Shown here piece by piece: positions 1 to 64,000 of a stretch of DNA of 64,000 nt. Numbering within the stretch: the stretch's first letter is position 1; the number at the start of each line of letters is the position of its first letter. The translations under genes and the position numbers were made by a program. The DNA comes from Streptomyces sp. NBC_01233 (GTDB lineage Bacteria > Actinomycetota > Actinomycetes > Streptomycetales > Streptomycetaceae), in the NCBI RefSeq assembly GCF_035989305.1, contig NZ_CP108514.1, forward strand, positions 7,544,501 through 7,608,500, given 5' to 3'. The notes beneath the pieces were generated by a model. It saw nothing but the letters and a program-made list of their open reading frames with translations. It was not told the origin of the DNA and did not search any database.

Positions 1-931
1 TGATCGTCCGGGAAGACGGCGTGTCCCTGGCGATGGTGGTGGTGAACACGCCCCATGCGGCTTCTTCGGTGAGGGGTCGCCCGTCGCGGTGGAAGCGGAA
101 GCGGTTGCGCCGCATGGAGTCCGCTGTCCCTGCCTGGTCCCGGGTGATGTTGACGAACAGGGCGCGGTGGCCGGTGGCCGCATCGAGCTGGGGGATGCGC
201 AGCGAGTTGAACGGTGACTTGGTGAGGAAGGCTCTGCGGTTGAAGTGGCGGCAGTGCGCCTGCACGTTGGCGGTGAGCAGCGGAGCGTCCTTGGTCTGTG
301 CCGGGGTGAGGTTGTACGTGTGACCCCCCAGGTGCTGGTAGGCGGGTATGGCCCGCGCGTACAGGTCTTCGGCTTCGTAGGGCATGACCAAGCCGGGGAT
401 GATCCGGGTGTTCTTGTTGTCCACGGAGAGGACCTGGTCGCCCATGGTCTCGAAGGATCGGCGGGCTGTGTGGGTCAGATTGCGGACGGGCCAGGCCCAG
501 CATGACGCTGTAGTGAAGTAGGAGTACCGGCCGGTGTAGGCAAGGCAGTTGTAGAGGTGGCTGGTCCCGGAGCGTGGTGCGCCGATGATGAACACGGTTG
601 TGGTGGGGCTGTGTTCGGGCATGGGCTTGGGTGCGTACCGGGTTCGTGCGTCGAGCTCCTGCTGAATATCGATATTTTCGCGGACCGCGATGTCCGGGTT
701 GAAGGGGAGCGGCTGTCCAGTGCTGCGGATCTGGTCGAGTACCGCCTTCACGTACGCCAGACTCGTGGAGGCTGGCGCGATTCCCTGCGCGTACCGCTCC
801 TCCAGTGTCTCGGCGAGGACGTAGTGGCGGGGGTCGTTGCTGAACCGGTAGACGCGGGTTCGGTAGAGGGCGACCATCGCGCCGACGGGGTGGGGCGATG
901 CCAGCTGCTCGGTGAAGGTGTCGGGCTTCAC
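1..931 (-). CDS. Sulfotransferase family protein, 3' end outside the window
   Basis: Reading leftward from a GTG at 931, the frame stays open to the window edge (about 310 residues) with strong GC3 bias. Around residue 110 it carries VFIIGAPRSGTSHLYNCL, the 5'-phosphosulfate (PAPS) binding loop of the Sulfotransfer_3 family. Family knowledge suggests transfer of a sulfuryl group from PAPS to a small molecule, sugar or lipid; the acceptor cannot be read. About 100 residues precede the PAPS loop, an unusually long N-terminal extension. The GTG start overlaps the TGA of the upstream kinase gene (GTGA), so the two are probably translationally coupled. The C-terminal 3'-phosphate binding region lies at or beyond the edge. 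Family confidence is good; the substrate is unknown. Confidence 0.8.
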   Translation of the reverse strand, partial: MKPDTFTEQLASPHPVGAMVALYRTRVYRFSNDPRHYVLAETLEERYAQGIAPASTSLAYVKAVLDQIRSTGQPLPFNPDIAVRENIDIQQELDARTRYAPKPMPEHSPTTTVFIIGAPRSGTSHLYNCLAYTGRYSYFTTASCWAWPVRNLTHTARRSFETMGDQVLSVDNKNTRIIPGLVMPYEAEDLYARAIPAYQHLGGHTYNLTPAQTKDAPLLTANVQAHCRHFNRRAFLTKSPFNSLRIPQLDAATGHRALFVNITRDQAGTADSMRRNRFRFHRDGRPLTEEAAWGVFTTTIARDTPSSRTI

Positions 932-1662
932 TCTGTCCTCTCGTTGCGGCGCAGGGTGTGCCAGCTGTGGGTGTAGCCGTTCCGTCCGAGGTAGGGGCTG
1001 GTGAGGATGTGGTGGATCTCCATCCAGTCGGCCAGGCGATCAGGGCTGCACCGGTACGGGGTTTCCACGTTGTACGCGGCCAGTGCCTTTGCGGAGAGCC
1101 CTGCCGGCAGGGGGCCGTGGGTCATCGCCGTGGTGACGAGCAGCTTGGCCAGGTCGTACGCGAACGGGGCGGGCGTCAGGTCGTCGAAGTCGACGGCGGT
1201 GATCGTGGTCGGCGTGATCAGGAAGTTCCGTGGGTTGGAGTCCTTGTAGAAGGCGGCCGGTTCATCGGCTGATGCCTCGATGATGTGGACGGCCCGGTCG
1301 ATGCTCAAGGCCGGGCCGGGCACCATGGCCGCGCCCATGTTGTGCCGGACACGGGCTATGCGGCTGGCGGTGAAAGCGCTCATTCTGCCGATGCCGGGAA
1401 GGTCGAAGCCCTGGTCGAGACGCACGGAGTGAAGTGCCACCTGGTGGGCAGCCGCGTGCGTCTGCCCCAGTAGGCGGGCAACGGCGGGCACGTCGTCCGG
1501 GAGGGCGTGCCGGCCGGGCAGGTACTGGAACTCCAGCACCTGCGGATGGTGGGCGATCAGGTCGGGGACGGGCATTCCCAGGGCGTCGAGCCAGGCGTGC
1601 TGGGCGACGGCCCGGGACGCGGCTTCTGCCGTTCGGTACTGCTTGGCGAAGCCCACGATCAC
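928..1662 (-). CDS. Phosphotransferase (APH/choline-kinase fold), small variant
   Basis: This 244-residue protein keeps the C-terminal lobe hallmarks of the aminoglycoside-phosphotransferase fold: a Brenner-like loop FYKDSNPRNF (KD...N, with Lys where His is usual) followed about 10 residues later by AVDFDD, the metal-binding DFD-type motif. The N-terminal lobe is short and starts at VIVGFAKQYRTA, so the glycine-rich nucleotide loop seems reduced or missing. I chose GTG at 1662; GTG at 1655 has a slightly better spaced purine tract (GGGGG) and is possible. The upstream edge lies close to the truncated end of the divergent Scr1-type regulator, which hints at a recombination junction between them. 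The stop overlaps the start of the sulfotransferase gene. It may act on the same substrate as that enzyme, or be a degenerate kinase. Confidence 0.7.
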   Translation of the reverse strand: MIVGFAKQYRTAEAASRAVAQHAWLDALGMPVPDLIAHHPQVLEFQYLPGRHALPDDVPAVARLLGQTHAAAHQVALHSVRLDQGFDLPGIGRMSAFTASRIARVRHNMGAAMVPGPALSIDRAVHIIEASADEPAAFYKDSNPRNFLITPTTITAVDFDDLTPAPFAYDLAKLLVTTAMTHGPLPAGLSAKALAAYNVETPYRCSPDRLADWMEIHHILTSPYLGRNGYTHSWHTLRRNERTE

Positions 1663-1755
1663 CCCCCGGCCCGGAGGGTCGCGGTGAGGTAGCTGACTAC
1701 CGAACCGGTCTCGACAGGACCCGAGCGCGGTCTCTACCGGGTCTCTCCTGATGAA

Positions 1756-2445
1756 GTGCGGGATCTCGCCGCCAAGTACGGGGTGACCGACGAGGCCGCC
1801 ATAGCGGAGGTCGCGGCGGCGGCAGCGGAGCCGCCGGGTACGGGGTGGTGGTCGTCCTACCCGGTGGCCCAGGCATATCGGGACTTCGTGGAACTGGAGG
1901 CTGATGCGGAGAAGATCCGGATCGTCAACCCAGTGGTCATCCCCGGCCCTGTCCAGACCCACGGCTACGCACGGGAGATCATCACCAGGTCGGCCAACGC
2001 GGGAGCCGAGCGGCGAGCAGAGCAGCTGGTGTCGATCCGGATGGCGCGGCAGGAAGTCCTCTACCGCCCGGACAAGCCAGTGCAGCTGCACGCGCTGATT
2101 CCCCAGTCCGCACTGCACGCGGAGTTCGACACGGCGCCGGTCGTCATGAAGGAACAGATCCGCAAGCTGCTCGACGTGGCCGAACTGCCGAATGTGACGC
2201 TCCAGATCATCCCGCTCAACGCCCACCCCGCGTTCGTGTCCAACGGCGCAATGACGATCCTGACGTTCCAGCATCCGTGGGCGCCGGTGGTCAGCATCGA
2301 CAATCCGATGGGCGGCGACCACTCCGAGGACAAGGATCAGGTCGCCTACCTGGAAGCCGTATTCGAGCAGACGGCGACCATTGCGCATTCCGTGGATCGG
2401 TCACGGGATGTGCTCGTCGAGCACCTGGAAGGACTGCACAAGTGA
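1756..2445 (+). CDS. Scr1-family (DUF5753) antitoxin-like regulator lacking its HTH
   Basis: The 229 residues match the DUF5753 C-terminal domain of Streptomyces XRE-type regulators: WWSSYPVAQAYRDFVELEADA, IVNPVVIPG (usually PGLLQT), LPNVTLQIIPLNAHPA and VAYLEAVFEQT. Full-length members have an N-terminal helix-turn-helix of about 60-70 residues. Here the frame is open upstream only to a TAG at 1690, and the 20 residues before the GTG (PERGLYRVSPDEV) still resemble the end of that HTH. The DNA-binding part therefore appears to have been lost and the annotated GTG is probably a default start. The TGA overlaps the GTG of the DUF397 gene, the classic gene pair of WhiJ/Scr1-type loci. It may be a non-DNA-binding remnant. 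Confidence 0.75.
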   Translation: MRDLAAKYGVTDEAAIAEVAAAAAEPPGTGWWSSYPVAQAYRDFVELEADAEKIRIVNPVVIPGPVQTHGYAREIITRSANAGAERRAEQLVSIRMARQEVLYRPDKPVQLHALIPQSALHAEFDTAPVVMKEQIRKLLDVAELPNVTLQIIPLNAHPAFVSNGAMTILTFQHPWAPVVSIDNPMGGDHSEDKDQVAYLEAVFEQTATIAHSVDRSRDVLVEHLEGLHK

Positions 2446-2681
2446 TTCAGCAGCGTACGCACGTACCTATGGCGTCGAGCATCCCCGGCGCGGTGTGGAT
2501 GAAATCGTCGCACTCCGGCTCCAACGAAGGCCAGTGTGTCGAGGTCGCCGATGTCCGGCGGACTCACGCCGGCATCGCCGTTCGGGACTCGAAAGTGCCG
2601 GACGGTCCGGCCCTGATGATGGCTCCGTCCTCATTCGCTGCTCTCATCGAGAGCGTTGTCGGAGGTAACTTCAGCGCCTGA
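2442..2681 (+). CDS. DUF397 domain protein
   Basis: A 79-residue protein with the DUF397 signature: AVWMKSSHSGSNEGQCVEVADV, then IAVRDSKVPDGPALMM and FAALIESV near the C terminus. These small proteins sit beside DUF5753 HTH regulators throughout Streptomyces and are thought to act as partner or toxin-like elements in development (WhiJ-type loci). The start used is the GTG overlapping the preceding stop; ATG at 2469 would give a 70-residue form starting MASSIPG. A hairpin follows 23 bp after the stop. It looks intact although its partner regulator has lost its HTH. Confidence 0.85.
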   Translation: MIQQRTHVPMASSIPGAVWMKSSHSGSNEGQCVEVADVRRTHAGIAVRDSKVPDGPALMMAPSSFAALIESVVGGNFSA

Positions 2682-2703
2682 TCAGTGCGCATCAAAGCAG
2701 ATG

Positions 2704-2740
2704 GGCCCGCTCCCCCAGTCGACAGCGGGGAGGTCGGGCC
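2704..2740. terminator. Hairpin terminator between convergent genes
   Basis: GGCCCG-CTCCCC pairs with GGGGAG-(GT)-CGGGCC across an 11-nt loop. The 12-bp GC stem has a 2-nt bulge. It lies just after the DUF397 stop and before the leftward genes, so it could serve both strands. Confidence 0.6.
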
Positions 2741-2743
2741 TAT

Positions 2744-2905
2744 CTAGCTAGTCCACCCGTACCCATCTGCGAGGATGCCTACTGCCGCGTCCAACGACGC
2801 ATTGCGCAGCAGCGCCCACAGCCCCGCGCAGTACCCCGGGCACGCCCCTTCCCATGGTCGCCCGTGCGTGTGCAGGCCCCGGGCCCGGAGATGAGTGATC
2901 TGGTC
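2744..2905 (-). pseudogene. Remnant of a small Streptomyces protein
   Basis: An open stretch of 53 codons on the minus strand ends in TAG and reads DQITHLRARGLHTHGRPW... then ACPGYCAGLWALLR...VGILADGYGW. Codon use looks natural and the composition is protein-like rather than a GC shadow. No plausible start codon or ribosome site precedes it, and the frame runs back into the glycosyltransferase region. I read it as the 3' remnant of a small cysteine-containing protein of unknown function, left when the neighbouring locus was rearranged. Confidence 0.35.
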
Positions 2906-2927
2906 AGGGGTGTTCCATTGGCCCGAT

Positions 2928-3911
2928 CTAGGGCCCCGGAGTGGCGCGCAGCGCGGACGGGCTGGCCAGGGCGCGGGCGGCCGCCAGGCTGGCGGGGCGG
3001 CCGAGGACGGCACGTGAGGCCTCCCGCAGCAGGACCGCAGTCCGGAAGGCGGCCGTCGCCACCGCCCCGTGCCGGCGCCCGTAGAGCCTCACCCGGTTGA
3101 GGGTCAGCAGGGTCCACAGGCGCGGCGAGACCTGCGAGTCCCCGCCGAGATGGGTTGCCGCGGCCGCCGGCTCCAGCCGGGTGACGAAACCGCGGTCCCG
3201 GGCCCGCAGGCAGTACTCGGTCTCCTCCGAGTACAGGAAGAAGGACTCGTCCCAGGCCCCGCAGGCGTCGAGGCACTCCCGGGACAGGGCCATCAGCGCG
3301 CCGGTGGCCCAGTCGGCGACCGTCGCCCGCTCGTACGCGGTCGGGTCGGTGACCAGTTCGCTCCAGCGCGGGAACCGTCCGGCCCGGCGGTTGCCGATCA
3401 CCGCCTCGCCGAGCGCCCGGGTCACGCGCGACTCGCGGCGCAGCGAGTGCAGGAGCGTCCGGCCGTCCTCCTCGTACAGCAGCGGGACGCTGATGCCGAC
3501 CCGGCCGCCGCCGGGCGCCGCCGCGCCGAGCGCGTCCAGGAGCAGCGCGGCGCAGCCCTGCCGCATCCGGACGTCCGGATTGCACACCAGGGCCGCCCGG
3601 AAGCCGCCCTCCCACGCGGCGGCGGCGCCGAGAGCGGCGTTCACCCCGGCCGCGTACCCGGCGTTGCGGCCGGTCTGGACGACCGTCGCCTCCGGGGCCA
3701 GGGAGCGGATCAGGTCCACGGTGCTGTCGGCCGAGTCGTTGTCGGCGACGACCAGGCGCCAGTCGAGCCCGGCCATCCCCTCCGGCAGCGAGGCCAGGAA
3801 CGCGGGGAGCACCGCAGCGCTGTTCCAGGTGACGACGAGGACGGCTACCGGGCCGGAGCCGGATCCGGAGCCGGGGAGGGGCTGAGGGGAGGCTGGTCGG
3901 CGGGAAGACAT
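2928..3911 (-). CDS. Family 2 glycosyltransferase (rhamnosyltransferase-like)
   Basis: A 327-residue GT-A fold enzyme. VAVLVVTWNSAAVLPAFLASLP is the GT2 N terminus, VVADNDSADST carries the nucleotide-binding acid, NAGYAAGVN and VCNPDVRM (the DxD-type region) follow, and DESFFLYSEETEYCLRARDRG is typical of WbbL/RfbF-type rhamnosyltransferases. It probably adds a sugar to a lipid-linked exopolysaccharide intermediate at the inner membrane face. The start is ATG at 3911 with GGAG six bases upstream. The first 67 bases overlap the 3' end of the ligase gene, so it is the last gene of that leftward unit. Donor and acceptor sugars cannot be predicted. Confidence 0.85.
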   Translation of the reverse strand: MSSRRPASPQPLPGSGSGSGPVAVLVVTWNSAAVLPAFLASLPEGMAGLDWRLVVADNDSADSTVDLIRSLAPEATVVQTGRNAGYAAGVNAALGAAAAWEGGFRAALVCNPDVRMRQGCAALLLDALGAAAPGGGRVGISVPLLYEEDGRTLLHSLRRESRVTRALGEAVIGNRRAGRFPRWSELVTDPTAYERATVADWATGALMALSRECLDACGAWDESFFLYSEETEYCLRARDRGFVTRLEPAAAATHLGGDSQVSPRLWTLLTLNRVRLYGRRHGAVATAAFRTAVLLREASRAVLGRPASLAAARALASPSALRATPGP

Positions 3912-5878
3912 GGGAACTCCACGGATCGGGGCTCGGGCGCCGCGCGCCGGATGAAGCCGAGGTAGCTGCCTCCGGCGGCGATCGTCAGGAAGAACATCCC
4001 GGCGAACATCGGGAAGCTGAGGGCGTCGAAGGTGGCGCTGACGACCAGGGCGACGACGGCGGAGGCGAAGAACGCCTGCCCGAGCTCCCGGTCGGACTCG
4101 CCGGCGGCCAGCCGGCGGATCGCCCCGCCCTGGTGGATGCCGGTGAGGAAGAGGAACAGGAGCACGAACAGCCCCAGGAAGCCCATCTCGGCGAGGGTCA
4201 GCATGTACTGGTTGTCGGTGAAGAAGTACAGCTCGGGAATGAAGGTGCCCAGACCCCGCCCGGCGAACGGGCGCTCGTCCAGGTAGGGGACGATCGCGCT
4301 GTACTTGACCGTACGGGCCTGGGTGCTGCTGTCGGAGTTCGTCAGGAAGGACGCGAACAGTGCGGTGATGGTGCCGATCAGCCCCGGGATGATGACCTTG
4401 AAGCAGGACACCGCGCCCAGCAGCACACCGATCGCGCTCCACCTCCGCTGCGGCTTCCAGCGCGGCACCATCACCAGGATCACGATCAGCGCCCCGATGA
4501 TCGAGGTGCGCGACACCGTCAGCGGCAGCGCCCCGCCCATCAGCACCACCGGCCCCCAGCGGCGCCACGCCCGCAGGTGCCTCCGTACCGGATCGAAGGC
4601 CTGCTGCACGGCGAAGGGCAGCAGCAGCGCCAGCATCCCGCCGAACTCCAGCGGCTGCGCCGTGGTGGACCGGGGCCGGGTGAACGCCCCGCGGTCCAGG
4701 GTCGCGATCTGCGGGACGCTCGACTGCAGCCCCGGAATGCTGATGCTGTCGGCGATGTTCGTCGCCGTGAAGAAGTCGTAGAACCCGATGGCGGCCACGA
4801 TCGTCCCCATCACCACGGCCCGGCGCAGCAGCACGTCGAGACGGGCCCGGTCCTGGACGCCGGCGGAGACCAGCACCACCAGCGACACCCACACCAGCAG
4901 GGCGATCAGTCCGCGGTCCGCGCCGAGCAGCTCCTTGCGCACGCTCCCGCGGCCCGCGTTCGCGATGTACGAGGCCAGCACCGACACGGCCAGCAGCCAC
5001 ATGGCCACCCGGGGCAGCCGGGTCCCGGGAGCCGGCCGGATCCGGCCGGTGAGCCAGGTCGCGAGGTACCAGAACAGCGCCAGCAGGGCGAACACGTTGG
5101 CCGGGGTGCCCACCCCGCCCAGGCCCGGCAGCGTCAGGTTCGACGGGATGAAGAAGGCCAGCGCCAGATACCCGGTCAGCAGCGCGGTGGCGTCCGCGTG
5201 GCGGCCCCGGGACCTGCGGCGCCCGACCCGCCCGCGCGCGGTGGCCCCGGCGGAGCTCTCCCGCCGGCGGCGGCGCGCCGCCAGCAGGGCGTCCGCCACG
5301 AAGGAGAGGGTGAACCCGCTGCTGACACCGAGGATGAGGACCCCCAGCACCTGCTGGTAGCGGCTCTTGAGCTGCGCCACCGGGGTCTGCGGCAGCACCA
5401 CCGGCGTGCTCTGGACGAAGTAGGCGGGCTGGACCTTGGCCGCCGCCTGGAGCGCGTTGAGCTGCTCACCGGCGAAGGCCGTCAGCGTGTTCGTCTCCTC
5501 CAGCACCTTCCCGCGGTCGGTGCCCGTGACCGTCAGCGTCAGCAGCGGGCCCGAGGTGTTCGCGGCGAACCCGACGGTGTACGGGTCGGTCACGCCCAGG
5601 CTGTGCAGTTCGCGGGCGGCGTCGGCCCCGGACAGCGTCCTGATCAGCACGTCCGCCGTCACGACCAGGGTGCCGCCCGCGTTGGATATGGGATTGCCGA
5701 AGGCGGGCGGCAGCTGGGAGGCCGCGTTGGAGTCGAGCAGCGCCACCGAGCTCTGCGACTGGTACGCCACCGGCACCGACCGGTACAGGTGCAGCGCCGC
5801 CAGCAGGCTGAGGAGGATCGCCGGCACGATCACGTACCAGCGCCGGCGCAGCACCGCGGCCATTTCACGAATGCTCAC
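3845..5878 (-). CDS. Wzz-like/O-antigen ligase-polymerase fusion membrane protein
   Basis: About 677 residues with two parts. Residues 1-195 resemble a polysaccharide co-polymerase: a basic RRRWYV start, a first TM (VIVPAILLSLLAALHLY), a periplasmic-type domain and a second TM (VLGVLILGVSSGFTLSFVADALL). After a basic linker (RRRRESSAG) about ten hydrophobic segments follow, with the O-antigen ligase/polymerase features LEFGGMLALLLPF, VSRTSIIGALIVIL and PFAGRGLGTFIPELYFFTDNQYM. The likely role is chain-length-controlled polymerisation or ligation of an exopolysaccharide. These functions are normally separate proteins. The start is GTG at 5878, by analogy with the divergent Wzz-like gene and with AGGGG upstream; GTG at 5884 is the alternative. 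The 3' end overlaps the next gene by 67 bp. Confidence 0.8.
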   Translation of the reverse strand: MSIREMAAVLRRRWYVIVPAILLSLLAALHLYRSVPVAYQSQSSVALLDSNAASQLPPAFGNPISNAGGTLVVTADVLIRTLSGADAARELHSLGVTDPYTVGFAANTSGPLLTLTVTGTDRGKVLEETNTLTAFAGEQLNALQAAAKVQPAYFVQSTPVVLPQTPVAQLKSRYQQVLGVLILGVSSGFTLSFVADALLAARRRRRESSAGATARGRVGRRRSRGRHADATALLTGYLALAFFIPSNLTLPGLGGVGTPANVFALLALFWYLATWLTGRIRPAPGTRLPRVAMWLLAVSVLASYIANAGRGSVRKELLGADRGLIALLVWVSLVVLVSAGVQDRARLDVLLRRAVVMGTIVAAIGFYDFFTATNIADSISIPGLQSSVPQIATLDRGAFTRPRSTTAQPLEFGGMLALLLPFAVQQAFDPVRRHLRAWRRWGPVVLMGGALPLTVSRTSIIGALIVILVMVPRWKPQRRWSAIGVLLGAVSCFKVIIPGLIGTITALFASFLTNSDSSTQARTVKYSAIVPYLDERPFAGRGLGTFIPELYFFTDNQYMLTLAEMGFLGLFVLLFLFLTGIHQGGAIRRLAAGESDRELGQAFFASAVVALVVSATFDALSFPMFAGMFFLTIAAGGSYLGFIRRAAPEPRSVEFPCLPADQPPLSPSPAPDPAPAR

Positions 5879-5958
5879 GAACACCCCTGCCGGGTACCGG
5901 ATTTGATGGCGGACCTACCCGGGTCCTGCAAAGATCGGTCATGAAGGAAGGGATCCCC

Positions 5959-6723
5959 GTGTCGCCTGGTGAGTTGGTCCGTGCGCTGCGTCGGCGCTGG
6001 TACGTGCTGGTCGTGGCGGTGCTGCTCGCGGCCGCGGGAGGGGCGGCGGTGCTGCGGCCCGAACCGGTCTACTCCAGCTCGGCGATCGTGGTGCTCAAAC
6101 CGCCGGTGACCAGCACCCAGCCGAACCAGCTCGCGAACCTCCAACCGCCGCTCGCGGCCGTCTCGTACGGGGTGGTGCAGCAGCTCGGCTCGCCCGCCGG
6201 AGCAGTCGAGCTCAAGGCCGCCGGAGTCACCGGCACCTACCGGATGACACCGCGCAACAGCGGTACCAGCGTCACCCCGCGCCACCTGATCCCCTCGCTC
6301 CAGATCCAGGTGGAGCACTCCGACCCCGCGGCGGCCGACGCCTCCGTACGGAAGATCATCGAGGCCTACACCCGACACCTGACCGAACTCCAGACGCAGC
6401 AGGGCATCCCGGCCGGGGCACGGATGAGCGTGTACCTCCTGGTGCAGCCGCACGCGGTCGCGCGGACCGGCGACCGGGTGCGCGGCCTGGCCGGAGTGGC
6501 CCTGCTGGCCGCGGTCGGCGGTGTGGCCGCGGCCCTGTGGACCGACCGGCTCCTGACACGCCGGAACCGGCGCCGGCGCGAGAGCGCCGACGCCGGTCCG
6601 CAGGACCCGCCGGGCGAACCGGTGGAGACGGGGCATCAGATCCCTCGGCGCTTCCAGGACCGCCACCACAGCCACTCGCGCCCCCGGTCGGCGACGGCCG
6701 ACAGCACCAGCGGCTGGAGGTAG
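5959..6723 (+). CDS. Wzz-type polysaccharide chain-length/co-polymerase protein
   Basis: A 254-residue membrane protein. The basic N terminus LVRALRRRWYVLVVAVLLAAAGGAAV contains TM1, a roughly 150-residue extracytoplasmic domain follows, and VRGLAGVALLAAVGGVAAALW is TM2, before a basic cytoplasmic tail rich in Arg. There is no tyrosine-kinase domain. It parallels the N-terminal half of the divergent fusion protein, so the two may be diverged duplicates. GTG at 5959 has an ideal AAGGAAGGG site upstream; the ATG at 5941 lies on that site and is less likely. The last 88 bp overlap, on the opposite strand, the 3' end of the adjacent glycosyltransferase gene. It is the only rightward gene in the polysaccharide locus. 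Confidence 0.75.
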   Translation: MSPGELVRALRRRWYVLVVAVLLAAAGGAAVLRPEPVYSSSAIVVLKPPVTSTQPNQLANLQPPLAAVSYGVVQQLGSPAGAVELKAAGVTGTYRMTPRNSGTSVTPRHLIPSLQIQVEHSDPAAADASVRKIIEAYTRHLTELQTQQGIPAGARMSVYLLVQPHAVARTGDRVRGLAGVALLAAVGGVAAALWTDRLLTRRNRRRRESADAGPQDPPGEPVETGHQIPRRFQDRHHSHSRPRSATADSTSGWR

Positions 6724-7685
6724 GGCATCATGCGCGGACCGATCCGCCGACGCCTGCGCAGCGCCCGGTACTCGGCGAGCGACGTGTAGCCGCCGGGCAG
6801 GCACTCGGCGGCGAACTCCTCGAGCTCGTCGACCGGTACCACCGCCGTGCGTCCCCGGTCGTACGCCCGGTAGGCGCGCCGCAGCGCGTACCGGGCGAGC
6901 CTGGTGCGCGCCGCCAGCGCCAGCCGGTCGGCACCGGGCAGCAGGCCGGCGCACTTGTCGAGCACCGAGTCGAAGGCGACCAGGCGCTGGCGCAGGTCGT
7001 CGAGCTGTCCACCGAAGTCCGTGGTGGACATGTTGTTGCCGTGGACCCGGTAGAAGGCCTGGTCGGCCCCCTGGACGTAGCCCACGTCGGCGTGGGCCGC
7101 GAGCCGCATCCACATCTCGATGTCACCGGCGTGCGGCAGCTCGGGATCGTAGCCGCCGACCTTGCGCTGGAGGCTGGTGCGGACGACCACCTCGGGTGAG
7201 GTGATGCATCCGGTGCCCTCCCGGAACCGCCGCTCCAGCCACCACTGCCCGGGGTAGACGACCGACCCCGTGCTGTGGGTGCGGGCCACGGGGAGCGGGC
7301 CGCCGTGCCGGAAGCGCAGCGGCCGGCCGTAGGCGAAACCGGCTTCCGGATGCGCGTCGAGCAGGGTGGCGGCGCGCACCAGGGCCCCGGGGACCAGCCG
7401 GTCGTCGGCCGAGAGCAGGGCGACGTAGTCCCCGTCGGCCCACTCCAGCAGGCCCTCGTTGTACGTGGCGATGTGCCCCCGGTTCTGCTCGTGGACCCGG
7501 ACCTCGATCCGCGGGTCGGCGGCCGCCAGGGCGCGCGCGACCTCCGCCGAGTCGTCGGGGGACGCGTCGTCGATGATCAGTACCCGGACGTCGACGCCCT
7601 CCTGCTCGTCCAGGACGCTCTTGACGCAGTCGGCCAGGAAGTGGCCGTACTTGTAGCAGGGGATCACCACGCTGACCGTGCTCAC
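6636..7685 (-). CDS. Family 2 glycosyltransferase
   Basis: A 349-residue GT2 enzyme: VSVVIPCYKYGHFLADCVKSVL at the N terminus, VLIIDDASPDDSA (first Asp pair), NRGHIATYNEGL, and YVALLSADDRLVPGAL, where SADD is the metal-binding DxD-type motif. HAGDIEMWMRLAAHADVGYV is the acceptor-side ED-like motif. The C-terminal 100 residues are helical and basic. It is expected to build an exopolysaccharide or cell-surface glycan at the membrane. The ATG overlaps the TGA of the DUF4082 gene (ATGA), so they are coupled. Its 3' end overlaps the convergent Wzz-like gene by 88 bp. Confidence 0.88.
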   Translation of the reverse strand: MSTVSVVIPCYKYGHFLADCVKSVLDEQEGVDVRVLIIDDASPDDSAEVARALAAADPRIEVRVHEQNRGHIATYNEGLLEWADGDYVALLSADDRLVPGALVRAATLLDAHPEAGFAYGRPLRFRHGGPLPVARTHSTGSVVYPGQWWLERRFREGTGCITSPEVVVRTSLQRKVGGYDPELPHAGDIEMWMRLAAHADVGYVQGADQAFYRVHGNNMSTTDFGGQLDDLRQRLVAFDSVLDKCAGLLPGADRLALAARTRLARYALRRAYRAYDRGRTAVVPVDELEEFAAECLPGGYTSLAEYRALRRRRRIGPRMMPYLQPLVLSAVADRGREWLWWRSWKRRGI

Positions 7686-10600
7686 TGGCCGGCCACCTCC
7701 GTGGAGCCGTCCGACTGGATGCCGTTCGGCAGGGTGGTGGTGAAGACCGGCCCGACCCAGTAGTTCACGGAGCCGAAGGTGTTCGTGGGGAACGTGGTGG
7801 TCGCGCCGTACTTGTAGAGGCCGTTGGCGCCGCCCGATCCGTCGGCCGGTGCGACCAGCGGGTAGGAGCGGTGTGCCCCGGTGAAGTAGCTCCCGTCCAC
7901 CGAGTAGTTGCCGTTCGGCGCGTGGTAGGAGGCCACGTACGAGGTGCCGGCGGTGACGGGGACCGGGGTGGCGAACTTGAGCTGTTGCCAGCCGGTCAGG
8001 GTCTCGCTGCCGAAGGTTCCGGTGGCGAGCAGGGTACCGTCGGCGGCCCAGAGGCTACCGGTGTGGGTACCGGTGTTGCCGGGGCCCTTGTAGAAGGTGA
8101 CACCGGTGATGAAGCCGTTCGCCGCGGACTGGAAGCGGGTGCCCAGCTCGACGGAGTTGGTGTCGTCCACCACGTTGGTGGTGCTCGGCGTGGCGGTGTT
8201 CGGCCAGAGGCCGCAGGGGCAGTTCACGGTGGGCGGGTTGGGGCTGGTGGTGAAGTTCCACGTGACCGGTGCGGTCATCGCGTTGCCCCACAGGTCGCTC
8301 GCCTGGACCGACAGGGTGTAGGTCGAGTTCAGAGCGAGTTCGCTGGAAGGCGAGAAGGTCGCGCTGTTGGCCGCGCCCATCACCTTCGTACCCGGGACGT
8401 TGGCTCCCCCGGAGTCCTTCAGGGTGAACACCAGGGTGTCGGAGTCGATGGCCGTGGAGAAGGTCGCCGTCGCCGTGGCCGTGATCTGTGTGCCGGTCGC
8501 CGCGGACTGCGGCGAGGTGGAGGTGACGGTGGGCGGTGTGGTGCTCGCGGCCGAGGTGTCCAGGACCGCGTCGACCCAGTAGTTGCTGCCGCTCGCGGCC
8601 GTGTTCGGGAAGCCGCCCGTCGCGCTGTAGCGGTAGACGCCGTTGCCGCCGTCGGTACCGCTCTTGAGCGCGGTGAGCGGGGCGAGACCCGCGGAGCCGG
8701 AGGCGAAGGTGTTGTCGAAGGAGTACCCGCCGTGCGGAGCGAAGTAGGAGGCGACGTACGTGGTGTTGGCCTTGACCGGCACCGGAGTGGCGAAGTTCAG
8801 CTGCTGCCAGCCCGAAGCCGTCTCGTTGGTGAACGTGCCCGTGGCCAGGCGCTGACCGGTGGCGCTCCACAGGCTGCCGGTGTGCGTGCCCGTGTTGGCC
8901 GGGGACTTGTAGAAGCGGACGCCCGTGATCGAACCGGCCGCCGTGGTGCGGATCTTCACACCGAGCTCCACCGAGCTGCCGTCACCCGCGTTGACGGTCC
9001 CCGGTACCGCGGCCGCGGGCCAGACGGTGCAGGGGCACTGCTGGGGGCCGACGGTCAGCGGCACCGTGGTGACGGCGCCGATGTTGACGCTGTCGTCCAC
9101 CGCGCGGACCTTGATCTGCACGGGGCCGGGAGCGGTCGGCGTCCAGGTGTAGCTCCAGGTTCCGACGCCGGTGGTCGCCTTCCAGGTGGTTCCGCCGTCC
9201 GTGGAGACCTCCACGCGGGCCACCACGCCGCCACCGCTGTCGGCCGCCGTGCCGGTGACGGTCACGGGCCGCAGGGCCGGCACGGTGGCGCCGGCCGCGG
9301 GGCTCGTCACGCTGACGGCCGGCCCGGTGGCGTCGGTGGACGCGGTGGCCGGGACCAGGTTGCCCTGCAGGCTCTTGGGCTGCACCCCCATGTCCGCGAA
9401 GACGTTGACGGTGGCCTGCTGCATCCGCTTGTCCTCGGTGACCACCATGTCGTCCGGGTTGCCCGTCGGCATGTTGGTCAGGCCCCACGACCACTGCACC
9501 GTGCCCGTGCCGAAGACCAGGGCGTGCGAGGTCTGGTCGCGGAAGGCGACCAGGCTGTGCGTCGCGGTGCCGTTTCCGTAGGTGTTGCCGTAGTCCAGCC
9601 GGTACTTGCCGTCCTCGATGTCCACGGTGGTGGAGGACATCTTGATCTGCCCCGGCGGCCGCGCCGCGTCCTCGATGTCGGAGTCCCACTCGTAGCCGAG
9701 CGTTCCGGTCGGGAAGGTCGCGGTCTGCGAGGGGGTCAGGCTCGCGACGGTGGTGTTGCGCCACAGCCGCATCTTGGCGAACGCACCCGGTACGGTGATC
9801 GCGTCCGCCCGGTAGCCGTTCACCGTGAACAGCGTTCCGGTCAGCTGGTTCTGGGGCTGGTACGGACGCCCGTTGGTGGCGCTGGCCGGGTCCATGAAGG
9901 TGCCCGTCCAGGTGCCGCTCGGGTCGGGAACGCCGTTGGGCACGGGGAAGGACAGCTTGGTCTCCTTGTAGCAGACCAGTGTCCGGTTGGCGGTGTCGGC
10001 GCCGTCGATGCTCGGTGCCAGCCGGGTCTTCCAGAAGATCTCGTTGCCGGCGAAGTACGTCTGGTGCTGACCGGCACGCCGGGCGTTCAGGGCGTTGGTG
10101 AACTGCTCCTGCGTCCAGTACTCGTCGTGCCCCGAGGACATGAACACCTTGTGGTTCTGCATCAGGGAGGCGCCGCGCACCGACATGTCGATCCCGGACA
10201 TGTAGCTGACGTCGTAGCCGTTGCGCTCCAGCCACGAGATCATCTGGTACTCGGAGCCGTAGATCCCGTTCTCCCCGCCGATGTCCATCGGACGGTTGTA
10301 ACTCACCTCGTACGCACGCCCGTCCGGTGCGGGACCGCCGCCGTCGTAGAGGTCCTGCCCGCCGTAGTTGTTGTACGCCTGCCAGGTCTGGTCGCTCGTC
10401 TGCACCAGGATGTCGGAGTGGCTGGAGTCGTTGCGGACGACGAACGGGTACGGCATCAGGCCGTTGCCGTCCGCCTGGTCGAAGTTGGCGATGTACAGCC
10501 CGGAGACGGCGTCGGACGGCACGCTCCACGTTGCCGTCACGGGCCAGTTGCCGCAGTCGACCAGACCGGTCGACGCCTTGGTCGTGCAGGTCTTCGGATT

Positions 10601-10987
10601 CCCGCCCTGGGCATAGTTGGCCGGGTAGGTCTGGGCGGCCTGGGCCTGCGTCGACAGCAGCCGGGCGCCGTTGCCCCCGTAGTGGCCCAGCCGGTAGACC
10701 GAGACGCGGTAGGGGGAGGGGGACTGGACCTTGAACTGCACGGTGTCGCCGGCCTGGACGCTCATCTGGGCGCTGAAGCCCTTGATGTCGCCCCAGGCGC
10801 TGGGCGCGAACCAGTCCGACATCGGTGTGCCCGGCTTGGAGTTCTCGCAGACGACGGCGTTCGACGTCGGACCGCAGGGGTCGGCGGCACCGGCTACCGA
10901 GGCCGGCGAGAGAACCGTGGCCACCAGGGTGGCGACCACGGTGAAAAGGCCGTACCGAAACCGGAGCAGCCTTCTCCGCTTGTTCAT
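7682..10987 (-). CDS. Secreted N,N-dimethylformamidase-beta-like protein with Ig and twin DUF4082 domains
   Basis: A 1,101-residue exported protein. It has a signal peptide at about residues 1-35 (basic start, hydrophobic core, AGA-type cleavage site). A region at about 45-470 resembles the N,N-dimethylformamidase large-subunit/DUF6605-type fold (PYRVSVYRLGHYGGNGARLL, SSGHDEYWT). A bacterial Ig-like domain (SPAAGATVPALRPVTVTG) lies near 510-600. The first DUF4082 domain is near 600-750, an SbsA-type Ig domain near 770-860, and the second DUF4082 near 865-1085. The two DUF4082 copies share CPC...W...VELG and ITGV.FYK.P.NTGTHTGSLW. Such proteins recur in actinobacterial polysaccharide loci and may modify or bind the secreted glycan, but no activity is proven. 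ATG at 10987 starts a long operon-internal gene. Confidence 0.82.
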   Translation of the reverse strand: MNKRRRLLRFRYGLFTVVATLVATVLSPASVAGAADPCGPTSNAVVCENSKPGTPMSDWFAPSAWGDIKGFSAQMSVQAGDTVQFKVQSPSPYRVSVYRLGHYGGNGARLLSTQAQAAQTYPANYAQGGNPKTCTTKASTGLVDCGNWPVTATWSVPSDAVSGLYIANFDQADGNGLMPYPFVVRNDSSHSDILVQTSDQTWQAYNNYGGQDLYDGGGPAPDGRAYEVSYNRPMDIGGENGIYGSEYQMISWLERNGYDVSYMSGIDMSVRGASLMQNHKVFMSSGHDEYWTQEQFTNALNARRAGQHQTYFAGNEIFWKTRLAPSIDGADTANRTLVCYKETKLSFPVPNGVPDPSGTWTGTFMDPASATNGRPYQPQNQLTGTLFTVNGYRADAITVPGAFAKMRLWRNTTVASLTPSQTATFPTGTLGYEWDSDIEDAARPPGQIKMSSTTVDIEDGKYRLDYGNTYGNGTATHSLVAFRDQTSHALVFGTGTVQWSWGLTNMPTGNPDDMVVTEDKRMQQATVNVFADMGVQPKSLQGNLVPATASTDATGPAVSVTSPAAGATVPALRPVTVTGTAADSGGGVVARVEVSTDGGTTWKATTGVGTWSYTWTPTAPGPVQIKVRAVDDSVNIGAVTTVPLTVGPQQCPCTVWPAAAVPGTVNAGDGSSVELGVKIRTTAAGSITGVRFYKSPANTGTHTGSLWSATGQRLATGTFTNETASGWQQLNFATPVPVKANTTYVASYFAPHGGYSFDNTFASGSAGLAPLTALKSGTDGGNGVYRYSATGGFPNTAASGSNYWVDAVLDTSAASTTPPTVTSTSPQSAATGTQITATATATFSTAIDSDTLVFTLKDSGGANVPGTKVMGAANSATFSPSSELALNSTYTLSVQASDLWGNAMTAPVTWNFTTSPNPPTVNCPCGLWPNTATPSTTNVVDDTNSVELGTRFQSAANGFITGVTFYKGPGNTGTHTGSLWAADGTLLATGTFGSETLTGWQQLKFATPVPVTAGTSYVASYHAPNGNYSVDGSYFTGAHRSYPLVAPADGSGGANGLYKYGATTTFPTNTFGSVNYWVGPVFTTTLPNGIQSDGSTEVAGQ

Positions 10988-11021
10988 CTGTACCTCATTT
11001 GTTTGCGTGAACCGGGAGGCG

Positions 11022-12137
11022 TCAGCGCAGGGCGCCGCTGAGCGCGTCCGCGACCCGCTGCTGCTGGGCGGCGGTGATCTGCGGGAAGAGGGGGAGCGAG
11101 AGCATCCGGTCCGCGGCCTCTTCGGCGTGCGGGAAGGCGCCGCGGCCCTGACCGAGGTGGGCGAAGGCCGGGGTGAGGTGGACCGGGGCCGGATAGTGCA
11201 CGCCCGCTCCGATGCCCTCCGCGTTGAGCTTGCCGACGACGGCGTCACGGTCCGCTGCGGCGACCCGTACGACGTACAGGTGCCACACGTGGACGTTGCC
11301 CTCCGCCGTGACCGGCAGGGTGACCCGGCCGGCCGCCGCGAGCTCGCCGAGCAGGCCGTCGTAGCGGGCGGCCGCGGCCCGGCGGGCCGCGTTCCCCTCC
11401 GCCAGCCGGGCCAGCTTCGCCCGCAGGACCACGGCCTGCAGCCCGTCCAGCCGGCTGTTGAAACCGGCCACGTCGTGCCGGTACTTGGCGATGCCGCCGT
11501 GATTGGCCAGGGCCCGGACCAGGTCCGCGCTCTCCTCGTCGTCGGTCACCACCGCGCCCGCGTCACCGTACGCGCCCAGGTTCTTGCCCGGGTAGAAGCT
11601 GGTCGCGGCGATCCCGCCGCTGCCGGGGGAGCGGCCGTCGCGGGTCGCGCCCTGGCTCTGCGCGGCGTCCTCGACGATCCGTACGTGCGCCGGCAGCTGC
11701 GCGCTCAGCTCCGCGGTGGCGGCGCACTGCCCGTACAGGTGCACCGGGACCACCGCGCGGGTGGCCTTCCCGACCGCGTCCAGCGCGGCCCGCGGGTCCA
11801 TCAGCAGCGTGTCGGGGAGGCAGTCGACCAGGACCGGCCGGGCGCCGATGCGGGCGACGGCGCCCGCGGTGGCGATGAAGGTGTTGGCCGGCAGGACCAC
11901 CTCGTCGCCCACCCCGACCCCACGGGCCCGCAGCGCCAGTTCGAGGGCGTCGGTGCCGTTGGCGACGCCCACGCAGTGCCCGACCCCGGCGAAGTCGGCG
12001 TACTCGCGCTCGAACGCGCGGACCTCCTCACCGCCGATGAAGGCGGTGTTCGCGAGGACACGGTCGAATCCGGCCCGTAATTCCCCGGCGACCTCGGCGT
12101 GCGCCGCCTTCAGGTCCACGAGCGGTATCTGGTTCAT
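11022..12137 (-). CDS. DegT/DnrJ/EryC1 PLP-dependent sugar aminotransferase
   Basis: A 371-residue sugar aminotransferase: IPLVDLKAAHAEV start, FIGGEEVRAFEREYADF, GTDALELALRA, DEVVLPANTFIATAGA, VEDAAQSQGA, and the PLP lysine in SFYPGKNLGAYGDAGAVVTDD. GFNSRLDGLQAVVLRAKL and HLYVVR complete the family pattern. The family transfers amino groups to nucleotide-linked keto sugars. With the adjacent acyltransferase and oxidoreductase genes it suggests an N-acylated amino sugar in the polysaccharide (WbpE-like role), which is inference. ATG at 12137 overlaps the TGA of the acyltransferase gene. Confidence 0.9.
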   Translation of the reverse strand: MNQIPLVDLKAAHAEVAGELRAGFDRVLANTAFIGGEEVRAFEREYADFAGVGHCVGVANGTDALELALRARGVGVGDEVVLPANTFIATAGAVARIGARPVLVDCLPDTLLMDPRAALDAVGKATRAVVPVHLYGQCAATAELSAQLPAHVRIVEDAAQSQGATRDGRSPGSGGIAATSFYPGKNLGAYGDAGAVVTDDEESADLVRALANHGGIAKYRHDVAGFNSRLDGLQAVVLRAKLARLAEGNAARRAAAARYDGLLGELAAAGRVTLPVTAEGNVHVWHLYVVRVAAADRDAVVGKLNAEGIGAGVHYPAPVHLTPAFAHLGQGRGAFPHAEEAADRMLSLPLFPQITAAQQQRVADALSGALR

Positions 12138-12901
12138 GCGACTGGGCTCCCCATCCGTGTCCCCGGCCACCGGCCGGTCATCTCCCCATCGGTCCGCAGC
12201 TCGTCGAGCGCCGGGGCGTCCGCCGCGCGCAGCCGGCGGGCCGGGCTCCCGGCCCACACCTCGCCGGGCGGCACATCGGCCAGGACCGTGCTTCCCATAC
12301 CGGTCAGCGACCAGGCGCCGACCGTCGTGTACTCGCGGACCAGCGAGCCCGCACCCACATAAGCCCCCCGCCCCAGCCGCACCCCGCCGCCGAGGCGCAC
12401 CCCCGAGGCGAGCGTGGCGAAGTCCCCGACCGCGTCGTCGTGGGTGAGGACCACCTGCGGCATCACCGCCACGTGCGACCCCACCCGGACGGCGGCGGTC
12501 AGCACGCAGTGCGCGAGCAGCACCGAGCCCGCGCCGAGCATCGAGGACCCCGACACCACCGCCGTCGGGTGGACCACGGTCGCGTAGCGGTTCACGGGCA
12601 GCCCCAGGCGCCGCACCACGCGGGCGCGTACGGCGTAGTCGCGCGGGCTGCCCACGCAGACCACCACCCGGGCGGCCCGCAGCTCGTGCACCCGTTCGCT
12701 GCCGCCCAGCACCGGCACCCCGTCCACGTCCCGGCCCTCCAGGGCCGGGTCGTCGTCGAGGTGTCCGATGAGTCGCCACCGCGGCGGGAGGCCCCGTGCC
12801 ACGTCGGCGGCGGCCACGTCCCGGACCGCCTGGGCGGTCTCCCGGGCGAACCCGCCCGCACCGACGATCAGCAGGTCCTCGGTGCCCCGTGGCCCGTTCA
12901 T
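12134..12901 (-). CDS. NeuD/PglD-family sugar O/N-acyltransferase
   Basis: A 255-residue protein with the N-terminal Rossmann-like PglD domain (LLIVGAGGFARETAQAV) and a C-terminal left-handed beta-helix of hexapeptide repeats (VHPTAVVSGSSMLGAGSVLLAHCVL, then GVRLGGGVRLGRGAYVGAGSLV, ending DVPPGEVWAGSPARRL). This architecture acetylates amino groups or hydroxyls of nucleotide-linked sugars using acetyl-CoA. HDDAVGDF carries the catalytic-type His. It is sandwiched between two aminotransferase genes with 4-bp overlaps on both sides, so it probably acylates the amino sugar one of them makes. Confidence 0.88.
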   Translation of the reverse strand: MNGPRGTEDLLIVGAGGFARETAQAVRDVAAADVARGLPPRWRLIGHLDDDPALEGRDVDGVPVLGGSERVHELRAARVVVCVGSPRDYAVRARVVRRLGLPVNRYATVVHPTAVVSGSSMLGAGSVLLAHCVLTAAVRVGSHVAVMPQVVLTHDDAVGDFATLASGVRLGGGVRLGRGAYVGAGSLVREYTTVGAWSLTGMGSTVLADVPPGEVWAGSPARRLRAADAPALDELRTDGEMTGRWPGTRMGSPVA

Positions 12902-14055
12902 GCGCCGGCCTGTTCCCGCAGCACCGTCACCACCCGGTCCTGCTGGTCGTCCGTCATCGTGTGGAACAGCGGCAGGATCAGCGAATCGCGGCTGATCCGC
13001 TCGGTGACCGGCAGCGGCGACGCGCCGTGGCCGGCGTACGCCGGCTCCAGGTGTGAGGCCATGATCCCGCGCCGGGCCGAGATCCCCGCCTCGGAGAGCA
13101 CCGCGAGCAGCTCGTCCCGGCCGATCGGGAAGTCCTCGGCCAGCAGCACCCAGTACGACTGGAAGTTGCCCTGGCCGTGATCGGGGTCGCGGACCGGGGT
13201 GAGCCCCGGCACGCCGCGCAGCAGCTGCGCGTACCGGGCGGCGAGCCGCCGGCGCCGGGCCACGATCTCGTCCAGTCTGCCGAGCTGCACCAGGCCGACC
13301 GCGGCCTGGATGTCGGTCATCCGGTAGTTGTAGCCGACCTCCAGATAGCTCTCGACGATCGGCTTGCTGCTCGCGTGGCGCTGCGCGGCGGACACGTTCA
13401 TCCCGTGCTCGCGCAGCCGCCGCAGCCGCTCGGCCCACTGCGCGTCGTCCGTGGTCAGCATGCCGCCCTCGCCGGTGGTGATCACCTTGCGGGGATGGAA
13501 GGACCAGGCGGCGAGCAGGGCGCCGTGACCGACGGACTTGCCGCCGACCGTCGCGCCGATGCCGCAGGCGGCGTCCTCCACCAGGGCGACGTCCCAGTCG
13601 GCGCACGCCGCGCGCAGCGCGTGCACGTCCGCGGGCACCCCGCCCTGGTGGACGGCGAGCACCGCTTTCGTACGGGGCGTGCGGACCGCGTCCACGGTGG
13701 CCGGGGTGAGGTTGCCGGTGGCCTCCTCGACGTCCGCGAACACCGGTTGCGCGCCCACGTAGCGGACCGCGTTGGCCGTGGCGATGAAGGACAGGGAGGG
13801 GACGATCACCTCGTCGCCCGGGCCCAGGTCCAGCGCGATGAGGGCCAGGTGCAGGGCGGTGGTGCACGAACTCACCGCGATGGCGTGCTCGGCGCCCACG
13901 CGCTCCGCGAAGGCACGCTCGAACGCGGCGACCCGCGGGCCCTGCGCCACCCAGCCGGAGAGCACCGCGTCGGCGGCGGCCTTCGCCTCCTCCTCGCCCA
14001 GCCACGGCACCATGACCGGGACGCGGGCGGGCGGTACGGGATCCTGCGCGCTCAT
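12898..14055 (-). CDS. DegT/DnrJ/EryC1 PLP-dependent sugar aminotransferase
   Basis: A second, clearly distinct 385-residue member of the family: PVMVPWLGEEEAKAAADAVLSGWVAQGPRV start, SSCTTALHLALIALDLGPGDEVIVPSLSFIATANAV, VEDAACGIGA and the PLP lysine in SFHPRKVITTGEGGML. NYRMTDIQAAVGLVQL and ILPLFHTMTDDQQDRVV follow. It resembles the PseC/PglE group for UDP-4-keto sugars more than the first copy does. Having two aminotransferases suggests a diamino sugar or two different amino sugars in the product. Start ATG at 14055; overlaps on both sides are of the ATGA type. Confidence 0.9.
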   Translation of the reverse strand: MSAQDPVPPARVPVMVPWLGEEEAKAAADAVLSGWVAQGPRVAAFERAFAERVGAEHAIAVSSCTTALHLALIALDLGPGDEVIVPSLSFIATANAVRYVGAQPVFADVEEATGNLTPATVDAVRTPRTKAVLAVHQGGVPADVHALRAACADWDVALVEDAACGIGATVGGKSVGHGALLAAWSFHPRKVITTGEGGMLTTDDAQWAERLRRLREHGMNVSAAQRHASSKPIVESYLEVGYNYRMTDIQAAVGLVQLGRLDEIVARRRRLAARYAQLLRGVPGLTPVRDPDHGQGNFQSYWVLLAEDFPIGRDELLAVLSEAGISARRGIMASHLEPAYAGHGASPLPVTERISRDSLILPLFHTMTDDQQDRVVTVLREQAGA

Positions 14056-15080
14056 CGGCCGGCCTCTGCGGCCGCGGTGTCCGCTGCTGCCGCCGCCGAT
14101 GCCGCCGCGGCGTCGGCGGCGCGCTCGGTCCGCCACCAGTCCACCAGGTCCCGCAGCCCGCTGCGCAGGTCGATCCCGGCGGTGAAGCCGAGTCGCTCCG
14201 CGGCCTGCGCGGTGTCCGCGAGCCGGCGGGTCACGCCGTTCACGGCGCGGGCCGGACCGTGCTCCGGCACCAGGCCGTCCGCGCCCATCGCCTCCAGCAG
14301 GCCGTTCGCCAGCTCCAGCAGGCTGGTCTCGGTCCCGCTCGCGATGTTGAACACCTCGTCGGTCAGGTCCGATTCGGCGGCCAGCAGGTTGGCGCGCGCG
14401 ATGTCCCGCACGTCGACGAAGTCCATGGTCTGGAGGCCGTCTCCGAGGATCAGCGGCGGCTCGCCCGAGGCGATCCGCTCCATCCAGCGGATCAGCACCT
14501 CGGTGTAGAGCCCGTGGATGTCCATCCGCGGCCCGTACACGTTGAAGTAGCGCAGGGCGACGTAGTCCAGCCCGTACATGGAGTGGAAGCTGCGCAGCAT
14601 CCCCTCGTTGAAGGCCTTCGCGGCGCCGTAGAAGGTGTCGTTGTTGTACGGGTGGTGGCGCTCGGTCGTCGGGAAGGCCTCGGCCAGTCCGTAGACCGAG
14701 GCCGAGGACGAGGCGATCACCTTGCCCACGCCGGCGGCGGCCGCCGCCTCCAGCACGTTGAACGTGCCGTCCACCATCACCTCGTTCGCCAGCCGCGGCT
14801 CCTCCGCGCACTGGGTGATCCGGATGGCCGCCAGGTGGAACACCAGCTCGGCGCCCTCCGTCACCTTGCGCACCGCGGCCAGGTCGCGGATGTCCCCCTC
14901 GACGACCTCCACCACACCGCTCGGCAGGGCGCGGGCCAGGTTGGCGGTCCGTCCCCGCACGAAGTTGTCGAGCACCACGACCTCGCGTGCCCCGTTGTCC
15001 ACCAGCAGGTCCACCAGGTGCGAGCCGATGGTGCCCGCTCCGCCGGTGACCAGAATCCTCTTGCCTCGTACGCTGCTCAA
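14052..15080 (-). CDS. NAD-dependent epimerase/dehydratase (SDR) of nucleotide sugars
   Basis: A 342-residue extended SDR: ILVTGGAGTIGSHLVDLLVDNGA holds the GxxGxxG dinucleotide loop, VVEGDIRDLAAV the Asp pocket, and YNNDTFYGAAKAFNEGMLRSF the catalytic YxxxK in a slightly unusual form. NVYGPRMDIHGLYTEVLIRWM follows. The family includes 4-epimerases and 4,6-dehydratases acting on UDP/GDP/dTDP sugars. A TTG at 15080 behind a GGGGGCAGGG tract is the only sensible start. The C terminus ends in a low-complexity alanine-rich tail of about 20 residues. It supplies an activated sugar for the polysaccharide locus. Confidence 0.87.
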   Translation of the reverse strand: MSSVRGKRILVTGGAGTIGSHLVDLLVDNGAREVVVLDNFVRGRTANLARALPSGVVEVVEGDIRDLAAVRKVTEGAELVFHLAAIRITQCAEEPRLANEVMVDGTFNVLEAAAAAGVGKVIASSSASVYGLAEAFPTTERHHPYNNDTFYGAAKAFNEGMLRSFHSMYGLDYVALRYFNVYGPRMDIHGLYTEVLIRWMERIASGEPPLILGDGLQTMDFVDVRDIARANLLAAESDLTDEVFNIASGTETSLLELANGLLEAMGADGLVPEHGPARAVNGVTRRLADTAQAAERLGFTAGIDLRSGLRDLVDWWRTERAADAAAASAAAAADTAAAEAGR

Positions 15081-15135
15081 CGCCCTGCCCCCACTGAGTC
15101 GTTCATAGTCATTCGTGTCACGGATCCGCGAACGG

Positions 15136-16227
15136 TCAGCGCCCGGTGCGCAGTCCGACGACCGCGCCCTTGAACTCCAGGCTCCGGGAGGCCGCTTCCA
15201 GGATGTCCAGCACCTTCAGGCCCGCCCGGCCGTCGGTCAGGGCCGGCCGCCCCGAGCCGATCGCCGCGGCGAACTCCTCGACCATGCTGCGCAGCGCCTC
15301 CTTCTCCCCGATCGCGGGCGCCACCATGTCGCCGGTCCGGTAGGAGACGAGCATGTCGCGGCGCTCGTCCGCACCGATCTCCTGCGGGGTGCTCAGCTCC
15401 ACGCCGCGGTCGAACACGGCCACGCGCTGGGAGGGGTTGAGGTCGTCCCACACCAGGGTGCGCTTGGACCCGCCGACCATGGTGGTGCGCACCTTCGTCG
15501 GGGACAGCCAGTTGACGTGCACGTGGGCGATGGCACCGGTGCTCAGCTGGAGCGTCAGATAGGCCACGCAGGACTGCCCGGCCCCGATCGGATCGGCTCC
15601 GTGCGCGGCGACGGCGACGGGCCGGACGTGGTCCGGGAGGATGAAGTCGAGGACCGACAGATCGTGGGGGGCCAGGTCCCACAGGACGTCGACGTCCTTC
15701 TGGACGAGCCCCAGGTTGATCCGTACTGAGTCGACGAAGTGGATCTCGCCGAGTTCGCCGGAGCGGACCATCTCCCGGATGCGGCCCACCGCCGGGGTGT
15801 AGCAGTACGTGTGGTCGCACATCAGCGTGAGACCGCGTTCCTCGGCCTCGTTGACCAGTCGGAGCCCGTCCTCGTACGTGGCGGCGAGGGGCTTCTCCAC
15901 CAGGACGTGCTTGCCGGCGCGCAGGGCGGCCAGCGCGACGTCCAGGTGGGTTCCGGCCGGGGTGGCCACGGCGACCGCGTCGACGTCCGGATCGGCGAGG
16001 ACCGCCGCGTAGTCCGAGGTCGCCTGGACGGTGGAGTACCCGCCGAGCACCTGCCGGGCCCGGTCGACGTTCAGATCACAGAGCCAGCGCAGCCGGAACT
16101 GCGGACTGGACTGGAAGTTGCGGACGAGATTGGGGCCCCAGTAGCCCGCACCGACCACGGCGACGCCTAACGGCTCCGCTCGCCCGGCGGCCTTCGAGCC
16201 GCCGTCCTTCACAGTGTTGGGCTTCAC
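15136..16227 (-). CDS. Gfo/Idh/MocA-family nucleotide-sugar oxidoreductase
   Basis: A 363-residue oxidoreductase: GVAVVGAGYWGPNLVRNF is the N-terminal Rossmann loop, AVAVATPAGTHLDVALAAL and GKHVLVEKPLA contain the catalytic EKP motif, and LWDLAPHDLSVLDFIL is the C-terminal domain signature seen in WbpB/KijD10-like enzymes. Members oxidise or reduce position 3 of nucleotide sugars; paired with a DegT aminotransferase this gives 3-amino sugars. GTG at 16227 has AAGGAAGGGG seven bases upstream and is preferred over GTG at 16251. It is the first gene of the leftward polysaccharide unit, and the promoter should lie in the 327-bp gap upstream. Confidence 0.88.
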   Translation of the reverse strand: MKPNTVKDGGSKAAGRAEPLGVAVVGAGYWGPNLVRNFQSSPQFRLRWLCDLNVDRARQVLGGYSTVQATSDYAAVLADPDVDAVAVATPAGTHLDVALAALRAGKHVLVEKPLAATYEDGLRLVNEAEERGLTLMCDHTYCYTPAVGRIREMVRSGELGEIHFVDSVRINLGLVQKDVDVLWDLAPHDLSVLDFILPDHVRPVAVAAHGADPIGAGQSCVAYLTLQLSTGAIAHVHVNWLSPTKVRTTMVGGSKRTLVWDDLNPSQRVAVFDRGVELSTPQEIGADERRDMLVSYRTGDMVAPAIGEKEALRSMVEEFAAAIGSGRPALTDGRAGLKVLDILEAASRSLEFKGAVVGLRTGR

Positions 16228-16554
16228 AGCGTTCCCCTTCCTTCCGCGCACGCCGACCGGCGTGCCGACACCTCATGGCCGGGGCGCGTGGGATGGAGGG
16301 GTAGGCCGTCGAGGGCAGGCCGGACGCCTGCGCGACCCGTGCATGACCAGCTCAACGGTGATGGCCCCCCACAACCGATGCTTTGCGTGATTCCGCGTAC
16401 TACCCCCCGGCCGGCTGCATGTTCCCCCAAGCAGCCGAACCCGTACCTCCTGCCGAAACCGCTCGGCGCCGCTCAATCTAGTCCACCGGGCGTACCCCCG
16501 GGCAGAGTTGACGGAATCGCCCGGCGCGGGTGGTCGACCGTGCATACTGCCCGG
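16228..16554. other. Divergent intergenic region
   Basis: A 327-bp gap between divergent polysaccharide and glycosyltransferase genes, with lower coding bias than its flanks. It must hold the promoter of the leftward locus. A TTGACG hexamer lies at 16508, but no well-spaced -10 box follows, so I do not assign a promoter. Runs of C/G (CCCCCC) occur; no convincing gene or repeat is present. Confidence 0.4.
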
Positions 16555-17433
16555 GTGACCAGCATCGTGATACCGGCCCACAACGAGGGCAGGGTCATCG
16601 GCCGGCTCCTCGACGCGCTCCTGGCCGACGCCGACAACAACACCGGCACACCGGCGGACGGGCCCGACATCGTCGTCGTGTGCAACGGCTGTACGGACGA
16701 CACCGCCCGGGTGGCGGGCGCGCGCGGCTCCCGCGTACGGGTGGTGGAGATCCCGACTCCCTCCAAACACACGGCACTCCGGGTCGGGGACGAGCACGCG
16801 CGGGGCTTCCCCCGTCTCTACGTGGACGCCGACGTCGTCGTCGGGGCCGCCGACGTACGGGCCCTGACGGGCGCGCTCGCCGCAAGTCCGGCCCTGCTCG
16901 CCGCCGCCCCCGGCCGTGACATCCCGCTGGCCGGCTGCGCCTGGCCGGTCCGGGCGTACTACCGGGTGTGGCAGCGGCTGCCGGCCGTCCGCGAGGGCCT
17001 GTTCGGCCGGGGGGTCATCGCGGTGACCGAGCCGGGGCACGCGCGGATCGCCGCACTGCCCCCGCTGATGGCCGACGACCTGGCCGCGTCCCTGGCCTTC
17101 GGGCCGGGGGAGCGGCGCGTGGTCGAGGCGGCCCGGGTCGTCGTGCACCCGCCGCGCACCTGGTCCGACCTCGTCCGCCGGCGGATCCGCGCGGCGACCT
17201 CCTCCGCCGAGTTCGAGCGCTACCAGGCCTCGCAACGGGCCGGTGCGGCCGCGCCGTCCGCCCGTACGGGCTCGTCCGACCTGCGCGCCCTCCTGCGGGC
17301 CCAGCCGAGGCTGCTCCCCGGGGTGGTGGTCTTCGTCCTGGCCGCGCTCGCCGCCCGCAGGGGGTCCCGCAAGGCCATCCGGAACCAGGACTTCTCCACG
17401 TGGCTGCGGGACGAGAGCAGCCGGCAGGGGTGA
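16555..17433 (+). CDS. Family 2 glycosyltransferase
   Basis: About 292 residues: TSIVIPAHNEGRVIGRLLDALL start, VVVCNGCTDDTARVA nucleotide-binding segment, LYVDADVVVGAADV (DAD metal motif), and MADDLAASLAFGPGERRVV as the second acidic motif. One hydrophobic segment near the C terminus (LLPGVVVFVLAALAA) may anchor it to the membrane. The GTG at 16555 is chosen because homology starts immediately after it; upstream in-frame starts exist but lack coding bias. It is transcribed away from the polysaccharide operon and is followed 123 bp later by an MFS transporter gene. It could contribute to the same surface glycan or to a small glycoside. Confidence 0.8.
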   Translation: MTSIVIPAHNEGRVIGRLLDALLADADNNTGTPADGPDIVVVCNGCTDDTARVAGARGSRVRVVEIPTPSKHTALRVGDEHARGFPRLYVDADVVVGAADVRALTGALAASPALLAAAPGRDIPLAGCAWPVRAYYRVWQRLPAVREGLFGRGVIAVTEPGHARIAALPPLMADDLAASLAFGPGERRVVEAARVVVHPPRTWSDLVRRRIRAATSSAEFERYQASQRAGAAAPSARTGSSDLRALLRAQPRLLPGVVVFVLAALAARRGSRKAIRNQDFSTWLRDESSRQG

Positions 17434-17556
17434 GCGCGGCGACCGGCGGCGTGCGGCCGAATCGGGCCGTGCGCCCCACCGTTGGCCCGTACAACCACTA
17501 GGGTTTCACTCGCACGTTCGAGTGACTCAGACCGTCGGCACCGGGAGCTCCAGCGC

Positions 17557-18897
17557 ATGTACCTCGCGGACCGCTCCGCGCCCTCGCCCGCGGACACGGG
17601 GGCCCCGCCGGACCGGGGATCCTTACGGACCCCCGCCGTCACCTCGGCCGTCCTGGCCCTGGGCACGGTCAGCCTGATCACCGACGTCTCCTCCGAGATG
17701 GTCACCGCCGTCCTGCCCCTGTACCTGATCGCCGGGCTGGGCCTGAGCCCGCTCGGTTTCGGCGCGCTCGACGGCCTCTACAACGGAGTCAGCGCCCTGG
17801 TGCAGCTGACCGGCGGCCACCTCGCCGACCGGGTCCGCAACCACAAGCTGATCGCCGGCATCGGCTACGGACTGTCCGCCCTGTGCAAGCCGCTGCTGCT
17901 GTTCGCCCACAGCCTCGGCCCGATCAGCGTGATCCTCGCGCTGGAACGCACCGGCAAGGGCCTGCGCACCGCCCCGCGCGACGCCATGATCTCCCTCTCC
18001 ACACCGGCCGAGTCACAAGGCCGCGCCTTCGGCGTGCACCGGGCCATGGACACCACCGGGGCGCTGCTCGGCCCGCTCGCCGCGTTCCTCGTCCTGAGCG
18101 TGGCGGTCGACGGGTACGACGCCGTCTTCGGCGTCAGCGCGTGCGTCGCGGTGCTCGGCGTCGTGGTGCTCGTGCTGTTCGTCCCGTCCGGCGGCGGCGA
18201 GGCGGTCCCGGCCCGGCCGGCCGACGGCTGCGGCGCGGCCCGCCCGGACCCCGTACGGCTGCGCGACGCGACGGCCCTGCTGCGGCTGCCCCGGCTGCGC
18301 GCCCTGACGCTCTGCGCCGTCCTGCTGGGGCTCACGACGGTCAGCGACGCCTTCGTCTACCTGCTGCTGCAGCGCCGCACCGGCATCGGCGAGCAGTGGT
18401 TCCCGCTCCTGCCGCTGGGCACCGCCGCCGTGTTCCTGCTGCTGGCCGTCCCCGCCGGGGCCCTCGCCGACCGGATCGGCCGGCGCACCGTGTTCCTCAC
18501 CGGGCACGCCCTCCTGCTGGCCGGTTACGGGCTGCTCCTGTGGGCCCCCGACTGGCCGCCGCTGCCCTACCTCGTCCTCGCGCTGCACGGCATGTTCTAC
18601 GCCGCCACCGACGGCGTGCTGCCCGCCGCCGTGGCGGCCACCGTCCCCGGTCGGCTGCGCGCCACCGGCCTGGCCCTGGTCGGCACCGGCCAGGCGCTGG
18701 CCCGCTTCGGCTGCTCGCTGGCCTTCGGCGCGGCGTGGAGCCTGTGGGGCACCGGCCCGGCTCTCGCCGCCGCAGCGGCCGGACTGCTGTGCTGCGCGGC
18801 CGTCGCCGGCGTCGTCCTGCGTCCGGCGGCCCCCGCCGACAGCCCCGCTCTCCCCGACCCCGACCCCGACCCGAAGCCCGTGAGGCCCCCCGTATGA
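17557..18897 (+). CDS. MFS transporter
   Basis: A 446-residue protein with about twelve hydrophobic segments and the MFS motif A-like loop GGHLADRVRNHKL after TM2 (repeated as AGALADRIGRRTVFLTGHALL in the second half). LERTGKGLRTAPRDAMIS in the first half is typical of a tetracycline/sugar efflux-like branch of MFS found in actinobacteria. The substrate is unknown. ATG at 17557 has GGGAG nine bases upstream. The TGA overlaps the ATG of the next gene, so the propeller protein is translated with it. The Pro/Asp-rich C-terminal tail (about 15 residues) is cytoplasmic. Confidence 0.85.
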   Translation: MYLADRSAPSPADTGAPPDRGSLRTPAVTSAVLALGTVSLITDVSSEMVTAVLPLYLIAGLGLSPLGFGALDGLYNGVSALVQLTGGHLADRVRNHKLIAGIGYGLSALCKPLLLFAHSLGPISVILALERTGKGLRTAPRDAMISLSTPAESQGRAFGVHRAMDTTGALLGPLAAFLVLSVAVDGYDAVFGVSACVAVLGVVVLVLFVPSGGGEAVPARPADGCGAARPDPVRLRDATALLRLPRLRALTLCAVLLGLTTVSDAFVYLLLQRRTGIGEQWFPLLPLGTAAVFLLLAVPAGALADRIGRRTVFLTGHALLLAGYGLLLWAPDWPPLPYLVLALHGMFYAATDGVLPAAVAATVPGRLRATGLALVGTGQALARFGCSLAFGAAWSLWGTGPALAAAAAGLLCCAAVAGVVLRPAAPADSPALPDPDPDPKPVRPPV

Positions 18898-19913
18898 CGC
18901 TGACGTTGTCACGCCGCCTGCTCGTCCTCGCGGCGGCGGTGCTGCTGCTCGGAGGCCTCGCCGCCGCGCTGGTGGTACGCGCCGCCGACCGCGCCGACCG
19001 GCCGCGTACGGGCGGCCCGGAGATCACCGCGGGCGGTGTCAACCTCACCCGGCAGGGAGAACTGGCCTTCCTCAACAGCGGACGGGGCCCCCACCGCGGA
19101 GCCCTCGCGTCGGTCCCGGCCGGTGCGCCCCGGTCCGCGCGCACCGCCTCCGACCTCGGCTGCCAGCGCTTCTACGCGGCCGCGGGCACCGGCGTGTGCC
19201 TGCGCTCCTCGCCGGGCGCGCTCGCCCAGGACAACCAGGCCCTGATCGTCGACGCCGACCTGCGCACGGTGCGCAGCCTCCCCCTGGCGGGCACCCCCAG
19301 CCGTGCCCGCGTCTCGCCCAGTGGCCGGTTCGTCGCCTGGACCGTCTTCGTCTCCGGCGAGTCCTACGGCTCCGCGTTCTTCTCCACGCGCACCGCGATC
19401 CTGGACACCCGCACCGGCAAGCTCGAATCCAGTCTGGAGGAGTTCGCCGTCTTCATGGACGGCCGGGACTACCGCGCGCAGGACGTGAACTTCTGGGGCG
19501 TCACCTTCTCCAAGGACGACGACACCTTCTACGCCACGCTCGCCACCGCCGGCCAGACCCATCTGGTCAGGGGTTCGATCTCCCGGCGCAGCGTCACCAC
19601 CCTCGCGCAGAACGTCGAATGCCCCTCCCTGTCGCCGGACGAGACCCGCATCGCGTACAAGAAGCGGGTGCGGGCCGGAGCCTCGCTGTGGCGCGAGCAC
19701 GTCATGGACCTGGGCACGCTCCGCGAGCACGCGCTCGCCGAGAAACACAGCGTGGACGACCAGGCCGCCTGGCTCGACGACCGGACCCTCGCCTACGCCC
19801 TGCCCACCGACGGCGCCGCCGACAGCACGGACCTGTGGACCGTGCCCGCCGACGGCACCGGCGCCCCCCGGCTGCTGACACCCGGCGCCTCCTCCCCGTC
19901 CCGCCTGGGCTGA
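18894..19913 (+). CDS. Membrane-anchored TolB-like beta-propeller protein
   Basis: A 339-residue protein with an uncleaved signal anchor (residues about 5-28, RRLLVLAAAVLLLGGLAAALVV). An extracytoplasmic domain follows with PD40/TolB-like repeats: SRARVSPSGRFVAWTVF, WGVTFSKDDDTFYATL, CPSLSPDETRIAYKKRV and QAAWLDDRTLAYALP. Such propellers sit outside the membrane and mediate protein or ligand contacts. Coupling to the MFS gene by a 4-bp overlap suggests a role with that transporter. No enzymatic motif is visible. Confidence 0.75.
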   Translation: MTLTLSRRLLVLAAAVLLLGGLAAALVVRAADRADRPRTGGPEITAGGVNLTRQGELAFLNSGRGPHRGALASVPAGAPRSARTASDLGCQRFYAAAGTGVCLRSSPGALAQDNQALIVDADLRTVRSLPLAGTPSRARVSPSGRFVAWTVFVSGESYGSAFFSTRTAILDTRTGKLESSLEEFAVFMDGRDYRAQDVNFWGVTFSKDDDTFYATLATAGQTHLVRGSISRRSVTTLAQNVECPSLSPDETRIAYKKRVRAGASLWREHVMDLGTLREHALAEKHSVDDQAAWLDDRTLAYALPTDGAADSTDLWTVPADGTGAPRLLTPGASSPSRLG

Positions 19914-19938
19914 CGGCCCCCGGCACGGGCCCGTCGCC

Positions 19939-20811
19939 TCAAGCCGGTCGGGCCTGGTCCACGAAGGTCCTCACCCGGTCGACGAGCGAGGCGTGGTCCC
20001 GGATCCACCCGTAGTGCCGGCTGCCCCGCACCCCGTCGCCGAGGACCAGCTCCCAGTGCGTCACCCGCGCGCTCGTGAGCTTGTCGCTGAGCCCCCGCAC
20101 CCCTCCGGGCGGGGCCATGCCGTCGCCCTTGACGGTCACCGCGAGCACCGGCAGGTCCAGCTCGGCCAGCCGGGGCTCGAAGTCCACGGGGGAGGACGGC
20201 ACGTGGTAGCGGCCCGTCCGGACCTGGGCGGCCATGGCCCGCAGGATCTGCGCGGAGTCGTTCCCCAGCACGCCGAAGCGCCGGCCGGGGAAGTACCCGT
20301 ACACGGACGAGAACGCGGCCGCGAGCTGGAACCCCGCGAGCATCCCGAGGCTCTGCGGGAACGGCCAGCCGCGGTAGTGGCAGGAGGGGGCGCCCACCAG
20401 GACCGCACCCGCGGCCATGTGCGGCTCCTGGCTGAGGTAGAGCGTGCCGAGCTGCCCGCCGAGGCTGTGCCCCAGGAGGTGGCGCGGCGCCTCGGGGAAG
20501 GCGGCGGCGACCGCCCGGAACAGCGCGGGGCAGTCGTACGTCACCATCTCGTGGTAGCCGTAGCGCACTCCGCGCCGCACCCGTACGGAGCTCGTCCCCT
20601 GCCCCCGCAGCTCACCGAGGACCACCTGGAACCCGGCCCGGGCGAGGGCCTCCGCCAGGGGGGTGTAGGCGGCGGCCCTGGTGCCCATGGCGGGCATGCA
20701 CACCAGCACGGGGGCCGAGGGATCGTCGGGCCTTCGGTGGAACCGGATTCGGGCCGTGGCGCCGTCCTCGGCGCGCACGGTCCGCGTGGTCACTTCGGTG
20801 GACGGAATCAC
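19939..20811 (-). CDS. Alpha/beta hydrolase
   Basis: A 290-residue alpha/beta hydrolase. VLVCMPAMGTRAAAYTPLAEAL carries the oxyanion region, HLLGHSLGGQLGTLYL the GHSLG nucleophile elbow, and VLAVTVKGDGMAPP the acid strand. The C-terminal RGSRHYGWIRDHASLV supplies the catalytic His. PEAPRHLLGHSLGG places it near serine aminopeptidase/lysophospholipase-like enzymes of unknown substrate. GTG at 20811 is preceded by GAGGGAGG at short spacing; an upstream ATG would add 17 residues. It is convergent with the propeller gene and divergent from the duplicated gene. Confidence 0.82.
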   Translation of the reverse strand: MIPSTEVTTRTVRAEDGATARIRFHRRPDDPSAPVLVCMPAMGTRAAAYTPLAEALARAGFQVVLGELRGQGTSSVRVRRGVRYGYHEMVTYDCPALFRAVAAAFPEAPRHLLGHSLGGQLGTLYLSQEPHMAAGAVLVGAPSCHYRGWPFPQSLGMLAGFQLAAAFSSVYGYFPGRRFGVLGNDSAQILRAMAAQVRTGRYHVPSSPVDFEPRLAELDLPVLAVTVKGDGMAPPGGVRGLSDKLTSARVTHWELVLGDGVRGSRHYGWIRDHASLVDRVRTFVDQARPA

Positions 20812-20954
20812 AGGCCTCCCTCGCTCGTGGGCCATCCTGCGCGTTGCGCGGAGCACGTTCAACAGCCGGATCCCGCCCGGCCGTCCGGCTGCGCCTCCCG
20901 GGCCAGCACTCCGGCCCCGGGACGGCCCGGTACCTCAGCAGCGAGAATCGCTTC

Positions 20955-21499
20955 GCGGACATGCAAGCCCCGATCGACACATGGGAGAACCGGCCGTGAC
21001 CGGCATCGAATTCCTCGCCTCGTTCCTCAGGACCGGACGCCTGCACGGGATCGGCATCGGCTCCACCCTCGGCGAGGTCGACCGGGCCTTCCGCCACCGC
21101 TTCGTCGACGTCATAGGCGAGGGCGGCGAGTCACTGCGCCGCGACTACGGATTCGTCGAGTTCTGCTTCAACCCCGGTGACGCGTGGGTGATGTCCGGTG
21201 GCTCCATCGAGCTGCACCGGCTCGCGTCCGGCCAGGACATGGCGACGGAGTGGGCCCGGGCCACGGGGGTCGAGTTCCCCCGCCACGTCGCCTGGGAGGA
21301 CGTGCGGGAGGAACTCGCACGCGTCCCCGGAGCCCCGGAACTCACGGTCACCGACCAGGGCGGCTTCCTCGAATACCGGGCGGCGGCGTCCAACGTCTCC
21401 GTGATCGTCGTGGACGACGAGGAGGAGCAGCGGGGCTGCCACGCGGGGCACGGGGACGTGTGGAGCGTCAGCCTGTGGGCGCCCGTCCGGGCGAGGTGA
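20955..21499. repeat. 545-bp direct repeat, copy 1
   Basis: This segment recurs in the same orientation at 60208-60752 without an indel (constant offset 39,253 bp). By eye about 28 of 545 positions differ, roughly 95% identity, and more than 120 bp in the last third are identical. It contains one complete gene and 41 bp of upstream sequence that encode a 12-codon frame ending in the GTGA overlap. Confidence 0.9.
20996..21499 (+). CDS. Conserved 167-residue protein, possible orphan immunity protein (copy 1)
   Basis: Unrecognised family. The protein starts VTGIEFLASFLRTGRLHGIG and contains GIGSTLGEVDRAFRHRF, RRDYGFVEFCF, SIELHRLAS, LTVTDQGGFLEYRAAA and a C-terminal acidic VVDDEEEQRG. It has no signal peptide or TM segment. 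Size, charge and the recurring motif G.G.....V..A......RRDYG.VEF.F are reminiscent of Streptomyces cytosolic immunity-type proteins of polymorphic toxins, but no toxin gene is adjacent. GTG at 20996 has GGGAG eight bases upstream and overlaps the TGA of a 12-codon frame (MQAPIDTWENRP) that could be the vestige of an upstream partner gene. A near-identical copy lies at 60249. Confidence 0.75.
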   Translation: MTGIEFLASFLRTGRLHGIGIGSTLGEVDRAFRHRFVDVIGEGGESLRRDYGFVEFCFNPGDAWVMSGGSIELHRLASGQDMATEWARATGVEFPRHVAWEDVREELARVPGAPELTVTDQGGFLEYRAAASNVSVIVVDDEEEQRGCHAGHGDVWSVSLWAPVRAR

Positions 21500-21595
21500 G
21501 CGTCCGGAGCCGGTAGCGGCCCCGGACCACGCCGGCATGGGCCGGCCGGGTGCTTGACCGGGCCGATGGGATTGGGCGCGGCGTGAGCGGGCACC

Positions 21596-21976
21596 GTGGC
21601 GACCATGGCCCTCGAACATCCCGCGGAAAAGGGCGACCAAGGGCGGCTCGGCCGCTTCGAGAAGCTGGCGGAGCTGGCTTCGAACTTCACCAGCTCCCCT
21701 GCCTTCTCCCTGTTCTGCGTCCTGCTGGTCGCCGGCTTCGTCGCGGTCCACCTGGCTCACCTGGACGTGAGCTGGCAGCACCTGCTCGGCGACGCGATGG
21801 GCGCGGTCGCCCTGCTGCTCCTCGCCCTGCTGAAGAATTCCGAGCGCAGGGCCGAGCACGCGATCCAGGTCAAGCTCGACGCCATCGCCGCCGCCCTCCT
21901 GGAGCAGCATCAGGGCGAGCGGGGCCCCGCGCACCGGGACCTGGCCAAGGCCATCGGGATCGAGGACGGCGCGTAG
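21596..21976 (+). CDS. Low-affinity iron permease family protein
   Basis: A 126-residue protein matching the small bacterial low-affinity Fe/Cu permease family: FEKLAELASNFTSSPAFSLFCVLLVAGFVAVHL (first TM), a short DVSWQHLLGDAMGAVALLLLALL second TM, then KNSERRAEHAIQVKLDAIAAALLEQH, the conserved soluble helix. Family assignment comes from the FTSSPAFSLF and KNSE..AEHAIQ.KLDA motifs; iron transport by the bacterial members is not firmly shown. The GTG at 21596 or the ATG at 21605 may be the start; neither has a strong Shine-Dalgarno site. Confidence 0.8.
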   Translation: MATMALEHPAEKGDQGRLGRFEKLAELASNFTSSPAFSLFCVLLVAGFVAVHLAHLDVSWQHLLGDAMGAVALLLLALLKNSERRAEHAIQVKLDAIAAALLEQHQGERGPAHRDLAKAIGIEDGA

Positions 21977-22161
21977 CGGACCCTCCCTTGGGCCGAGCGG
22001 ACCCCGCGACGGGCGCTTTCGAGTGACGACCCGCGCGGCCTCTGCCGCGGGCGCCCCGGCGTCCTCGACCATCTCAGGCGGCCGGTCATGTTCCGGACGC
22101 GCACGGCCGGTCGGGCCGGGCACCGCCGTACCGCGGCTCCGGGCCGCCGCTGGGAGATCAC

Positions 22162-24003
22162 GTGTACGTCCTGCTCGTCGCGAGCGCGTTCAACAGCCTC
22201 ACGCAGCGAGTCCACGCCGAGCTGCGCGACCACGGCCACCACGTCGCGGTCGAACTCGCCCTGCCCGACACCTCCCTGGCCGATGCCGTACGCGGGCACC
22301 GGCCCGACCTCGTGCTCGCGCCGATGCTGCGCACGGCCGTCCCCGAGGAGGTGTGGTCCGCCCACACCTGCCTGATCGTCCACCCGGGACCGGTCGGCGA
22401 CCGCGGCCCCTCCTCCCTCGACCGCGCGATCCAGGACCGGGAGACCCGGTGGGGGGTCACGGTCCTGCAGGCCAACGCGGAGATGGACGCCGGCGACGTC
22501 TGGGCGAGCGTCGAGTGCCCGGTGCCGCCGGTCGGCAAGAGCGACCTCTACCGCGGCGAGATCGCCGACGCGGCCCTGGAGGCCGTCCTCCTCGCGGTGG
22601 AACGCTTCGCCTCCGGCACCTACGTCCCGCGACCGCAGACCGGCGGCCGGGCCCGGCCGCTCCTGCGCCAGGAGGAGCGCCGGATCGACTGGGAGGCGGA
22701 CGGCACCGAGCAGGTCCTGCGCGTGCTGCGCGCCGCCGACTCGCAGCCCGGCGTACGGGACGACCTGCTCGGCGGCGAGTGGTTCCTGCACGGAGGGCAC
22801 CGCGAGGAACAGCTGCGCGGCCGCCCCGGCGAGCTGCTGGCCACCCGGGCCGGCGCGGTCTGCCGGGCCACCGCCGACGGCGCCGTCTGGATCCCGGAAC
22901 TGCGCGCCCGGCGCCTGCCGGGCCGGCCGGCCGAACCCAAGCTGCCCGCGACGGCGGCCCTGGCGGACCGGCTGCCCCCGCTGCCCGAGGTGCCCGCGCC
23001 CCCGGACGCCGGCCCGCACCGCCCCACCTGGTCCGACATCGGCTACCACGAGGAGGGGCAGGCCGGCTTCCTGAGCTTCTCCTTCCCCGGCGGCGCGATG
23101 AGCACCGCGCACTGCCGACGCCTGCTGGACGCGTACCGGACCGCCTGCACCCGCCCCACCTCCGTGCTGGTCCTGGGCGGCGGCCGCGACTTCTTCTCCA
23201 ACGGCATCCACCTGGGCGTCATCGAGGCCGCCGCCGACCCGGCCGAGGAGTCCTGGGCCAACATCAACGCCATGGACGACCTCGTCGAGGCGGTGCTGAC
23301 CACCACCGACCGCCTCGTGGTCAGCGCACTGGGCGGCAACGCCGCCGCCGGCGGGGCCGTGCTCGCCCTCGCGGCCGACGAGGTCTGGTGCCGCTCGGGC
23401 GTCGTCCTGAACCCGCACTACCGCCTGATGGGGCTGTACGGCTCCGAGTACTGGACGTACACCCTGCCGCGCCGCGTCGGCCCCGGCCTCGCGGAGCGCC
23501 TCACCGCCGAGGCCCTGCCGCTGAGCGCCGCCGCGGCGGGGCGGCTGGGCCTGGTCGACCGTACGGTGCCCTGCGCGCCCCAGGAGTTCACCGCGGAGAC
23601 GGAACGGCTCGCGGCCCGCCTCGCCGCCCTGCCCGCCACCGCGGCCCGGATCGCCGCCAAGAAGGCGGCCCGCGAGCGCGACGAGGCGGTCCGGCCGCTG
23701 GCCGCCTACCGCGAGGCCGAGCTGGCCCGGATGCGGCGGACCTTCTTCGACCCGGACGCCCCCTACCACGCCCTGCGCCGCGCCTTCGTGCGCAAGGAGC
23801 GCGCGGTCGCCACCCCGCCCCACCTCACCCGCGCCACGACGGACCGGGCTCCCGCCGCCGCACGCGCGCCGCAGGCCGCCCGGCAGGCCGCCGACCCGCC
23901 CGCCGCCGCCCCGCCCGCCGCCGTGTCCCGCTCGGCCATCCGGCAGCGCGATGTCACTGGACTGGCCGCACCTGACGCGGCGCCCGGACCGGCCTGCTGT
24001 TAG
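22162..24003 (+). CDS. hypX: Hydrogenase maturation protein HypX (CO-ligand synthesis)
   Basis: A 613-residue two-domain enzyme. The N-terminal formyltransferase-like domain has HPGPVGDRGPSSLDRAI and GVTVLQANAEMDAGDV. After about residue 270 a crotonase (enoyl-CoA hydratase-like) domain follows: VLVLGGGRDFFSNGIHLGVIEAA and SALGGNAAAGGAVLALAADEVW. HypX makes the active-site CO of [NiFe]-hydrogenases from formyl-tetrahydrofolate via formyl-CoA and is needed for aerobic maturation. The C-terminal 70 residues are Ala/Pro-rich and may be disordered. GTG at 22162 has GGGAG upstream. It leads the hydrogenase operon, 72 bp before the small-subunit gene. Confidence 0.9.
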   Translation: MYVLLVASAFNSLTQRVHAELRDHGHHVAVELALPDTSLADAVRGHRPDLVLAPMLRTAVPEEVWSAHTCLIVHPGPVGDRGPSSLDRAIQDRETRWGVTVLQANAEMDAGDVWASVECPVPPVGKSDLYRGEIADAALEAVLLAVERFASGTYVPRPQTGGRARPLLRQEERRIDWEADGTEQVLRVLRAADSQPGVRDDLLGGEWFLHGGHREEQLRGRPGELLATRAGAVCRATADGAVWIPELRARRLPGRPAEPKLPATAALADRLPPLPEVPAPPDAGPHRPTWSDIGYHEEGQAGFLSFSFPGGAMSTAHCRRLLDAYRTACTRPTSVLVLGGGRDFFSNGIHLGVIEAAADPAEESWANINAMDDLVEAVLTTTDRLVVSALGGNAAAGGAVLALAADEVWCRSGVVLNPHYRLMGLYGSEYWTYTLPRRVGPGLAERLTAEALPLSAAAAGRLGLVDRTVPCAPQEFTAETERLAARLAALPATAARIAAKKAARERDEAVRPLAAYREAELARMRRTFFDPDAPYHALRRAFVRKERAVATPPHLTRATTDRAPAAARAPQAARQAADPPAAAPPAAVSRSAIRQRDVTGLAAPDAAPGPACC

Positions 24004-24075
24004 CAAGAAGGGTGAGGACGAGACAGGCCGCCTCTCCGCACCCCCTTCCCGACCCCCTCCCCGAGGAGGCATCCC

Positions 24076-25131
24076 ATGGCCGCAGTGACGAAGGACCCGG
24101 TCGAAGACCCGCCGATCCACATCCTCTGGATCAACGCGGGCCTGAGCTGCGACGGCGACTCCGTGTCCTTGACGGCCGCGATGCAGCCGAGCATCGAGGA
24201 GATCGTGACCGGCGTGCTGCCCGGTCTGCCCAAGATCGCCGTGCACTGGCCGCTGATCGACTTCGAATGCGGACCGGTCGGCGGCGCCGACACGTTCATC
24301 GAGTGGTTCTTCAAGGGCGAGCGGGGCGAGATCGATCCGTTCGTCCTGGTCGTCGAGGGGTCGATCCCCAACGAGAAGATCAAGCCCGAGGGCTACTGGT
24401 GCGGCTTCGGCGACGATCCGGAGACCGGACAGCCCATCACCACCAGCGAGTGGATCGACCGGCTGGCCCCCAAGGCCCTCGCGGTCGTCGCCATCGGCAC
24501 CTGTGCCACGTACGGCGGCATCCACGCCATGGAGGGCAATCCGACGGGCGCCATGGGCGTGCCCGACTACCTGGGCTGGGACTGGACCTCGAAGGCCGGC
24601 ATCCCGATCGTGTGCGTGCCGGGCTGCCCGATCCAGCCGGACAACTTCTCGGAGACTCTGACCTACCTGCTCTACCAGGCGGCCGGCTCCGCCCCGATGA
24701 TCCCCCTCGACGACAAGCTGCGCCCCACCTGGCTGTTCGGCGCCACCGTCCACGAGGGCTGCGACCGCGCCGGCTACTACGAGCAGGGCCAGTTCGCCCA
24801 GACCTACGACTCGCCCGAGTGCCTCGTCAAGCTCGGCTGCTGGGGCCCCGTCGTCAAGTGCAACGTCCCCAAGCGCGGCTGGATGAACGGCATCGGCGGC
24901 TGCCCCAACGTCGGCGGCATCTGCATCGCCTGCACGATGCCCGGCTTCCCCGACAAGTTCATGCCGTTCATGGACGAGCCCCCCGGCGCCAAGGTCTCCA
25001 CGAAGGCCAGCGGCGCGTACGGCGCCCTGGTCCGCAAGCTCCGTGCGGTCACCGCCCACACCGTCGACGAGGAACCGAAGTGGAGGCACGGCGGCCGCAG
25101 CCTGACCACGGGCTACCGCCCGCCCTGGTGA
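24076..25131 (+). CDS. hhyS: Group 1h [NiFe]-hydrogenase small subunit
   Basis: A 351-residue electron-transfer subunit. It has no Tat signal, so the enzyme is cytoplasmic or loosely membrane-bound. Proximal-cluster ligands look like C25 and D28 in GLSCDGDS, plus Cys in AIGTCATYGG and VPGCPIQP; an Asp at this position is the hallmark of actinobacterial-type group 1h enzymes. HEGCDRAGYYEQGQF, CLVKLGCWGPVVKCNVP and GGCPNVGGICIACTMPGF supply the distal and medial clusters. This enzyme oxidises H2 at atmospheric levels and feeds electrons to respiration in starving cells and spores. ATG at 24076 follows GAGGAGG. The large-subunit gene is 85 bp downstream. Confidence 0.93.
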   Translation: MAAVTKDPVEDPPIHILWINAGLSCDGDSVSLTAAMQPSIEEIVTGVLPGLPKIAVHWPLIDFECGPVGGADTFIEWFFKGERGEIDPFVLVVEGSIPNEKIKPEGYWCGFGDDPETGQPITTSEWIDRLAPKALAVVAIGTCATYGGIHAMEGNPTGAMGVPDYLGWDWTSKAGIPIVCVPGCPIQPDNFSETLTYLLYQAAGSAPMIPLDDKLRPTWLFGATVHEGCDRAGYYEQGQFAQTYDSPECLVKLGCWGPVVKCNVPKRGWMNGIGGCPNVGGICIACTMPGFPDKFMPFMDEPPGAKVSTKASGAYGALVRKLRAVTAHTVDEEPKWRHGGRSLTTGYRPPW

Positions 25132-25216
25132 CGGCCCGCTCCACCCTCTCCCCGTAGCGCAAGCGCACCCGCAGCAACTCCGCTCCCCGCACCGAAGAAG
25201 GGTCACGGCAGACACG

Positions 25217-27001
25217 ATGGCACCGAACACGAAGGCGGCCGGCGACGGCAGCGGCCTGGTGGAGATGGCCTGGGATCCGATCACCCGGATCGTGGGCAGT
25301 CTCGGCATTCACACGAAGATCGACTTCAAGCAGAAGCGGGTGGCGGAGTGCTACAGCACCTCGTCGGTCTTCCGCGGCTACAGCGTCTTCATGCGCGGCA
25401 AGGACCCCCGCGACGCGCACTTCATCACCAGCCGCATCTGCGGGATCTGCGGTGACAACCACGCCACCTGTTCCGTGTACGCGCAGAACATGGCCTACGG
25501 GGTGAAGCCGCCCCACCTCGCCGAGTGGATCATCAACCTCGGCGAGTCGGCGGAGTACATGTTCGACCACAACATCTTCCAGGAGAACCTGGTCGGGGTC
25601 GACTACTGCGAGAAGATGGTCCGCGAGACCAACCCCGGTGTCCTGGAGCTCGCCGAGCGCACGCCGTCCCCGCACGCCGGGGAGCACGGCTACAAGACCA
25701 TCGCCGACATCATGCGCTCCCTCAACCCCATCGAGGGCGAGTTCTACCGCGAGGCCCTCCAGGTCAGCCGCTACACGCGCGAGATGTTCTGCCTGATGGA
25801 GGGGCGCCACGTGCACCCCTCCACGCTCTACCCGGGCGGCGTCGGCACCATCGCCTCCGTCCAGCTCTTCACGGACTACATGAGCCGCCTCATGCGGTAC
25901 TGCGAGTTCATGAAGAAGGTCGTCCCCCTCCACGACGACCTCTTCGACTTCTTCTACGAGGCCCTGCCCGGGTACGAGGAGGTCGGCCGCCGGCGCGTCC
26001 TGCTCGGCTGCTGGGGCGCCCTCAACGACCCCGAGTACTGCGACTTCACGTACGCCAACATGACCGACTGGGGACGGAAGATGTTCGTCACCCCGGGCGT
26101 GGTCGTCGACGGCAAACTGGTCACCAACGACCTCACCGAGATCAACCTCGGCATCCGCATCCTGCTCGGCAGCTCGTACTACGACGACTGGCAGGGCCAG
26201 GAGCAGTTCGTCACCCACGACCCGCTCGGCAACCCGGTCGACCCCCGCCACCCGTGGAACCAGCACACCATCCCCGCCCCGCAGAAGCGGAACTTCGACG
26301 ACAAGTACAGCTGGGTGATGTCGCCCCGCTGGTTCGACGGCAAGGACCACCTCGCGCTCGACACCGGCGGCGGCCCCATCGCCCGCCTGTGGTCCACCGC
26401 CCTGTCCGGGCTGGTCCACACCGACTACGTCCAGGCCACCGGGAACAGCGTCGTCATCACCCTGCCGCGCACGATGACCAAGCCCGAGACCCGCTTCGAG
26501 TGGAAGATCCCGAAGTGGAGCAACGCGCTGGAGCGCAACCGCGCCCGCACCTACTTCCAGGCGTACGCTGCCGCCATCGCCCTGCACTGCGCCGAGAAGG
26601 GCCTCGCCGAGGTGCGTGCGGGACGCACGCAGACCTGGGAGAAGTTCGAGGTGCCGGACGAGTCCATCGGAGTGGGCTTCACCGAGGCCGTACGGGGCGT
26701 CCTGTCGCACCACATGGTGATCCGCGACGGGAAGATCGCCAACTACCACCCGTACCCGCCGACGCCCTGGAACGCCAGCGTCCGTGACAGCTACGGCACG
26801 CCGGGACCGTACGAGGACGCCGTGCAGAACACCCCGATTTTCGAGGAGAACAGCCCGGAGAACTTCAAGGGCATCGACATCATGCGCGCGGTGCGCAGCT
26901 TCGACCCCTGCCTGCCCTGCGGCGTCCACATGTACGTCGGCGGCGGCAAGACGGTGAAGACCATGCACGTGCCCACCGGCCTGAGCGGACTGGGCGGATG
27001 A
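25217..27001 (+). CDS. hhyL: Group 1h [NiFe]-hydrogenase large subunit
   Basis: A 594-residue catalytic subunit. The N-terminal nickel motif RICGICGDNHATC gives C75 and C78, and the C-terminal motif DPCLPCGVH gives C565 and C568 with H571. About 23 residues follow His571 (from MYVGGGKTVK), the extension removed by the maturation protease after nickel insertion. The L1 and L2 signatures and the lack of an export signal on the partner match group 1h (HhyL/HucL). The TGA overlaps the start of the NifU-like gene (ATGA). The dedicated protease gene lies four genes downstream of that. Confidence 0.94.
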   Translation: MAPNTKAAGDGSGLVEMAWDPITRIVGSLGIHTKIDFKQKRVAECYSTSSVFRGYSVFMRGKDPRDAHFITSRICGICGDNHATCSVYAQNMAYGVKPPHLAEWIINLGESAEYMFDHNIFQENLVGVDYCEKMVRETNPGVLELAERTPSPHAGEHGYKTIADIMRSLNPIEGEFYREALQVSRYTREMFCLMEGRHVHPSTLYPGGVGTIASVQLFTDYMSRLMRYCEFMKKVVPLHDDLFDFFYEALPGYEEVGRRRVLLGCWGALNDPEYCDFTYANMTDWGRKMFVTPGVVVDGKLVTNDLTEINLGIRILLGSSYYDDWQGQEQFVTHDPLGNPVDPRHPWNQHTIPAPQKRNFDDKYSWVMSPRWFDGKDHLALDTGGGPIARLWSTALSGLVHTDYVQATGNSVVITLPRTMTKPETRFEWKIPKWSNALERNRARTYFQAYAAAIALHCAEKGLAEVRAGRTQTWEKFEVPDESIGVGFTEAVRGVLSHHMVIRDGKIANYHPYPPTPWNASVRDSYGTPGPYEDAVQNTPIFEENSPENFKGIDIMRAVRSFDPCLPCGVHMYVGGGKTVKTMHVPTGLSGLGG

Positions 27002-27525
27002 GCGCGGTGCTCGACGCCGCCCAGGCGGGGCGCAGGGTCGAGGAGGTGCTCGACCGGATCGCCGCCACGGGCGACCGGGCGGCGTGCGCGGCCGCCGAGG
27101 AACTGGTGCGCGTCCTCATGGACTTCTACGGCGCCGGGCTCGCCCGGATCGTCGAGGGGCTGGGGCACGGCCCGCTCGACGCGGTGCTCGACGACGAACT
27201 CGTGGCGAGCCTGCTCTCCCTGCACGGCCTGCACCCCGAGGACGCGCGCACCCGGATCGCGCGCGCCCTGGACTCGGTGGACGAGCCGGTGGAGCTGGTC
27301 GGCTTCGACGAGAGCACCGGCGTCCTGCGGCTGCGCCCCGGGGCCGCGACCGGCGGCTGCGGCTGCGGCAGCGGCGGTCAGGACGACGCCCGGCGGACCC
27401 TGGAGGACACCCTCGCCTGCTTCGCGCCCGAGGTGACGAGCGTGGAGGTGGAACCCGCCGCGGCCCCGCCGCCCGCCCTCCTCCAGATCGGCACCCGGCC
27501 CCCCAGCCCGGCGCGGGTGTCGTGA
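26998..27525 (+). CDS. NifU-like C-terminal domain accessory protein
   Basis: A 175-residue protein with a helical N-terminal half (VLDAAQAGRRVEEVLDRIAATG, LVRVLMDFYGAGLARIVEGL). Its C-terminal domain resembles NifU-like Fe-S scaffolds: VLRLRPGAATGGCGCGSGG then LEDTLACFAPEVTSVEVE. The usual CxxC is replaced by a CGC cluster, so cluster binding is uncertain. It may deliver Fe-S clusters to the small subunit; homologues recur next to group 1h hydrogenase genes. ATG overlaps the hhyL stop, and its TGA overlaps the next GTG. Confidence 0.75.
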   Translation: MSAVLDAAQAGRRVEEVLDRIAATGDRAACAAAEELVRVLMDFYGAGLARIVEGLGHGPLDAVLDDELVASLLSLHGLHPEDARTRIARALDSVDEPVELVGFDESTGVLRLRPGAATGGCGCGSGGQDDARRTLEDTLACFAPEVTSVEVEPAAAPPPALLQIGTRPPSPARVS

Positions 27526-28178
27526 CCGGCGCCGGAATCCGTACGGACGGCCCGCGCGCGCCGCGCGGGCTGCGCAGGTTCGCGGGCCCGCGCCCGCCCC
27601 GGCCCGAGACCTGCGAACTGTGCGGGGTGATCGTGCCCGGGGAGTCCCACCGCCACCTGGTGGAGACCGAGAAGCGGACGCTGGTCTGCGCCTGCACCGC
27701 CTGCGCCCTGCTGTTCGACCGGCCGGGCGCGGCCACCGGACGCCTGCGGGCCGTCCCCGACCGCTACCTCACCGACCCGGGCCACCGGCTCGACGAGGGC
27801 GCGTGGGAACTCCTCCAGATCCCGGTCGGGGTCGCGTTCTTCTTCCGCAACGCCGCCCTCGACCGGCTCGTCGCCCTCTACCCCAGCCCGGCCGGAGCCA
27901 CCGAGAGCGAACTCGCCCCGGAGACCTGGCAGACCGTGCTGGGCACGGGCCGGCTCGCCGCGCTGCTCGAACCGGACGTGGAGGCGCTGCTGCTGCGCCG
28001 CTCGGAGGGCCGCACCGAGTGCTACCTGGTGCCCATCGACATCTGCTACGAGCTGGTGGGGCGCATGCGGCTGCTGTGGCAGGGCTTCGACGGCGGGGCG
28101 GAGGCCCGGGCCGCACTGCGCGAGTTCTTCGCGCAGGTGGAGCGGCGGGCCAGGGTCCTGGCGGAGGAAGGCCGATGA
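27522..28178 (+). CDS. DUF5947 family hydrogenase-associated protein
   Basis: A 218-residue protein matching DUF5947 as found in Streptomyces hydrogenase loci. It has four Cys in two pairs, ETCELCGVIV and VCACTACALLF, suggesting a zinc or Fe-S site near residues 30-65. The body contains ELLQIPVGVAFFFRN, TWQTVLGTGRLAALLEPDVEALLLRR and ECYLVPIDICYELVGRMRLLW. No function is established. It is coupled on both sides by 4-bp overlaps (GTGA and ATGA), so it is an integral part of the hhy operon. A role in assembly or electron transfer is inference. Confidence 0.75.
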   Translation: MTGAGIRTDGPRAPRGLRRFAGPRPPRPETCELCGVIVPGESHRHLVETEKRTLVCACTACALLFDRPGAATGRLRAVPDRYLTDPGHRLDEGAWELLQIPVGVAFFFRNAALDRLVALYPSPAGATESELAPETWQTVLGTGRLAALLEPDVEALLLRRSEGRTECYLVPIDICYELVGRMRLLWQGFDGGAEARAALREFFAQVERRARVLAEEGR

Positions 28179-28879
28179 CGGAGTTCTCCTTCACCTGCAC
28201 CGGGGTGCGCGCCGACCCCTACGCCGCCGGCCCCACCCTCGTCTTCCGGCTGCGCATCACCGCCGCCGGGGGAGCCCGGGTGCACGCCCTCGCCCTGCGC
28301 TGCCAGATCCGCATCGAACCGGCCCGGCGCGGCTACGGTCCCGCCGAGGCCGAAGGACTGGCCGACCTGTTCGGGGAACGTGCCCGCTGGGGCACCACGC
28401 TCAAGCCCGTGCAGTTCGCCCAGGTCCAGGCCATGGTCCCGAGCTTCACCGGGGAGACCGAGACGGACCTGGTCGTGCCGTGCACCTACGACATGGACAT
28501 CGCCGCGACCCGCTACTTCGAAGCCCTGGAGAACGGGGAGGTACCGCTGCTGATGCTGTTCTCCGGCACCGCCTTCACCGGTGACGGCGGCTTCCGGGTC
28601 GAGCCGGTGCCCTGGGACCGCGAAGCCGCGTACCGGATGCCCGTGGCCGTGTGGCGCGAGATGGTCGAGCAGCACTTCCCCGGCTGCGGCTGGCTCCGGC
28701 TGCCCCGCGACACCATGGACGAGCTGCTCGCCTTCCGCTCCCGCCACGCGCTCGCCTCGTGGGAGGCGACCGTACGGGCCCTGCTGGACGCGGCCGCCCC
28801 GCCACCGCAGCCGCCACCGCCGGGGGCGGTCCGGCTGGGCGCGGTCCTGCCCCGCCGCACCGAGAGGACGGCCCCGTGA
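28175..28879 (+). CDS. DUF6084 family hydrogenase-associated protein
   Basis: A 234-residue protein resembling DUF6084: FSFTCTGVRADPYAAGPTLVFRLRIT, CQIRIEPARRGYGPAEAEGLADLFG, TTLKPVQFAQVQAMVPSF and VPCTYDMDIAATRYFEAL. It looks beta-rich and soluble and has no export signal. The C-terminal 40 residues are Pro-rich. Its function is unknown. Overlapping starts and stops tie it to the DUF5947 gene and to the next gene, so the three were probably inherited together as a group 1h accessory module. Confidence 0.72.
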   Translation: MTEFSFTCTGVRADPYAAGPTLVFRLRITAAGGARVHALALRCQIRIEPARRGYGPAEAEGLADLFGERARWGTTLKPVQFAQVQAMVPSFTGETETDLVVPCTYDMDIAATRYFEALENGEVPLLMLFSGTAFTGDGGFRVEPVPWDREAAYRMPVAVWREMVEQHFPGCGWLRLPRDTMDELLAFRSRHALASWEATVRALLDAAAPPPQPPPPGAVRLGAVLPRRTERTAP

Positions 28880-30330
28880 CCGGCTCCCCGACCACGACGA
28901 CCGCCGCCGCGGAGTCCCGCTTCGCCGTCGCCCGGCAGGTGGCCGACGCCGTCCTCCTCGAGGGGTACGTGCTCTACCCGTACCGGGCCTCGGCGGCCAA
29001 GAACCGGCTGCGCTGGCAATTCGGCGTGCTCGTCCCCCCGGCGTGGGGCCGCGCGCACGACGAGCACGCCTTCCAGCAGACCGAGATCCTGATGGAGCCG
29101 CGCGGCGGGGCGACGCTCACCCTGGAGCTGAGGTTCCTGCGGGCGCAGCGGCGAACCGTCCAACAGGCCCTGGAAGACGGCCGCTTCGCGGAAGTGGCCG
29201 AGCTGCACCTGGCCGACCGCGTCCTGGTCCCCTGGGACGAGGGCGTGGAGGAGCGGGTCGAGCTGTCCGTCCCCGTCGCCGAGCTGGCGGCCGGCGAAGT
29301 GACCGTCCCCTTCCGCCGCCCCGCCCGCGACGACACCGAGACCGTCCTCGACGCCGACGGGCGGACGGTCGGCCGCATGGTGCGGCGTACCGAGGAGGTC
29401 GAAGGCCGCCTCAGACTCCTGGCCACCGAACTCGACGGCGCCTACCGCGTGTTCAGGCTCCGCGCGGTGGTGGAGAACACCAGCCCGTGGGCCCCGGCGG
29501 CCGGCTCAGGGAACCAGTCCGGGAACGGGTCCGCCGACCGTGAGGCCGCCCTGCCGCACGCGCTGGTCGCCGCCCACCTCCTGCTGGGCCTCGACTCGGG
29601 CTCCTTCCTCTCCATGACCGACCCGCCCGAATGGGCCCGGGAGGCGGTGGCGGCGTGCGTCAACCGCCACACCTGGCCGGTGCTCGCGGGCGAACCCGGC
29701 CGCGCCGACGTGGTCCTGTCCTCCCCGATCATCCTGGAGGACCACCCGGCCATCGCCCCCGAGAGCGCGGGCGCGATGTACGACTCCACCGAGATCGATG
29801 AGATCCTCGCCCTGCGCACGGCGGCCCTGACCGACCGGGAGAAGCGCGAGGCGCGCGGTACGGACGCCCGGGCGGCCGCCGTGATCGACCTCGCCGACTC
29901 CATGCCCCCCGAGGTGCTGGAACGCCTGCACGGCGCGGTGCGCGGCCTGCGGGAGATCACCGGCCCGGACCAGCCGCCCCTGCTGACGGAACTCCCCGAC
30001 GTGGACGCGGTGTTCACACCGGACACCCCCTGGTGGGACCCGGCCCGGGCGCAGACCGCGGACCCGGCCCGCGACCGGATCGCGATCGGGGGCGCCTCGG
30101 TGGGACCGGGCAGCCGCGTCCTGCTGCGCCCCGGACTGCGCCGCACCGACGCCCAGGACCTGTTCCTCCAGGGCCGTGCCGCGCTGGTCGAGGCGGTCCT
30201 GCACGACGTCGACGGCGGGGTCCACCTCGCCGTCACCGTCGAGGAGGACCCGGGCGCGGACATCCGCCGGGAGCAGGGCAGGTTCCTGTACTTCCAGCCC
30301 GACGAGGTCACCCCCCTGGAGGACGCGTGA
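28876..30330 (+). CDS. Hydrogenase-operon protein of unknown function, 484 residues
   Basis: I do not recognise a named family with certainty. The protein is soluble, acidic and has no Cys-rich cluster motif. Conserved-looking blocks are YVLYPYRASAAKNRLRWQFGVLVPPAW near the N terminus, LRFLRAQRRTVQ, RVFRLRAVVENTSPW, LVAAHLLLGLDSGSFLSMTDPPEW, SSPIILEDHPAIAPES, YDSTEIDEILALRTAALTDREKREAR and DTPWWDPA. The last part resembles proteins annotated as hypothetical next to hhy genes. GTG at 28876 overlaps the DUF6084 stop, and the TGA overlaps the protease GTG. It may be a structural or chaperone component of the hydrogenase complex. Confidence 0.7.
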   Translation: MTGSPTTTTAAAESRFAVARQVADAVLLEGYVLYPYRASAAKNRLRWQFGVLVPPAWGRAHDEHAFQQTEILMEPRGGATLTLELRFLRAQRRTVQQALEDGRFAEVAELHLADRVLVPWDEGVEERVELSVPVAELAAGEVTVPFRRPARDDTETVLDADGRTVGRMVRRTEEVEGRLRLLATELDGAYRVFRLRAVVENTSPWAPAAGSGNQSGNGSADREAALPHALVAAHLLLGLDSGSFLSMTDPPEWAREAVAACVNRHTWPVLAGEPGRADVVLSSPIILEDHPAIAPESAGAMYDSTEIDEILALRTAALTDREKREARGTDARAAAVIDLADSMPPEVLERLHGAVRGLREITGPDQPPLLTELPDVDAVFTPDTPWWDPARAQTADPARDRIAIGGASVGPGSRVLLRPGLRRTDAQDLFLQGRAALVEAVLHDVDGGVHLAVTVEEDPGADIRREQGRFLYFQPDEVTPLEDA

Positions 30331-30872
30331 GCGGCAGGGTCCTGATCGCGGGCATCGGCAACGTCTTCCTCGGCGACGACGGCTTCGGCGTCGAGACCGT
30401 GCGGGCGCTGTCCTCGCACCCGCTGCCCGACGGGGTCGAGGTGGTGGACTTCGGCGTACGCGGGGTCCACCTCGCCTACCAGATCCTCGACGGCTACGAC
30501 ACGCTCCTGCTGATCGACGCCACCGCACGGGGCGGCGAGCCGGGCACGCTCTACCTCATCGAGGCCGACGGGAGCGCGGATCCGGGCGCCGCGGGCCCCG
30601 CGCCCGGCGGCCCCGTCCTCGACGGCCACCACATGTCACCCGACACCGTCCTCGCGCTGCTCGGCACCCTGTGCGCCGGCACCGGCACCACCCCTCCGCG
30701 GCGCACGCTGGTCCTCGGCTGCGAACCCGCCTGCGTCGAAGAGGGCATCGGGCTCAGCGCACCCGTGACCGCCGCCGTCCCCGAAGCCGTACGCATGGCC
30801 CTGGACCTGATCCGCGGTCCGGCCCCCGACGAAACCGGCGGCCTCCGCCGCGAACTGAGGAGAACCCCATGA
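30327..30872 (+). CDS. [NiFe]-hydrogenase maturation endopeptidase
   Basis: A 181-residue HyaD/HoxM-like protease: VLIAGIGNVFLGDDGFGVETVRAL holds the nickel-sensing Asp/Glu near residue 16, VVDFGVRGVHLAYQILDGYDTLLLIDA the second acidic residue, and HHMSPDTVLALL the conserved His. It should remove the extension after His571 of the large subunit. GTG at 30327 overlaps the previous stop. Its TGA overlaps the start of the 34-residue peptide gene. Confidence 0.92.
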   Translation: MSGRVLIAGIGNVFLGDDGFGVETVRALSSHPLPDGVEVVDFGVRGVHLAYQILDGYDTLLLIDATARGGEPGTLYLIEADGSADPGAAGPAPGGPVLDGHHMSPDTVLALLGTLCAGTGTTPPRRTLVLGCEPACVEEGIGLSAPVTAAVPEAVRMALDLIRGPAPDETGGLRRELRRTP

Positions 30873-30973
30873 AGAACGCCGTCATCGGCGGGGCCGCGGC
30901 CGCCGCCCTCGCCGCGGTCCTGGCCGTGCTCCTGCCCGACCTCAGGCGCTACCTGCGCATCCGCAGGATGTGA
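30869..30973 (+). CDS. 34-residue single-TM peptide (DUF6893-like)
   Basis: The coding unit begins at an ATG overlapping the protease stop and encodes MKNAVIGGAAAAALAAVLAV followed by LLPDLRRYLRIRRM. It is one membrane-spanning helix with a basic cytoplasmic tail. Small DUF6893-type proteins of this size are annotated in Streptomyces next to hydrogenase genes. It may tether the hydrogenase or its assembly factors to the membrane, which is inference. The 113 bp before hypA hold the last operon gap. Confidence 0.75.
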   Translation: MKNAVIGGAAAAALAAVLAVLLPDLRRYLRIRRM

Positions 30974-31086
30974 CGACGCTGCCCCTGCCGCGCCCGAATG
31001 GCGTACGGGGCGCGCCGCGCACCGGCGTGCCCGACCGCGACGACCCCGTCCCGCCGGTGTAATGAGCCCCGGCAGGACGGAGTCCC

Positions 31087-31482
31087 ATGCACGAGATGTC
31101 CATCGCCATGGCCGTAGTGGGCCAGGTGGAAGAGGCGGCCCGGGCGGGCGGCGCGCGCGCCGTCACCTCCGTACGGCTGCAGGTCGGCGAGCTGGCGGGG
31201 GTGGTCCCCGACGCGCTGGCCTTCTGTTTCGAACTGGCCTGTGCCGGAACGGTCCTCGACGGCGCCGAGCTCGTCACCGAGTCCGTCCCGGCCCGCGCCC
31301 GCTGCGCCTCCTGCCCCGGCACCTGGGCCGTCGGGATGCCCCCCGAACTGTGCTGCCCCGGATGCGGCAGGGCCACGGACGTGGAACTGCTGTCGGGCCG
31401 TGAGCTGGAGATCCTCAGCGTGCGCTGGGAGGACGGCCCCGCCGGTGCCCGTACCCGCGAACCGATTCCCGAGGAGGCCTGA
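31087..31482 (+). CDS. hypA: Hydrogenase nickel incorporation protein HypA
   Basis: A 131-residue nickel chaperone. It starts MHEMSIAMAVV, so His2 and Glu3 form the nickel site. RLQVGELAGVVPDALAFCFE follows, and the zinc site is CASCPGTW...CCPGCG. It hands nickel to HypB and the hydrogenase large subunit. It has a good start (GGACGGAG upstream) and is three bases before hypB. The last ten residues are a hydrophilic tail beyond the usual HypA end. Confidence 0.93.
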   Translation: MHEMSIAMAVVGQVEEAARAGGARAVTSVRLQVGELAGVVPDALAFCFELACAGTVLDGAELVTESVPARARCASCPGTWAVGMPPELCCPGCGRATDVELLSGRELEILSVRWEDGPAGARTREPIPEEA

Positions 31483-31485
31483 ACC

Positions 31486-32319
31486 ATGTGCCGAGTGGTC
31501 GATCTGCGGCAGGCGGTACTCGCCAAGAACGACATGGCGGCCCAGGTCCTGCGCGCCGAACTCACCGCCCGCGGAACGACGGTGGTCAATCTGCTCTCCA
31601 GCCCCGGCAGCGGGAAGACGGCGCTGCTGGAACGCGAACTGCTCCTCGCCCGTGAGCGGGGCGTGGCCGTGGCCGCGCTGACCGCGGACCTGGCCACCGA
31701 GAACGACGCGACGCGGCTGGCCCGTTCGGGCGTACCGGTCAAGCAGGTGCTCACCGACGGACTGTGCCACCTGGAGGCCGGGATGCTCGGCCGGCACCTG
31801 GACGGCTGGCTGCCCGAGGACACCCGGCTGCTCTTCGTGGAGAACGTGGGCAACCTGGTCTGCCCGGCCTCGTACGACCTCGGGGAATCGCTGCGCGTGG
31901 TCCTGGCGTCCGTGACGGAGGGCGAGGACAAGCCGCTGAAGTATCCGACCGCCTTCGGACTGGCCCAGCTGGTGGTGGTCACCAAGACCGACATCGCGCG
32001 GGCCGTCGCATTCGACGAGGCCGCCTTCCGCGCCCACGTCGAGCAGGTCAATCCCGGTGTGGAGGTGGTCCTCACCTCGGCCCGCGCGGGTGAGGGGCTG
32101 GGCCTCCTGCTCGACCGGGCGCTGGCGGCGGGGGCGGGCGCCGGGGCGCACACCCCGGTCATGGCCGGCCGGCAGCGGTCGCACGGCCATGACCACGACC
32201 ACGGTGACGGGCGCGACCACGGGCACGGGCACGTCCACGGCGACGGCCAAGGCCACGGCCACGGCCATGGGGACGACCACCACCACGATCACGTGCGTTC
32301 CGCCGCGCAGACCCGCTGA
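31486..32319 (+). CDS. hypB: Hydrogenase nickel incorporation GTPase HypB with C-terminal His-rich tail
   Basis: A 277-residue SIMIBI GTPase: [16 protein letters not shown] (P-loop), [31 protein letters not shown] (switch with metal-site Cys), TKTDIARAV and a SARAGEGL end. The nickel-storage His-rich segment, usually N-terminal in HypB, is here at the C terminus (about residues 226-270, roughly 15 His alternating with Gly/Asp). The N terminus lacks the CxxCGC motif and begins [11 protein letters not shown]. The final TGA shares one base with the ATG of hypF. Confidence 0.93.
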
Positions 32320-34739
32320 TGGAGGCCGTGCAGCGCCGCCGCGTCACCGTCCGCGGCGTGGTCCAGGGCGTCGGCTTCCGGCCCTACGTCTACACCCGTG
32401 CGACCGGGCTCGGCCTCGCCGGGCACGTCACCAACACCCCCGAGGGCGTCGTCGCCGAGGTCGAGGGCGCGCCGGCGGCGGTCCACCGGTTCTGCGAGCG
32501 GCTCGCCGCGGACGCGCCCCCGCTGGCCGTCGTGGACGCCGTCGACCACTGCGAGGTCCCGGTCTCGGGCGGCGCCGGATTCACCATCATCGCCTCCCGG
32601 ACCGGCGGGCCCGCCCGCACCCTGGTCTCCCCGGACGTGGCCACCTGCGCCGACTGCCGCACCGAACTGGCGGACCCGGCCGACCGGCGCCACCGGCACC
32701 CCTTCATCACCTGCACCCACTGCGGGCCGCGGTTCACCATCGTCACCGGGCTGCCGTACGACCGCGCCCACACCACCATGGCCCGCTTCCCCATGTGCCC
32801 CGACTGCGCCCGCGAGTACGGCGACCCCGCCGACCGCCGCTTCCACGCCCAGCCGGTCGCCTGCCCGGCCTGCGGCCCCCGGCTGAGGCTGCTCACCGGG
32901 CAGCCGCCCCGCGAGAGCGCCGGTCCCGGCCCGGACGGCCCCGACCCGGTCGCCGAGGCCCGGCGGCTGCTGGCGGCCGGGGCGATCCTGGCCGTGAAGG
33001 GCCTGGGCGGCTACCACCTGGCCTGCGATGCCACCCACCCCGGCGCCGTGGCCGAGCTGCGCCGCCGCAAGAACCGCGGTGACAAGCCCTTCGCCCTGAT
33101 GGCCCGGGACCTCTCCGACGCCGAGCGCTTCGCGCACATCGGCCCCGAGGAGCGGAAGCTGCTGGAAGGAGGAGTGCGGCCCATCGTGCTGCTGCGCCGC
33201 CGCGAGGGCGGCACGGCGGGTCCGGGCACCCCGGGCACCCCGGGCGCCCTGGCCGACGGGGTCGCCCTGCGCTGTCCCGACCTCGGCGTGATGCTCCCGT
33301 ACACCCCGGTCCACCACCTGCTGCTGGGCCTGCCCGGCGACCCGCCGGGCCCCCGCCTGCTCGTCATGACCAGCGGGAACCTCGCCGGGGAGCCCATCGT
33401 CACCGACGACGACGAGGCCCTGGACCGGCTCGCCGGCCTCGCCGACGCCTGGCTCACCCACGACCGCCCCATCCACGTGCCGTGCGACGACTCCGTGGTG
33501 CGGGTCTGCGACGGCGAGACGCTGACCCTGCGGCGCTCCCGCGGATACGCCCCGCTCCCGCTGACGCTGCCGCTGCCGGTCCCCCCGACCCTCGCCGTGG
33601 GCGGGGACCTGAAGAACGCCTTCTGCCTCGGCGAAGGGCGCCAGGCCTGGCTGTCCGCCCACGTGGGCGACATGGACGACCTCGCCACCCAGTACGCCTT
33701 CGAACGCGCCGAGCGCCAGCTGGAGTCCATCACCGGCGTCGGCCCCCTGCGCCTCGCCGCCGACCGGCACCCCGGCTACCGCTCCACCCGCTGGGCGCGG
33801 CGCGCCGCGGGCGCCCGGCCGCTCGTACGCGTCCAGCACCACCACGCGCACATCGCCTCCGCCATGGCGGAGCACGGCCTGGACGGCGGCCGGCCGGTCA
33901 TCGGCATCGCCTTCGACGGCACCGGCTACGGCGACGACGGGGCCGTGTGGGGCGGCGAGGTCCTCCTCGCCGACTACGCCGGGTACACCCGTTTCGCCCA
34001 CCTCGGATACGTCCCGCTGCCGGGCGGCGACACGGCCGTGCAGCGTCCGTACCGCATGGCGCTGTCCCACCTGCGGGCCGCGGGCATCGGATGGAGCCCG
34101 GACCTGCCCTGCGTCGCCGCCTGCCCGCCGGATGAACTCCTGCTCCTGGAGCGTCAGTTGGAACGCGGCCTGAACTGCGTACCGACCTCCAGCATGGGCC
34201 GGCTCTTCGACGCCGTCTCCTCCCTGGCCGGCGTCTGCCACCAGGCGGGGTACGAGGCGCAGGCCGCGATCGAGCTGGAGGGCGCGGCGCTCGGGGCGGG
34301 CGCGGCCGGCCCCGGCTACGCCTTCGGCCTGCGGGTCCCGCCCGGCCCGGCCGGGGCCCCGGTCACCGCCGATCCCGCGCCCGTTCTGGCCGCCGTGCTG
34401 GCCGACCTGCGCGCGGGCACGCCCCCGGGGCTGATCGCCGCACGTTTCCACACCTCCGTCGGCGTCCTCGTCGGCACGCTCTGCGCGCTCGCGCGCGAGC
34501 AGCACGGCCTGGACACCGTCGCCCTGACCGGCGGGGTCTTCGCCAACACCCTGCTGTCGTCCGCGTGCGCCCGGACCCTGCGCGCGAGCGGGTTCACCGT
34601 CCTGCGTCACGGCAGGGTCCCCCCGAACGACGGCGGGTTGTCCCTCGGCCAGCTCGTGGTGGCGGCCGCCGCCGACACCGCACACCACCCACAGCAAGGA
34701 GAAGCCCATGTGCCTGGCGGTACCCGGCAGAGTGCTTGA
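32319..34739 (+). CDS. hypF: Carbamoyltransferase HypF
   Basis: An 806-residue multidomain enzyme: N-terminal acylphosphatase ([22 protein letters not shown]), two zinc fingers (CADCRTEL...CTHCGP and CPDCAREY...CPACGP), a YrdC-like domain ([29 protein letters not shown]) and a Kae1-like ASKHA domain ([40 protein letters not shown]). It makes the carbamoyl-adenylate used by HypE for the cyanide ligands. Full length compared with homologues (about 750-800). Its 3' end overlaps hypC by 32 bp. Confidence 0.95.
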
Positions 34740-35043
34740 CATCGGGGAGAAGGACGGCACCCGCATGGCTACCGTCGACTTCGGCGGCGTGCAGAAGGAG
34801 GTGTGCCTGGAGTACCTGCCGGACCTCCAGGTGGGCGAGTACGCCATCGTCCACGTGGGCTTCGCCCTGCAGCGCCTCGACGAGGAGTCGGCGCGCCAGA
34901 CCCTCGAACTCTTCGCGGAACTCGGCATGCTCCAGGAGGAGTTCGGCGATCCGTGGGAACAGGCCGCCGAAGCCGGCGGCGAACCCTGGCCCTTCGCCGA
35001 GGAACCGGCCGCCGCCGCACCTCAAGGGGAGGTCACGCCGTGA
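34708..35043 (+). CDS. hypC: Hydrogenase assembly chaperone HypC
   Basis: A 111-residue HypC/HybG chaperone starting [12 protein letters not shown], with the catalytic Cys2 that carries Fe(CN)2CO with Hyp[41 protein letters not shown] is the typical OB-like core. The C-terminal 30 residues are an acidic/Ala-rich extension. The ATG lies inside the hypF coding sequence with AAGGAGA upstream, and its TGA overlaps the GTG of hypD. Confidence 0.94.
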
Positions 35044-36182
35044 GGTACATCGACGAGTTCCAGGACCCCGAGCTCGCCCGCCGGCTGCTCGACGACATCC
35101 ACGCCACCGTGACCCGCCCCTGGGCGCTGATGGAGGTCTGCGGCGGCCAGACCCACACCATCATCCGGCACGGCATCGACCAACTGCTTCCCGATCAGGT
35201 GGAGTTGATCCACGGTCCGGGCTGTCCGGTGTGCGTCACCCCGCTGGAGGTCATCGACAAGGCGCTGGAGATCGCCTCCCGCTCCGACGTGATCTTCTGT
35301 TCCTTCGGGGACATGCTCCGGGTGCCCGGGACCGGCCGTGACCTGTTCCGGGTGCGGAGCGAGGGCGGCGACGTACGCGTGGTCTACTCCCCGCTCGACG
35401 CCCTGAGGATCGCCCAGGAGAACCCGGACCGGCAGGTGGTGTTCTTCGGCATCGGCTTCGAGACCACTGCCCCGCCCAACGCCATGACGGTCCACCAGGC
35501 GAAGAAGCTGGGCATCCGCAACTTCAGCCTGCTCGTGTCCCACGTCCGGGTGCCCCCGGCGATCGAGGCGATCATGCGGTCGCCGAGCTGCCGGGTCCAG
35601 GGCTTCCTCGCCGCCGGGCACGTGTGCAGCGTGATGGGCGTGGGCGAGTACCCCGAGCTGGCCGCGCGCCACCGCGTGCCGATCGTGGTGACGGGATTCG
35701 AGCCGCTGGACATCCTGGAGGGCGTACGGCGGGCGGTGCGGCAGCTGGAACGCGGCGAGCACACCGTCGACAACGCGTACGCGCGGGCCGTCCGCCCCGA
35801 GGGCAACCCGGCCGCCCTCGCCATGCTGGAGGACGTCTTCGAAGTCACCGACCGGGCCTGGCGCGGCATCGGCGTCATCCCCGGCAGCGGCTGGCGGCTG
35901 TCCGCCCGCTACCGGGAGTTCGACGCCGAACACCGCTTCTCGGTCACCGGCATCAACACCCGCGAGCCGGCCGCGTGCCGCAGCGGCGAGGTGCTCCAGG
36001 GGCTCCTCAAGCCGCACGAGTGCGAGGCCTTCGGCACGCTGTGCACCCCCCGCAGCCCGCTCGGCGCCACCATGGTGTCCAGCGAGGGAGCCTGCGCCGC
36101 GTACTACCTCTACCGGCGGCTGGAACTGAAGACCGTGCCCGCCGCCCCGACCGCACCGCTGGAGGCGAGCCCCGTTGTCTGA
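35040..36182 (+). CDS. hypD: Hydrogenase Fe(CN)2CO assembly protein HypD
   Basis: A 380-residue Hyp[55 protein letters not shown] and [20 protein letters not shown]. These contain the conserved Cys residues of the [4Fe-4S] cluster and the thiol site. It is the scaffold, with HypC, on which the cyanide and CO ligands are added. GTG at 35040 is set by homology and overlaps the hypC stop. It overlaps hypE by 8 bp. Confidence 0.95.
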
Positions 36183-37236
36183 CACCGCACTCGACATCAC
36201 GGGCTGGACCTGCCCGGCCCCGCTGCGCGACCACCCCCGCGTGGTGATGGGCCACGGCGGCGGGGGAGCGCTCTCCGCCGAACTGGTCCAGCACCTCTTC
36301 GCCCCCGCCTTCGGCGGCGAGGCGCTGGCCCAGCTCGGGGACTTCGCGGCCGTCTCCCTCGGGGGAGTCCGGCTGGCCATCTCCACCGACTCCTACGTGG
36401 TGCGGCCGCTCTTCTTCCCCGGCGGCACCATCGGCGACCTCGCGGTCAACGGCACGGTGAACGACCTGGCCATGAGCGGGGCCCGGGCGGCCTACCTCTC
36501 CTGCGGCTTCATCCTGGAGGAGGGCGTCGAGATGTCCGCCGTGGCCCGCGTGGCCGAGGCCATGGGCGCAGCCGCGCGGGCCGCGGGCGTGGAGGTGGCC
36601 ACGGGCGACACCAAGGTGGTCGAAGTGGGCCACGGGGACGGCATCTACATCAACACCACGGGCATCGGGATCATCCCCGACGGGGTGGACCTGCGCCCGC
36701 AGCGCGTGGTGCCCGGCGACGTCGTCATCGTGAGCGGCGAGATCGGCCTCCACGGGGTGGCGATCATGAGCGTTCGCGAAGGCCTGGAATTCGGCGTGGA
36801 CATCGAGAGCGACTGCGCGGCCCTGGGCGGCCTCGTGCAGAGCATGCTCGCCGTCACCCCGGACCTGCACGTCCTGCGCGACCCCACCCGCGGCGGCCTG
36901 GCGGCCTCGCTCAACGAGATCGCGGCCGCCTCGGGCACCGGCGTCGTGATCACCGAGAGCCGTGTCCCGGTCCCGCCGGCCGTCGCGAACGCCTGCTCGA
37001 TCCTCGGCCTCGACCCGCTCTACGTGGCCAACGAGGGCAAGCTGGTCGCCTTCGTCCCCCGCGAACACGCCGACGCCGTCCTCGACGCCATGCGCGCCCA
37101 CCCCCTGGGCCGCCACGCCACGGTGATCGGCGAGGCCGTCGACGCCCACCCCGGCATGGTCGTCTCCCGCACCGCCCTCGGCGGCACCCGCGTGGTCGAC
37201 CTCCCGCTCGGGGAGCAGCTGCCGCGCATCTGCTAG
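36175..37236 (+). CDS. hypE: Hydrogenase expression/formation protein HypE
   Basis: A 353-residue PurM-like enzyme: [76 protein letters not shown], and a C terminus ending LPRIC. The terminal Cys receives the carbamoyl group and is dehydrated to thiocyanate. The start is a TTG at 36175 that overlaps hypD, with no better candidate nearby. It is the last gene of the operon and is followed by a strong long hairpin. Confidence 0.95.
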
Positions 37237-37263
37237 CTCCGGCCGGAGTCCTCACCGTACGAC

Positions 37264-37320
37264 GAAGCCCCTGGTGGGACGGGTTCTCGACCGAGAACCC
37301 CCGTCTGCGCCAGGGGCTTC
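37264..37320. terminator. Long hairpin ending the hydrogenase operon
   Basis: GAAGCCCCTGG at 37264 pairs exactly with CCAGGGGCTTC ending at 37320, enclosing a second stem GACGGGTTCTCG / CGAGAACCC(C)CGTC. The structure starts 28 bp after the hypE stop and is about 57 nt long. It is suited to act as an operon terminator; no U-tract follows, as is usual in Streptomyces. Confidence 0.75.
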
Positions 37321-37521
37321 GCCCGTGACGGCAACGGCTCCGGAGGCTCGTGCTCATCGGCGACACCCCCGAACAGAGCCCGGATTCCCGGCAGCTGGGC
37401 TGCTTCCGGGCCTCGGCCGTCCTGGGCCGGCTGCTCCGGGACCTCTGGCGCCGTCCCTGACCTCACAAGCGCCTGCCGGCCGGCGCCGGCTGGCCTATTC
37501 TGGGCCTCAGGGGGTACGGGG

Positions 37522-40500
37522 TTGAAGGACGCGCTGCTCAGGGAACTGACCGACAGGATCCGGGACTTCGGAGACGGCTCGGCCCCGGATGCCGTGCTCG
37601 ACGAGGCGGGGGCGAGGGCCGCCGCGCGGTTGCTGACGCTCGCGGGCCTGGAGCGGGGCGACCCCCGGACGGTGGACACCGACATCCTGCACACGGTCGC
37701 CGCGTATCACTGGGCACGGTCCCTCGCCCACTCCGACGCCGCGCTGTCGGCCGCCGACCACACGAGGGCGATGGACGTCTTCGGCCTGCTGTACCTCGCC
37801 GACCACCGGCGCGTGCCCCGCGCGCTCTGGTCCCGGCTCACCGAGGCGACGGGCCACGACCCGTGGCAGGACCCGGTGGACCACGCGGGCGACCTCGTAC
37901 TGGACGTGGAGGAAGGCGGTGGTCCGGCCGTACTCGACGAAGCGGTGGCCCTCCTCCAGGACGCGCCGGCCGGCCCCTACCGCGACACCACGCTCGGCCT
38001 CGCCCTCCGTCATCGGGCGGCGGACCCCGCCCGCCCGGCGGCCGACCGCCTGGCCGACGCCGACGCGGCCGTCGATCTGCACGCGCGCGTGGCCGCGCTC
38101 GCCGAGGAGTCGCCCGCCCGGCGGGCCCGCCGGCGGCTCACCCTCGCCGAGGCGCACGACCAGCGGTTCGTGCTCTGCGCCGACCGGGGTGACCTCGCCG
38201 CGGCGGAGTGCGCCGCACGTGCGGCGTTCTCCGAGGCCCCGGAGGGCTCGGCCGTGCGGGCGGACGCGGCGGCGAGCATCGGGACGTACCTCGGCCGGCG
38301 TGCCGAGGCGGGCGCCCTCCCGGGAGACACCGGCCTGCTGCGGGAAGCCGTCGCATGGCTGCGCCTGGGGGTGGACCTCTCGGCGGCCTCCGGACGGGAG
38401 CCGGACCGGGCGAACCTGCGCAGGGCGATGGGACTGCTCCTCGACCGCACGGCTGCGCCACCCGAGCGGGAACCTGCGGAACACGGAGAGGGGGAAGGGG
38501 AAGGGGGAGCGGGGGAGGTGGCGGGCGCAGCCCGGCCGGTCGCGTCGCCGGACACCGTGCGCCAGGCGCGCGACCTCGCCGGGCTCGGCTCGAAGGTCAT
38601 CGCGCGCGTCCTTCCGGAGGCCGAAGCCGTACGGCGGGTCGTCGACCCGGCCTTCGCGCTCTCGAAGGAGGCCGTCACCTCCGTGGTGACCGGCGCCGCG
38701 CGACTCGTCGGCTCCGGAGCGCCCCAGGACGCGGTGCCGGTCCTCACCCTCGTACTGGAGGCGGCCTCCACGCGTTGGGGAACGGGGCCGGAGAGCCCCT
38801 GGTGGCAGGCTGCCGACGTGTACGTCGAGGCCGTGCGGCTCAGCCTGGTCACACGTCCCGACGGACTGCTGTTCCGGCGCGCGCACGACACCGTACGGAT
38901 CCAGATCGACGCCCTGCGCGCATCCCCCGGGGCGGATGCGAAGGACGAACTCGCCGAGACCCTCTTCGCCGCCGGACTGCTCCACCTCAGCCCGTACTTC
39001 GGCGAACTTCCCGGACTGGACTTCGCCGGCGCGCTCGCCCTCCGGGAGGAACGCGGCAAGCGGCACCGGTCCCTCCACCCGGACGACCCCGCCCACGCCG
39101 CCGGCCCGGACATGCCGTCCCCCGCGGACGCGGCCGACGGCGCCGTCGCCTACCTCATGGACGCCGCCGTCCTGGCGTCCGGTCACGAGCTGGGGCGGGT
39201 GCTCAAGGCCCTGGCCGAAGCGCTGTCCTTCCTCGCCGGGATGCGGGAGCGCTCCTACGACGGCGAGATCCTGCTCGCCGCCCGGAAGGCGTTCGACGTC
39301 CTCGATCCGCGACGCGATCCGCTGGGCTGGCTGTACGTCCTGCGCCTCCTGTACCGCTTCGGCGAACTGGCCCTGCCCGCCGGCCTGCCCGGGCTGCTCC
39401 CCGTACCCCTGGCCGCCGTCAGGGAACGGCAGGGGGACCACGAGGCGTCCTGCGTCTTCGCCGAAGCGCTCACCCTCGCCCAGGAGGCCCACCGCGTCGA
39501 CCTGCAGGCCCGCCTGCTCGCGGCGGCGGACCGCGATCTGCCGCGCCTCTCGACGGACTCCCAGCGCAGGCTGCGCTGGTCGTGCGAGGTGCACTGCCTC
39601 GCCGGGGACCACCTGCACTGCGCGCCGGAGCCGATGGCGGTGGGCCCGCTCGCCGACCGGGTACGGTCCTGCGCACAGGCCGGCGGGTGGCCCGCCGGGG
39701 AACGCGCGGCGACGCTCCTCCACCTCGCGGCGCACGCCGACCCGGCGCGGGACGGCGAGGCCGGCCGCGCACTCGTCGACGAGGCACGGCGGCTGGCGCC
39801 CGCCCTCGTACGGCGGCACGCCGACGCGGTCGACCACCTCGAAGCCGTACTCGCCCACGACATGGGCGTGCAGGCCAGGGCGCAGCAGCAGCCGGACGCC
39901 GCCGCACGCCATTTCGCCTCCGCCGCCTTCGCCTTCGCGCTGTGCCGGCAGACCGACCTCGCCCTCGCGGCCCTCGACGCCGGGCTGGGGTGTGCGCACG
40001 AGGCCGAGGGGCCGGCGGCCAACGGGGCGGCGGCCGCGCTGATCCCGGCTTCCGTGTTCCTGCGCCAGGGACCGGACGAGACGGTCGACTGGAAGCTGCG
40101 CGACCTCTACCAGTCGCTGGCCTTCAAGATGAGCGGCCCCACCGTCAACCTGTCGGTGATGTCCGGCATCCACCAGGCCGCCAAGGGCATGGACTTCACC
40201 ATCTCGGCGGGACGCCCGGGCGCGCTGGAGTTCTCGCGCGGCCTGGACGGGATCCTCGAGCGCGCACGGCGCGCCGAGGCCGACCTGCCGGGACCGCTGC
40301 CCGACTTCGACCTGCCCGGCGGGGCCGAGACGGCCATGCTCTACTACCTGGGTTCGGGCGAGGCGGAACCGGACGGCGACGCCGAGGCCGAGGTGCGCAA
40401 CCTGCAGCGGGCCGCCGACCGCTGGATCAGCGGGGAACTGCGCTTGGCGCGCGGCTCCACCTGGTTCCCGCTGCTGCAGGTCGACGAGGTCCAGGCGCTC

Positions 40501-41622
40501 CTTGCGCCGGACACCGTGCTGCTCTCGCTCTTCCTGGGCCAGGTCCGCCACCGGTCCTGCGCCAACCCCGTCATGGCCCTGCAGGGGATGGCGATGACGC
40601 GCGAGGAGACCTTCCACCGCACCATGGCCTTCCCGGCGTACGAGGGCGCGCTGTTCCGGATGTCCAAGGCCGGCCACACGCTCAACGTGTCACCCGCCGC
40701 GCCGCAGGTCGCGGGGCTGCGCGAGGAGATCACCGCCGACCCCCTGCACCGCGAAGCCGCGCGCACGGCGGCGCGGTTGCTCGCCGAGGATTCCCCCTCC
40801 TACCTGGCCGGGTTCGCCGATTCCCTGCCGTCCTGGCTCAGCCGGGGCAAGACCCATCTCTGCGTCTGGCCGAACGGCCCCCTGCACTACCTCCCCTTCC
40901 ACCTCCTCCGCGCCGGTGGCCGCCCGCTGGCCGACGACTGGACCGTCACCCAGGTGCCCAGCCTCTCCTTCCTCAGCCGCCCCGCACCGCCTCCGTCACC
41001 CCACCGCGGGCTTGCCGCCTTCGCCTTCGACAGCGGGGGCACGGACACCCTGGAGGCCCACACCGCGCGGATCGCGGCCTCGATGGGCAGCGCCGCCCCG
41101 GTTCTGGGGGCGGCCGCCACCCCGCGCCGTTTCCTCGAAGCACTGTCCGGGGCCCGCTACGTCCACGTGGCGGCCCACGGCTCGCACAACGAGTGGGCGC
41201 CCTGGCACCAGTGCCTGTACCTGTCACCCGATCCGGAACGGGGCGACGACGGGCGGGTCTTCGCCCACGACGTCCTCAGGACCGACCTGCGCGGCGTCGA
41301 ACTCGTCACCATGAGCGCCTGCGAGTCGGCCCTCGGCCGATTCGACATCAACGACAATCTGCACGGCCTGCCCGCCGCCTTCCTCCAGGCCGGCGCCGCC
41401 GCCATCGTCGGCTGCCTGTGGCCGGTGGCCCCCGACGTGGCCACCGCGTTCTTCGGCACCCTCTACGAACAGCTCGCCCTCACCCGGGACCGGCGTACGG
41501 CGTTCCGCACGGCCCAGTCCACGACCCGCGCCCGCCACCCCGCCTACCGGGACTGGGGTGCCTTCTGCTTCATCGGGGACTGGCGCACCACCACCGACCA
41601 CCCACACGGAGCCACCGAATGA
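37522..41622 (+). CDS. Giant TPR-like CHAT-domain (caspase-like) protein
   Basis: A 1,366-residue protein. About 1,000 N-terminal residues form helical repeats of TPR-like type (for example ADRLADADAAVDLHARVAAL and LLREAVAWLRLGVDLS), with a short acidic Gly-rich linker near 315. The C-terminal 350 residues are a CHAT domain: LPFHLLRAGGRPL..., YVHVAAHGSHNEWAPW with His1219, LVTMSACESALG with Cys1267 and GLPAAFLQAGAAAIVGCLWPV. The spacing of His and Cys fits the protease dyad. CHAT proteins are caspase-like effectors or peptidases in bacterial conflict and signalling. A TTG at 37522 behind GGGG starts it; no ATG/GTG is nearby. The stop overlaps the next gene. Confidence 0.85.
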   Translation: MKDALLRELTDRIRDFGDGSAPDAVLDEAGARAAARLLTLAGLERGDPRTVDTDILHTVAAYHWARSLAHSDAALSAADHTRAMDVFGLLYLADHRRVPRALWSRLTEATGHDPWQDPVDHAGDLVLDVEEGGGPAVLDEAVALLQDAPAGPYRDTTLGLALRHRAADPARPAADRLADADAAVDLHARVAALAEESPARRARRRLTLAEAHDQRFVLCADRGDLAAAECAARAAFSEAPEGSAVRADAAASIGTYLGRRAEAGALPGDTGLLREAVAWLRLGVDLSAASGREPDRANLRRAMGLLLDRTAAPPEREPAEHGEGEGEGGAGEVAGAARPVASPDTVRQARDLAGLGSKVIARVLPEAEAVRRVVDPAFALSKEAVTSVVTGAARLVGSGAPQDAVPVLTLVLEAASTRWGTGPESPWWQAADVYVEAVRLSLVTRPDGLLFRRAHDTVRIQIDALRASPGADAKDELAETLFAAGLLHLSPYFGELPGLDFAGALALREERGKRHRSLHPDDPAHAAGPDMPSPADAADGAVAYLMDAAVLASGHELGRVLKALAEALSFLAGMRERSYDGEILLAARKAFDVLDPRRDPLGWLYVLRLLYRFGELALPAGLPGLLPVPLAAVRERQGDHEASCVFAEALTLAQEAHRVDLQARLLAAADRDLPRLSTDSQRRLRWSCEVHCLAGDHLHCAPEPMAVGPLADRVRSCAQAGGWPAGERAATLLHLAAHADPARDGEAGRALVDEARRLAPALVRRHADAVDHLEAVLAHDMGVQARAQQQPDAAARHFASAAFAFALCRQTDLALAALDAGLGCAHEAEGPAANGAAAALIPASVFLRQGPDETVDWKLRDLYQSLAFKMSGPTVNLSVMSGIHQAAKGMDFTISAGRPGALEFSRGLDGILERARRAEADLPGPLPDFDLPGGAETAMLYYLGSGEAEPDGDAEAEVRNLQRAADRWISGELRLARGSTWFPLLQVDEVQALLAPDTVLLSLFLGQVRHRSCANPVMALQGMAMTREETFHRTMAFPAYEGALFRMSKAGHTLNVSPAAPQVAGLREEITADPLHREAARTAARLLAEDSPSYLAGFADSLPSWLSRGKTHLCVWPNGPLHYLPFHLLRAGGRPLADDWTVTQVPSLSFLSRPAPPPSPHRGLAAFAFDSGGTDTLEAHTARIAASMGSAAPVLGAAATPRRFLEALSGARYVHVAAHGSHNEWAPWHQCLYLSPDPERGDDGRVFAHDVLRTDLRGVELVTMSACESALGRFDINDNLHGLPAAFLQAGAAAIVGCLWPVAPDVATAFFGTLYEQLALTRDRRTAFRTAQSTTRARHPAYRDWGAFCFIGDWRTTTDHPHGATE

Positions 41623-42326
41623 TCCCTCCCGCCCGGCCGGCCGAGGCGAAGGCAGCGACCTCCCACGACCTCACCCTGGTGCCGACGCTCCTCCTCCAGA
41701 CGCCCACCCCGCAGCCCCGGCTGACCGGGCGGATCTCGCTGGGCGCCCCGGTCGTGCGTCCGCTCACCGGCGTACAGGCCGCCGAGGGCGACGGCGACTG
41801 GGGAGCCTTCCTGGAGTCGCAGGCGGACCGGTACGACTACCTGCTCCTCAGTCTCGTGTGTTCGTTCCGCCCCGCCTCCGACGGGGCTCCGTTCACGGAC
41901 GCGGGCATCGGCATCCGGCTGGAGGCGCCGGACGAGCCGGCGGACCGGCAGCCCATCGCGTGGTCCATCTCGCCGAAGCGGCGGGCCGTCCCCGTGCCCC
42001 CTTCCGGCTCGCTGACGCTGACCGCCAACCTCATGCTCGTCGACGCGGGGGTGGAGTTCACGCCGCACCAGGGCGGACAGGAGAAGCTGTTCGTGGTCGG
42101 CATGGGGGAACGCGACAGCGATCCCGAGTGGAGGTTCACGGCCACCCCCGGCACCCCCCTGGTCGGCGACGAGTCGCTCGCCCTCATCGTCCGCACCCCG
42201 GCCGGCACCCCCACGCGCGCGCACGTCACGGTGGCCGCGACCGTCAGACAGCGCCGCCTCGGCCTGATCCCGTACCGCGCCGAACTCCCCCCTGCCCTGC
42301 GCACCATCGACGTACGCCGACGGTGA
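41619..42326 (+). CDS. CHAT-partner protein of unknown function
   Basis: A 235-residue protein of no family I can name. It starts MIPPARPAEAKAATSH, and the middle (LLLSLVCSFRPASD, DAGIGIRLEAPDEP, RQPIAWSISPKRRAVPVPPS, LTLTANLMLVDAGVEF) looks like a beta-sandwich. The C terminus (AHVTVAATVRQRRLGLIPYRAELPP) is basic. There is no export signal. Its ATG overlaps the TGA of the CHAT gene by 4 bp, so the two are made together. A substrate, sensor or inhibitor of the protease are all possible; no evidence favours one. Confidence 0.75.
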   Translation: MIPPARPAEAKAATSHDLTLVPTLLLQTPTPQPRLTGRISLGAPVVRPLTGVQAAEGDGDWGAFLESQADRYDYLLLSLVCSFRPASDGAPFTDAGIGIRLEAPDEPADRQPIAWSISPKRRAVPVPPSGSLTLTANLMLVDAGVEFTPHQGGQEKLFVVGMGERDSDPEWRFTATPGTPLVGDESLALIVRTPAGTPTRAHVTVAATVRQRRLGLIPYRAELPPALRTIDVRRR

Positions 42327-42450
42327 CCGACGGGACTGCGGACGCGCGGCGGCGCCGGCGACGACCGAGCTCACGACCTTGCGGACGTCGGCGACCTCGG
42401 GCGCGACGCCCCCGCGGCCGGCGAACAGCAGGTGGCCGGATCCGATCAGC

Positions 42451-42630
42451 GTGAGGGCGGGCGCTCTGGACCAGATGCCCACGCTGGGCGCCTTCACCCG
42501 GCTGCCCCCGGACGCGATGGCCGAGGTGCTCGACGGTGCCGGTACCGCCATCGACGCGATGGGCGGCGGCTTCGCCATGAACTACGCCACGGTGTCGATC
42601 TCCGCGGTGCGCACCGGCACCGGCGCCTGA
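42451..42630 (+). pseudogene. 3' fragment of a degraded gene
   Basis: About 59 codons with excellent GC3 bias end at a TGA and read MPTLGAFTRLPPDAMAEVL... then GGGFAMNYATVSISAVRT. The nearest start (GTG at 42451) has no ribosome site, and coding bias fades just upstream. It looks like the C-terminal tail of a larger enzyme (possibly a SAM-dependent methyltransferase; weak guess) that kept its terminator hairpin. It marks an old deletion behind the CHAT module. Confidence 0.45.
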
Positions 42631-42641
42631 GGTTCGGAGAT

Positions 42642-42683
42642 CACGGCCGCGCCGGGCTGAGGAGAGGGCCCGGCGCGGCCGTG
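42642..42683. terminator. Perfect 16-bp hairpin between convergent reading frames
   Basis: CACGGCCGCGCCGGGC at 42642 pairs without mismatch with GCCCGGCGCGGCCGTG ending at 42683 across a 10-nt purine loop. It lies 12 bp after the gene fragment's stop and 3 bp before the stop of the leftward small gene, so it can end transcription in both directions. Confidence 0.75.
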
Positions 42684-42686
42684 CGA

Positions 42687-42854
42687 TCACTTGGCGCCGC
42701 TCCGCTTGACCTCATCGCGGACCGCTCGAACAGAACGAATCGCCGTGATCATCTTCTGGGACAGCGCCGGTACCTGGTCGAAGAGATGCCCCACGACGGC
42801 AACACCTCCCGCGACCGAGGTCACGGCAACGGTCACCCAACCTGCCAGTTCCAT
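42687..42854 (-). CDS. 55-residue small protein with one hydrophobic segment
   Basis: Reads MELAGWVTVAVTSVAGGVAV, then VGHLFDQVPALSQKMITAIRSVRAV and a basic Glu-Lys-Arg end (DEVKRSGAK). One hydrophobic helix spans the first 25 residues, followed by an amphipathic basic region. ATG at 42854 has GAAAGGCGC upstream. The hairpin 3 bp beyond the stop supports a real transcription unit. No family is recognised; phage-holin-like or membrane stress peptides have this shape. Confidence 0.55.
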   Translation of the reverse strand: MELAGWVTVAVTSVAGGVAVVGHLFDQVPALSQKMITAIRSVRAVRDEVKRSGAK

Positions 42855-43114
42855 AGAGCGCCTTTCGGAAGAGGGTGATGCACGGGCCGGGGAGGCCCCC
42901 CGGCTCCGGCCCTCCGCAACCCCTCGCACCCGATCGGCAACTATGCGATCAGCAGGTGGAGTTGAGCGTACCGAGCCAGGGCGCCGCGTGTCCTGAGGAC
43001 CGGGGAGGTGGGACAGGTCCCCTCTCGTTGCTGCGGGGGCGGTCTCGACGCGGTGCGGCACACATCGGGGAATCCTGCTGGTGAGGCCGGGAACGTCCCG
43101 GTTAGCATCCGACG

Positions 43115-44008
43115 ATGACGACGCCCACGGACGAGCCCTTCCACGATGCGGTGCGCCGGGCGGACGCCGGCCGGCCGGCCGGCCGTCTCGACGCGCGGCT
43201 CTGCCCGCCGGCCGTCTTCGGACGTCTCATCCGGCACGAGGATCCCCGCCTGCGGCACCTGGGGTTGGTCCTGCTGACCGAGCGCGTCACGTCGGGCCGG
43301 ACCGGCGACGAGCCGGAGATGGCCGAGCTCGCGGGGCTGCTGCCGGTGTCGGTGGAGGGACCGCCGGAAACCGTGCTCGTCCTGGCGCGGCTCTACGAAC
43401 GGCTGGCGCCGTACCTCCCGGGGCTCCGCTGGCCGTCGTGGCGTACGGCCGGGCTGCCGGTGCGCGTACGGATCGCCTGGCTGCGCGCCGAGCTTCTGAA
43501 CGAGCCGGCGGTGATCCGGAAGGAGCCTCCGGGCGAACTGCTGTACCAGGCCGTGCAGGAGACGACCGCCACGTGCGCACACCGGCCCGAGCGGCTCGTC
43601 GACGAGCTGGTGGACAGCGGCGACCCGGTGTTGCAGGCCGCGGCCCTGCGGCTGGCCCGGCAGGGGCTGCACGCCGGTCTGCTGGCTCCCGCACTGGTTC
43701 GCGCACACGTGACGAGCCTGCTCGGTGCCGGCAGTGCGGACGTCGTCGCCGGCGCACTGGGCGAACTCGGCGAACCGTGGACGGCGTTGGACCCCTTGGC
43801 GCCGGAACGCCTGTCTCCCTTTCTCACCGCCGAGTCCGTGATCGCACGCCCCGAGGCGGCCGATGCCGCACTCGCGGCCGCGGCCCGGCACGGGCACGGT
43901 GGTCTGCTGTGGCAGGTCGTCGACGATCCGGATCTGCCGCCGGGTCTTCGCCGGCGCGGGATGGAACTGCTCGGTGACCTGGCGGACCGCCGTGACGTCG
44001 GGGCGTAG
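43115..44008 (+). CDS. HEAT-repeat protein, N-terminal part (interrupted by TAG)
   Basis: A 297-residue leucine/alanine-rich alpha-solenoid protein: PAVFGRLIRHEDPRLRHLGLVLLTERV, DSGDPVLQAAALRLARQGLHAG and a DLPPGLRRRGMELLGDLADRRDVGA end give about 35-40-residue HEAT-like helical pairs. The frame ends with TAG at 44006-44008, but the same frame continues without a break, with strong GC3 bias, into the next gene at 44054. Residues directly after the stop (TAVAAADPLLFGGPAV) look coding. This is probably the first fifth of a single 1,560-codon gene. ATG at 43115 has no clear Shine-Dalgarno site. Confidence 0.65.
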   Translation: MTTPTDEPFHDAVRRADAGRPAGRLDARLCPPAVFGRLIRHEDPRLRHLGLVLLTERVTSGRTGDEPEMAELAGLLPVSVEGPPETVLVLARLYERLAPYLPGLRWPSWRTAGLPVRVRIAWLRAELLNEPAVIRKEPPGELLYQAVQETTATCAHRPERLVDELVDSGDPVLQAAALRLARQGLHAGLLAPALVRAHVTSLLGAGSADVVAGALGELGEPWTALDPLAPERLSPFLTAESVIARPEAADAALAAAARHGHGGLLWQVVDDPDLPPGLRRRGMELLGDLADRRDVGA

Positions 44009-44053
44009 ACGGCCGTCGCCGCAGCGGACCCGCTGCTGTTCGGCGGGCCGGCG

Positions 44054-47000
44054 GTGACGAGCCTGCGGGGGCTGCACCGGCGCGGGCACTTCCCGGACGG
44101 TACGCACGTCCCGTCCATCATCGGCCTGGCCCTGGCCGACCACACGATCGCGCCCCACGAGGTCGCCACGATCCTGTTCACCTGCCGTCAGGTGATGTTC
44201 CGTGAGCTGGTGGACGCCGACGCCGACGATCCGAGCTGGCCGCGGCGGCTCGCGCTGCTGGTCGCCCTGGCCGGACAGGGGACGGGGGAGCTTCCCATCG
44301 GGGACGCGATCACGAGGGTGCTGCCCTCGGCTCCCGTGCCGGGGCCGTTCCTCGACGCGATCCGTGCGGTGCGCCATGCGCCGGCCGAGGAGGCCGTGAT
44401 CGCCCTCCTGCCTTCGGCGCCCGCAGCGGCCCTGGACGCCCTGGAGGCCATCGGCGGGGACCGGACGGTGACCGTGCTGGGGGAGGGGCTCGGCCTCGAC
44501 ACGGAGGAGGGCGCGGGCGTGATCGCGCCGCATCTCCGCGCGGTGCGCAACCGCGCCCTGGAAGTGCTGTGGCATCTGACCGACGATCCGTCACGGCGGC
44601 GTGCCCTGCTCGTCCGGCTCGATCCCGCCGATCTGCCGGCTCGCATCGCGGCGGATCTCGGTGGCCCGGACGAGCGGGAACTGGCCCTCCTCGGTTCCCA
44701 CCTGGACCCGGACGAGCCGGTGGCGGCACTGTGCAGACTGGCCACGCACGGCAGCGCCGGCACGCTGCCGGTCATCGCGGACCTGCTCCTGCGCGTCGTG
44801 GCCGACCTGGCGGCGTCCTCGCAGCCGGGCGCGGTCCCCCCGCAACCCGCGCACGGACAGCCGTCCGGGGAGCCCGTGGTGCCCCAGGAGATCCTGGACG
44901 CCGTACACGGTCTGGGACGTCGGCTCCACGAGAGGGGACGGATCAGGCCGTCCTGCCTGCTCGACGCGGCAACCGCACAAGAGGCCGGACACGCACTCGT
45001 CGCGTCCATGGCGCTGGATCTGCTGGACCGGCCCGGACTGTCGGGCGGCGAGCAGACGATCCTGCTCGAACTCCTGCTCCGAGCCCCCTGTGCGCGCACC
45101 CGTGCGCGGACGCACCGCCTGCTGCGGCACCCCGACCGGCACGTGCGCAAGCACGTGATCGCGTTGCTCGCCCGCGACGCCACGGGGAACGACGCGCAGG
45201 CGTTGTCGGCGACCCTGATCGCGCTGACCGCCGCCCAGGACATCCAGACCGTTCGACAGGCGCTGCTCGCCCTCGGCCACGCGCGGGCCCGCTGGGCCTC
45301 CACCGCGATCGCCGCATGTCTCGGCCATCCGAACATGAACATCAAGAAGACCGCCGCCGAGGTACTGGTCCACGCGGGCACGCCCACGGCGGTACCGGAA
45401 CTGCTCTTCCGGCTCGGCCATCACGACAACCGGGGCCTGCGCGCCCGGCTCGTCGAGGCGCTGCGCGCCATCCTCGGCGGCGCCTACCCGGCCACCGTCC
45501 TCGCCGCTGCCGAACACGGCGAAGACGCCCGCACCCGCGAACTGCTGCTGCAAGGCCTCGACGGCACCCTTCCGGCCCGCTCGGTCCTCGCACTGGACGA
45601 TCAGGCCTCACGGGTCGCACCGGCCCTGCTGGCCCTGGTGGCGACCGGCCGGGTCGGCCTCGCTGCCGGGACGGCCGACGACCTGTCGACGGCCATGGCC
45701 AGGCACGGGATCACCACGCCCGCCGCGCCGCGGTCGGCGGGCGGGACCGGAGCGGACCTCGACGTCGACTCGCTGACGGCCGGGGCCTGGAATCCGTCGG
45801 TCGCCCTGCGCATCGCCGAACGGCACGAGCTGCCGCACCCCACCCGGCTGCGGGCGCTACGGCCCATGCTGGCGGACTGGCTTCGCCTGGCCGGCTCCGA
45901 ACCCGCCTCCCGGGGCCGCGTCCTGCGCCTCACGCTCCGGCTCTGCCCCGCACCGTGGACGACCGAGGAACTGACCGCCTTCTCCCGGTCCACCACCGTC
46001 CTGCTCGACGCCCTCACCGAGGCCGCGACCGCAGACCGCCCCGACCTCATCGCCGTACTCGAGGCCGTCGCACCGACCCTGTCGGCGGCCGAGAGGCCGG
46101 CTGTCGCCGAAGCGGTACGCGCGCTGCCCCCCGTACCCGCCGGGCACCGGTCCACACTGCCACTGCTCCGCAGCCTCGACGTGGTGCTGGTCCGCGCCGA
46201 CCTCGAACGGACACTCGCCTCGGCCCGGCTCGACGCCGACCCCCGGCAGGCCGAAACCGCCGTACTGCGGGACGCGTTCGCCGCCCCGCCCGCCACGCCG
46301 GCCAAGGCCGGGGGGTGGCGGACGGCGCTGGTCGCCGCGGCACGCACACCCGACGCCCTGGAGGATTTCCGCCGGCTCTCCCTCCATCCCCTCCATCCCC
46401 TCCCTTCCCTCCCTCACGACGACATCCCGGACTCCCGGGACCGTCTGACCGCACTGATCGACGTCTACGCCTCCGCCGGTCCCGAGGTCCGCGCCGCCCT
46501 CATCGACTGGATGACCGACATCCAGCCCCTGGACGCACCGCCCTGGACCCTCGCCGAGACCACCCGCGCGGCGGCGCCGCGGCCGCGGACCGTGCACGTC
46601 GACGACCTCGACCAGCCCCGTTCGAACGCCCTGCGGGAGCGCCTGCTGGCCATGCTGCAGGCGTCCGCCCCGGACCGCCGGCACGCCGCGGCCCTGGCGC
46701 TCCTGGAGTGGCCCGAGCCCGAGGCCGCGGTTCCCGTGCTCCGCGCGTTCCTGCGAGGCCGCGTCGACGTACCCGTCAGCGCCGGCCTGGCCCGCAGCCT
46801 GAGTGCCATCGGCGAGAGCGAACTCCGCGCGGACGGCATCCTCCACGACAGGGTCGCGCTCGTGGCCGTCCGGCTCGACCCGTGGGACCTGGAACCACTG
46901 GTCCCGCTGCTGCTCGAATGGTGGGAGCACGACCCGCCGTCCAGCAACTCCGCAGCCGGGCGGGCGCTGCTCCGGTTCCCCGCCGACGCGCTGGCGGAGT

Positions 47001-47794
47001 GCCTTGCCGACCGCCTCGACGCCGGCGCCTGGGGATTCCTCGACCTGCTCTCCGGACGCTCCCTGCTGCGCACCCCCGCACTGACGCGGACCCGCCGGCG
47101 GCTGCGTGCCGAAGGACGCGACGACCTCGCGGACGGACTGCTCCTCGTAGAAGGTCCGCTGCGCCGCCCGGACTCCGCCGAGCAGGACGCCGCCGCCCTG
47201 GCAGCACTCCGCGACCGCACCCCGCCCACCCCGTCGGGCACCTCACCACTCCAGTCCCGCCAGGAGCTGTTGGACCTGGCCCGCACCGGCGACCCTGCGG
47301 CGGTACACCAGGCACTCAAACAACTCGCCGAACGACACACAGGCCCGTCCGCAGACCAGGACCCCGGCCTGCGCGACCTGATCGGCGAGCTGCTGCGTCA
47401 CCCCAAGCCCAAGGTCCGCCTGCACGCCCATCGCACCTCGCGGGCCGTGCTGGACCGCCAGAGCTACCTGCACCACACGTCGCTCTTGCTGACCGACCCC
47501 CAGCCGGACCTGGTACGCACGGCGATCAGAATCCTCTGCCACGCCACCTGGACGCCCGCGATCCCCGCCGTGACCGAAATGCTGGAGCACCCCCACCCCA
47601 CCGTCCGCAGAACCGCGACCGAGGGCCTCATCGCCATGGGCAGACCGGCGATCCCCGCCCTTAGACACGCCGCCACCCACACCCGCCCCGACAAACGCCC
47701 CCTCTACACAGAGGTCCTCGACCAGATCACGACCACCGCAGCCGAACAGGGTACGGGCGGGTCCCCTACAGCCGGTCGCGCTTCCCGGAGATGA
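44054..47794 (+). CDS. Giant HEAT-repeat protein, main part
   Basis: About 1,246 residues of HEAT/ARM-like repeats: RTHRLLRHPDRHVRKHVIALLARDATG, IAACLGHPNMNIKKTAAEVLVHAGTP, RLGHHDNRGLRARLVEALRAIL, LLRHPKPKVRLHAHRTSRAVLDR and MLEHPHPTVRRTATEGLIAMGRPAIPALR. It has no enzymatic motif, TM helix or signal. Such solenoids act as scaffolds for protein-protein contacts, often in STAND or conflict systems. It is in the same frame as the preceding gene, separated only by one TAG plus 15 codons, so the GTG here may be a rescue start. It is convergent with the AfsR-like regulator gene. Confidence 0.72.
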   Translation: MTSLRGLHRRGHFPDGTHVPSIIGLALADHTIAPHEVATILFTCRQVMFRELVDADADDPSWPRRLALLVALAGQGTGELPIGDAITRVLPSAPVPGPFLDAIRAVRHAPAEEAVIALLPSAPAAALDALEAIGGDRTVTVLGEGLGLDTEEGAGVIAPHLRAVRNRALEVLWHLTDDPSRRRALLVRLDPADLPARIAADLGGPDERELALLGSHLDPDEPVAALCRLATHGSAGTLPVIADLLLRVVADLAASSQPGAVPPQPAHGQPSGEPVVPQEILDAVHGLGRRLHERGRIRPSCLLDAATAQEAGHALVASMALDLLDRPGLSGGEQTILLELLLRAPCARTRARTHRLLRHPDRHVRKHVIALLARDATGNDAQALSATLIALTAAQDIQTVRQALLALGHARARWASTAIAACLGHPNMNIKKTAAEVLVHAGTPTAVPELLFRLGHHDNRGLRARLVEALRAILGGAYPATVLAAAEHGEDARTRELLLQGLDGTLPARSVLALDDQASRVAPALLALVATGRVGLAAGTADDLSTAMARHGITTPAAPRSAGGTGADLDVDSLTAGAWNPSVALRIAERHELPHPTRLRALRPMLADWLRLAGSEPASRGRVLRLTLRLCPAPWTTEELTAFSRSTTVLLDALTEAATADRPDLIAVLEAVAPTLSAAERPAVAEAVRALPPVPAGHRSTLPLLRSLDVVLVRADLERTLASARLDADPRQAETAVLRDAFAAPPATPAKAGGWRTALVAAARTPDALEDFRRLSLHPLHPLPSLPHDDIPDSRDRLTALIDVYASAGPEVRAALIDWMTDIQPLDAPPWTLAETTRAAAPRPRTVHVDDLDQPRSNALRERLLAMLQASAPDRRHAAALALLEWPEPEAAVPVLRAFLRGRVDVPVSAGLARSLSAIGESELRADGILHDRVALVAVRLDPWDLEPLVPLLLEWWEHDPPSSNSAAGRALLRFPADALAECLADRLDAGAWGFLDLLSGRSLLRTPALTRTRRRLRAEGRDDLADGLLLVEGPLRRPDSAEQDAAALAALRDRTPPTPSGTSPLQSRQELLDLARTGDPAAVHQALKQLAERHTGPSADQDPGLRDLIGELLRHPKPKVRLHAHRTSRAVLDRQSYLHHTSLLLTDPQPDLVRTAIRILCHATWTPAIPAVTEMLEHPHPTVRRTATEGLIAMGRPAIPALRHAATHTRPDKRPLYTEVLDQITTTAAEQGTGGSPTAGRASRR

Positions 47795-47906
47795 CGTACG
47801 GCCTCGCGCGGGCCACCGCCATCAGAAGCATGGTGCCGACGGGCGCAACCCCTACCGGGCCCCGCAGGCTTCGCGGGCTTCGAGCTCCTCGGCCGCCGGT
47901 GCGCGG

Positions 47907-50798
47907 TCAGCGGTCCCCACGCGCGTCCCGCGCCTCGAGCACGGCCTGGAACTGCCCGAGCGCCTCGTGGATGCGGCCCGTCGCCAGGTAGGCGCGGCCC
48001 AGCCGCGAGCGTATGTCCATCTCCAGCCAGTCGTACGCGGGTTCGGTGAGCGGGGACAGCAGCCGGTGCTGGAGCAGGGCCTGGTGATGGAGGGCCACGG
48101 CCGCGCCCGGATCTCCCTCGCCCTGCTCCGCCGTACCCAGCCGGGTCAGGCCGCGAGCGCAGAGGAAGACGTCCCCGGCCTCCTCGACCAGGTGGACCGC
48201 CTGGCGGAGCAGGCCCTTGGCCTCGGCGTACCGGCCGAGGCGGAGGTGGATGTCGGCGGCGAAGCTCAGGACCCTGCCGAGCAGGCGCGGTCTGCGGCTG
48301 CCGTCGGCGTGGGTACGGGCCTCGGCGAAGGAGGCCAGCGCCTCCTCGTTACGTCCCTCCAACTGGTGGGCGAGGCCTTGGATGACGAAAGCGATCGAGG
48401 CGACCCAGTCGTTGTGCGGCGGCCGGGACAGGCGCAGCCCCTCGGTGACACGGGAGATCGCCCGGTCGGCCTCGCCCACACTCACGTCTACGGACGCCAG
48501 CCCGATGAGGGCCCGGGTCTCTTCGATCGGGTCGAGGTCGCGCCGGCTGAGGTGGAGCGCCTCGGTGAACACGGCCCGCGACTGCGCGTACCGGCGTTGG
48601 TACACGGCGGTGTAGGCAAGGCAGTTCCGCAGGGCGAGCGCCATCCGCGGGTCGGTGGCCTCGTCCACGTGCGCGAGTGCGATCTCGAGAGCGGTCTGGG
48701 ACTCGTGGTAGCGGCCCTGCCGCGTGAAGTAGTCGACCAGCGCCTCGGCGATCCAGCACGCGTAGTCGACTTCGCCGAGGGCCACGGCGTGACCGACGAC
48801 GTCGACGAGCTCTCCACCGGCCGCGTCGAGCCAGATCTCCGCTTCCTTCCAGTTCGCGAACGGCGCTCCGGAGGGTTGGGGTCCGGTGGGGAAACCGGTG
48901 GGGAGGCCCCAGTCACTGGCGATCCGGGCGGCGTCGAGGTAGAGGCGCAGGGCGGCCGTGCGTGTGGCGGCGGCCTCGTCGGGCAGGGCTTCCGCGAGGC
49001 GCCGCGCGTGCACGCGGACCAGATCGTGCAACCGGTAGTGGCCCGGACGCGGCTGTTGCAGGAGGTTCGCGTCGACCAGGCTCTCCAGGATCTGCTCGGT
49101 CTCGTGGGGCGGCCGACCGAGCATGGCCGCCGGCGCCAGCACGTCGAACTCGACCGTCGGTGCCTGGCCCAGGGCGCGGAATCCGAGCTGCTGGTCGGGT
49201 GGGAGCTGGTCGTACGACAGCCGGAAGGCCGCCTCGACGCTGCGGTCCCCGATGCTCAGTTCGCCGAGTCGGTGTTCGTCGCCCGCCATGCGGCCCACCA
49301 GGTACTCCACCGTCCAGGTGCGGCGGTTCTGCAGCCGGGACCCGGCGATGCGCAGGGCCAGCGGCAGCCCGTCGCACAGCCCGACCAGCCGGCGCGTCGC
49401 CTCCGGCTCGCGGCCCGCGCGCTCCTCCCCGATGATGTGCGTGATCAGCAGCACCGCACCCCCGCTCCTCAGCGGCTCCAGCGTGACCCGTCGGTCGGCG
49501 TCCAGTTCGGGCAGCCGTCGGCGGCCGGCCACCAGCACGCTGCTTCCCGCCCCTGCGGGCAGCAGCGGTCGCACCTGGTCGGCGTCCAGGACGTCGTCCA
49601 GCACGAGGAGCAGCCGTAGCGGGCTGGTCGCCGCGCGCCAGGCGGCGGTGAGTTCATCGAGGTCGCTCGGCAACTCGCCTTTGGCCGCGCCCAGGGAGCG
49701 CAGCAGGCGCTGCAGGGCCTGCTCGGGGGTCTGCCGCCGCTGCGTGCTGTGCGCGCGCAGGTCCACGAACAGGCTGCCGTCCGGGTACCGGTCGCTGAGC
49801 TCACGGGCCGCGCGCACGACGAGAGCGGTCTTGCCGACGCCGGCCGTACCGTCCACCGTCACGATCGACACGGATCCGGGCGCACAGGCCTCGGTCAGCT
49901 GGGCGAGCTCGGCCTCACGGCCGACGAGGCGGCCGGCGTCGCCCGGCAGTTCATTGACGGTCCGGCGGGTCCGGGGCCGGGCGGGCTGTGCGGCGGAGCG
50001 CGCAGCGGCCGGACCGAGCAGGTGTGCGTCGTCGCGGCGCAGCACCGCTTCGTGCAGCCGGCGGAGCTCTTCCCCCGGATCGACGCCGAGCTCGTCACGC
50101 AGCCGAACGCGCATGCCCTGGTAGGCGTTCAGCGCTTCCGCCTGGCGGTCACAGCCGTACAGGGCCCGCATCCGCAGCGCCAGCAGCGACTCGTCGTACC
50201 GGTCGGACGGGGACAGGACCGTGAGGTCGTCCAGAGCGTCACCGAACCGGCCGAGCAGGACCAGGCACTCGAGCCTGTCCAGCCGTAGCCCTCGCCGGCG
50301 CTCCGACAGCCGTTCCCGCTCGGCCTGCGCGAACGGTCCCGGCAGGCCGGCCAGGGGCTCGCCCCGGAACAGGGCGAGTGCCGAGGACAGCTGGGCGACG
50401 GCCCTGGCCAGCTCGCCGGACGCCTTCGTACGCCGCGCCTCGACGCCCCGCTCGGTCAGGTCCGCCACATCGAGCCGGACCCCGTCGACGACGAAGCGGT
50501 ACCAGCCCTTTCCGCTGCGGATCACCGACTCCGTATGGCGGGTGCCATCCGCGTCGAGCGCCCGGCGCAGCGGGTTGACGTGACTGGCCAGCACTTTGTG
50601 GCCGGATGCGGGTGGCTCCGACCCCCACACTCCGTGCATCAGCTGCTCGTGGCCCACCACGGCCCCCCGGCTGAGCAGCAACGCGGCCAGCACGGCCTGC
50701 CGTTTGACGGGCCCCAGATCCAGCGGTGCTCCGCCCCGGCACGCCCGTAACGGCCCGAGCACCGCGATCCGGAGCTGCTCGGGAGGTTCGCTGTCCAT
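47907..50798 (-). CDS. AfsR/SARP-family STAND regulator (BTAD, NB-ARC, TPR)
   Basis: A 963-residue multidomain regulator. An OmpR-like winged-helix SARP DNA-binding domain (residues about 8-105, VLGPLRACRGGAPLDLG, KRQAVLAALLLSRG) leads into a BTAD helical domain to about 255. NB-ARC with P-loop GTAGVGKT at 317-324 and RLLLVLDDVLDADQVRPLLP (Walker B) follows. C-terminal TPRs (ALRNCLAYTAVYQRRYAQSRAVF, RLGRYAEAKGLLRQAVHLVEEA) finish the protein. Members control antibiotic or stress clusters as ATP-dependent switches. ATG at 50798 is preferred by homology over GTG at 50819. It is divergent from the Trypco2 operon and may regulate it. Confidence 0.88.
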   Translation of the reverse strand: MDSEPPEQLRIAVLGPLRACRGGAPLDLGPVKRQAVLAALLLSRGAVVGHEQLMHGVWGSEPPASGHKVLASHVNPLRRALDADGTRHTESVIRSGKGWYRFVVDGVRLDVADLTERGVEARRTKASGELARAVAQLSSALALFRGEPLAGLPGPFAQAERERLSERRRGLRLDRLECLVLLGRFGDALDDLTVLSPSDRYDESLLALRMRALYGCDRQAEALNAYQGMRVRLRDELGVDPGEELRRLHEAVLRRDDAHLLGPAAARSAAQPARPRTRRTVNELPGDAGRLVGREAELAQLTEACAPGSVSIVTVDGTAGVGKTALVVRAARELSDRYPDGSLFVDLRAHSTQRRQTPEQALQRLLRSLGAAKGELPSDLDELTAAWRAATSPLRLLLVLDDVLDADQVRPLLPAGAGSSVLVAGRRRLPELDADRRVTLEPLRSGGAVLLITHIIGEERAGREPEATRRLVGLCDGLPLALRIAGSRLQNRRTWTVEYLVGRMAGDEHRLGELSIGDRSVEAAFRLSYDQLPPDQQLGFRALGQAPTVEFDVLAPAAMLGRPPHETEQILESLVDANLLQQPRPGHYRLHDLVRVHARRLAEALPDEAAATRTAALRLYLDAARIASDWGLPTGFPTGPQPSGAPFANWKEAEIWLDAAGGELVDVVGHAVALGEVDYACWIAEALVDYFTRQGRYHESQTALEIALAHVDEATDPRMALALRNCLAYTAVYQRRYAQSRAVFTEALHLSRRDLDPIEETRALIGLASVDVSVGEADRAISRVTEGLRLSRPPHNDWVASIAFVIQGLAHQLEGRNEEALASFAEARTHADGSRRPRLLGRVLSFAADIHLRLGRYAEAKGLLRQAVHLVEEAGDVFLCARGLTRLGTAEQGEGDPGAAVALHHQALLQHRLLSPLTEPAYDWLEMDIRSRLGRAYLATGRIHEALGQFQAVLEARDARGDR

Positions 50799-50838
50799 GG
50801 AGAAGCCCCGCTTTCGCACATCATCGGAATTTCATCTG

Positions 50839-50869
50839 CTCTGCAGCCTGTCCGGTCATGGTTGCAGAG
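50839..50869. promoter_or_regulatory. Inverted repeat in the divergent promoter region
   Basis: CTCTGCA at 50839-50845 is repeated inverted as TGCAGAG at 50863-50869, a 17-bp spacer apart. It lies centrally in the 118-bp gap between the AfsR-like gene and the Trypco2 gene. It is a plausible operator; I cannot assign a protein to it. Confidence 0.35.
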
Positions 50870-50916
50870 ATGCGACTGAGAACGGCTGAGAAGCCAGGGA
50901 GCGCAAGGGGCACGGC

Positions 50917-51216
50917 GTGATCGAGTTGACGAGCGTGATCAGGGATCTACGGGAGGAGCTGGGCCGGGCGATCGCCGCGGCGGAGGGCGAGGCGCTGCGC
51001 TTCGAGCTGGGACCGATCGAGCTGGAGCTGTCGGTCGCGCTGGAGCGGTCCGGGCAGGCGGGGGCGAAAGTGCGGTTCTGGGTGGTGGAGTCCGGCGCGG
51101 AGGCGGCGGTGGGCACCGTGTCGGCCCAGCGCATCTCACTGGCGCTGCAGCCGGCCTTGGCGGGGACGGACAAACCGCCGTTCATCTCCGGCCGCGCCGA
51201 CGCAGACGAGCAGTGA
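50917..51216 (+). CDS. Trypsin-co-occurring domain 2 (Trypco2) protein
   Basis: A 99-residue protein: MIELTSVIRDLREELGRAIA, GEALRFELGPIELELSVALER and KVRFWVVESGA.....GTVSAQRISLALQP match the Trypco2 (CU044_2847-like) family. Such small genes occur next to trypsin-fused NTPases in actinobacterial conflict systems described by the Aravind group and may be an adaptor or a target. GTG at 50917 has AAGGGG upstream. The TGA overlaps the GTG of the trypsin-NACHT gene. Confidence 0.8.
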   Translation: MIELTSVIRDLREELGRAIAAAEGEALRFELGPIELELSVALERSGQAGAKVRFWVVESGAEAAVGTVSAQRISLALQPALAGTDKPPFISGRADADEQ

Positions 51217-54002
51217 GCGCCGCCGTGGGCGGGGCGACGGAGCCGGCCGGGCTCGACCGGCGGCGGGCGGTCCAGCTCGTCACCACGTGCGGCGCGGGCG
51301 CCGGAGGCCGCGGGTCGGGTTACCAGGTGGCCGGGAACCTGGTGCTCACGGCCGCGCACGTGGTGTGCGGCGCGGCGACCGTACAGGTGCGTTTTCTCAC
51401 CGAGGACGGCGGTACGCGGGAGGTGCAGGGCAAGCCGTTCTGGGTGGACTCCGACTCGGACGTCGCGCTGATCGCCCTCGCGGACGCGGCCGCCGGCCCG
51501 GGGGCGGGCAGCCCGGCGGGCGCTGCGGTTCCGCCGGTTCGGTTCGCCCGTGTCTCGAAGCCGGTGGAGTGCGAAGCACTGGGATTCCCGAGGTTCAGAC
51601 TGCGGGCCAAGGCCGCGTCGCCGGACGGCGGCGCGGCCGTGAGGTATCGGGATTCCCATCATGCACGCGGTGAGACCACCCCGTTGTCGAACCAGCGTGA
51701 GGGCAGTCTGGAGATCACCCTGAAGTCCTCCCCGGAGCACGATCCCGAGCGGGGCCGTTCACCTTGGGAGGGTATGTCGGGGGCCCCGGTGTGGAGCGGC
51801 GGGTACGTGATCGGGGTGATCACCAGGCACTACCGCTCCGACGGGCTCGGCACGCTCGCGGCGAGCCCGGTGGAGCGCTGGTACCGGCGGGCGAGTCCGC
51901 AGGAGATCGACGAACTGAGCTCGTTGATCGGGTTGCCGGCGCATCCCGGCCGACTGGAGGAGCTTCCCCGGGCGGCGCCGCTCCCCGGTGCGCCGGAGCT
52001 GCGGGAGGCGGCCGGGCTGCTCGCCTCCAGGGTGGCCGGACAGTGGCGGAAGGAGGAGCGGCGGCGGCACGTGCACGACCCGTTCCCGCTCCCCGTGCGC
52101 TTCCGGAATGCCGACGCGTGCCTGCTCGATCACTGGGCCAAGATCTGCGACGCACCACCCGGGGCGGATCCGGCGCCGCTCGAACTGGCCGGCCGCATCG
52201 ACCGGATCGTGGAGGTCTACCGGTCCATCCCGTCCCGCCGGCTGGTGGTGCTCGGCGGGGCCGGGGCGGGCAAGACGATCCTGACCCTGCGCTTCGTCCT
52301 CGACTGGCTGGGCGCCCGTACGCCGGACGAGCCCGTACCGGTGATCTTCAGCCTGGGATCATGGGACCCGACCACCGTCTCCCTGCGCGACTGGATGTGC
52401 CACCAGCTGGTACGCGACCACGGCCTCGCCGTTCCCGCCGCACACGGAGGGACTCTGGCCGGCGCGCTGGTCGACACCGGCTGGATCCTGCCCGTCATGG
52501 ACGGGTTCGACGAGATCGCCGGCGGCCTGCGGCGCGCAGCGCTCAAAGAGCTCGACCGCACCACCACCCCGCTGCTCCTCACCAGCCGGCCCGGGGAGTA
52601 CGCCGAGGCCGTGGCGGCCCGCCCGTTCCCGAAGGCCGCCGTCGTCGAGCTGGACGACCTGACCGTGGACGACGTCGCCCTCTACCTGCCCCTCACCAGC
52701 CGTCCGGGTAAGGACGGCGGTATGCGCAGCACCGTGTGGGAACCCGTACTGGACGAGCTGCGCAGGCAACAGCGCAGCCCGGGCGCGGAGAACCTGGCCA
52801 GGGTGCTCGTCACCCCGCTGATGGTCGCCATGGCCCGTGCCGTCTACGGCGACGCCCGCGGGTCCGACCCCGTACGGCTCCTGGACACCGCCGCGTTCGC
52901 CTCCCCGGAGGCCCTGCAGAGACATCTCCTGGCGGCGTTCACCCCGGCCGCGTACGAACCCTCGCCAACCGACGGCGGCAGCCGTCGGCGGCGGCAGGAC
53001 TGGAACCCCGACCGTGCGCAGCAGTGGCTCGGCTACCTTGCCGTGCACCTGGACCGACTGGGCAGGGCGGGCACGGGCGTCCCGGCTCGTGACCTCGCCT
53101 GGTGGCAGCTGGGCACCACGATGAGCCGTCGCTCGCGCATGCTCGTGATCGGATTCCTGGCCGCACTGGCCCTCGGGGTGACGACGGCCGTCGGGAACGT
53201 TCCCGTGGACTTGGTCGCGACATCGTTCGGACTCAGGTTCGCGGTCGTGCGGGGGCTCGTGGTCGGGTTCCTGCACGCGCTGGTGAACGGACTGTTCTTC
53301 GGGCTCGTGTACGGATTCGTGTCGAAGGGTGCGGCAGAGCCGTCGCGCGTACGCATCCAGGTCTTCGGCAGGACCGGGCACGGGCGTACGGGGGTCCTCC
53401 CCAGGTTCCGGCTGGGGCTCGTGTGCGGGGTCCTGGCCGCGCTCGTGCTGTTGTTCCTGGACAGGGTCGTGGTCGAGTCCCTGGGGCTCGGGGACGGCCT
53501 GGACGGCGGGCTCGTGGGGGGCCTCGTGTTCGTGCCCATGCTCGGGCTCGGAGTCGGGTCGGTGTTCGGGCTCATGGCCTGGCTGGAAGTTCCCGTCGAC
53601 ATCAGATCGGGTGTCAGTTCCTCGGAGCTGCTCGGCCAAGACCGCAGGAACGTGCTCTTCCATTTGCTGGTCTGGGCGCTCGTGTTCGGGACGGGAGCCG
53701 GATGCGCCAACGCATTCACGGCCGGGCCCGTGTGGGGACTCCTGCTGGGGCTCGCCTTCGGGATCGAAGCTGCCTTCGCGGGCGGACTCGCGTACGGACT
53801 CGCTTTCACCGCTTGGGGCCAGTGGGTGGCCCTCGCGCGCATCTGGCTGCCGCTCACGGGGCGGTTGCCCTGGCGGCTGGTCGCTTTCCTCGACGACGCG
53901 TGCGAGCGGGACGTACTGCGCCAGGCCGGCGCGGTCTATCAGTTCCGGCACGCTCAACTCCAGGACCACCTGGCCCGGCCGGGCCAGGTGGTCGGCCGGT
54001 GA
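51213..54002 (+). CDS. Trypsin-like protease-NACHT NTPase-multi-TM fusion
   Basis: A 929-residue membrane protein. The N-terminal trypsin-like domain has LVLTAAHVVCG (His49), DSDVALIAL (Asp83) and WEGMSGAPVWSGG (Ser189), a complete triad. A NACHT NTPase follows: LVVLGGAGAGKTILTLRF (Walker A, 348-355), WILPVMDGFDEIAG (Walker B) and TTPLLLTSRPGEYA. Residues about 635-890 hold six or more TM segments rich in Gly/Leu/Val (MLVIGFLAALALGVTTAV and LLVWALVFGTGAGCANAF). The C terminus ends FRHAQLQDHLARPGQVVGR, a NACHT C-terminal motif. It is a STAND-type receptor whose effector is the protease. Coupled to Trypco2 by a GTGA overlap. Confidence 0.88.
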   Translation: MSAAVGGATEPAGLDRRRAVQLVTTCGAGAGGRGSGYQVAGNLVLTAAHVVCGAATVQVRFLTEDGGTREVQGKPFWVDSDSDVALIALADAAAGPGAGSPAGAAVPPVRFARVSKPVECEALGFPRFRLRAKAASPDGGAAVRYRDSHHARGETTPLSNQREGSLEITLKSSPEHDPERGRSPWEGMSGAPVWSGGYVIGVITRHYRSDGLGTLAASPVERWYRRASPQEIDELSSLIGLPAHPGRLEELPRAAPLPGAPELREAAGLLASRVAGQWRKEERRRHVHDPFPLPVRFRNADACLLDHWAKICDAPPGADPAPLELAGRIDRIVEVYRSIPSRRLVVLGGAGAGKTILTLRFVLDWLGARTPDEPVPVIFSLGSWDPTTVSLRDWMCHQLVRDHGLAVPAAHGGTLAGALVDTGWILPVMDGFDEIAGGLRRAALKELDRTTTPLLLTSRPGEYAEAVAARPFPKAAVVELDDLTVDDVALYLPLTSRPGKDGGMRSTVWEPVLDELRRQQRSPGAENLARVLVTPLMVAMARAVYGDARGSDPVRLLDTAAFASPEALQRHLLAAFTPAAYEPSPTDGGSRRRRQDWNPDRAQQWLGYLAVHLDRLGRAGTGVPARDLAWWQLGTTMSRRSRMLVIGFLAALALGVTTAVGNVPVDLVATSFGLRFAVVRGLVVGFLHALVNGLFFGLVYGFVSKGAAEPSRVRIQVFGRTGHGRTGVLPRFRLGLVCGVLAALVLLFLDRVVVESLGLGDGLDGGLVGGLVFVPMLGLGVGSVFGLMAWLEVPVDIRSGVSSSELLGQDRRNVLFHLLVWALVFGTGAGCANAFTAGPVWGLLLGLAFGIEAAFAGGLAYGLAFTAWGQWVALARIWLPLTGRLPWRLVAFLDDACERDVLRQAGAVYQFRHAQLQDHLARPGQVVGR

Positions 54003-54082
54003 CGGGCCGGACCGGCCGTGACCGGCACACCACTGCACTGCGTATGCGTCCGAGAGATCACAACACCCTGACGGGGGCCAGC

Positions 54083-55006
54083 ATGAGGACCGGCAAGCAC
54101 ACCCAGAACCCTCCGGTGCCACGCAGCCCGCTTCGACTGGCGACGGTTGCAGCGGTTGCGGGCGGGGTCCTGGGACTCGCAGGAACCGGACCCGCCGCCG
54201 CGGACCCGGTGTCGCTCACGCTGCGGTACACGTGCTCGACCGGGTTGATCGGGAATCTGCCGGTCACGGTGGGGATCCACTCGGACGTCCCCGAGTCGGC
54301 CGAGGTCGGTAAGCCCACCCCGGCCTTTCCCGTCAGCGCTACGGTGCCGGTGCCCGCGGAGGCTGCGAAGGCGCTGGGCGGGCTCGGTGTGACGACCGTC
54401 GAGGGCACGGTGGAGGCGCAGGCCCGTGTGGCGGCGCCGGAGGGGGACAGCCGGGTGAGGATGCCGGTCGCGGTGAAGGCCGGCATCCCGGCGGCCGGGT
54501 CCTTCCGCATCGAGGCGTCCGGTTCCGCGCCGGTGCTCACCTTCAGGCAGGCGGGCAGCGCGCGGATCACCGTCGGTGACCTCGTCGCGCACCTCACCCT
54601 CAAGGACGCGAGGGGCGGCGTCGTCTACCCGGGCGCGATCGACGCGCGGTGCACGCCGGATGCCGGGCAGAACAACGTCTTGGCCTCGTTCCGCATCATC
54701 GGGGCCGGGGCCGGGGCCGGGGTCGAGACCGGGGCCGAGACCGGGAAGGACACGGGCCGGGCCGCGTCGTCCGGGGCGGCAGGCCCTGCCGGTACGGCAG
54801 CCGCTCCCGGCGCACCCGCAGCCGGCCGGACCGCGTCAGGTGCCACCGATTCCACACCGCGGGCAGCGCTCCCCGAGACCGGAGCCCACCCCGACCTGTG
54901 GCTGCTCGCCGGTGCGGGCGTGCTGCTGGCTGCCGGTGCGGTCACCCTCGTCGCCGCACGACGAACCCGTGCGGATGACGGCGTCGGCGATGGCGCCGCT
55001 CCCTGA
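54083..55006 (+). CDS. Secreted LPXTG-anchored DUF6801-like protein
   Basis: A 307-residue exported protein: signal peptide at about residues 15-40 (LATVAAVAGGVLGLAGTGPAAA), a DUF6801-like beta domain (LRYTCSTGLIGNLPVTVGIHSDVPES, VSATVPVPAEAAKALGGLGV, APVLTFRQAGSARITVGDLVAHLT), a low-complexity Gly/Ala/Thr stalk, then ALPETGAHPDLWLLAGAGVLL and a hydrophobic helix with a charged ARRTRADD tail. LPETG is a sortase signal, so it is likely attached to peptidoglycan. No sortase gene is in view. ATG at 54083, weak ribosome site; it may form its own unit. Confidence 0.8.
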   Translation: MRTGKHTQNPPVPRSPLRLATVAAVAGGVLGLAGTGPAAADPVSLTLRYTCSTGLIGNLPVTVGIHSDVPESAEVGKPTPAFPVSATVPVPAEAAKALGGLGVTTVEGTVEAQARVAAPEGDSRVRMPVAVKAGIPAAGSFRIEASGSAPVLTFRQAGSARITVGDLVAHLTLKDARGGVVYPGAIDARCTPDAGQNNVLASFRIIGAGAGAGVETGAETGKDTGRAASSGAAGPAGTAAAPGAPAAGRTASGATDSTPRAALPETGAHPDLWLLAGAGVLLAAGAVTLVAARRTRADDGVGDGAAP

Positions 55007-55083
55007 CCGGGCGACCAGGCTGATTCACGTCCGCAGTGGATCGGCAGGCGCAGGAACCCACGCCGGGCGATCGCCACCCGATA

Positions 55084-55130
55084 CGAAGACGACGAAGACG
55101 AAGACGAAGACGACGACGTCGTCGTCTTCG
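55084..55130. repeat. GAAGAC/GAC microsatellite with 26-bp palindrome
   Basis: The stretch runs through GAAGAC-type units, repeated about four times, into CGAAGACGACGAC followed by its exact complement GTCGTCGTCTTCG. Positions 55105-55130 are a perfect 26-bp palindrome with no spacer. It would extrude as a cruciform or fold as a strong RNA hairpin and may end transcription of the DUF6801-like gene. Confidence 0.7.
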
Positions 55131-55192
55131 GAGCCGGCCTCGCCGGCAGCGCCGCGGCGAGGCTGCTCGCTCGCCGCGGTGTCCGGCCCTTT
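55088..55192 (+). pseudogene. Remnant of a flavoprotein Rossmann N terminus
   Basis: In the frame through the repeat, codons read EDDEDEDEDDDVVVFGAGLA then GSAAARLLARRGVRP, a textbook GxGxxG FAD-binding loop. No start codon precedes the acidic repeat in this frame, and the match dissolves within about 25 codons. It looks like the 5' end of an oxidoreductase gene cut off by rearrangement. The 320-bp gap from 55007 to 55326 contains nothing else I can support. Confidence 0.4.
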
Positions 55193-55326
55193 CACCGTGC
55201 TGCGCGTCGGCACGGCCGATCCTCCCCAGCCGCTCTCCGACGAGGCTCCGTTCTCCCCGGGTTCTCCCCGGCCACGGCTGTCTCCGAAGGTGCGCGGCCG
55301 CCGGCCGGGTCTTCCCTGGCCGCGCT

Positions 55327-56352
55327 CTATTCCGCCGTGGTGAGTCCGGCGCGTTCGGCGAGGGCGCCGCCCTGGAACCGGCTCTCCGCGCCCAGCTCCT
55401 CCAGCAGGTCCGCGATGTGGCGGCGGCAGGTGCGCAGGGACATGCCCATCCGCCGGGCGATCACCTCGTCCTTGGCGCCCTCGGCCAGCAGCCCGACCAG
55501 CGCCCGGCGCAGGCTCGGGCCGACCTCCTTGTACGCGGCCTCGCTGCTGCCGTGGAACGGGGTCGCGCCGGACCAGTGCTGGTCGAAGACCCGGCACAGG
55601 TACGCCACCACGTCCGGGTCCCGGACCAGTACCGCCCCCTCGCCCGGGCCGCCGTCGCCGCGCCGGGGCAGGAAGGCCACCGAGCGGTCGAACACCACGA
55701 CCCGGTAAGGCAGTTCGGCCGCGGTGCGGTACTCGGCGCCGGCCTCCGTAAGGGTCTCCACGTACCCCTGGGTGGAGAGGCTGGCGCGCGCCGAGTGCTG
55801 GTAGAGGGTGCGCATCACGACCCCGCGGCGCAGCATCGCGAGGTCCCGCTCGATGGCGTCCCCGAGGCGGTGCGGGGCCCGGCCGCCGCCCGGCTGGATG
55901 CTGAACACCTCCTCCCGGCAGCGGGCCGACTCCTGGGTGAGCATCGCCGAGGCGGCCGCCAGATCGGGCAGGACGTCCACACCCTGCCGGTGGTCGCGTT
56001 CGCGTTGGGCGGCGCGGTAGTGGGGCATCAGGGAGCGCAGGTCCTCGCGTACGGACTGGGCGTGCGCGGCGGCCTGCGCGACCCGGGCCTCGAGCGGGCC
56101 GACCGCCTCGGCCGCGGCCGCGTCCGGGCTGACCGGTATCAGCTCCTCGGGGCTGTCGGGTGCCGGGCGCAGCAGCCGGAGCGTCAGCAGGGTTCGGCAG
56201 GCCCCTTCGACGTCCTCCGGGCTCATGCCGAGGGCTTCGGGCACGTCGGGCGGGCACCTCTTGAGGCTGCCCTGCGACAGGGCGTACGCGAAGACTGCGA
56301 CGGCCCGGGCGTCCAACCGCGGCAGTTCCATGGAGTTTGTCTGGATGGTCAT
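55327..56352 (-). CDS. LuxR-type transcriptional regulator
   Basis: A 341-residue regulator. The C-terminal HTH is FDQHW...LVGLLAEGAKDEVIARRMGMSLRTCRRHIADLLEELGAESRFQGGALAERAGL, a LuxR/GerE domain without a receiver. The N terminus carries a TrmB-like wHTH (VAVFAYALSQGSLKRCPPDVPEALGMSPEDVEGACRTLLTLRLL). The middle (about 90-240) is a helical/DUF region with SVREDLRSLMPHYRAAQ. Streptomyces proteins of this shape sit beside small peptide or RiPP genes. ATG at 56352 has AGGGGAA upstream. It is divergent from the secreted peptide/lanL unit and probably controls it. Confidence 0.83.
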   Translation of the reverse strand: MTIQTNSMELPRLDARAVAVFAYALSQGSLKRCPPDVPEALGMSPEDVEGACRTLLTLRLLRPAPDSPEELIPVSPDAAAAEAVGPLEARVAQAAAHAQSVREDLRSLMPHYRAAQRERDHRQGVDVLPDLAAASAMLTQESARCREEVFSIQPGGGRAPHRLGDAIERDLAMLRRGVVMRTLYQHSARASLSTQGYVETLTEAGAEYRTAAELPYRVVVFDRSVAFLPRRGDGGPGEGAVLVRDPDVVAYLCRVFDQHWSGATPFHGSSEAAYKEVGPSLRRALVGLLAEGAKDEVIARRMGMSLRTCRRHIADLLEELGAESRFQGGALAERAGLTTAE

Positions 56353-56402
56353 GATTTCCCCTGCAATGCGGCCGTGCTACTTCCGTGCCATGCAGGCTAT
56401 TG

Positions 56403-56419
56403 CCAGCTCGCAAGGCTGG
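56403..56419. promoter_or_regulatory. Possible operator in the LuxR/lan divergent gap
   Basis: CCAGC at 56403-56407 is inverted as GCTGG at 56415-56419 with a 7-bp spacer, 51 bp from the LuxR start. The gap 56353-56564 (212 bp) must hold both promoters. It also contains a short CGTGCTACTTCCGTGCC stretch. The site is a guess from symmetry alone. Confidence 0.25.
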
Positions 56420-56564
56420 ACCAAGGGGGCACACCCATATGAGCCTTGAGTTCCGGCCGGGCCACACCACGCCCCACCAGGCCGATATGTCGACACAGGG
56501 CGTGAACCGCCCGACGCGGGCGTTCGCCGCCCGATCCACACTCTCCCCATCCAGGAGCCGTCCC

Positions 56565-56762
56565 ATGTCCCGAGCCCTCCGCTGTCTGCTCCTCCTCGCG
56601 GTCCTGCTGGCCGGCGGAGCCTCCGTCGCCGCCGAACCGGAGGCAGGGCCCGGGGCGGCCGCCGGGCGCCACGGGGGTGCGGGGGGCGGGGCGACCGCGG
56701 TCCGCGCCGGGGAGATTCTCGACACGAGCTGGGGTGACGACCACATCCGGCCGCCCCTCTAG
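56565..56762 (+). CDS. Small secreted peptide upstream of lanL
   Basis: A 65-residue peptide with a clear signal: MSRALRCLLLLAVLLAGGAS, then VAAEPEAGPG at the cleavage area, a short Gly/Ala/Arg middle and the C-terminal sequence AGEILDTSWGDDHIRPPL. It lies between the LuxR gene and lanL. ATG at 56565 has AGGAG eight bases upstream. It has no Cys in the mature part, so it is not a second lanthipeptide. Family unknown; a secreted signal or regulator is possible. Confidence 0.65.
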   Translation: MSRALRCLLLLAVLLAGGASVAAEPEAGPGAAAGRHGGAGGGATAVRAGEILDTSWGDDHIRPPL

Positions 56763-56801
56763 GGCCGGTTGGTCCCTCCCGTCCGCCTCACCCCCCGGCT
56801 C

Positions 56802-56864
56802 CGAAGTCCGAAGTCCGAAGTCCGGAGTTCGAAGTCCCCGGCCCGAAGCTCGAAATGCGAGGTC
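56802..56864. repeat. Heptanucleotide tandem repeat before lanL
   Basis: Nine 7-bp units in register: CGAAGTC three times, CGGAGTT, CGAAGTC, CCCGGCC, CGAAGCT, CGAAATG, CGAGGTC. Copies decay toward the lanL start, and the last unit carries its GAGG ribosome site. The array lies entirely between the secreted-peptide stop and lanL. Confidence 0.8.
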
Positions 56865-56871
56865 GCAGAGC

Positions 56872-59739
56872 GTGTCATCACTGCCCGAGACTCCGTTACG
56901 GTCCCTCACCGGGCCGCGGCGGACGCGCGCCGAGGGTCCCGCGGACCGGGCGCTGCTGCCCGACCTGGTACGCGCCGCCCTCGCGCGGGCCGGGGCCGGA
57001 CGGCCCGGGGCGGCGGGGGACTGGGCCGTGGAGCCGGGCGAGTTCTGGTGCCACGTACGGCCCGGGGGTGTCGTCCGCCGCACCCAGGGGTGGAAGCTCC
57101 ACGTCTCGGCGACCCCGCTCTCGGCCCCGCTGGTGCTGGCCCGGGCCGCCGAGGTGCTGACCGCCCACCGGGTGCCGTTCAAGTTCGCGGCGAGCCCCGC
57201 GCGGGTCGCCGCCCTGGTCTCGGGGCGCTTCGCCCGGGGAGGCGGCGGCAAGTTCATCACGGTCTACCCGGCGGACGACGCGCAGTTCCGGCTGCTCGCC
57301 GAGGAGTTGCACCGGGCCACCGTGGGGCTGCCCGGACCCGCGGTGCTCTCCGACCGGCGATATCTGCCGGACAGTCAGGTCTACTACCGCTACGGGGTGT
57401 TCGCGGCGCCCCCCGAGCTCACCTCCGACGGCGCCTTCGCCGCCCGCCTGACCGACCCCGAGGGCCGGCCGGTCCCCGACGAGCGCAACGCCTGGTACAG
57501 CCCGCCGTCCTGGGCGGGCGACCCGTTCCCGGGCCGCCCGCTCGCCCCGGCCCGCAGCACGGCCACCGCGAAGCCGGTGCTGCTGCACGAGCGCTACCTC
57601 GTGCGCGGCGCGATCCAGCACTCCAGCAAGGGGGGCGTGTTCCGGGCGGAGGACACCGCCACCGGCGCCCAGGTGGTCGTCAAGCAGGCCCGTCCGCATG
57701 TGGGCGCGGGACTCGAAGGGCTGGACGTACGGGACCTGCTGCGCCGGGAGGCGGCGCTGCTGGAACGTTTCGGCAAGCGGTTCGCCGACCGCGTTCCCCG
57801 GCTCGTCGAGTTGTTCGAGCAGCAGGGCAGCGCCTTCCTGGTCGCCGAGTCGGTGCCCGGGGCGACCCTGCGCCGGACCGTCGCCGAGCGGCTGGTCCGG
57901 GAGGGCGCCGCCTGCTCCGGCGAGACCGCGGAATCCCTCGTCCGGCAGCTGCTCGAACTGGTCGGTACCGCCCACGAACTCGGCCTCACCCTGCACGACT
58001 TCAACCCCAACAACGTCATGGTCACCCCCGACGGGCGGCTCCGGCTGATCGACCTGGAGATGGCCGCCCGGGAGGGCGAACGCTGGGTGCTCGGCGCCAC
58101 CCCCGGCTACACCGCCCCCGAACTGCGCGCCGCGGACCCGGTGGCCCCTGCGTTCGGGCCCGGCGTGGACCTCTACGCCCTGGGCGCCACTATCCTGCAC
58201 ACCCTGACCGGCGCCGATCCGCTCTTCGCGGCGGACCGGCCCGCGACGGGGGCCCGCCCGGACGAGGAGCGACTGTCCCGGCTCCTGGAGCTGCTGGCCC
58301 GAGACCAGCCGCTCGTACGGCGATTCGGGCCGCTGGTCCGGGGGCTGATGCGGGACGAGCCCGCTGACCGCTGGACCCTGGAACGGGCCCGGGGGGCCCT
58401 CACCGGCGGCGCGGCGCCGACGGCACCTGCCGCACGCGCCGGCACTTCGGGGTCTACGGGGCCCACGGGACCGGCGGAGGTGCGCGCACGACTGCTGCAC
58501 GACGGCATCGCCCACCTGCTGGCCACCATGCGACCGGCGGACCCCGACCGGCTCTGGGCCACGGACTCCTTCGGCGAGACGTGCGACCCGGTGGCCCTCC
58601 AGCACGGCTCGGCGGGCGGGGTGAGCGTGCTCGCCAGGGCCCTGCGCCACGCCGACGACCTCGCGGCCGGGTTGCCGTACGGGACCTCCTGCGGGTCGCC
58701 GTACGGGCCGCCGGTCACCCCGAACGCCCTGCGTACGGGGCTGCGTACGGCCGCGGTCTGGACGGCGGACCGGCAGGAGGCGCTGCCCGGCAACCTGCCC
58801 GGACTCCACTTCGGCCGTTCGGGCACGGCCTGGGCCCTGCTCGACGCCGCCCGGGCGCTGGACGACCCGGCGCTCACCGAACGCGCTGTCGCGCTCGCCC
58901 TGGCGCTGCCCGTGGAGTGGCCCAACCCCGATGTCTGCCACGGCGCGGCCGGCGCCGGCCTGACCCAGCTGCACTTCTGGCGCACCACCGGGGACCCGCG
59001 CTTCCTCGACCGTGCCGCGCACGCCGCCGAAGGGCTGTTGGCAGCGGCCCGGCGTACGCCCGAGGGCGTCTTCTGGCCGGTGCCCGAGGACTTCGACTCC
59101 GGTCTGGCGGGCGCCTGGCACTACGGATTCGCACACGGCGTGGCCGGGGTGGGCACCTTCCTGCTCCTCGCCGGGCAGGTCACGGGCGACGAGCGGCTTC
59201 GCGCCGCGGCCGTGGCGGCGGGAACGACCCTCGCCGAGGCCGCCCGCCGCGGACCGGCGGGCACCCTGTGGCCGGTGGACCGGGCCCGGCACCTGTCGGA
59301 CTCCCCGGACCTGGCCCGGCACTGGTGCAGCGGCTCCTCCGGAGTGGGCACCTTCCTGGTCCGCCTCATGTCGGTCACCGGTACCCGCGACGAGGGCCTG
59401 GCCGAGCTGGTGGAGGGCGCGGCCGCCGCCGTCCGGGCGGGCAGGGTGACCGACTCGCCCGCCACCTGCCACGGGCTCGCGGGCAACGCCGAGTTCCTGC
59501 TCGACGCCGCCGAGCTGACGGGCGATGCGCGCCACCGCGACGGAGCCGAGCTGCTCGTCGAGCACATGGCGGCCCAGGCGGTCCTGCGCGACGGCCGGCT
59601 GCTCGTGCCCGACGAGAACCGCAAGACCGTGCTGGCCGAGTACGCCACCGGTCTGGCCGGGAGCCTCTCACTACTGCTGCGCCTGCGGTACGGCGGCCCG
59701 CGAGCCTGGCTGCCCGAGGGCGAATCCGCCCGCCCCTGA
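56872..59739 (+). CDS. lanL: Class IV lanthipeptide synthetase LanL
   Basis: A 955-residue RiPP synthetase. Lyase-like N terminus (about 60-260: KLHVSATPLSAPLVLARAA, KFITVYPADDAQF, SDRRYLPDSQVYYRYG). Ser/Thr kinase domain (about 230-510): GGVFRAEDTATGAQVVVKQA, HDFNPNNVMVTPDGRLRLIDLEMA. LanC-like cyclase (about 580-950): WPNPDVCHGAAGAG, HYGFAHGVAGVG, HWCSGSSGVGTF and ATCHGLAGNAEF. Zinc ligands C819, C866 and H867 are present, which separates class IV LanL from class III LanKC. It dehydrates Ser/Thr of the precursor and closes thioether rings. GTG at 56872 with GAGG upstream; the precursor gene follows 88 bp later. Confidence 0.92.
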   Translation: MSSLPETPLRSLTGPRRTRAEGPADRALLPDLVRAALARAGAGRPGAAGDWAVEPGEFWCHVRPGGVVRRTQGWKLHVSATPLSAPLVLARAAEVLTAHRVPFKFAASPARVAALVSGRFARGGGGKFITVYPADDAQFRLLAEELHRATVGLPGPAVLSDRRYLPDSQVYYRYGVFAAPPELTSDGAFAARLTDPEGRPVPDERNAWYSPPSWAGDPFPGRPLAPARSTATAKPVLLHERYLVRGAIQHSSKGGVFRAEDTATGAQVVVKQARPHVGAGLEGLDVRDLLRREAALLERFGKRFADRVPRLVELFEQQGSAFLVAESVPGATLRRTVAERLVREGAACSGETAESLVRQLLELVGTAHELGLTLHDFNPNNVMVTPDGRLRLIDLEMAAREGERWVLGATPGYTAPELRAADPVAPAFGPGVDLYALGATILHTLTGADPLFAADRPATGARPDEERLSRLLELLARDQPLVRRFGPLVRGLMRDEPADRWTLERARGALTGGAAPTAPAARAGTSGSTGPTGPAEVRARLLHDGIAHLLATMRPADPDRLWATDSFGETCDPVALQHGSAGGVSVLARALRHADDLAAGLPYGTSCGSPYGPPVTPNALRTGLRTAAVWTADRQEALPGNLPGLHFGRSGTAWALLDAARALDDPALTERAVALALALPVEWPNPDVCHGAAGAGLTQLHFWRTTGDPRFLDRAAHAAEGLLAAARRTPEGVFWPVPEDFDSGLAGAWHYGFAHGVAGVGTFLLLAGQVTGDERLRAAAVAAGTTLAEAARRGPAGTLWPVDRARHLSDSPDLARHWCSGSSGVGTFLVRLMSVTGTRDEGLAELVEGAAAAVRAGRVTDSPATCHGLAGNAEFLLDAAELTGDARHRDGAELLVEHMAAQAVLRDGRLLVPDENRKTVLAEYATGLAGSLSLLLRLRYGGPRAWLPEGESARP

Positions 59740-59827
59740 GTCTCCGGTGGCCGTCGGCCACCGGCTGCCGGGCCCGCCCGGGTCCGGCGTTCCACCCGCA
59801 GTTCCATTCGTACAGAAGGAGACCGCC

Positions 59828-59953
59828 ATGGCGGAGTTCGACATCGATGCCCTCCAGGTCCTGCCCGAGGACCTCCGTACCGAGGACGCCCGTGGCGAAG
59901 AGCACGCCGCCGCGCTGATCACGGCCTGCCGCTGGCACACCAGCGGCTGCTGA
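59828..59953 (+). CDS. lanA: Lanthipeptide precursor LanA, 41 residues
   Basis: The 41-residue precursor starts MAEFDIDALQVLPEDLRTED. The helical DIDALQVLPE segment resembles the leader-binding motif of class III/IV precursors. It ends in AALITACRWHTSGC, the likely core. The core has two Cys (34 and 41) and Thr32, Thr38 and Ser39 as dehydration sites, so at most two rings. No GG-type cleavage site is obvious. ATG at 59828 has GAAGGAG at ideal spacing, and a strong hairpin follows 38 bp after the stop. No exporter or protease gene is present. Confidence 0.88.
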   Translation: MAEFDIDALQVLPEDLRTEDARGEEHAAALITACRWHTSGC

Positions 59954-59991
59954 TCGCCGGCTGAACCGGCGGCGACCCCTGCGCCGCCCCC

Positions 59992-60026
59992 GGGAGGGGA
60001 CCGGAGCCCTGAGCCGGTCCCCTCCC
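59992..60026. terminator. Perfect 13-bp hairpin after lanA
   Basis: GGGAGGGGACCGG at 59992-60004 pairs with CCGGTCCCCTCCC at 60014-60026 with a 9-nt loop. It lies 39 bp after the lanA stop and should terminate the lan operon. Confidence 0.8.
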
Positions 60027-60207
60027 TCAGGCATGCCCCGCGCGGCCCGGGCGCGGGCACGACCGCGACGTGGAGCCGCTCCGCCCCGACCCGCACCGTC
60101 GGCCCTCGCCGCCGACCCGAGGACGGCAACATCACCGGTGCCGCCATCAGGCTCGAGGCGGCCGGCCGGCGGACAGGGGGGCCGGCGGCCGTGGACTCCG
60201 TGAACAA

Positions 60208-60752
60208 GCGGACATGCAAGCCCTGATCGACACATGGGAGAACTGGCCGTGACCGGCATCGAATTCCTCGCCTCGTTCCTCAGGACCGGACGCCTGCACG
60301 GGATCGGCATCGGCTCCACCTTCGGTGAGGTCGACCGGGCCTTCCGCCACCGCTTCTTCGATGTCATCGGCGAGGGCGGCCAGTCGGTGCGCCGCGATTA
60401 CGGGTTCGTCGAGTTCTGCTTCAACCCCGGTGACGCGTGGGTGATGTCCGGCGGGTCGATTGAGCTGCACCGGCTCGCGTCCGGCGACGGCATGGCGACG
60501 GAGTGGGCCCGGGCCACGGGGGTCGCGTTCCCCCGCTACATCGCCTGGGAGGACGTGCGGGAGGAACTCGCACGCGTCCCCGGAGCCCCGGAACTCACGG
60601 TCACCGACCAGGGCGGCTTCCTCGAATACCGGGCGGCGGCGTCCAACGTCTCCGTGATCGTCGTGGACGACGAGGAGGAGCAGCGGGGCTACCACGCGGG
60701 GCACGGGGACGTGTGGAGCGTCAGCCTGCGGGCGCCGGTACGTACGAGGTGA
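60208..60752. repeat. 545-bp direct repeat, copy 2
   Basis: Matches 20955-21499 in the same orientation without indels; differences are mostly third-position changes and cluster in the first two-thirds. The repeat ends exactly at the stop codon of its gene, and the flanking sequences are unrelated. On its right side it abuts a truncated serine hydrolase. Confidence 0.9.
60249..60752 (+). CDS. Conserved 167-residue protein, possible orphan immunity protein (copy 2)
   Basis: Paralogue of the protein at 20996, differing at roughly 16 residues by eye (for example L/F in IGSTFGEVD, V/F in HRFFDVI, Q/D G in LASGDGM, HV/YI in FPRYIAWED). GTG at 60249 with GGGAG upstream, overlapping the TGA of the 12-codon frame MQALIDTWENWP. 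As with copy 1, no toxin gene is adjacent. Retention of both frames and few nonsense changes suggest that both copies are functional or recently duplicated. Confidence 0.75.
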   Translation: MTGIEFLASFLRTGRLHGIGIGSTFGEVDRAFRHRFFDVIGEGGQSVRRDYGFVEFCFNPGDAWVMSGGSIELHRLASGDGMATEWARATGVAFPRYIAWEDVREELARVPGAPELTVTDQGGFLEYRAAASNVSVIVVDDEEEQRGYHAGHGDVWSVSLRAPVRTR

Positions 60753-61215
60753 CCGCTTGCGGGGCCGCCGCAGTTCGGCGCCCGCGCCGTGCCCGCATCA
60801 CCAGAACGCCGTCGCGGATGTCCTGGGGGTCGGTGCCGTAGAGGTTCTTCAGGTTGGCGCGCAGGGGCAGGCCCGCGGTGTGGGTCAGGTGGTGGTGGGC
60901 TACGGCTCGGGCCAGGGGGTGGCCGACGACCTCGTCCCAGAAAGTGCCCAGAGGGGTGTGGAGGTCGAGTTTGCCCTCTTCGGCGAGCGTGCCGATCGTG
61001 GACCAGACGGCGAGGATCTTGGTGAGGCTGGCTACGTCGAAGACGGTGTCCAGCCGCATGGGTTCGTCGGGCCGGTCGGGGTCGGGGAGGCCGACGGCTC
61101 CGCTCGCGCGGATGCCGTCGGCGTCCCCGACCGCCCACACCGCGCCGGGGTAGACCTCTTCGCGAACGCCGGTCTGCAGGAGGTCTTCGATTCGGGCGGC
61201 GGAGGGCGTCGTCAT
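60721..61215 (-). pseudogene. Serine hydrolase (class C beta-lactamase family), 3' truncated
   Basis: The reading frame from ATG at 61215 gives MTTPSAARIEDLLQTGV, YPGAVWAVGDADGI, FDVASLTKILAVWSTIGTL (SxxK nucleophile) and HHLTHTAGLPLRANLKNLYG, then runs into unrelated VMRARRGRRTAAAPQ and stops at 60721. The family needs about 350-400 residues, including a YxN motif, so it is cut off after about 140. The break lies within about 60 bp of the end of the 545-bp repeat copy 2, which ties the truncation to that insertion or recombination. Confidence 0.75.
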
Positions 61216-61418
61216 AGGTCTCCCGATCGTCGTAAGGCCGCGGGTGGTCCGTCGGTCAGGGTAGTGAGGCCGCCGGGGCGGTTCCGGCTCCGCCACGGGC
61301 GGAGTCAGGCGAGCCGGTGGGGGACGGCGATTCCGGCTCGCTTCTTCCTCCGACTCTCTGTGGGGACCTGGGTGACGAATTCGGGTGCGGGATTCGGCGC
61401 CGGAGTACCGTGCTCGGG

Positions 61419-61626
61419 GTGACGGATACGACTCGAGAAGATGGTCTGGCGGCAGTGCTGCCCGCTCTGTCCGACGCATTCGGGCTGGGCGCGGTGAGTG
61501 ATCGGCGGTTCCTTGCCCATGGCCTGATGAACCGGAACTGGCGGCTCGTGACGGCGACAGGGGTGTACGCGCTCAAGGAGATCACCGACGTTCCTCTGTC
61601 GAAGGCTCGCAGGAACCTCGCGGTCC
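61419..61626 (+). pseudogene. Phosphotransferase N-terminal fragment
   Basis: Begins at GTG 61419 and reads TDTTREDGLAAVLPALSDAF, then GLGAVSDRRFLAHGLMNRNW, RLVTATGVYALKEITDVPLS and KARRNLAVL: the start of a homoserine-kinase/aminoglycoside phosphotransferase-like protein, including the lysine strand YALKEI. Homology stops at about residue 70, where the sequence changes to the integrase remnant. The catalytic loop is missing, so it is not functional. Confidence 0.65.
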
Positions 61627-61638
61627 TCGTGGACCTGG

Positions 61639-61794
61639 CTCGGCCACTCCAGCCCGACCATCACCCTCGACCACTACGCCCACTTCATGGCCCGAGGCAG
61701 GCGGCAAGGGGGCGAGGGCTTCGCTTGCGCATCCGAAATCGCCAAGCGGCCAACTCCCCGGGCTGCCGCAACCGGTCGATGTTCAGGGCGTTAG
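61639..61794 (+). pseudogene. C-terminal remnant of a tyrosine recombinase (phage-type integrase)
   Basis: In the frame starting at 61639 the DNA encodes LGHSSPTITLDHYAHFM followed by ARGRRQGGEGFACASEI and a TAG at 61792. LGHSSPTITLDHYAHFM is the signature end of XerC/phage integrases, including the catalytic Tyr. Only about 51 codons remain; everything upstream is gone and the preceding sequence is kinase. It shows that an integrative element once ended here. Confidence 0.8.
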
Positions 61795-61856
61795 TCCATC
61801 GAAACGGACGGCGCAGCCTCCTCGCATGCAACTCCTCGAGCTCAAGGAGAAGACAG

Positions 61857-63220
61857 GTGTTCCCCACAATCGAACGCCGGTTCTGGCGGTCGGTAGCCGT
61901 CGCGGCCACCGGAGTGCTCGCCGCAGGCCTCCTCGCTGCACCGCCCGCCGGAGCCGACACGGCGGGGCCGGTGTTGGGCCGGAACTTTCCCGATCCGGAT
62001 GTCGTGAGGGTGGGCCGCACCTACCACGCCTACGCGACCAACGGTGAGGCGGCGAACATCCAGCACGCCACGTCCACGGACCTGGTCCACTGGTCCCCGG
62101 CCGAGACGGACCCCCTGCCCCGCCTCGGGGACTGGGCGGAGCCGACGCGTTCTCTCGTATGGGCGCCGGAGGTATTCGCCAACGGACACGGATTCACCAT
62201 GCATTACACCGCTCGCGACCGGGCCAGCGGCAAGCAGTGCATCGGCGTCGCCCTGTCGTCCTCACCCGACGGCCCGTTCCTGCCCACCGGCAAGGGACCA
62301 CTGGTCTGCCCGGCCGAGCAGGGGGCGCCATCGACGCCGCGAGCCATACGGAGGACGGCCGGCGGTACCTGCTCTGGAAGAACGACGGGAACTGCTGCGA
62401 GCTGGCCACCCGGATCTACCTGCAGCCGGTCTCCTGGGACGGAACCCGTACGACGGGAGAGCCCGTCGCTTTGATCGGGCAGGACCGCGAATGGGAGGGG
62501 AAACTTGTCGAGGCCCCGACCCTCGTGCGGCGTGACGGCCGCTACGTGCTGTTCTACTCGGCCGACTTCTACGGTGACCACCACTACAAGACGAGCTACG
62601 CGGTGGCCACTCGGCTGACGGGCCCCTACGTCAAGGCGACGACGCCGCTGATGTCCACCGAGTCCTTCAGCGGCACGGTCCGCGGCCCCGGAGGGCAGGA
62701 TGTCGTGACCGGTCCGGACGGGCAGGACCGGATCCTCTTCCACGGCTGGAGTCATGACGGCCCCGAGCGACGCTTCCTGTACGCGGCGGACCTCGGCTTC
62801 GCGGACGGCCGTCCGGTCGTTCGCGGCAGCAAGGTACTCCATCAGGCGGAGAGCGCACGGGTGCACCGGGCGGTCGTCCGTGATGCGGCAGAGGCCCTCG
62901 ACGGTCGGGCGGTCGGCGGGATCGACCACCCGGACAGCTTCGTCGAGTTCTCCGTCTTCGCCGCCTCGGCGGGACCGCACACGCTGACGGTCCGGTACGG
63001 CAACGGTTCCCGGGACGGCGCCGACGGGCCGGTACCGGCCTCCCACAGCCTCACCGTCAACGGGCAGGCTCCGGCCGACGGACGGGTGGACTATCCGTAC
63101 ACCGGATGGGACAACTGGCAGCAGGCGAGCGTGCCTGTCTCCTTGCGTCGGGGCTGGAACACCGTACGCCTGACCAAGGGCGATTACTACGCGGAACTCG
63201 ACTCCGTGGAAGTGGCCTGA
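61857..63220 (+). pseudogene. Secreted GH43-like protein with a frameshift
   Basis: Starts at GTG 61857 with AAGGAG eight bases upstream. A signal peptide (RSVAVAATGVLAAGLLAAPPAGA) is followed by GPVLGRNFPDPDVVRVGRTYHAYATN and SLVWAPEVFANGHGFTMHYTA, a GH43 beta-propeller start. The frame breaks at the G-run 62321-62325. Adding one G would join CPAEQG to GAIDAASHTEDGRRYLLWKN in the other frame, which continues to 63220 through EAPTLVRRDGRYVLFYSADFY and a C-terminal carbohydrate-binding-like domain (ASAGPHTLTVRYGNGS, WNTVRLTKGDYYAELDSVEV). It may be a real pseudogene or a homopolymer read error. Expected length about 454 residues; likely acts on arabino- or xylo-sugars. Confidence 0.78.
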
Positions 63221-63240
63221 GGCTGCCTCAGCTGGTGCGG

Positions 63241-63267
63241 GTGGAGGGTCCGCGGCGGACCCTCCAC
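63241..63267. terminator. Perfect 12-bp hairpin between convergent genes
   Basis: GTGGAGGGTCCG at 63241 pairs with CGGACCCTCCAC ending at 63267 across a 3-nt loop. It lies 20 bp after the GH43-like stop and 4 bp beyond the stop of the leftward ricin-domain gene, so it can serve both. Confidence 0.8.
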
Positions 63268-63271
63268 AGCG

Positions 63272-64000
63272 TCAGCCCCACTTCTGGTGATTCGAGCCGT
63301 CGCAGGGCACGGCCCGCAGCCCTTGGCCGCTGTCGTCCAGACAGGCTCCGGTGGTCCGGCTCTTGATCTCTACCGATGCGTCGGTCAGGGGTGTGACCAC
63401 CCACTTCTGTGTGGCGGCCTTGCTGCAGGACGCCCCCTGCAGCGCGGAGTCGCCGCTGTCCAAACAGGCGCCGGTGGCGTGGTTGCGCAGTTCGCTGGTG
63501 CCGTCGGGATACGGGTGGACCGTCCACCTCTGGTAGCTCATTCCGTTGGGCGCGAAGGAACGCAGGCCCTTGTCGAGGCTGTGGTCCAGACAGTTGCCCG
63601 TGACCCGGTTGACGAAGATCCGGCTGTGGTCGTCGAGCTGCGGTCCGGCCTTTCCGACCGCCTTGGGGGACGCCGCCTGCCGACCCGGTGCGCCTTGCCC
63701 GGGTGCTGAACCCGACGGCCACGGACCGAACAACGCCAGAGCGCCGCCGCACAACAGGCCGGCGCACGCACCGCCCGCGGCCCACACCCAGCGGTGCGAT
63801 ACCCACCGACCTGCCGTACGCCGCCAACGGCGCCACCGGCCCTCCGTAGCGGCGGACGGGCCCGCGCCCGCGGGCGGTTTCGGCTGGCACCGGTCCGCCG
63901 CCTCCCACAGGGCGCGGTACTCAGAGGGGTCCGCGCCCAAGGCCCGGCACAGGTCGTGGACGGTCGACCACGGCGGGACCGTGCTGCCCCGCAAGTAGCG
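63272..64000 (-). CDS. HTH-TM-ricin B lectin protein, 5' end outside the window
   Basis: The frame is open from the right edge to a stop at 63272 (about 242 residues). The visible N-terminal part (GSTVPPWSTVHDLCRALGAD, EYRALWEAADRC) is the second half of an XRE-like HTH domain of the kind fused to membrane or lectin domains in Streptomyces. One TM segment (VWAAGGACAGLLCGGALAL) follows. The C-terminal ricin-type beta-trefoil has RIFVNRVTGNCLDHSLDKGL, LRNHATGACLDSGDSAL, IKSRTTGACLDDSGQGL and NHQKW repeats (QxW-like). The lectin would lie outside the cell and the HTH inside. Confidence 0.8.
   Translation of the reverse strand, partial: RYLRGSTVPPWSTVHDLCRALGADPSEYRALWEAADRCQPKPPAGAGPSAATEGRWRRWRRTAGRWVSHRWVWAAGGACAGLLCGGALALFGPWPSGSAPGQGAPGRQAASPKAVGKAGPQLDDHSRIFVNRVTGNCLDHSLDKGLRSFAPNGMSYQRWTVHPYPDGTSELRNHATGACLDSGDSALQGASCSKAATQKWVVTPLTDASVEIKSRTTGACLDDSGQGLRAVPCDGSNHQKWG

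Follow-up and report, generated by a model that had tools for sequence, protein, structure and literature searches.

A class IV lanthipeptide locus of Streptomyces with a conserved regulator and exported peptide gene: a candidate cassette under its own peptide signal

Class IV lanthipeptides, such as venezuelin, streptocollin, globisporin and SflA, are made by a single synthetase, LanL, that joins lyase, kinase and zinc cyclase and acts on precursors with an ALQxL-type leader. According to a review (PMC10676316), peptides of this class have been found by bioinformatics and made heterologously, isolation from a natural producer not having been possible. Signalling in Streptomyces is represented by the gamma-butyrolactone/ArpA-type systems, whose signal-receptor pairs occur near biosynthetic clusters. 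The receptors of these systems are TetR-like. In the Bacillota, RRNPP quorum-sensing pairs (for example Rgg-SHP, PlcR-PapR) are defined by PMC10075063 as a gene for a small propeptide that is exported and, next to it, the gene of a receptor acting in the cytoplasm; the same paper describes the signals of actinobacteria as small molecules that are typically made by enzymes. The locus reported here lies within a 64,000-nucleotide stretch of Streptomyces DNA analysed as a whole (the window) and shares features with each of these systems.

The synthetase gene (56872..59739, plus strand) starts at a GTG codon at 56872 and encodes a LanL of 955 aa, which scores 1016 bits against the NCBIfam class IV LanL model NF038150 (cut-off 650) and only 440 bits, under the cut-off of 575, against the class III LanKC model. 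Its Pfam domains are RamC_N (lyase, 48-229), Pkinase (253-506) and LANC_like (644-946), so that lyase, Ser/Thr kinase and LanC-like cyclase reside in one protein. In an alignment of 28 LanL proteins, comprising that of the window and those of 27 of the 38 related LanL loci, the Cys-Cys-His zinc ligands C819, C866 and H867 and the kinase residues K271, D376, N381 and D394 are invariant throughout (28/28). Such zinc ligands are missing from the class III LanKC cyclase (PMC7268733). An earlier sequence-only reading of this DNA had named the same three activities and the same numbered zinc ligands, and both assignments are borne out.

The precursor gene that the same reading had placed next to LanL is also real. 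LanA (59828..59953, plus strand) is a peptide of 41 aa, MAEFDIDALQVLPEDLRTEDARGEEHAAALITACRWHTSGC, with a DIDALQVL leader box and the core CRWHTSGC, and its gene is preceded by a strong ribosome-binding site, AGAAGGAG (59814..59821), which recurs before the precursor gene in L163, L165, L166 and L168 and as a variant in L167 and L169. LanA matches the ALQxL class IV lanthipeptide model NF038157 with 22.1 bits (cut-off 19), and close relatives with CR[WI][HL]TSGC cores adjoin LanL in 8 of the 38 related loci. Of 295 genomes of the genus, 7 carry the precursor, the source genome counted, at least three of the seven being strains already within the 38-locus LanL set. Relative to the window, codon changes are more often synonymous than nonsynonymous in seven of eight comparisons, the exception being L004, with 4 and 8, respectively. 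Shortness of the precursor is nothing unusual, precursors of 29-33 residues being read in 7 of the 38 LanL loci when the shortest start is taken. Compared with described class IV lanthipeptides, the window core is one short segment with two Cys, unlike the GTCxCVGLLTLLNTVCVGISC-type cores of L025 and L029, which we take to resemble venezuelin. A text search across 5.39 million papers found no piece of the core, and a genome survey (PMC7268733) gives its 401 class IV precursors in supplementary files.

Judged by these features, the locus encodes a class IV lanthipeptide, a known kind of ring-stapled peptide. LanL would bind the DIDALQVL leader, phosphorylate and eliminate Thr32, Thr38 and/or Ser39, and form as many as two thioether rings with Cys34 and Cys41 in a pattern still to be regarded as putative, after which a general, chromosomally encoded protease may trim the leader. 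The absence of a leader protease from the locus, which the earlier reading had pointed out, is not odd: AplP-like M1 proteases encoded elsewhere than in the cluster cut the leader of SflA, a class IV peptide, as well as those of several class III peptides (PMC10885120), and the source genome contains seven M1-peptidase matches.

LanL and LanA do not stand by themselves. In all nine precursor-bearing loci compared, which were picked for holding the precursor, they are accompanied by a regulator and by a 65-aa predicted exported peptide, and these four genes form a conserved unit. LanL is found in all nine (the L035 copy reads as split frames); no other gene of at least 90 aa is common to them, and in the window, L004, L005, L007 and L011 no flanking gene is shared with any other locus at E 1e-20. 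Since regulator and peptide gene are conserved with the LanL-LanA pair, the earlier description of the locus as minimal is inexact. Among three further precursor loci, L168 holds all four genes, L163 has a split peptide gene and a regulator located elsewhere (probably a misassembly), and in L169 neither regulator nor exported peptide was found. A non-coding block by the regulator start (56366..56406), with 36 of 41 columns invariant across the nine aligned loci, is a candidate operator/promoter; its 20-mer at 56375-56394 occurs once in the window, even with up to three mismatches allowed. This conserved regulator and exported peptide, which described class IV loci do not share, are the portion least explained by known systems.

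The regulator (55327..56352, minus strand; 341 aa) is oriented divergently to the strand of peptide and lanthipeptide genes and is laid out as a winged helix, a long helix, a PLD-like middle domain and a C-terminal LuxR-type helix-turn-helix. Its profile (A1) matches TrmBL2 over positions 13-228 and the DevR/NarL helix-turn-helix over positions 228-297, and GerE was found in 6/6 members of the regulator family at E values up to 0.01. The TrmB-like winged helix and PLD-like middle domain place it in the TrmB family, and a structure model of low confidence (pLDDT 66.5, pTM 0.35) agrees with this layout. It differs from archaeal TrmB/TrmBL proteins in its extra LuxR-type helix-turn-helix and paired peptide gene, from the receptors of the butyrolactone systems in not being TetR-like, and from those of RRNPP pairs, apart from its Streptomyces host, in lacking the TPR match that would mark such a receptor: no TPR family was among the Pfam matches of six regulators at E 0.01.

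The exported peptide (56565..56762, plus strand), with homologues bearing DTSWGD in all nine loci, has a hydrophobic N-terminus, a variable spacer and the C-terminus DTSWGDDHIRPPL (56721-56759), with a single motif copy, and matches nothing in Pfam or NCBIfam at E 0.001. It resembles an RRNPP propeptide in being small, next to the regulator gene and predicted to be exported; export of this and the other peptides was judged by hydropathy.

The pairing extends across the family. Regulator matches occur in 41/41 genomes of the genus, with 1-17 per genome, and motif peptides sit divergently beside these regulators also away from LanL. A divergent exported ORF with [DEN]xxW, a pattern chosen after inspecting this first set, accompanies 45 of 122 regulators (the 122 including 10 from the window's own clade) against 3 of 207 ordinary genes (Fisher p 6e-19), and two or more motifs accompany 27/122 against 0/207 (Fisher p 3e-13). 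The unchanged pattern, applied to a second set from genomes of the genus outside the first, finds a motif peptide at 17 of 27 regulators and repeats at 10 of 27. Some pairs are represented by orthologues in both sets, so that the counts are not phylogenetically independent. Outside the genus, the motif was seen at 1/27 regulators and repeats at 0/27. Both sets combine best-scoring matches with hand-chosen places; the first came from 137 regulator frames, of which 125 reached 180 bits and 122 of these had 900 nt upstream, and the second from 36 frames in 20 loci, reduced to 27. Peptides longer than 120 aa or with Trp within the first 20 residues were left out, among them the 10-copy peptide of L188 and that of L173. 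The SINWD peptide of L071 is likewise uncounted, because the L071 regulator is broken; L007 was also dropped.

Unlike RRNPP propeptides, many precursors of the family carry one tetrapeptide in several identical copies. Copies within one peptide are identical in 119 of 120 comparisons, against 165 of 3201 between peptides, while codons vary synonymously among repeat units and spacers vary too. In 56 pairs, reduced from 68, regulators more alike in the middle domain also have more similar motifs (r 0.21, p 0.002), with no such link for the C-terminal helix-turn-helix (r 0.07, p 0.17); the regulator-motif link loses significance on thinning of the regulators, with r 0.07 (p 0.23, n=22) at more than 25% divergence, r 0.14 (p 0.14, n=17) at more than 35% and r -0.09 (n=8) for repeat-bearing pairs. 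No description of the pair was found in a literature search mostly confined to papers outside subscription. Regulator and peptide are members of a large and apparently undescribed Streptomyces family of likely signal-receptor pairs.

We infer that the exported peptides are pre-pheromones with cytoplasmic receptors, serving signalling and control, and consider it somewhat probable that production of the class IV lanthipeptide by this four-gene cassette is controlled by a peptide signal that the cassette itself encodes. The 65-aa precursor would be exported and cut to a short Trp peptide (DTSW...), which may be re-imported by an oligopeptide permease and bound by the divergent regulator as its cytoplasmic receptor; the loaded regulator would then turn on the peptide-LanL-LanA strand. 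Chances seem even for the broader proposal that peptide communication of a large, so far undescribed class exists in Streptomyces. In it, exported precursors with anything from one to many identical [DEN]xxW units would each be paired divergently with a TrmB-like/LuxR-type receptor-regulator, specificity would differ between strains, and the pairs would be attached to a variety of clusters, in this case the LanL cassette, so that lanthipeptide production would be pheromone-gated. The proposed signal would be gene-encoded, in contrast to gamma-butyrolactones, and such a family, which is directly testable, would alter the picture of actinobacterial signalling. If the reading holds, a short synthetic peptide could activate a class IV lanthipeptide cluster that is silent, and the same might be true of further silent clusters in Streptomyces that have such a pair next to them.

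TrmB proteins, including archaeal TrmB, bind sugars, and the N-terminal and middle parts of the regulator are TrmB-like by sequence and in the weak model, the PLD-like domain being as in TrmBL2 and showing no feature indicative of peptide binding. The locus might hence be an ordinary class IV one whose regulator senses something else, e.g. a sugar, the peptide being a co-regulated product with an extracellular role of its own. That 77 of 122 regulators are without a motif peptide by the same caller is congruent with this, as is the conjectural status of import and binding in the pheromone proposal. We nevertheless regard it as unlikely, for it leaves unexplained both the repeats, near-unchanged within a precursor and different between precursors, and the divergent placement of peptides beside regulators away from LanL. 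Some of the regulators lacking a motif peptide sit in the interior of regulator clusters, and at others the peptide is simply absent.

The repeats also resemble cores, and multi-core precursors occur in some RiPPs, so that the Trp peptide could be a RiPP precursor, with repeats as cores of a natural product and the regulator controlling its expression. A scan of ten neighbours, from the surroundings of six pairs or regulators, showed an ATP-grasp ligase beside L068 (regulator without motif peptide) and one of GCS2 type beside L121 (repeat peptide), yet no enzyme type recurs, and the precursors bear export-like segments by hydropathy, which most bacterial RiPP precursors do not; we consider this highly improbable. 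Least probable of all is that the mature lanthipeptide is itself the autoinducing ligand, with the Trp peptide as an accessory: nisin is an example of a self-inducing lanthipeptide and the core is highly conserved, but regulator family and Trp peptides are widespread, also in stretches without a listed LanL.

The family also has plasmid-borne members. In 4 of 6 plasmid records examined, from 129 with a match, NCBI annotates a divergent gene of 56-64 aa beside the regulator, and the same motif caller counts two of the six plasmid regulators. Two plasmid regulator-peptide pairs adjoin an AfsA-related gene.

Database models bear out the sequence-only reading of a class IV lanthionine synthetase with a 41-residue precursor. 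The 955-aa LanL (56872..59739, + strand) scores 1016 bits against the NCBIfam class IV model and only 440 bits, under the cut-off, against that for class III, and Pfam matches all three of its lyase, kinase and cyclase domains. The residues previously proposed as zinc ligands (C819, C866 and H867) are invariant, as are the kinase residues K271, D376, N381 and D394, across 28 aligned LanL sequences, namely that of the window and those of 27 of the 38 LanL loci identified in a pattern-based scan of one genome per species (84,980 species; sensitive to close relatives only). The precursor gene (59828..59953, + strand) starts 88 bases past LanL, has a strong ribosome-binding site and encodes a match to the ALQxL class IV precursor model. 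The locus very probably contains a class IV lanthipeptide cassette. The absence of an exporter and of a leader protease from the locus was also noted, but the lack of the protease is no peculiarity, because AplP-like M1 metalloproteases, which cut the leaders of class IV SflA and a number of class III lanthipeptides, are encoded outside the lanthipeptide cluster according to a review (PMC10885120), and the 10.3 Mb genome carrying the window has seven M1-peptidase matches. The same genome also encodes a class II LanM (L002 1390-3888, 595 bits) and a LanC-like frame (L003 19-2304) followed by a SapB/AmfS-like precursor match (about 2301-2435).

Taken by itself, the lanthipeptide adds one more member to an already known kind. 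Precursors of the window's type are present in 8 of the 38 LanL loci, with cores CRWHTSGC (L005, L007), CRWLTSGC (L006, L008, L009, L011, L035) and CRIHTSGC (L004), and residues T32, C34, T38, S39 and C41 (window numbering) are constant across all eight. Codon changes with respect to the window are mainly synonymous in seven of the eight comparisons, L004 presenting four synonymous and eight nonsynonymous changes. Within the genus, the precursor occurs in 7/295 genomes, counting the window's own and including at least three strains already among the 38 LanL loci. Short precursors are common among relatives, with lengths of 29-33 residues (shortest start taken) in L012, L013, L014, L016, L018, L022 and L034. 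A survey of public genomes puts class IV clusters at 815 and class IV precursors at 401 (PMC7268733) and, given the latter count, it may already list the window core. The two characterised class IV members prior to PMC9576775, which adds two, are given in that paper as the venezuelins and SflA.

The description of the locus as minimal does not hold, since the unit consists of four genes. Across nine loci selected for holding the precursor (the window, L004-L009, L011 and L035), the divergent gene for a TrmB-like/LuxR-type regulator (55327..56352, - strand, 341 aa) is present in all nine, as is LanL, whose L035 copy reads as split frames and is missing from most comparisons. The regulator-LanL interval harbors in 9/9 loci a small peptide gene (56565..56762, + strand, 65 aa in the window), which was missed by the shared-gene filter as too short or too variable, and the product of which has a variable middle and a constant DTSWGD near its end. 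Beyond these, the nine loci share no gene of at least 90 aa, and five of them have no flanking gene in common with any other (E 1e-20, within about 6 kb; in the window, 4.3 kb past LanL was covered), whereas L006, L008, L009 and L035 have a common genomic context. We are highly confident that the regulator and the small peptide belong to the lanthipeptide cassette and, with this control pair included, the locus represents a novel variation on class IV cassettes. A 41-base block with 36 invariant columns adjoins the regulator start, and no second copy of its central 20-mer is found in the window; these features would fit a single promoter region from which the peptide, LanL and LanA genes are transcribed. 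All four genes are likewise present in a further precursor locus (L168), and in L169 nothing of the four genes was found besides the precursor and the terminal part of LanL. In a third further precursor locus, from genome G012, the peptide gene is split (L163 7108-10607), its first part lying with the regulator some 0.6 Mb off (L164 around 6222-7560); the joint resembles sequencing-adapter sequence, and misassembly is likely. In Streptomyces diastatochromogenes ATCC 21481 (L035 4942-9096), the split frames of LanL and of the regulator are possibly sequencing errors.

Paralogues of the regulator in the window's genome pointed to the peptide partners: they adjoin small exported-looking ORFs in which short Trp motifs stand at the end or recur (PEDDQWT, DTGWT three times, SINWD twice, GLIWD and, downstream in one case, NWAWD); none was seen beside member L068. 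The paralogue adjoining the two SINWD copies has an in-frame TGA (L071 4546-5679). Scoring 122 regulators from the loci sampled (10 in the window's own clade) for exported-looking ORFs that are divergent, lie no more than 900 bases upstream and contain [DEN]xxW yielded at least one motif at 45/122, against 3/207 ordinary genes (250 aa or longer) from the loci sampled (Fisher p 6e-19), and two or more copies at 27/122 against 0/207 (p 3e-13). An earlier, looser pattern had given any motif at 51/122 regulators against 33/1549 random windows and 86/4000, its second figure being 29/122 against 11/1549 and 10/4000. Among the 27 regulators of 20 loci in further genomes of the genus, 17 have a motif ORF and 10 two or more copies, versus 1/27 and 0/27 in other genera. 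Six annotated plasmid records were opened out of 129 with a match, and in four a divergent hypothetical protein of 56-64 aa lies next to the regulator, ending in DTSWGWGGVPPKLQ, DDQWGAACP, DDQWGVAHP or DDTSWGG; the records L174 and L175 show no such gene, and the strict caller counts two of the six. The end DTSWGWGGVPPKLQ closely resembles the window's DTSWGDDHIRPPL; the 15 kb listed there include no LanL. A cluster of six family regulators, five in the same direction, was observed in L162 (G033:C8:116651-128443), with a motif peptide at the first only by the caller used. No published description of the regulator-peptide pair was recognised in a literature search that covered mostly non-subscription papers, and one may be in print elsewhere; if confirmed, the pair family would constitute signalling of a new kind for Streptomyces.

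In 26 peptides with two or more motifs, tetrapeptides are identical in 119/120 within-peptide and 165/3201 between-peptide comparisons (84/88 and 129/815 in a second set). Most of ten peptides printed show synonymous codon variation in the tetrapeptide (L084 shows none), and their spacers vary in length and sequence. Given that codons and spacers vary and residues do not, the four motif residues seem to be kept by selection. Seven small exported-looking ORFs, divergent from regulators, carry 4-10 copies of one tetrapeptide that differs between strains (L094, L188, L182, L183, L076, L088 and L193; DSTW 9 and 10, DSGW 7, DVGW 7, DTGW 6, DLVW 4, DPGW 4). With many copies of one short unit per precursor, and the unit differing between strains, the arrangement is that of a pheromone precursor of the multi-copy type. 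The domains of the regulator are those of cytoplasmic proteins, and the peptide would therefore need to be re-imported; the oligopeptide-binding protein family is matched 16 times in the window's genome, three times within one frame, a usual number and no proof of peptide uptake. Motif similarity correlates with similarity of the regulator middle domain (r 0.21, p 0.002, n=56) and not significantly with that of the C-terminal HTH (r 0.07, p 0.17, n=56); after thinning the regulators, the former link is not significant (p 0.23, n=22 at 25% divergence; p 0.14, n=17 at 35%), so that tracking of the motif by the middle domain is suggestive only. On balance, we lean modestly towards a pheromone role for the small peptide, which would be sensed by the regulator and would control the lanthipeptide.

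Two other pairs, with the DDQWG motif and on linear plasmids, adjoin an AfsA-related gene and polyketide-type genes (L171 and L172, around 6632-9095), and a nonribosomal peptide synthetase lies near one plasmid regulator beside which no peptide was found. Among ten neighbours scanned (own genome and L121) are a phosphopantetheinyl transferase, a SARP-type regulator, an alcohol dehydrogenase and two ligases, and ClpB and DnaJ adjoin the three-copy DTGW pair. To judge by these neighbours, the regulator-peptide pair appears to be a module of general use, adopted by some clusters. Elsewhere in the window, 51213-54002 encodes a NACHT NTPase fused to a trypsin-like peptidase (Pfam), with hydrophobic stretches discerned by eye, which is possibly a defence protein.
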